Shown one piece after another: positions 1 through 15,157 of a stretch of DNA of 15,157 nucleotides. The notes beneath the pieces are model-generated. The model did not search any database and was not told where the DNA came from. It worked only from the letters and a program-made list of their open reading frames with translations. This stretch comes from an uncultured bacterium (GTDB lineage: Bacteria > Patescibacteriota > Dojkabacteria > CALFHW01): the NCBI GenBank assembly GCA_937876695.1, contig CALFHW010000072.1:1-15157 (forward strand). The letters are read 5' to 3'. The first letter of the stretch is position 1. Every line of letters starts with the position of its first letter. Made by a program: the position numbers and the translations under genes.

Positions 1-21
1 AATTTGACAGGACAACTAGAT

Positions 22-573
22 ATGGACAATGCAACATTAAATATGATCGAGAATTTGCACAAAAATACTGGTAAGACTTTAGCTCAATGGATAAAAATTG
101 TTAAGTCTCAAAGCTTTGAGAAACATGGTGAAATAATAAAATTTCTGCAAAAGGATCACGGACTTACTTACGGCTTTGCCAATTTAGTTGCGCATAAATC
201 AAAAGGCTCAGACGCAGGTTCCGCGGTCAATAAAGACGATTTGGTAACCAAACAATACGTAGGGAAAGAACACTTCAAGCCTATTTATGACAAACTAATT
301 GCTGAAATTCAGACCTACGGGAAGGATGTTGAAATCGCCCCTAAAAACACCTACGTTAGTTTGAGACGTAAAAAGCAGTTCGCACTTTTAAACCCAGCGA
401 CAAAAACACGTTTTGAGATAGGGATTAACCTAAAAGGCCATGAAGCAAAAGGTAAGCTAGAAGCGGAAAAGCTAAATTCTATGTGCTCTCATAAGATCAA
501 TGTCGCAGACATTAAAGATGTCGACACAGAAATATTAGAGTGGATTAAACTAGCTTATGATAATGCTGGATAA
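22..573 (+). CDS. DUF4287 and DUF5655 domain-containing protein
   Basis: The 183-residue protein has two recognisable domains. An N-terminal DUF4287-like module (about residues 1-62) carries the pattern MIENLHKNTGKTLAQWI followed by a short helical segment ending near GFANLVAH. A C-terminal DUF5655-like module (about residues 80-180) contains YVSLRRKKQFALL and KTRFEIGINL. Both families are small cytoplasmic domains of unknown biochemical role, and the pair in one chain is a known architecture. The frame is open to the left edge, so the start is not certain. ATG at 22 is preferred because DUF4287 proteins begin close to this point and AGGAC lies at 9-13; a TTG at 4 is also in frame. The stop overlaps the next start by one base (TAATG), which points to an operon with translational coupling. 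Function is unknown. Confidence 0.8.
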   Translation: MDNATLNMIENLHKNTGKTLAQWIKIVKSQSFEKHGEIIKFLQKDHGLTYGFANLVAHKSKGSDAGSAVNKDDLVTKQYVGKEHFKPIYDKLIAEIQTYGKDVEIAPKNTYVSLRRKKQFALLNPATKTRFEIGINLKGHEAKGKLEAEKLNSMCSHKINVADIKDVDTEILEWIKLAYDNAG

Positions 574-815
574 TGAATACCAGGGATCAATTGGATAGAC
601 AGGATTCAGACTTTTTGGCGCTACTCTCTAATCCAGCCAGGAACACGCTACTGAATGAAGGAATTGATTCCATTCAGAAACTAGCAACTTACACCGAGAA
701 AGAGATTTTGGCTCTGCACGGAATGGGAAAAGCCTCACTGCCAGTATTACGACAGGCGCTAGAATCGGCAGGTTTGGCGTTTAAGAAAGCAGGTATTGCC
801 CGTGATAAGCTGTAA
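573..815 (+). CDS. Small helix-hairpin-helix protein resembling RNA polymerase alpha C-terminal domain
   Basis: An 80-residue protein with the pattern LSNPARNTLLNEGIDSIQKL, then a helix and the hairpin LHGMGKASLPVLRQAL. This is the helix-hairpin-helix fold shared with the RNA polymerase alpha C-terminal domain, which binds DNA non-specifically through the GxGxxS/T-type turn (here GMGKAS). It lacks the rest of RpoA and is far too short to be a polymerase subunit, so a free-standing DNA-binding or adaptor role is likely but unproven. Its ATG overlaps the stop of the preceding gene by one base, and a DUF1801 gene follows 39 bp later. Stand-alone proteins of this type are often found near DUF1801 genes. 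No transmembrane segment or signal peptide is visible. Confidence 0.75.
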   Translation: MNTRDQLDRQDSDFLALLSNPARNTLLNEGIDSIQKLATYTEKEILALHGMGKASLPVLRQALESAGLAFKKAGIARDKL

Positions 816-854
816 TTAGAATTAAGTATATTTTAGATTTTATTGCCCGCAAAA

Positions 855-1295
855 ATGTCAGCGACAAAAAATACAGGTACTTTTTCTGATTTCGAAGTGG
901 CGGCTATGAAAGCCCGCGCTAAGGAGCTTAAGGCAGAGGCCCGCGCTAGTAAAAACAGGGCAGAGGGTGAAAAACTCATCCTAGATGCTATAGCGCAGAT
1001 GTCCGATGCAGACAAAGCTATCGCCCAAAAGGTCCATGAATTAGTTAGTAAAACCGCACCTGAGCTTTTCCCCAAAACATGGTATGGAATGCCTGCCTAC
1101 GCGGACAAAGAGGGCAATGTAGTCTGCTTTTTTCAGGCGGCGAGTAAATTCAAGTCGAGGTACTCAACTTTAGGATTTAGTGATCCAGCAAAACTAGATA
1201 CAGGCAATATGTGGCCGACTGCCTTTGCCTTGGTCGGTATAAGCAAAAGCGAAGAGGACCAGATCGTCGAGCTAGTGAAAAAGGCGATAAAGTAG
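855..1295 (+). CDS. DUF1801 (YdhG-like) family protein
   Basis: About 146 residues. The C-terminal half has the DUF1801 signature: a helical region (AIAQKVHELVSKTAPELFPKTW), the core YGMPAYADKEGNVVCFF, and a basic/aromatic strand (KFKSRYSTLGF) followed by a C-terminal helix. Members have been annotated as putative iron chaperones (frataxin-like fold), but the role is poorly established. The N-terminal 45 residues are rich in Ala, Lys and Glu and look like a charged helix added to the family core. ATG at 855 is chosen. An in-frame TTG at 843 is possible but neither has a good Shine-Dalgarno sequence. The gene sits 39 bp after the helix-hairpin-helix gene and is probably in the same transcript. 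Confidence 0.8.
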   Translation: MSATKNTGTFSDFEVAAMKARAKELKAEARASKNRAEGEKLILDAIAQMSDADKAIAQKVHELVSKTAPELFPKTWYGMPAYADKEGNVVCFFQAASKFKSRYSTLGFSDPAKLDTGNMWPTAFALVGISKSEEDQIVELVKKAIK

Positions 1296-1314
1296 GGAGG
1301 CTTCAGAATTCAAA

Positions 1315-1749
1315 CTAGACAGCCTCGGCTAATTCCCTCACACGATCTATGGCTTTTGGAATTCTTTCTAGAAAAGTCTCTTCTTGATTCTCTGGGACTT
1401 CGCTGTTGACGGTTAAGGTAGTGACCTCGCCCTCCTGCTCAAGAGTGTAGCTTTCGGACCCGCCGGTCCATTCGTCATCTCGCTCCTCCCGCCCACTTTG
1501 CTGGGTATCGCTCTGGTGTTTGAACAACACAAATTCATTTGGCGTGAGTTTCACTACCAAACTCGTCACCCCATAACCCGACACCGAGGAGATGAATTGC
1601 ACTTTTTCACCTTCTTCCATCTTGCCGGCCATGTATGTCCCCTCATCGATGAGTCCCGACCAATCTCTGAATGTGCGATCATCCCAGAGCACCTTCCAGA
1701 CGTGTTCTTTGGAGGCATTTATCTTAACTGAGAATTGGAGATTTTTCAT
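1315..1749 (-). CDS. SRPBCC (AHSA1/START-like) domain protein
   Basis: 144 residues, the usual length of a single-domain SRPBCC protein. It begins with the typical first strand and helix (LQFSVKINASKEHVWKVLWD), continues with FRDWSGLI, and has the central KMEEGEKVQF and C-terminal TTLTVNSEVPENQEETFLE followed by a long closing helix. The fold is a helix-grip cavity that binds hydrophobic ligands; AHSA1-like bacterial members have varied and mostly unknown ligands. No cofactor or catalytic motif can be assigned. It converges on the DUF1801 gene (19 bp gap) and diverges from the HD-domain gene across 64 bp. No Shine-Dalgarno sequence precedes the ATG. Confidence 0.8.
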   Translation of the reverse strand: MKNLQFSVKINASKEHVWKVLWDDRTFRDWSGLIDEGTYMAGKMEEGEKVQFISSVSGYGVTSLVVKLTPNEFVLFKHQSDTQQSGREERDDEWTGGSESYTLEQEGEVTTLTVNSEVPENQEETFLERIPKAIDRVRELAEAV

Positions 1750-1780
1750 AGTTGGTTGGCTAATAGATTAGTCGTATAGT

Positions 1781-1786
1781 TATAAT
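1781..1786 (+). promoter_or_regulatory. Candidate -10 element of the HD-DinB gene
   Basis: A perfect TATAAT lies in the 64-bp gap between two divergent genes, 27 bp before the ATG at 1814. The best -35 match, TTGGCT at 1756-1761, is 19 bp away, a longer spacing than usual. The leader would be about 20 nt with no Shine-Dalgarno sequence. Confidence 0.35.
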
Positions 1787-1813
1787 ATTAGTATAGATTT
1801 AGTAAAAGTAGTT

Positions 1814-2764
1814 ATGAATCTTGTCCATAAAGCCAAAATATACGCTGAAAAGCATTTCGAAGGAATCACCGAGAAAAACCCTGAAAAAACACCTTATATT
1901 AATCATTTGCAAAGGGTGGCGGAACTTGTAGAACTATCCGGTGGGAGTGACATAGAGGTTGCCGCGGCTTGGCTACACGATATTGTTGAGGATACGCCTG
2001 TAACAATTGCGCAGGTTCAAAAAGAATTTGGCCAAGGTGTTACGCTGATAGTTGAGGGGTTAACAGATAAAGCAGAATATTCACAGTTAACTGTGCAAGA
2101 GAAAAAGCAGAGGCAGGCAGCTAGATTGATTTCAGAGACGGACTCTGCCAAAAGAGTTAAACTGGCAGACCAGATATCTGCTGTTGAGATTGATACCAGA
2201 AACAGCTTGCTATCAATAGATCACAGGCTTATGTACGTACAAGGTGCCAAGAAAATCGCCGATATTTGTTTAGGAATCAGTGAACTTCTCGATAATGAAT
2301 TTAAGAAAGCGCACCTTGAAGCAAGTAAGAGATTAGAGTTGGAGTCATTAGCTAACACTGTTACGGAATTTATCGAGTTTTTCAATCAGGATAAGGACCA
2401 CGGACAGCTGGTTTATCCAGAATGGACGGCTAAGGATATTCTGGGGCACATCACTTTTTGGCATGAGAGCTTCGCGAGGAATTTGAGAGATGTGGCTGAG
2501 GGCAGGACAGCAAAGCCCTTAAGAGGAAGTTTAACCGATGTCAACGTGACGAGCGTTGAGAGCACTAGGAGTGTTTCAATTGAAGATTTATGCCAGAGGC
2601 TAAGAGATGCGCAGCAGATCATTGCTAGATATATTCTGGATGGAAACATAGAAAAAATCCCCTATAAAGTCGGTTCTAGGGATTATGCGCCACTAGAACA
2701 TCTAGAGGTAGTAATCTCACACATTCAGAAGCATTTACAGGACGTTAGCAAGAAGTACAAGTAG
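1814..2764 (+). CDS. SpoT/MESH1-like HD hydrolase domain fused to a DinB/ClbS-like domain
   Basis: The N-terminal ~165 residues match the HD hydrolase domain of RelA/SpoT and small alarmone hydrolases: YINHLQRVAEL (metal ligand H31), HDIVEDTP (H55, D56 and catalytic acidic pair E59-D60) and KLAD (D119). The Asn usually four residues after that Asp is Ala here. The synthetase and TGS domains are absent. Residues ~172-316 form a second helical domain with WTAKDILGHITFW (W204, D208, H212, W216) and a late SHIQKH (H303, H307), the pattern of DinB/ClbS-DfsB four-helix proteins. The first domain probably hydrolyses (p)ppGpp or a related nucleotide with a Mn2+-type site; the role of the second is unknown. 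It stands alone between oppositely oriented genes. The HD call is firm, the substrate is inferred. Confidence 0.8.
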   Translation: MNLVHKAKIYAEKHFEGITEKNPEKTPYINHLQRVAELVELSGGSDIEVAAAWLHDIVEDTPVTIAQVQKEFGQGVTLIVEGLTDKAEYSQLTVQEKKQRQAARLISETDSAKRVKLADQISAVEIDTRNSLLSIDHRLMYVQGAKKIADICLGISELLDNEFKKAHLEASKRLELESLANTVTEFIEFFNQDKDHGQLVYPEWTAKDILGHITFWHESFARNLRDVAEGRTAKPLRGSLTDVNVTSVESTRSVSIEDLCQRLRDAQQIIARYILDGNIEKIPYKVGSRDYAPLEHLEVVISHIQKHLQDVSKKYK

Positions 2765-2779
2765 GCTTGCCAGCTAATT

Positions 2780-3115
2780 TTATTCGATCTCCCTGATCAA
2801 TTCAGCCTTTAGCTGTGCTGCTGGCCTCATGCCTACGAAATCAGCGACTACTTTCCCACCTTTAAATAACTTCATATTAGGGATGCTGCTGATCTGGTAC
2901 TCCATAGCTAAGCTCTGGTTCTCCATTTCTTCGGTATTCACCTTTACGATTTTGACTTTGCCGTTTAGCTCGGTATCCGCAGCCAGGCTGTCCAGCTCTG
3001 GAGCCATCATTAAGCATGGCACGCACCAAGGCGCCCAGAAATCAACTAACACCGGAATATCTGAATCGATAACTTCGGATTTAAATTCGCTTTTGCTAAT
3101 TTGTTTGGCCTGCAT
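2780..3115 (-). CDS. Thioredoxin with a WCVPC active site
   Basis: 111 residues, the normal length of thioredoxin. Visible are VLVDFWAPWC with buried D25, the redox pair C31-V-P-C34, the cis-proline loop SIPN (P79) and the closing strand pair LFKGGKVV. The canonical WCGPC is altered to WCVPC, and the Lys after the second Cys is Leu, so redox potential or partner choice may differ. No signal peptide, so it acts in the cytoplasm as a disulfide (and potentially persulfide) reductase. It follows the CsoR/CstR-family repressor gene by 25 bp of AT-rich DNA with no Shine-Dalgarno sequence, so the two genes are very likely one operon under that repressor. Confidence 0.92.
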   Translation of the reverse strand: MQAKQISKSEFKSEVIDSDIPVLVDFWAPWCVPCLMMAPELDSLAADTELNGKVKIVKVNTEEMENQSLAMEYQISSIPNMKLFKGGKVVADFVGMRPAAQLKAELIREIE

Positions 3116-3140
3116 AATTATAATTAGTTAATAAATAAAT

Positions 3141-3386
3141 TTAAAATGCTGCATCTAAAACCGCGTTAATCCTGAGCTTTTTGACGTCAGGGCTTAGTTG
3201 CATCTGGGCGCATCGCTCTAACTCTACTTCGGCAATGTGCTTGCCTAGAGATTTAATCGAACCCATGACAGCCTTGAGCTGGGTTATAACCTGCACACAG
3301 TCGTACTCCTGACTGGCTATGGTCGAATTCAAAGCGTTTAGCTGGCCAATTGCACGGTTTATTCTTTTTTCGGTGTTGTTTTGCAT
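3141..3386 (-). CDS. CsoR/CstR-family (DUF156) transcriptional repressor
   Basis: 81 residues, all-helical, with the family pattern RINRAIGQLNAL at the N terminus, the first ligand Cys in YDCVQVITQLKAV (C30) and the second in EVELERC (C59), 29 residues apart as in CsoR and CstR. The histidine that completes the Cu(I) site in CsoR falls at residue 55, which is Glu here. Loss of that His is a trait of the persulfide-sensing CstR branch, so copper sensing is unlikely and thiol/persulfide sensing by C30-C59 is the better guess. The protein should bind DNA as a tetramer. A GC-core palindrome typical of this family lies just upstream, inside its own promoter, so autoregulation is expected. The thioredoxin gene lies downstream. 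Confidence 0.88.
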   Translation of the reverse strand: MQNNTEKRINRAIGQLNALNSTIASQEYDCVQVITQLKAVMGSIKSLGKHIAEVELERCAQMQLSPDVKKLRINAVLDAAF

Positions 3387-3392
3387 AAGTTA

Positions 3393-3422
3393 AATATACC
3401 CCAGGGGGTATATAAATGTCAA
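3393..3422 (-). promoter_or_regulatory. Promoter of the repressor-thioredoxin operon
   Basis: On the - strand a perfect -35 (TTGACA, 3422-3417) is followed after 18 bp by TATATT (3398-3393). The ATG starts 6 nt after the -10, so transcription should begin at or within a base or two of the start codon, giving a leaderless mRNA. Confidence 0.75.
3395..3412. promoter_or_regulatory. CsoR/CstR-type operator palindrome
   Basis: TATACCCCAGGGGGTATA: two perfect 8-bp arms (TATACCCC / GGGGTATA) around a 2-bp spacer, extendable by one more A-T pair on each side. The CCCC/GGGG core flanked by TA-rich ends is the known operator style of the CsoR/CstR family. It covers the spacer and the -10 of the repressor's own promoter, so bound repressor would block polymerase. 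The divergent lactate dehydrogenase gene starts 112 bp away. Confidence 0.82.
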
Positions 3423-3523
3423 GAATTATTCATTCCCAACAATACTAGTGACTAAAGACACATCCAGGGTGAAGTAAAAGTGCTAAATTGTAAATTAGGT
3501 ATTAATTATTATTCTTTATTTTC

Positions 3524-4453
3524 ATGAGTATTCAGCCTTCAGGTAGAGTAGTGGTGGTGGGTGCGGGGATGGTTGGTTCTTCAGTTGCCTATGCCATTCT
3601 CAATCAGCAAATTGCCAAAGAAATTTTGATTATAGATATCGCCGAGGAGTTAGTTCGGGCACATGTACTGGATATGCAAGATGCCTCGCAATTTACAAAT
3701 GGCGTCAGAGTCACAGCGGCTGGCTATTCTCACCTAGAAGATGGCGACGTAGTAATCGTCACCTGTGGCGCTGCTCAGAAAGAAGGCCAGACTCGAATTG
3801 ATCTACTTAAAATCAACGCCAGCATTATCCGCAGCGTGGTCGCAAGTATCAAGCAGACAGGTAAACAGGTTTATCTGCTCATGGTTACAAATCCAGTAGA
3901 TATTATGACCTACATCGCGGTTAAGGAAAGCGGCCTACCTAAAGGCATGGTGTTTGGCAGCGGTACTTACCTAGATACTGGCAGGCTCAAGATGGCGATT
4001 GAAGAGCAAATCGATGTCAACCACAACAGCATCCACGCTTATGTGATCGGCGAGCATGGCGATAGTTCATTTCCGCTGCTGAGCAGCGCTACCGTCTCGG
4101 GAGTGGGCTTAGAAACACTCATGAAAGTCGACGAACAGCTCTATGCCAGCCTAATGGAGAAGGTGCGCAATAAAGCCTACGAGATCATCAAAGGCAAAAA
4201 AGCCACCTATTTCGGTATCGGCAATGCTGTGGCAGTAATCGCTAGGGCAATTATCAGAGACGAACAGAGGGTTATGCCTTTAAGCGTGCTGCTAGAGGGC
4301 CAATATGGCCATAGTGATCTCTGCATAGGCGTGCCTAGCAAAATCGGGTCAGCAGGCTGCGAGGTAGTAGGTGAGGCTGGCTTTAACGCGCAAGAAAGCG
4401 AGTTATTTGAAAAATCAGCTAGTTTCCTAAAAGAAAATATTAAACTAATCTAA
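3524..4453 (+). CDS. ldh: L-lactate dehydrogenase
   Basis: 309 residues, full family length. The N-terminal Rossmann motif VVVVGAGMVGSSVAY and the acidic residue after strand 2 (IIDIAEE, D38) indicate NAD(H). The substrate loop reads GAAQKEGQTR: Q85 is the residue that distinguishes lactate from malate dehydrogenases (which have Arg), and R91 is the mobile catalytic Arg. N123 (VTNPVD), D151 and R154 (YLDTGR) and the proton-relay H178 (GEHGDSS) are all present. The enzyme reduces pyruvate to L-lactate to regenerate NAD+ in fermentation, in the cytoplasm. It heads a two-gene unit with an AEC permease 21 bp downstream. ATG at 3524 gives the expected N terminus; no Shine-Dalgarno sequence and no convincing promoter were found. 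Confidence 0.93.
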   Translation: MSIQPSGRVVVVGAGMVGSSVAYAILNQQIAKEILIIDIAEELVRAHVLDMQDASQFTNGVRVTAAGYSHLEDGDVVIVTCGAAQKEGQTRIDLLKINASIIRSVVASIKQTGKQVYLLMVTNPVDIMTYIAVKESGLPKGMVFGSGTYLDTGRLKMAIEEQIDVNHNSIHAYVIGEHGDSSFPLLSSATVSGVGLETLMKVDEQLYASLMEKVRNKAYEIIKGKKATYFGIGNAVAVIARAIIRDEQRVMPLSVLLEGQYGHSDLCIGVPSKIGSAGCEVVGEAGFNAQESELFEKSASFLKENIKLI

Positions 4454-4474
4454 CTTTTTGCAAAGTAAAAGGCT

Positions 4475-5392
4475 ATGCCAATTGAAATTGTATTATCTTT
4501 AATGCTGGTGATTTTAGCTGGGTTTGTAGTTCATAGACTGAAGATCTTGCCAGCAGAGACTACCATGGTGCTCAATAAGTTCTTAGTGAACATTTCATTT
4601 CCGTTAGTGATTTTTCTAGGCATTGCTAAGTCGGATCTGTCAAAAATCAATGACTTCTTGCCATTTGTGCTGATCAATTGCGCGATTATCTCTGCAGCCT
4701 ACGTCGTTGTTTTTCTAATAGGTAAGCTGCTAAAGCTAAACTATGCGCGCTCGGGAGCGCTTGTCTTGGGAGCAGTTACAGGAAATATCGCCTTTATGGG
4801 TTTCCCGGTGATCAAAGGCTTTTTTGGCACTGCACATGTGGAATTTGCCTACATGTACATCATAGTCTTCTCAATGACACTGGCATTTGTGGGGCTTACT
4901 TTGGTGGAACTTAGTCAAGATGATCAGAAAATCGATTTCAAAAAAATACTTAAGAAAGGCCTGTTAAATCCCCTGACAATGTCGGCGATTCTGGGGACTA
5001 TCGCGCTACTATTGCAGATTAAGTTCCCTGCGGTGGTGCTAGATCCGGCTACCTCTTTGTCACAGGTAACTACTCCTTTGGCGCTATTCTCGATCGGTGG
5101 ATTTATCTCGGCCAACTTCAAACTGCAGGAGATCAAACTGACTCTGCTAGCAGTGGTGATTAAGTTGGCGCTGCTGCCATTACTTGTGCTGGTAGTCTAT
5201 AGCCTCTTTAAGGGTGATGTGCAGACTGCTTTTACAGTCAGTGTTATGCAGGCCGCCATGCCAACGAGCCTCACCGAACTGGCGATTGCTAGCGAGTATA
5301 AACTGGACGGCAAAATCGCTTCATCGACAATCCTGCTGACCACGCTGCTATCGCCGCTTACGCTAGTTCTGTGGGCAACGGTTTTGAGGTAG
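4475..5392 (+). CDS. AEC-family (auxin efflux carrier-like) permease
   Basis: 305 residues, hydrophobic throughout, with about ten apparent membrane segments in two halves. Family landmarks are the N-terminal LVNISFPLVIF, the first discontinuous helix region GAVTGNIAFMGFPVI with its following FFG, and the C-terminal counterpart MQAAMPTSLTELAIASEY followed by a last helix with SPLTL. Bacterial AEC transporters move small organic acids such as malate and malonate, and some sit beside malolactic or lactate enzymes. Placed 21 bp after lactate dehydrogenase, this one probably moves lactate or a related acid across the cytoplasmic membrane; the substrate is inferred from context only. An AAAGG run sits just 2 bases before the ATG, too close for a normal ribosome binding site. 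Confidence 0.87.
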   Translation: MPIEIVLSLMLVILAGFVVHRLKILPAETTMVLNKFLVNISFPLVIFLGIAKSDLSKINDFLPFVLINCAIISAAYVVVFLIGKLLKLNYARSGALVLGAVTGNIAFMGFPVIKGFFGTAHVEFAYMYIIVFSMTLAFVGLTLVELSQDDQKIDFKKILKKGLLNPLTMSAILGTIALLLQIKFPAVVLDPATSLSQVTTPLALFSIGGFISANFKLQEIKLTLLAVVIKLALLPLLVLVVYSLFKGDVQTAFTVSVMQAAMPTSLTELAIASEYKLDGKIASSTILLTTLLSPLTLVLWATVLR

Positions 5393-5398
5393 AGCTAC

Positions 5399-5767
5399 TT
5401 AGGCGACCCAATTCCAGGCGTAATAGATAGTCATTACGTTGAAAACCAGGCTCACAACTAGCAGAAACCTATCGTAGGCTGAAGGGTAAGTGGGAATTGC
5501 TAGTAGGTTGAATATGAAGAAAACAGCTGCCAAGGCGATACTAGAAATGCGCGCAGCCTGCACCGGCAAAATCAGTGTGGATACAGCCATTAGGATAGGA
5601 ATTAGCATGAGCATCGAAATTCCTAAGTACACCAGCTTGTGAACTTTTTTGCCCTCGATCTCTCCGGCGGTAAATTCGCCCGCAAAGATCCTGAGCACAT
5701 CGCCAAGCAGATAAATCAGCATCAACGCTACCCACAGGCCAAAAATAATAATTCTAGTTTCTTCCAT
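5399..5767 (-). CDS. Four-helix membrane protein, DUF6326-like
   Basis: 122 residues with four predicted membrane spans (about residues 6-26, 45-68, 73-92 and 100-119). The arrangement, a first helix ending in IYLLGDVLRIF, a polar loop (GEIEGKKVH), a second helix with IPILMAVSTLILP, and a last helix ending in YYAWNW, resembles DUF6326 proteins. No catalytic residues or function are known. It converges on the AEC permease gene (6 bp gap) and diverges from the MazF-like gene over 50 bp in which the two promoters meet. A TAAACT hexamer lies exactly 6 nt before the ATG, so the mRNA is probably leaderless. Confidence 0.72.
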   Translation of the reverse strand: MEETRIIIFGLWVALMLIYLLGDVLRIFAGEFTAGEIEGKKVHKLVYLGISMLMLIPILMAVSTLILPVQAARISSIALAAVFFIFNLLAIPTYPSAYDRFLLVVSLVFNVMTIYYAWNWVA

Positions 5768-5773
5768 TACTTT

Positions 5774-5801
5774 AGTTTAATAAAAATTTAGTTAACTGCA
5801 A
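5774..5801 (-). promoter_or_regulatory. Promoter of the DUF6326-like gene
   Basis: On the - strand TTGCAG (5801-5796) and TAAACT (5779-5774) are separated by 16 bp; the ATG follows after 6 nt. The -35 sits next to the extended -10 of the divergent MazF-like gene, so the two promoters touch back to back. Confidence 0.5.
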
Positions 5802-5802
5802 A

Positions 5803-5811
5803 TGATATAAT
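5803..5811 (+). promoter_or_regulatory. Extended -10 promoter of the MazF-like gene
   Basis: TGATATAAT is a perfect extended -10 (TGn plus TATAAT at 5806-5811). A T-run of 6 nt separates it from the GTG start, so the transcript should begin at the start codon. No -35 is visible, which extended -10 promoters do not need. The same 9-mer recurs at 8739-8747. Confidence 0.65.
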
Positions 5812-5817
5812 TTTTTT

Positions 5818-6135
5818 GTGAAACTGCAAACTGGCAATATATATTGGATTAACTTAAAGGGCAGTGTCGCGCATCCGCATGTGGTAATTGCTCATGAAGG
5901 TGAAGCTGTGACTGTATGCGCACTGACCACCAATAAAAACAAGCAAGACATGCCTGGCAATATCCTACTCTCTGAAGGGGAAGGTGGGTTAAAAGAGCGC
6001 AGTATTGTCGACATTTCTAAAGTGTTTTCCATAGATAAATTAGAACTAGGTGAATATGTCGGCCAGCTCGCTGAGCACCGCTTGAGCGAAATCCAAGCCG
6101 GCATAGACTTTCTAGAAAAGTCGTTTTTGAACTAA
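5818..6135 (+). CDS. Solitary PemK/MazF-like protein
   Basis: 105 residues, family length. GNIYWINL is the first MazF strand, HPHVVI the second, VCALTTNK the conserved Thr strand (T38), PGNILLSEGEGGL the next hairpin, RSIVDISKVFSIDK the core strand and GQLAEHRLSEI the final helix. MazF toxins are sequence-specific endoribonucleases. The catalytic Arg before the Pro-Val-Val strand is His here (H19), as in a subgroup of PemK-like proteins with an HPHVVI motif, so RNase activity cannot be assumed. No antitoxin gene is next to it: the upstream neighbour is a divergent membrane protein and the downstream gene is convergent, overlapping by 4 bp. The GTG start lies 6 nt after a perfect -10, indicating a leaderless mRNA. 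Confidence 0.8.
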   Translation: MKLQTGNIYWINLKGSVAHPHVVIAHEGEAVTVCALTTNKNKQDMPGNILLSEGEGGLKERSIVDISKVFSIDKLELGEYVGQLAEHRLSEIQAGIDFLEKSFLN

Positions 6136-7094
6136 GACATCTCTATAACTACACTCCCTGTTTTGTGACCTGCCTCTACGTAGCGGTGCGCTTCGCGGAT
6201 CCGTTCTAGCTTATAACTGCGATCTATCACAGGCTTCAATTTACCCCTTTCCACAAGTTGTTTAAGAAATACCAGGTTTTCTGGGTTTTGTTGGAGCCCA
6301 GTAGCAGCAAAGATAGCTTTCTTGCCGCTAGATTTACGGGTCCTAATAGTCTGCAGCATAACCCCAATTTGCGGCACAGTCATCAGATAGACGCCTGTCT
6401 CCGTCAGAATATTCCTGCAATTTTTAAAGCTGCTATTGCCAACTACATCAAAGACTATGTCGTAAGTTTTATTTTGCTTAGTGAAATCAGTCTGGGTATA
6501 GTCAACAAATTCATCTGCGCCGAGTGTGTTGACTACTTCGAAGTTTTTACTACTGCAAACAGCTGTGACAAACGCCCCATAATACTTCGCTAGTTGAATC
6601 GCTGCTGAGCCGACACTGCCGGAGGCGCCATTTATCAATATTTTCTGGCCAGAAGTGATCTTTGCCTTATCTCTCAGGAAAACTAGTGCTGTCATAGGAC
6701 CATCGCAGATCGAGACAGCCTCGGCAAAGCTCGAGTTCTCAGGCATTATAGAAATCGTTCCGTTTTCAGGCAGGCAGATGTATTCGGCGTGCGCGCTAGA
6801 ATCATTGGCCGAAGCGCCCATCACCTTGTCACCCACCCTAAATTTTTTCACATCGTTACCGATAGCAACAACCTCCCCCGCAAGCTCAGTGCCTGGGATA
6901 TTCTTGGGCTTAAACATTCCTGCAAAAAATCTAACTATAAAAGGTTCAGCTTTACGAAACGCGATGTCAGCGGGACCAACTACTGCGGCATGGATTTTGA
7001 TTAGAATTTCGCCTGCAGCTGGCTTTGGAGTGGGCACTTCTACTACTTGCAACATTTCGACTGGACCGTAGGCTTTGACTTTAATTGCGCGCAT
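6132..7094 (-). CDS. Zinc-free medium-chain dehydrogenase/reductase (quinone oxidoreductase-like), second copy
   Basis: 320 residues. The N-terminal GroES-like domain (about 1-120) starts MRAIKVKAYGPVEMLQVVEV and includes GTELAGEVVAIG and a FRVGDKVMG turn. The Rossmann domain has ILINGASGSVGSAAIQLAKY for NAD(P) binding, then GADEFVDY, and ends with the typical AHRYVEAGHKTGSVVIEM. The catalytic and structural zinc cysteines of classical alcohol dehydrogenases are absent, so it belongs with the zinc-independent quinone oxidoreductase/enoyl reductase branch, which reduces activated C=C bonds or quinones with NAD(P)H. The substrate cannot be read. It is a clear paralogue of the gene just upstream (10 bp gap) and probably shares its transcript. 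No Shine-Dalgarno sequence is present. Confidence 0.85.
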   Translation of the reverse strand: MRAIKVKAYGPVEMLQVVEVPTPKPAAGEILIKIHAAVVGPADIAFRKAEPFIVRFFAGMFKPKNIPGTELAGEVVAIGNDVKKFRVGDKVMGASANDSSAHAEYICLPENGTISIMPENSSFAEAVSICDGPMTALVFLRDKAKITSGQKILINGASGSVGSAAIQLAKYYGAFVTAVCSSKNFEVVNTLGADEFVDYTQTDFTKQNKTYDIVFDVVGNSSFKNCRNILTETGVYLMTVPQIGVMLQTIRTRKSSGKKAIFAATGLQQNPENLVFLKQLVERGKLKPVIDRSYKLERIREAHRYVEAGHKTGSVVIEMS

Positions 7095-7104
7095 AGTTTG
7101 TTTA

Positions 7105-8076
7105 TTAACTAATATTAATAATCACGTTGCCTTTTTTGTGGCCCAGTTCCACATACCGATGAGCCTCGGCGATTTGTTCTAGCCTATAACTGCGGTCGAT
7201 GACCGGGGTAAATTTACCTTCACTTGCTATTTTCGCTAGCTGCTCTATATCTTCTAGTCTTTCAGGACCAGATCCCGAGATAATTTTGAACCCACTTTTC
7301 CAGCTTTGCAAAGGGGCGCTCGCCATTTCACCTAGACTGGCAATTACTAGACCCAATTTGCCGCCAGGCACTAAGGACCCGCGTGAACGCTGGAATGGGG
7401 CATTACCCACAGTGTCTAAGATAACGTCGTATTTTTGACCGTTCTGGCTGAAATCTTCTTTTTTGTAGTCGATTACATGATCAGCGCCAATAGATCTCAT
7501 TAAATCAGCATTTGGTCCGCTGCAAACAGCAGTCACCTCGGCCCCGTAGTATTTTGCTAATTGCACAGTCGCGCTGCCTACACCGCCTGATGCGCCGTTG
7601 ATAAGCACTTTTTGGCCTCGCTTAACGCCAGCCTTGCGCAAGAAATGCAGCGCGGTGGTGCCGCCAAATGACAATGCCGTCGCCTGCTCAAAGCTCAGAT
7701 TAGCAGGCTTGTGACAAACCAAGCCATTTTCAGGCATCGCCTTATACTCCGCATACCCGCCAAACTTCGCTCCTGGGAATGCAAATACCTCATCTCCAAC
7801 CTTAAACTTTTTAACTAATTTGCCAATTTCAACAACAGTTCCTGCAATCTCTGTACCTAGAATCTGCTGCCTAGGACCATTTATGCCAAACATAAGCCTA
7901 CCTGCAAATCCAAAACCTTTCGGGAGTTTGAGCCCTCTGGCTCTCCAATCGGCAGCAGTCACACTACTATTGCGAACCTTAATGAGCACTGCATCATCTT
8001 TAACAACTGGTAGAGGCAAATTAACAACTTTTAATACTTCAGGAGCTCCATAGGTTTCGTAAATTGCGGCTCTCAT
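7105..8076 (-). CDS. Zinc-free medium-chain dehydrogenase/reductase (quinone oxidoreductase-like), first copy
   Basis: About 323 residues from the preferred start. It begins MRAAIYETYGAPEVLKVVNL, has GTEIAGTVVEIG, the dinucleotide-binding VLINGASGGVGSATVQLAKY, GADHVIDY and the C-terminal AHRYVELGHKKGNVIINI. Zinc-ligand cysteines are missing, as in the neighbouring paralogue. An NAD(P)H-dependent reductase of quinones or enoyl-type substrates is expected. Two starts are possible. ATG at 8112 overlaps the preceding stop as ATGA and adds 12 residues unlike the family. ATG at 8076 gives the usual family N terminus and has an AGAGG seven bases upstream, the clearest Shine-Dalgarno in the window, so it is preferred. 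The gene is the middle member of a three-gene operon. Confidence 0.87.
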   Translation of the reverse strand: MRAAIYETYGAPEVLKVVNLPLPVVKDDAVLIKVRNSSVTAADWRARGLKLPKGFGFAGRLMFGINGPRQQILGTEIAGTVVEIGKLVKKFKVGDEVFAFPGAKFGGYAEYKAMPENGLVCHKPANLSFEQATALSFGGTTALHFLRKAGVKRGQKVLINGASGGVGSATVQLAKYYGAEVTAVCSGPNADLMRSIGADHVIDYKKEDFSQNGQKYDVILDTVGNAPFQRSRGSLVPGGKLGLVIASLGEMASAPLQSWKSGFKIISGSGPERLEDIEQLAKIASEGKFTPVIDRSYRLEQIAEAHRYVELGHKKGNVIINIS

Positions 8077-8083
8077 TACTTTT

Positions 8084-8088
8084 CCTCT
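8084..8088 (-). promoter_or_regulatory. Ribosome binding site of the first reductase gene
   Basis: AGAGG on the - strand, 7 nt before ATG at 8076. It decides between two in-frame starts and stands out because nearly every other gene here lacks such a sequence. Confidence 0.6.
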
Positions 8089-8108
8089 TCTGGGTGTATT
8101 TGAAGTCT

Positions 8109-8564
8109 TCATATTGAAAGTCCTTTTCGGTAAAAAGCTATTTTCGACACAATTCCCATAAGTTCAGAGGCAAATCCTGAGCCGATGATTATTACAAACA
8201 TGGTGGTAATCGATCCTGTGCTAGCAACTGCGAGCATCGCCCCCATAAATCCGATGATAAAAATAGCATAACTGTTCTGATTGGCACGAAGTTCTATCAT
8301 ATTGTCACGTTCGTCTTTGATCGTTTTCTCCTCTTTCCCAGTTACTATTCCTGTGGCTACAGTGACGAGTATGTACATTAGAATCTCAGCTACTATTCTG
8401 AGTGGGATCATAAGCAATATTGCAGATGCCCAGAAAGATAGCTCGCTGTCACTACCGCTGAAGGTTTCTGCTTGGTATCTAAAGTATAGAAAGGCAAAAT
8501 ATGGCAATGATACTAATAGCGTTGTCGCTAAGGAGATAAGGTTACTTTTTTCTTGTTCGGGCAT
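8109..8564 (-). CDS. Small four-helix membrane protein (DUF2178-like)
   Basis: About 151 residues. It starts MPEQEKSNLISLATTLLVSL, has two N-terminal membrane segments, a charged cytoplasmic stretch with KDERDNMIELRANQNSY, then two more membrane segments. The DERD-IELRA-N-SY pattern is shared with small membrane proteins of the DUF2178 type, whose role is unknown. ATG at 8591 would add nine residues but directly abuts a predicted -10 element (8597-8592), so it would lie at or before the transcription start. ATG at 8564 fits the family N terminus and the promoter better. The stop overlaps the upstream-most possible start of the reductase gene by four bases (ATGA), so this gene leads the operon with the two reductases. 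Confidence 0.68.
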   Translation of the reverse strand: MPEQEKSNLISLATTLLVSLPYFAFLYFRYQAETFSGSDSELSFWASAILLMIPLRIVAEILMYILVTVATGIVTGKEEKTIKDERDNMIELRANQNSYAIFIIGFMGAMLAVASTGSITTMFVIIIGSGFASELMGIVSKIAFYRKGLSI

Positions 8565-8591
8565 TTCGTGTCTGTAAAATATTATGTACAT

Positions 8592-8620
8592 ATAGTAACG
8601 TATACTTTACAAGATGTCAA
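8592..8620 (-). promoter_or_regulatory. Promoter of the membrane protein-reductase operon
   Basis: On the - strand a perfect TTGACA (8620-8615), a 17-bp spacer and TACTAT (8597-8592). Transcription would start near 8585, downstream of the ATG at 8591 and about 20 nt before the ATG at 8564. Confidence 0.6.
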
Positions 8621-8699
8621 ATAGTTACCTTTTCTTAAAAATAGCACACATTTATGTAATTAATTAATATAGATTCAGCAATATCTTATTGGTGACAAG

Positions 8700-8735
8700 A
8701 GAATATATTCTATTAGGGATATAGAGGATCTATAT
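8700..8735. promoter_or_regulatory. Two palindromes upstream of the terpene-synthase-like gene
   Basis: A perfect 12-bp palindrome AGAATATATTCT (8700-8711) is followed by an inverted repeat with 7-bp arms, ATATAGA (8719-8725) and TCTATAT (8729-8735), around GGA. They occupy the -35 region and upstream flank of the extended -10 at 8739-8747, the usual place for repressor or activator sites. The binding protein is unknown, and AT-rich DNA gives palindromes easily. Confidence 0.4.
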
Positions 8736-8738
8736 TTG

Positions 8739-8747
8739 TGATATAAT
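8739..8747 (+). promoter_or_regulatory. Extended -10 promoter of the terpene-synthase-like gene
   Basis: TGATATAAT, a perfect extended -10, identical to the one before the MazF-like gene. A start near 8754 gives a leader of about 48 nt to the ATG at 8802. Confidence 0.55.
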
Positions 8748-8801
8748 AAGATGTAAAATAAAGTTTAGTTTTAATAGTATTTGATAATAGGCCAATACCA
8801 G

Positions 8802-10067
8802 ATGTCAACGATAGATATGCCATCAAATGAAATGTCACCTAAACAACCAAGTTCGAAGGCCTTGCCCATAGAGGGTTATGTAGCAGAGAACCCCTTAGAC
8901 AAGATTCTGAAAGCGTTCCCCCGATGGACCAAGGAAGGCGTAAAAGAGGCATTTAAAATAGCTGGGCAGCTTGGGGGACTGTTTAAAGTTGAGGTTGTAG
9001 GCGGGGGACTATTGAGCCCAGAGGACCAGGCGGTTAATGACGCTGTGGAAGCCTCAGAAGGGAACATAGCAGCAGTCATCGGTTCATTCACGCAACCATA
9101 CCTATATGAGCAGGATTTATCTCCTGATCTAACAATTGCACTCGGCTACTTGCAGGGCCTGTTAGTAGATATCAATGACAACCTTTCTGAACGATTTACG
9201 GGCAGTGAGAATGACGACCAGGACACTGTAGAGCGACGATTTACACAAGGTATGGGGCTATATAGGAATCTGGTTGCTTTAGTTGCACCTGATGACTTTC
9301 ACGATAATTATCAAGATGCTGATAATAACTTCGCGCTTTCGGAAGAGCTCAGCATTAAATTAGATAGTGCTAGAGGGACCTTAGGTAAGGCGTTAGATAA
9401 TATTCTTGGCAATGGTGAAAATAGTCGCGCAGCGCGTAGGTTGATTGCGCAGACAATTATGAATTACGGCGCTTGTGTAGAAGGTATGCATATTCGTAAT
9501 GCCACCGAGAGAACCAAACTCTACCACCGTCTTGTTAACAACGAATCAGATTATGCCTCTAAAATGGGAATTGATTTCTCCTCCTTACCTAACTGGCTTA
9601 AAGGCAATCCCCATGGCTACATGTACTTTGGTAGTCCCATGCTGGCTTACGCAGTTATTGAAGCTGCAGCTAGTAATGAACTTGGACTTGCAGGTCATCT
9701 AAAAACTCTCCAGAAATACTATGAGCTCGTACCTTTCCTACATGTCTTCTTGGATGGAGTCACTGATTATGATGCAGACATTGATTCAGGCAACACTGCT
9801 CCCAACCTTTCCAGACTCATTGTTTCTGGAGAGGTATCTGGTTTTGCTCAGTCAGAAAGAGAAGATGAAACACAACCAAAAGCTAAAGCTTTCGTACGCT
9901 ATCTGCTGAAAGGAATTAAAGAGATGAAGGGAACAATCCATTTCCAGGTTATAGAGGACTTACTCAAGTTTTATCAACTGGAGCTTGCTAGAAATTCAGC
10001 AAACAGTGATAATAAGGATGCAAGGGATTTGTTAGATTATATATCTAAGCAGCTCGCGCGCATCTAA
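8802..10067 (+). CDS. Divergent DUF2600 (YtpB)-like protein, putative large terpene synthase
   Basis: 421 residues, mostly alpha-helical, soluble. Two motifs match, in the right order, the tetraprenyl-beta-curcumene synthase family (DUF2600): YLQGLLVDINDNLSERF (D126-N127-L128, R131) against the family's DYLDNLCDRS, and FLHVFLDGVTDYDAD (H314, D318, D322, D324, D326) against LHILLDYFIDQEED. The stretch before the second motif (SPMLAYAVIEAAA) also fits the family's small-residue helix. Family members are class I terpene synthases that ionise long prenyl diphosphates using Mg2+ held by acidic residues. The substrate here is unknown; no prenyltransferase is nearby. The N-terminal 30 residues are Ser/Pro rich and probably disordered. 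ATG at 8802 is preferred over an in-frame TTG at 8781. A histidine kinase gene follows after 16 bp. Assignment is from remembered motifs. Confidence 0.6.
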   Translation: MSTIDMPSNEMSPKQPSSKALPIEGYVAENPLDKILKAFPRWTKEGVKEAFKIAGQLGGLFKVEVVGGGLLSPEDQAVNDAVEASEGNIAAVIGSFTQPYLYEQDLSPDLTIALGYLQGLLVDINDNLSERFTGSENDDQDTVERRFTQGMGLYRNLVALVAPDDFHDNYQDADNNFALSEELSIKLDSARGTLGKALDNILGNGENSRAARRLIAQTIMNYGACVEGMHIRNATERTKLYHRLVNNESDYASKMGIDFSSLPNWLKGNPHGYMYFGSPMLAYAVIEAAASNELGLAGHLKTLQKYYELVPFLHVFLDGVTDYDADIDSGNTAPNLSRLIVSGEVSGFAQSEREDETQPKAKAFVRYLLKGIKEMKGTIHFQVIEDLLKFYQLELARNSANSDNKDARDLLDYISKQLARI

Positions 10068-10083
10068 ACTTTACTGGTAATGT

Positions 10084-11529
10084 ATGTTTCTATTCGGAAG
10101 AAGAAAGTCATCGTCAAACGCAGTTGTGCCTGTGGATGCAGCTGGTGAGAACACTTTATTACGCAGCCAACTCGCAAGGCTGAACATCCAGTTAGAAATT
10201 ATCTCCGAAATCAACGATAAGATCTTAGCTACACGCTCACTGGAGGAAGTATTGCAGTATTCCATTGACGCGATAGTAGATAAATTTGGGCTGCTGGGGG
10301 CAGTGTTGCTGCTCAAACGCGGTAAAGACCTGACAGCTAAGACAATTGCGGGAGGTGCCAAGGCAGAGCTGTTCACACGCACCATTGGCAAACCTATTTC
10401 GGTACTAAAAATCAAAATTAGCCCAGAAAGTCAGAACTTGGTAGTGCAGTCTGTAATTTCCAGGAAGTTAATTTATAATCGTGACCTAAGCGGCTACACC
10501 AAGGAAGTCTTGCCAGACTTCCTTGTTTCTCAAGCTGGCAAGGTAATTGGTATCAATATGAATGTCAGTATCCCTATTGTATTTGATGACGAGGTAATCG
10601 GTGCAGTCGTATTTGCCACCTCTAAAGATAGCTTTGAGGATCGTATCGCAGCACTACAGTTGCTTACTAAGAGCATCGGTATTTCTATTGTTAACTCCCA
10701 GTCATTTGCCGAAAAGGAGCGCCTAGTAGGTCAACTCAAGCTTAAAGTAGACGAGCTAGAGGAAATCGCCCGTAAAGAGAGAGATATGCTTGATATCCTA
10801 GCCCACGAACTGCGCACACCGATGAGCACTATTCGTAACTATTACGATGTGTTTGCTAAGGGCATCCAGCCCGTACCCGGCAAAATGGATCAGGAGCGAT
10901 TTGATAAGTATGACAACACCATCCGCGACAATATCAAGCGAGAGATCAACCTACTGGAGGCGATTTTGACTAGCGCGGTTATGGACAGTCACAAGGTTAA
11001 TTTGAGGGTGGAACAGGTGGACTTGAGTAAGGTGCTAGCTGTTGTTACCGACAACTTTAAACCAGAAGCAGAGAAAAAAGGTCTACAGTTAGTCAATCTA
11101 CAAGATATTGGCGCTGATCCGGCTGGCGTCGCGCAATCTACACATGTGCAGGGTGATCCGGAGCGTATTATTCAGCTGGTAGGCAATCTGGTTAGCAATG
11201 CAATTAAGTACACTCAGAGCGGCAAAATCAGCTTGAGCCTGAGAACTGCAGACGGCGTGATGGGCGTTAGCGTTGAGGATAGCGGCGAAGGGATTGCTCC
11301 AGAGGATATTCCAAATCTTGGCAAGAAGTTTTACCGTGTCAATCAGCATATCGCAGGTGTTAAGGAAGGATTCAAGAATTTTGCCAGACCAGGCGGAACT
11401 GGAATTGGCTTGTATGTGGCATTTGAGCTTGCAAAGCTGATGGGTGGGCGTGTCCAAGTAGAATCAGAATTAGGTAAAGGCAGCGTGTTCACTCTCTGGC
11501 TTCCACTAACTGCCCCGATTGCAGTTTAA
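10084..11529 (+). CDS. Soluble GAF-domain sensor histidine kinase
   Basis: 481 residues without membrane segments. A short coiled coil (about 23-50) leads to a GAF-like sensor domain (about 52-205), a linker helix, and the HisKA dimerisation domain with LAHELRTPMSTI (phospho-acceptor H241). The ATPase domain has the N box QLVGNLVSNAIKYT (N368, N372), G1 EDSGEGI, an F box (KKFYRV) and G2 GGTGIGLY. All catalytic elements are intact, so it should autophosphorylate in the cytoplasm in response to a soluble ligand or partner. A stretch of about 20 residues (IQPVPGKMDQERFDKYD) lengthens the HisKA helical hairpin. No response regulator is present in the window. It starts 16 bp after the terpene-synthase-like gene, so joint transcription is likely, and overlaps the convergent nuclease gene by 24 bp. 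Confidence 0.9.
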   Translation: MFLFGRRKSSSNAVVPVDAAGENTLLRSQLARLNIQLEIISEINDKILATRSLEEVLQYSIDAIVDKFGLLGAVLLLKRGKDLTAKTIAGGAKAELFTRTIGKPISVLKIKISPESQNLVVQSVISRKLIYNRDLSGYTKEVLPDFLVSQAGKVIGINMNVSIPIVFDDEVIGAVVFATSKDSFEDRIAALQLLTKSIGISIVNSQSFAEKERLVGQLKLKVDELEEIARKERDMLDILAHELRTPMSTIRNYYDVFAKGIQPVPGKMDQERFDKYDNTIRDNIKREINLLEAILTSAVMDSHKVNLRVEQVDLSKVLAVVTDNFKPEAEKKGLQLVNLQDIGADPAGVAQSTHVQGDPERIIQLVGNLVSNAIKYTQSGKISLSLRTADGVMGVSVEDSGEGIAPEDIPNLGKKFYRVNQHIAGVKEGFKNFARPGGTGIGLYVAFELAKLMGGRVQVESELGKGSVFTLWLPLTAPIAV

Positions 11530-12150
11530 TGGATTCCACAGCCCCGCAGCCTGCTGGCGAGCCATACTTTCGGCCTGTTTGTATTGCTGCTGGTATTTAT
11601 AGGGATTTCTATAGGTGTATTCAAACGCGTAGCCTGTGCGGATAAGCTCCAATCCCAGATCGATTGGTGTCCCTTGCTGTACTTGACCCTTAGGCACACC
11701 TTCTGTAAACATATATGCCAATGTTCGCCCATAGCGGTCGAGTCTGTCCTGGCTGGGGTCGTATTCGAGGTAGACTGATTTGCCTTTGACGAGATCCTCT
11801 AACTCTCGCTTGGCCTCCAGGGCAAAGCACTCGGCGCCTCCCTGACTGGACCTTAGCTCAGGGGTATCGATGCCAATAATTCTGACAGTACCGAGTCCCT
11901 CCAACGCTATGGTATCACCGTCGATTACGCGAGTTACTTGGTAGCTTTCTGTATTAATCAGCGGATTGACACTCATTAGTTCCTCAGCAATTACATCTGA
12001 TTGTCCAGCCACTTGAGTAGCTTGCGAGCGATCCCAGAAGCTTTTGCCAATTATTGCGGATCCTACCACCAGGGATGAAAGTAGAACTGTCACTGCTGTT
12101 ATCCAGAGTATTGTCACCAGCCATAATTTGCGATTACTGCTTTTTTGCAT
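11506..12150 (-). CDS. Membrane-anchored thermonuclease (staphylococcal nuclease family)
   Basis: 214 residues. A basic N terminus and one hydrophobic segment (about residues 9-34) form an uncleaved anchor or signal, followed by a linker and the SNase domain from about residue 68. Catalytic residues are all present: D77 and D79 in VIDGDT, R90 and E98 in VRIIGIDTPE, and R142 in YGRTLAYMF; the AGLW near the C terminus is also typical. The enzyme should cut DNA and RNA with Ca2+ outside the cell, a plausible way to scavenge nucleotides in an organism with limited synthesis. ATG at 12150 is chosen over an in-frame TTG at 12168, because that TTG lies upstream of a perfect -10 (12162-12157). It diverges from the MarR gene. 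Confidence 0.9.
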   Translation of the reverse strand: MQKSSNRKLWLVTILWITAVTVLLSSLVVGSAIIGKSFWDRSQATQVAGQSDVIAEELMSVNPLINTESYQVTRVIDGDTIALEGLGTVRIIGIDTPELRSSQGGAECFALEAKRELEDLVKGKSVYLEYDPSQDRLDRYGRTLAYMFTEGVPKGQVQQGTPIDLGLELIRTGYAFEYTYRNPYKYQQQYKQAESMARQQAAGLWNPLNCNRGS

Positions 12151-12156
12151 AACCAA

Positions 12157-12162
12157 ATTATA
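12157..12162 (-). promoter_or_regulatory. -10 element of the thermonuclease gene
   Basis: A perfect TATAAT on the - strand, 6 nt before the ATG at 12150, so a leaderless transcript is predicted. No good -35 is visible at the usual distance. Confidence 0.55.
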
Positions 12163-12202
12163 ATCCAATCTGAAATGGGAATGCGAGAATTTACAAATAT
12201 AG

Positions 12203-12231
12203 TTGACAAGTAAACCGTTTACAACTAAACT
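12203..12231 (+). promoter_or_regulatory. MarR-operon promoter with overlapping operator
   Basis: A perfect -35 TTGACA (12203-12208), 17-bp spacer and TAAACT (12226-12231), 9 nt before the ATG. The spacer holds a perfect inverted repeat GTAAAC-C-GTTTAC (12210-12222). Five further base pairs match in the outer flanks (12201-12206 against 12226-12231). The region can also be read as two 13-bp direct repeats (TTGACAAGTAAAC / TTTACAACTAAAC) 15 bp apart. The site is placed for autorepression by MarR. Confidence 0.65.
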
Positions 12232-12240
12232 AATTTACAT

Positions 12241-12672
12241 ATGGCCAACTTTATAACTCATAAAATCAATAATTTAACCGCGCGGATGAATAGTGAGGGC
12301 GGGGAGATTCTACAAAGGGAATTCCAGCTGACCTACTCGCAGTTTGAGGTTCTAAGCGTCGTTCATGGCGTTGGGAGCGTCTCACAGCAAGTGATTGCTG
12401 AATATAGCCAATACAGCAAAGGTCTGATTAGTAGGGTTATTTTTGCATTAGTCGCAAACGACTTGGTAACTGTCAGTGACCAAGTCGGCGATAGAAGAGT
12501 AAAAATCATCACTCTCACAGCCAAAGGAAAAGATAGATTTGAGCGGGCTTCTGATTATCTAGAACGAGCATTCCGAGAAAAAGTGTTATTAGGCCAGGGA
12601 CAGAAAATATCTGCAGCAGAGATACAGACCTTCGAAAAAGTTTTGGATAAATTATTAGCTAAATTTTCATGA
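12241..12672 (+). CDS. MarR-family transcriptional regulator
   Basis: 143 residues, family length. The winged helix-turn-helix spans about residues 30-98: LTYSQFEVLSVV, then QQVIAEYSQYSKGLISRVIFAL as the recognition region, and the wing DQVGDRRVKIITLTAKG with the conserved D84-R85-R86. Helices at both ends form the dimer interface. There are no cysteines, so oxidant sensing through thiols is excluded; a small-molecule ligand is more likely. Its stop overlaps the start of the serine hydrolase gene as ATGA, so the hydrolase is the obvious target. An inverted repeat within its own promoter suggests autoregulation. There is no room for a leader with a ribosome binding site. Confidence 0.88.
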   Translation: MANFITHKINNLTARMNSEGGEILQREFQLTYSQFEVLSVVHGVGSVSQQVIAEYSQYSKGLISRVIFALVANDLVTVSDQVGDRRVKIITLTAKGKDRFERASDYLERAFREKVLLGQGQKISAAEIQTFEKVLDKLLAKFS

Positions 12673-13736
12673 AGACGGAGATAACTTCGAATCAGTTAGC
12701 TAAGTTAGAGAAGACTTTTCAGAGTGCTAGCAGAGGCAAAAACATACATGGCGGCTGTCTGCGCATTGAAAATGGCAAGGGTGAGGTGGTATTTGAGGGG
12801 CAGGCGGGCAATTTTACCCAGCAAAGCAGGTATTTTATCGCTAGCACCACCAAGATCTACACTACCTCTATTATAATGAAGCTGCGCAGCGAAGGGCTAT
12901 TGGAATTGGATGACCAGTTGTCTAAGTTTTATAAGGACAGTGAAATTACCGGTATCAGTGTAATTGGTGGGGTGGACTTTTCGCAGCAGATCACCGTGAG
13001 GCAATTATTAGCACATACTTCAGGTCTGGCGGATTACTTTAGCGGCAAAAATGGCGGCAGTAAGAGTGCAGAGGAGGACTTGATGGCAGGCAAAGACATG
13101 CCTTGGACTTTAGAATCGGCACTAACTATGGTGAGAAGCTTAAAGCCTAAGTTCAAGCCTGGAGCTCCCGGCAAGGCGTATTATTCAGATACCAACTATC
13201 AGCTTTTAGGCGGGATAATCGAGCGTTTGCGGGGCAAAAAGATCGGAGAAGTTTTTCAGCAAGAGATTTTTGGGCCGTTGGGTCTTAAAAACACCTATTT
13301 GTTTGAGGTAGGTCAGCAGGATTCTGCACTGATTCCGCTTTATTACCGCGAAAATTCTCTGTATATTCCACAAGCGATGGCTTCATTTGGCCCTGATGGC
13401 GGAATCGTTTCCAATAGTCAAGACTCGGCCAGATTCTTAAGAGCCTTCTTCCAAGGTGAGATTTTCCCTGAGGAGTACCTGTTCGAAATGACCGCCGAGT
13501 ATAATCGCATCTTCTTCCCTCTACGTTACGGAGTGGGACTGATGATGTTCCAGCTCCCAGCGATTTTCACCTTGTTTAGAAAGTTCCCAGAGCTTTTAGG
13601 GCACTCAGGTTTAAGCGGCGCCTTCTCTTTCTATGCGCCAAAGCTAGATCTGTATTTCACTGGCAGTCTCAACCAAATCGCCGCCAGGAGCGCATCATAC
13701 CAGATGTTAGTGAAGTGTATGCAGGCGCTGAGCTAA
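12669..13736 (+). CDS. Serine hydrolase of the beta-lactamase / penicillin-binding protein fold
   Basis: 355 residues. The catalytic triad elements of the class C beta-lactamase/EstB superfamily are visible: S59-T-T-K62 in FIASTTKIYTT, Y172 in YYSDTNYQLLGG, and GHSG (312-315) on the last strand in the place of KTG. LLAHTSGLADYF and FGPDGGIVSN are further family landmarks. Such proteins act as carboxypeptidases, beta-lactamases, esterases or amide hydrolases through an acyl-enzyme; substrate cannot be read from sequence. Unusually for the fold there is no signal peptide or membrane anchor, which favours a cytoplasmic esterase-like activity over cell-wall work. It overlaps the MarR gene by 4 bp and is presumably controlled by it. 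Confidence 0.87.
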   Translation: MKTEITSNQLAKLEKTFQSASRGKNIHGGCLRIENGKGEVVFEGQAGNFTQQSRYFIASTTKIYTTSIIMKLRSEGLLELDDQLSKFYKDSEITGISVIGGVDFSQQITVRQLLAHTSGLADYFSGKNGGSKSAEEDLMAGKDMPWTLESALTMVRSLKPKFKPGAPGKAYYSDTNYQLLGGIIERLRGKKIGEVFQQEIFGPLGLKNTYLFEVGQQDSALIPLYYRENSLYIPQAMASFGPDGGIVSNSQDSARFLRAFFQGEIFPEEYLFEMTAEYNRIFFPLRYGVGLMMFQLPAIFTLFRKFPELLGHSGLSGAFSFYAPKLDLYFTGSLNQIAARSASYQMLVKCMQALS

Positions 13737-13775
13737 CGGGTTGGAAAGCACGAAAGTTAGGAATGTATTGAAATA

Positions 13776-13805
13776 TTGGTCGAGGCATGCTCCCAGGTGT
13801 AGAAT
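13776..13805 (+). promoter_or_regulatory. Candidate promoter of the tRNA-Pro gene
   Basis: TTGGTC (13776-13781) and TAGAAT (13800-13805) with an 18-bp spacer, ending 11 bp before the mature tRNA 5' end. Confidence 0.4.
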
Positions 13806-13816
13806 TTAGCTAGAAG

Positions 13817-13890
13817 CGGAGGGTAGTTCAATTGGCTAGAATGCGCGCTTCGGGTGCGTGTGGTTGCAGGTTCGAGTCCTGTTCCTCCGA
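13817..13890 (+). tRNA. tRNA-Pro (anticodon CGG)
   Basis: A 74-nt cloverleaf folds by eye. The acceptor stem CGGAGGG pairs with TCCTCCG (one G-U), with discriminator A. D stem GTTC/GAAT, anticodon stem CGCGC/GCGTG around loop TTCGGGT (anticodon CGG, reads CCG), five-base variable loop, T stem GCAGG/CCTGT with loop TTCGAGT. The C1-G72 pair and A73 are the identity elements of bacterial tRNA-Pro. The 3' CCA is not encoded and must be added by a nucleotidyltransferase. Confidence 0.95.
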
Positions 13891-13907
13891 AAGAAATTAA
13901 TTTTTAG

Positions 13908-13913
13908 TATACT
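13908..13913 (+). promoter_or_regulatory. -10 element of the YecM-like gene
   Basis: TATACT exactly 6 nt before the ATG at 13920. A -35 at the usual distance would fall inside the tRNA 3' end and has no match, so readthrough from the tRNA promoter is an alternative. Confidence 0.4.
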
Positions 13914-13919
13914 CAAAAC

Positions 13920-14399
13920 ATGATTATCGATACATCGGTGCAGTTTCTGGATAGGTTTTTTGCTGAGCTTGCCAAAACTGGAATAGACTTATCTAAACTT
14001 GAGTTCGATCATCTCGCCTATCAAGCTTCCTCGCCAGCTGAATACGAAAGTCTCAAGCTAGAGCTGGCTGGGATGGGAAGGCTCGGCAAGGAGCCGACAC
14101 TAAACGGCAGGAGGATTGCTTCCTATATATTAGCTGAGAAAATTACCTACAAAAGCTATGAAATCGAGATAATTGAGCTGCTAGAGCCTGAACCCGGTAG
14201 TCAGCATAAATCAGACTGGCAGCATATCGAGTTTACCATTGCAGATGAGATTGAGACGCTGCTTAGCAATTATCCTGAATTAGACTGGGATCAGGCCGCG
14301 CTGCATAGAGACCTTTTTCCGCTTTTGAAGTTGAAATTAGCTAATATGTGGGTTAAATTCCCTCGAACAGGACTGAGAGAGCAATTAGGACTTATTTGA
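13920..14399 (+). CDS. YecM-like protein of the VOC superfamily
   Basis: 159 residues. The order LEFDHLAYQASSPAEYESLK, GRRIASYIL, EIEIIELLEPEPGS and WQHIEFTI follows the YecM family pattern (DHxxYR, NGRpI, ELPxPK, HVEFV) of the vicinal oxygen chelate fold. Candidate metal ligands in the usual VOC places are H31 in DHLAY, the acidic residues of IIELLEPEPG and H102 or E104 in QHIEF. The reaction of YecM proteins is not established. It begins 29 bp after the tRNA gene, and its 3' end overlaps the convergent ClbS/DfsB gene by 8 bp. The start codon lies 6 nt after a -10-like TATACT. Confidence 0.78.
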   Translation: MIIDTSVQFLDRFFAELAKTGIDLSKLEFDHLAYQASSPAEYESLKLELAGMGRLGKEPTLNGRRIASYILAEKITYKSYEIEIIELLEPEPGSQHKSDWQHIEFTIADEIETLLSNYPELDWDQAALHRDLFPLLKLKLANMWVKFPRTGLREQLGLI

Positions 14400-14883
14400 A
14401 CTTCTTCTTGATTAAGTCTGCTGCCCATTTGTAATGGCTGGCTGTGCAGGATCCGATATATGCGATCAATGCGTTTTTGTTCATCCAAGCGTAGAGACCT
14501 GTCTTCAGCAGTTCATCTTCTGTTAGTTCTTCAAATAGTTTTATAATACCCGCTTCATTTTTACTGAAAAAAGCTTGAGCCTGCTCTAACGAATAGTCCT
14601 TGTATGCCAGGTATATCTCCTGATTGAGTTCAGGAAGCTGATTCCACTTATACTTTGCATGAGGAACTGCCGTAGCCTTGCCGGCTAACCCATCTGCATA
14701 CCAGCACAAAACCATTTCCTGCCATTTAGCTAAGTGGCAAATGATGTCCTTGGTAGTCCACTCTCCAGTGACCAACTCAGTTGTTTGTAACTTCGGGTCA
14801 ACGTTCGCCAATAATTTGTCGAGTTTTGCTTTTTCGGTCGTAATCTCTTCAGCAAGTTGCTGTTTGGATTTATATTTTGACAT
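14392..14883 (-). CDS. ClbS/DfsB-family four-helix bundle protein
   Basis: 163 residues, family length. Characteristic stretches are GEWTTKDIICHLAKWQEMVL followed by WYADGLAG, the loop KYKWNQLPELNQEIYLAYKD, and the closing LIAYIGSCTASHYKWAADLI. The family belongs to the DinB-like fold. ClbS of colibactin producers is a resistance protein that opens the cyclopropane warhead, but most relatives have no known substrate, so detoxification is only a suggestion. The conserved His residues in ICHLAKW and SHYKW sit where DinB proteins bind metal. Its N-terminal helix motif (WTTKDIICHLAKW) resembles that in the second domain of the HD protein at 1814-2764 (WTAKDILGHITFW). TAAACT 6 nt before the ATG suggests a leaderless mRNA. 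Confidence 0.88.
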   Translation of the reverse strand: MSKYKSKQQLAEEITTEKAKLDKLLANVDPKLQTTELVTGEWTTKDIICHLAKWQEMVLCWYADGLAGKATAVPHAKYKWNQLPELNQEIYLAYKDYSLEQAQAFFSKNEAGIIKLFEELTEDELLKTGLYAWMNKNALIAYIGSCTASHYKWAADLIKKKFK

Positions 14884-14889
14884 TAATTA

Positions 14890-14918
14890 AGTTTACAAGG
14901 CAAATTAGAAAAGTGCAA
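14890..14918 (-). promoter_or_regulatory. Promoter of the ClbS/DfsB-family gene
   Basis: On the - strand TTGCAC (14918-14913), 17-bp spacer and TAAACT (14895-14890), with the ATG 6 nt later. The same TTGCA and TAAACT pair precedes the DUF6326-like gene. Confidence 0.48.
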
Positions 14919-14978
14919 AGTCAGGTGGCAAAGCATCTAATTAATTGTGATTGTTGGTTGTCAGGTAGGTCACTGTAG

Positions 14979-14984
14979 TATAAT
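14979..14984 (+). promoter_or_regulatory. -10 element before the right-edge gene
   Basis: A perfect TATAAT in the 123-bp gap after the divergent ClbS/DfsB gene. TTGTCA at 14958-14963 is a possible -35 but is only 15 bp away. A start near 14991 would leave 16 to 31 nt before the possible ATGs. Confidence 0.4.
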
Positions 14985-15006
14985 CTCGCATAGAAATTTA
15001 TATTTA

Positions 15007-15157
15007 ATGTGTATGATAAGTATGGGTGATATTCAGCCCGAGAATCCAAACCTGACTAGTAGAGTCATATTCCAGGACGAACTAACAAAAATGGTTGAGG
15101 ACTCTAAAAATTCAATCACACTAGATTTCCGCTATGGGGGATACATGAATAATTGGC
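15007..15157 (+). CDS. Unrecognised protein, N-terminal fragment
   Basis: An open frame runs off the right edge. Three in-frame ATGs (15007, 15013, 15022) are possible starts; the last gives MGDIQPENPNLTSRVIFQDE, which looks most like a natural N terminus. The visible part continues with a short acidic helix (LTKMVEDSKNS) and ITLDFRYGGYMNNW. No family is recognised and no signal peptide is seen. The TATAAT at 14979-14984 supports a real gene here. Confidence 0.5.
   Translation, partial: MCMISMGDIQPENPNLTSRVIFQDELTKMVEDSKNSITLDFRYGGYMNNW

What the first reader, a model, noticed from the sequence alone, without database searches (positions are those of the whole stretch)
8802..10067. Divergent DUF2600-like terpene synthase candidate in a probable reduced-genome bacterium
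The protein has both acidic motifs of the large class I terpene synthases in order: DNLSERF (126-132) and HVFLDGVTDYDAD (314-326), the latter keeping the spacing D-x3-D-x-acidic-x-D of the family's LDYFIDQEED. YtpB-type enzymes cyclise C35 prenyl diphosphates in Firmicutes. If the host is Patescibacteria, which usually lack isoprenoid synthesis, it may use host-derived prenyl phosphates or have been repurposed.
Basis: partly seen in the sequence, partly recalled or inferred. Interest (0 to 1): 0.75.

Follow-up and report, generated by a model that had tools for sequence, protein, structure and literature searches.

The report
Divergent class IB-like terpene synthase
This gene very probably encodes a rare, divergent relative of the enzymes that turn prenyl diphosphates into terpenes: it keeps the metal-binding acids of that enzyme family but is too divergent for standard protein-family searches to recognise.

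Summary
The 421-aa ORF (8802-10067, +) is real: among about 5.8 billion proteins it has three long relatives (61-72% identity, 87-98% coverage) and one partial one. No Pfam, NCBIfam or PHROGs model matches it; two GTDB scans confirmed no relative.

BalTS, the solved DUF2600 / class IB large-terpene synthase, has six catalytic aspartates: D85, D88, D92, D249, D253, D257. The window protein has acids at the same spacings: D123, D126, E130, D318, D322, D326, acidic in the window protein and its three long relatives. Unguided MAFFT pairs all six; 0 of 200 shuffled controls did.

Strict class IB motifs (DYLDNLXD, DY(F,L,W)IDXXED, FHCxGG) are absent and profile-profile similarity is marginal. I read it as a new variant of class I terpene synthase nearest class IB, not as a DUF2600 member. 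Substrate and product are unknown; the host phylum, including Patescibacteria, could not be tested.

The parts
8802..10067 (+). CDS, 421 aa, candidate class I (class IB-like) terpene synthase
   Evidence: open frame; 4 relatives, one partial; class I terpene synthase fold predicted
9168..9191 (+). First acidic motif D123-I-N-D126-N-L-S-E130, counterpart of DYLDNLXD (BalTS D85, D88, D92)
   Evidence: lies at the C-terminal end of helix 108-131
9465..9491 (+). Helix segment Y222 to H230 (YGACVEGMH); Y222 and H230 are counterparts of BalTS Y166 and H174
   Evidence: paired by MAFFT; Y222 and H230 invariant in the 4 rows of A2
9591..9629 (+). Family-specific 13-residue insert (264-276, NWLKGNPHGYMYF) relative to BalTS, just before the conserved G277-S278
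   Evidence: alignment A4; 10 of 13 positions invariant in the 4 rows of A2
9741..9779 (+). Second acidic motif H314-xxx-D318-xxx-D322-xxx-D326, counterpart of H245 and DY(F,L,W)IDXXED (BalTS D249, D253, D257)
9792..9830 (+). Second family-specific 13-residue insert (331-343, NTAPNLSRLIVSG) shortly after the second acidic motif
   Evidence: alignment A4; 8 of 13 positions invariant in the 4 rows of A2
8719..8735 (.). Perfect inverted repeat ATATAGA-GGA-TCTATAT upstream, followed by an extended -10-like TGATATAAT (8739-8747); possible promoter/operator
   Evidence: read from sequence and located; AT-rich region, not statistically tested, not listed by the promoter scan
10084..11529 (+). GAF-HisKA-HATPase sensor histidine kinase gene, 16 nt after the synthase stop; possibly co-transcribed
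   Evidence: no terminator-like site listed between the two genes, but a promoter-like site (9985-10013, 9 of 12) is listed inside the end of the synthase gene, in a scan that found no more sites than its shuffles; co-transcription is inference

Best explanation
The ORF encodes an active, soluble class I terpene synthase. Helices from about residue 36 to 418 form the alpha-helical terpene synthase fold. The acids D123/D126/E130 at the end of one helix and D318/D322/D326 at the end of another bind Mg2+ ions that hold and ionise the diphosphate of an all-trans prenyl diphosphate; the resulting allyl cation is cyclised or deprotonated inside the helical cavity to a terpene hydrocarbon or alcohol. 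Its nearest known relatives are the class IB large-terpene synthases (DUF2600: YtpB, BalTS), so a long substrate (C20-C35) is the first guess. Shown here: a conserved real gene, matching motif spacing, the predicted fold and nearest-fold ranking. Inferred: metal binding, catalysis, substrate length, product.
Confidence: 0.72

Rival explanations
1. It has the class I isoprenoid fold but acts as a prenyltransferase (chain elongation or transfer of a prenyl group to an acceptor), not as a cyclase.
For: E-type prenyl diphosphate synthases and N-prenyltransferases share the fold and appear among the structural matches. In relatives P0002-P0004 the second motif contains DD..D (DDKPD, DDKVD, DDLPD), which resembles the second Asp-rich motif of chain-elongating enzymes (motif recalled).
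Against: Class IB cyclases rank first in both models; no DDxx[DE] at the first motif; spacing of both motifs is that of class IB.
Confidence: 0.12
2. A catalytically dead or repurposed member of the fold that binds a prenyl lipid, for instance as a partner of the adjacent GAF histidine kinase.
For: 16-nt gap to a GAF sensor kinase on the same strand; very few homologues; strict motifs altered.
Against: The six metal-site positions are D/E in the 4 rows of A2, whereas 29 of 53 acidic columns of the protein are acidic in all four, so loss of some would be expected under relaxed selection; co-conservation with the kinase could not be tested.
Confidence: 0.1
3. The resemblance is accidental: an unrelated helical bundle whose two acidic motifs happen to match.
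For: Marginal profile score, low-confidence first model, shared-invariant count within the shuffle range, receptors among the lower Foldseek rows of model 2.
Against: Fold ranking without DUF2600 input, six-of-six acid pairing absent from 200 controls, 5 of 400,000 shuffles with both motifs, strong gain in model confidence with DUF2600 rows (no control run of that gain with unrelated rows was possible).
Confidence: 0.06

Closest known systems
Class IB large-terpene synthases (Pfam DUF2600, PF10776): YtpB of Bacillus subtilis, BalTS of Alkalihalobacillus alcalophilus (PDB 5yo8, 6loo)
   Same: Predicted fold over residues 36-418; identical spacing of the acids within each of the two motifs; paired Y166/Y222, H174/H230, G208-S209/G277-S278, Y237/Y306, H245/H314, H299/H380, Y310/Y391.
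   Different: 13-18% identity to the 41 DUF2600 rows of A4; D92 replaced by E130; Tyr of both DY motifs, E256, the FHC.GG block, K173, Q242 and G243 not kept; two conserved 13-residue inserts and an N-terminal extension; not recognised by PF10776.
Canonical class I terpene synthases (e.g. selinadiene synthase 4okm, CyS 7y50)
   Different: No DDXXD at the first site and no NSE/DTE motif.
Non-canonical class ID, IE and IF terpene synthases (PMC11234867, parts 1 and 2 of 3 of the text read)
   Same: Also class I-fold enzymes invisible to sequence-based searching.
   Different: Class ID uses D(N/D), ND and RXXKD motifs; the present motifs are those of class IB in spacing. ID, IE and IF sequences were not compared.

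Membership tests
Class IB / DUF2600 (PF10776) | Match to the Pfam PF10776 model above its cut-off | tested here: not met
   P0001: 0 families at E <= 10; 4 members: no DUF2600 hit
Class IB / DUF2600 (PF10776) | First motif DYLDNLXD (66 of 68 DUF2600 rows of A3) | tested here: not met
   0 of 5 family members; instead D[IF][NS]D[NH]LSE in 5 of 5
Class IB / DUF2600 (PF10776) | Second motif DY(F,L,W)IDXXED (67 of 68 DUF2600 rows of A3) | tested here: not met
   0 of 5; instead DGV[TA]DxxxD in the 4 members that reach this region
Class IB / DUF2600 (PF10776) | Acidic residues at the six catalytic Asp positions | tested here: met
   D123, D126, E130, D318, D322, D326; acidic in the 4 rows of A2; all six paired in 0 of 200 shuffled controls
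Class IB / DUF2600 (PF10776) | FHCxGG block (68 of 68 DUF2600 rows of A3) | tested here: not met
   0 of 5; of the block only G58 is matched, by G94
Class IB / DUF2600 (PF10776) | Profile-profile similarity | tested here: inconclusive
   hhalign score 28.1, P 0.007, probability 5%; 4 of 1000 shuffles reach it
Class IB / DUF2600 (PF10776) | BalTS fold | tested here: met
   top match of both models; model 1 of low confidence, model 2 partly circular
Class IB / DUF2600 (PF10776) | Cyclisation of long all-trans prenyl diphosphates | not testable with these tools
   needs an enzyme assay
Canonical class I terpene synthase | DDXXD at the first metal site (end of helix D) | tested here: not met
   the only DDxx[DE] of P0001 is DDFHD 164-168, after the next helix and TDFPD in P0004
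Canonical class I terpene synthase | NSE/DTE motif | tested here: not met
   0 of 5, strict and loose patterns
Canonical class I terpene synthase | Class I alpha-helical fold | tested here: met
   with the caveats on the models

The most novel reading that the evidence does not exclude
The five proteins are a new subclass of class I terpene synthase (a further letter after IB-IF) with its own motif pair, D..D.LSE and HxxxDGVxDxxxD, plus two family-specific inserts. It lies in one transcription unit with a cytosolic GAF histidine kinase, in a bacterium without its own long-chain isoprenoid pathway, which cyclises prenyl diphosphates taken from a host cell and senses the product.
Probability: 0.12. 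Interest if true: 0.8.

Novelty: new variant of a known kind. Interest (0 to 1): 0.52.

Why it matters
The paper that I read names only five subclasses beside the canonical motifs (IB, IC, ID, IE, IF); such enzymes escape sequence-based mining, and its authors looked for them by predicted structure (PMC11234867). This family was visible to a sequence reader through two motifs yet matches none of the three family libraries tried, so it gives a motif rule for finding more, a clear mutational test (six acids), and a possible link between class IB enzymes and other class I synthases. If the host proves to be Patescibacteria, it would bear on how bacteria with little isoprenoid metabolism obtain and use prenyl diphosphates.

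Tried and rejected
Relatives elsewhere: two genome-contig scans gave 43 and 53 pattern stretches, none confirmed as a relative; one viral-contig scan gave 62 stretches, none confirmed; phages and plasmids by tblastn at E <= 1, no match. Searching with the family profile gave the same 5 proteins. Both protein searches scored only the roughly 8000 candidates sharing most words, so weaker relatives may exist. Gene-neighbourhood conservation could not be studied.

PDB by sequence: two weak matches (E 0.21 and 1.4, unrelated molecules) dismissed as chance; none for the profile.

More diverse DUF2600 sequences: only the best 120 of 2665 were listed; 68 of these went into A3 and 41 into A4, so distant DUF2600 members are not represented. 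Two viral scans found none; plasmids gave 2 records, looked at but not used in alignments.

Global hhalign mode gave no meaningful score (1.2, below the shuffle mean). The count of shared invariants was tested and is not significant. A first null-model script timed out with nothing printed.

Host: best plasmid matches of four window proteins are all under 60% identity and scattered over phyla. Of 16 gene starts listed, none shows a strong Shine-Dalgarno sequence by eye, which speaks against a typical Firmicute but names no phylum. Codon usage of the gene is within the range of the window's genes (mean ln relative usage -1.149; range of 16 genes -1.220 to -0.970), though its third-position GC (0.39) is the lowest of the 16. 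Rfam and ARAGORN found only the tRNA-Pro.

Literature, 10 of 10 searches used: DUF2600 + terpene synthase, 0 papers; candidate phyla radiation + terpene synthase, 3 papers, one of which mentions a terpene cluster in a Saccharibacteria genome, enzyme type unstated in the passages seen (PMC7298704); the rest seen as listings apart from the papers named. I make no claim that class IB enzymes are unreported in Patescibacteria.

Full report
Gene and relatives. The ORF at 8802-10067 (+) is open over 421 codons plus stop. A search of about 5.8 billion proteins found four others: P0002 (72% identity, 95% of the query covered), P0003 (61%, 98%), P0004 (65%, 87%) and P0005 (65% over 46%, then divergent), each listed with one contig, of 4-12 kb; the window protein itself is on two contigs, the longest 374 kb. 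Only the 7998 candidates sharing most words were scored, so weaker relatives may have been missed. The profile of the four long members (P0001-P0004, alignment A2) found the same five and no more at E <= 1. No Pfam, NCBIfam or PHROGs family matched (the one Pfam match in the family, Stealth_CR3, E 0.21, 1 of 4 members, is chance). No relative was confirmed in GTDB genome contigs, IMG/VR, phages or plasmids.

Motifs. BalTS, a class IB enzyme, has catalytic aspartates in DYLDNLXD and DY(F,L,W)IDXXED (PMC11234867, read in parts 1 and 2 of 3; PMC7839719, passages). In BalTS (P0006) these are D85, D88, D92, D249, D253 and D257. The window protein has D123-x-x-D126-N-L-S-E130 and H314-xxx-D318-xxx-D322-xxx-D326, so every acid has the same spacing within its motif; BalTS also has H245 at the place of H314. 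The six positions are acidic in the 4 rows of A2; P0005 covers and keeps the first three. MAFFT in four modes, given only the sequences, pairs all six, as does the tool alignment A4. When the columns of the family alignment were shuffled singly (100) or in blocks of ten (100), 0 of 200 runs paired all six (maximum five; reversed alignment two), whereas the total of shared near-invariant residues (23) was reached by 9 of 100 block and 6 of 100 column shuffles. The signal therefore lies in the acids, not in overall similarity. Shuffling the residues of the protein gave both motifs in order in 5 of 400,000 (325 without the histidine); the patterns were chosen after the fact. More than half of the ungapped columns of A2 are invariant (196 of 368), so conservation of the acids within the family is weak evidence by itself.

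Profile and pairwise scores. hhalign of the family (Neff 1.5) with 68 DUF2600 proteins gave a local match over 103 columns that pairs YYELVPFLHVFLDGVTDYDAD with the consensus YFPWVQGLHILLDYFIDQEED: score 28.1, P 0.007, probability 5%. Of 1000 shuffled controls 4 reached it (0 of 500 by column, 4 of 500 by block); none of 121 in a smaller run. BLASTP of P0001 with BalTS aligned the same stretch at E 0.34. These results agree in position but are weak on their own.

Differences from class IB. DYLDNLXD, DY(F,L,W)IDXXED and FHCxGG, present in 66, 67 and 68 of 68 DUF2600 proteins, are absent from all five family members. Two 13-residue inserts (264-276 and 331-343; 10 and 8 of 13 positions invariant in A2) lie just before the conserved G277-S278 and shortly after the second motif; a role as a lid over the active site is inference. 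Relatives P0002-P0004 carry DD..D inside the second motif. A literal DDFHD at 164-168 is TDFPD in P0004 and lies after the helix that follows the first motif, so it is unlikely to be the metal site.

Surroundings. Upstream, on the opposite strand, are two tandem zinc-type alcohol dehydrogenase genes and a small protein without family match that looks like a membrane protein; downstream, 16 nt after the stop, is a GAF-HisKA-HATPase kinase on the same strand. The scan lists no terminator between them but one weak promoter-like site inside the end of the synthase gene. Codon usage lies within the range of the window's genes, with the lowest third-position GC of the 16. The upstream region holds an inverted repeat and an extended -10-like sequence. 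Of the 20 neighbouring ORFs scanned with Pfam, none matched an isoprenoid or terpene family. A survey of freshwater CPR genomes reports C5 isoprenoid synthesis in its Gracilibacteria and only C10-C20 steps in other classes (PMC9166423, passages).

Conclusion. The best reading is a working class I terpene synthase nearest class IB but outside DUF2600 as now defined: a new variant of a known kind. Fold and metal site are supported by prediction and spacing; activity, substrate and biological role are inferred.

Noticed in passing
P0002, P0003, P0004 (relatives of the window protein): P0003 looks mosaic: close to P0002 in alignment columns 301-420 (54/60 and 58/60 identical) but only 8/38 in the first block, while its second block is closer to P0004 (43/60) than to P0002 (29/58); recombination or a chimeric assembly.
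   Followed up: partly
P0005: Almost identical to P0002 up to about residue 205, then a short unrelated tail: probable frameshift, pseudogene or assembly error.
   Followed up: no
window 6132-8112 (-): Two adjacent zinc-type alcohol dehydrogenase (quinone oxidoreductase-like) genes, apparently tandem paralogues.
   Followed up: no
window 1814-2764 (+): Fusion of a SpoT-like HD domain (HD_4) with a C-terminal DinB-like stretch (slightly under Pfam's cut-off) in one ORF.
   Followed up: no
window 5818-6135 (+): PemK/MazF-like protein without an obvious antitoxin gene beside it (antitoxin not searched for).
   Followed up: no
window 8719-8747: Perfect 7-3-7 inverted repeat directly before an extended -10-like TGATATAAT, upstream of the synthase gene.
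   Followed up: no
16 gene starts of the window: No strong Shine-Dalgarno sequence in the 22 bases before the starts, judged by eye.
   Followed up: no
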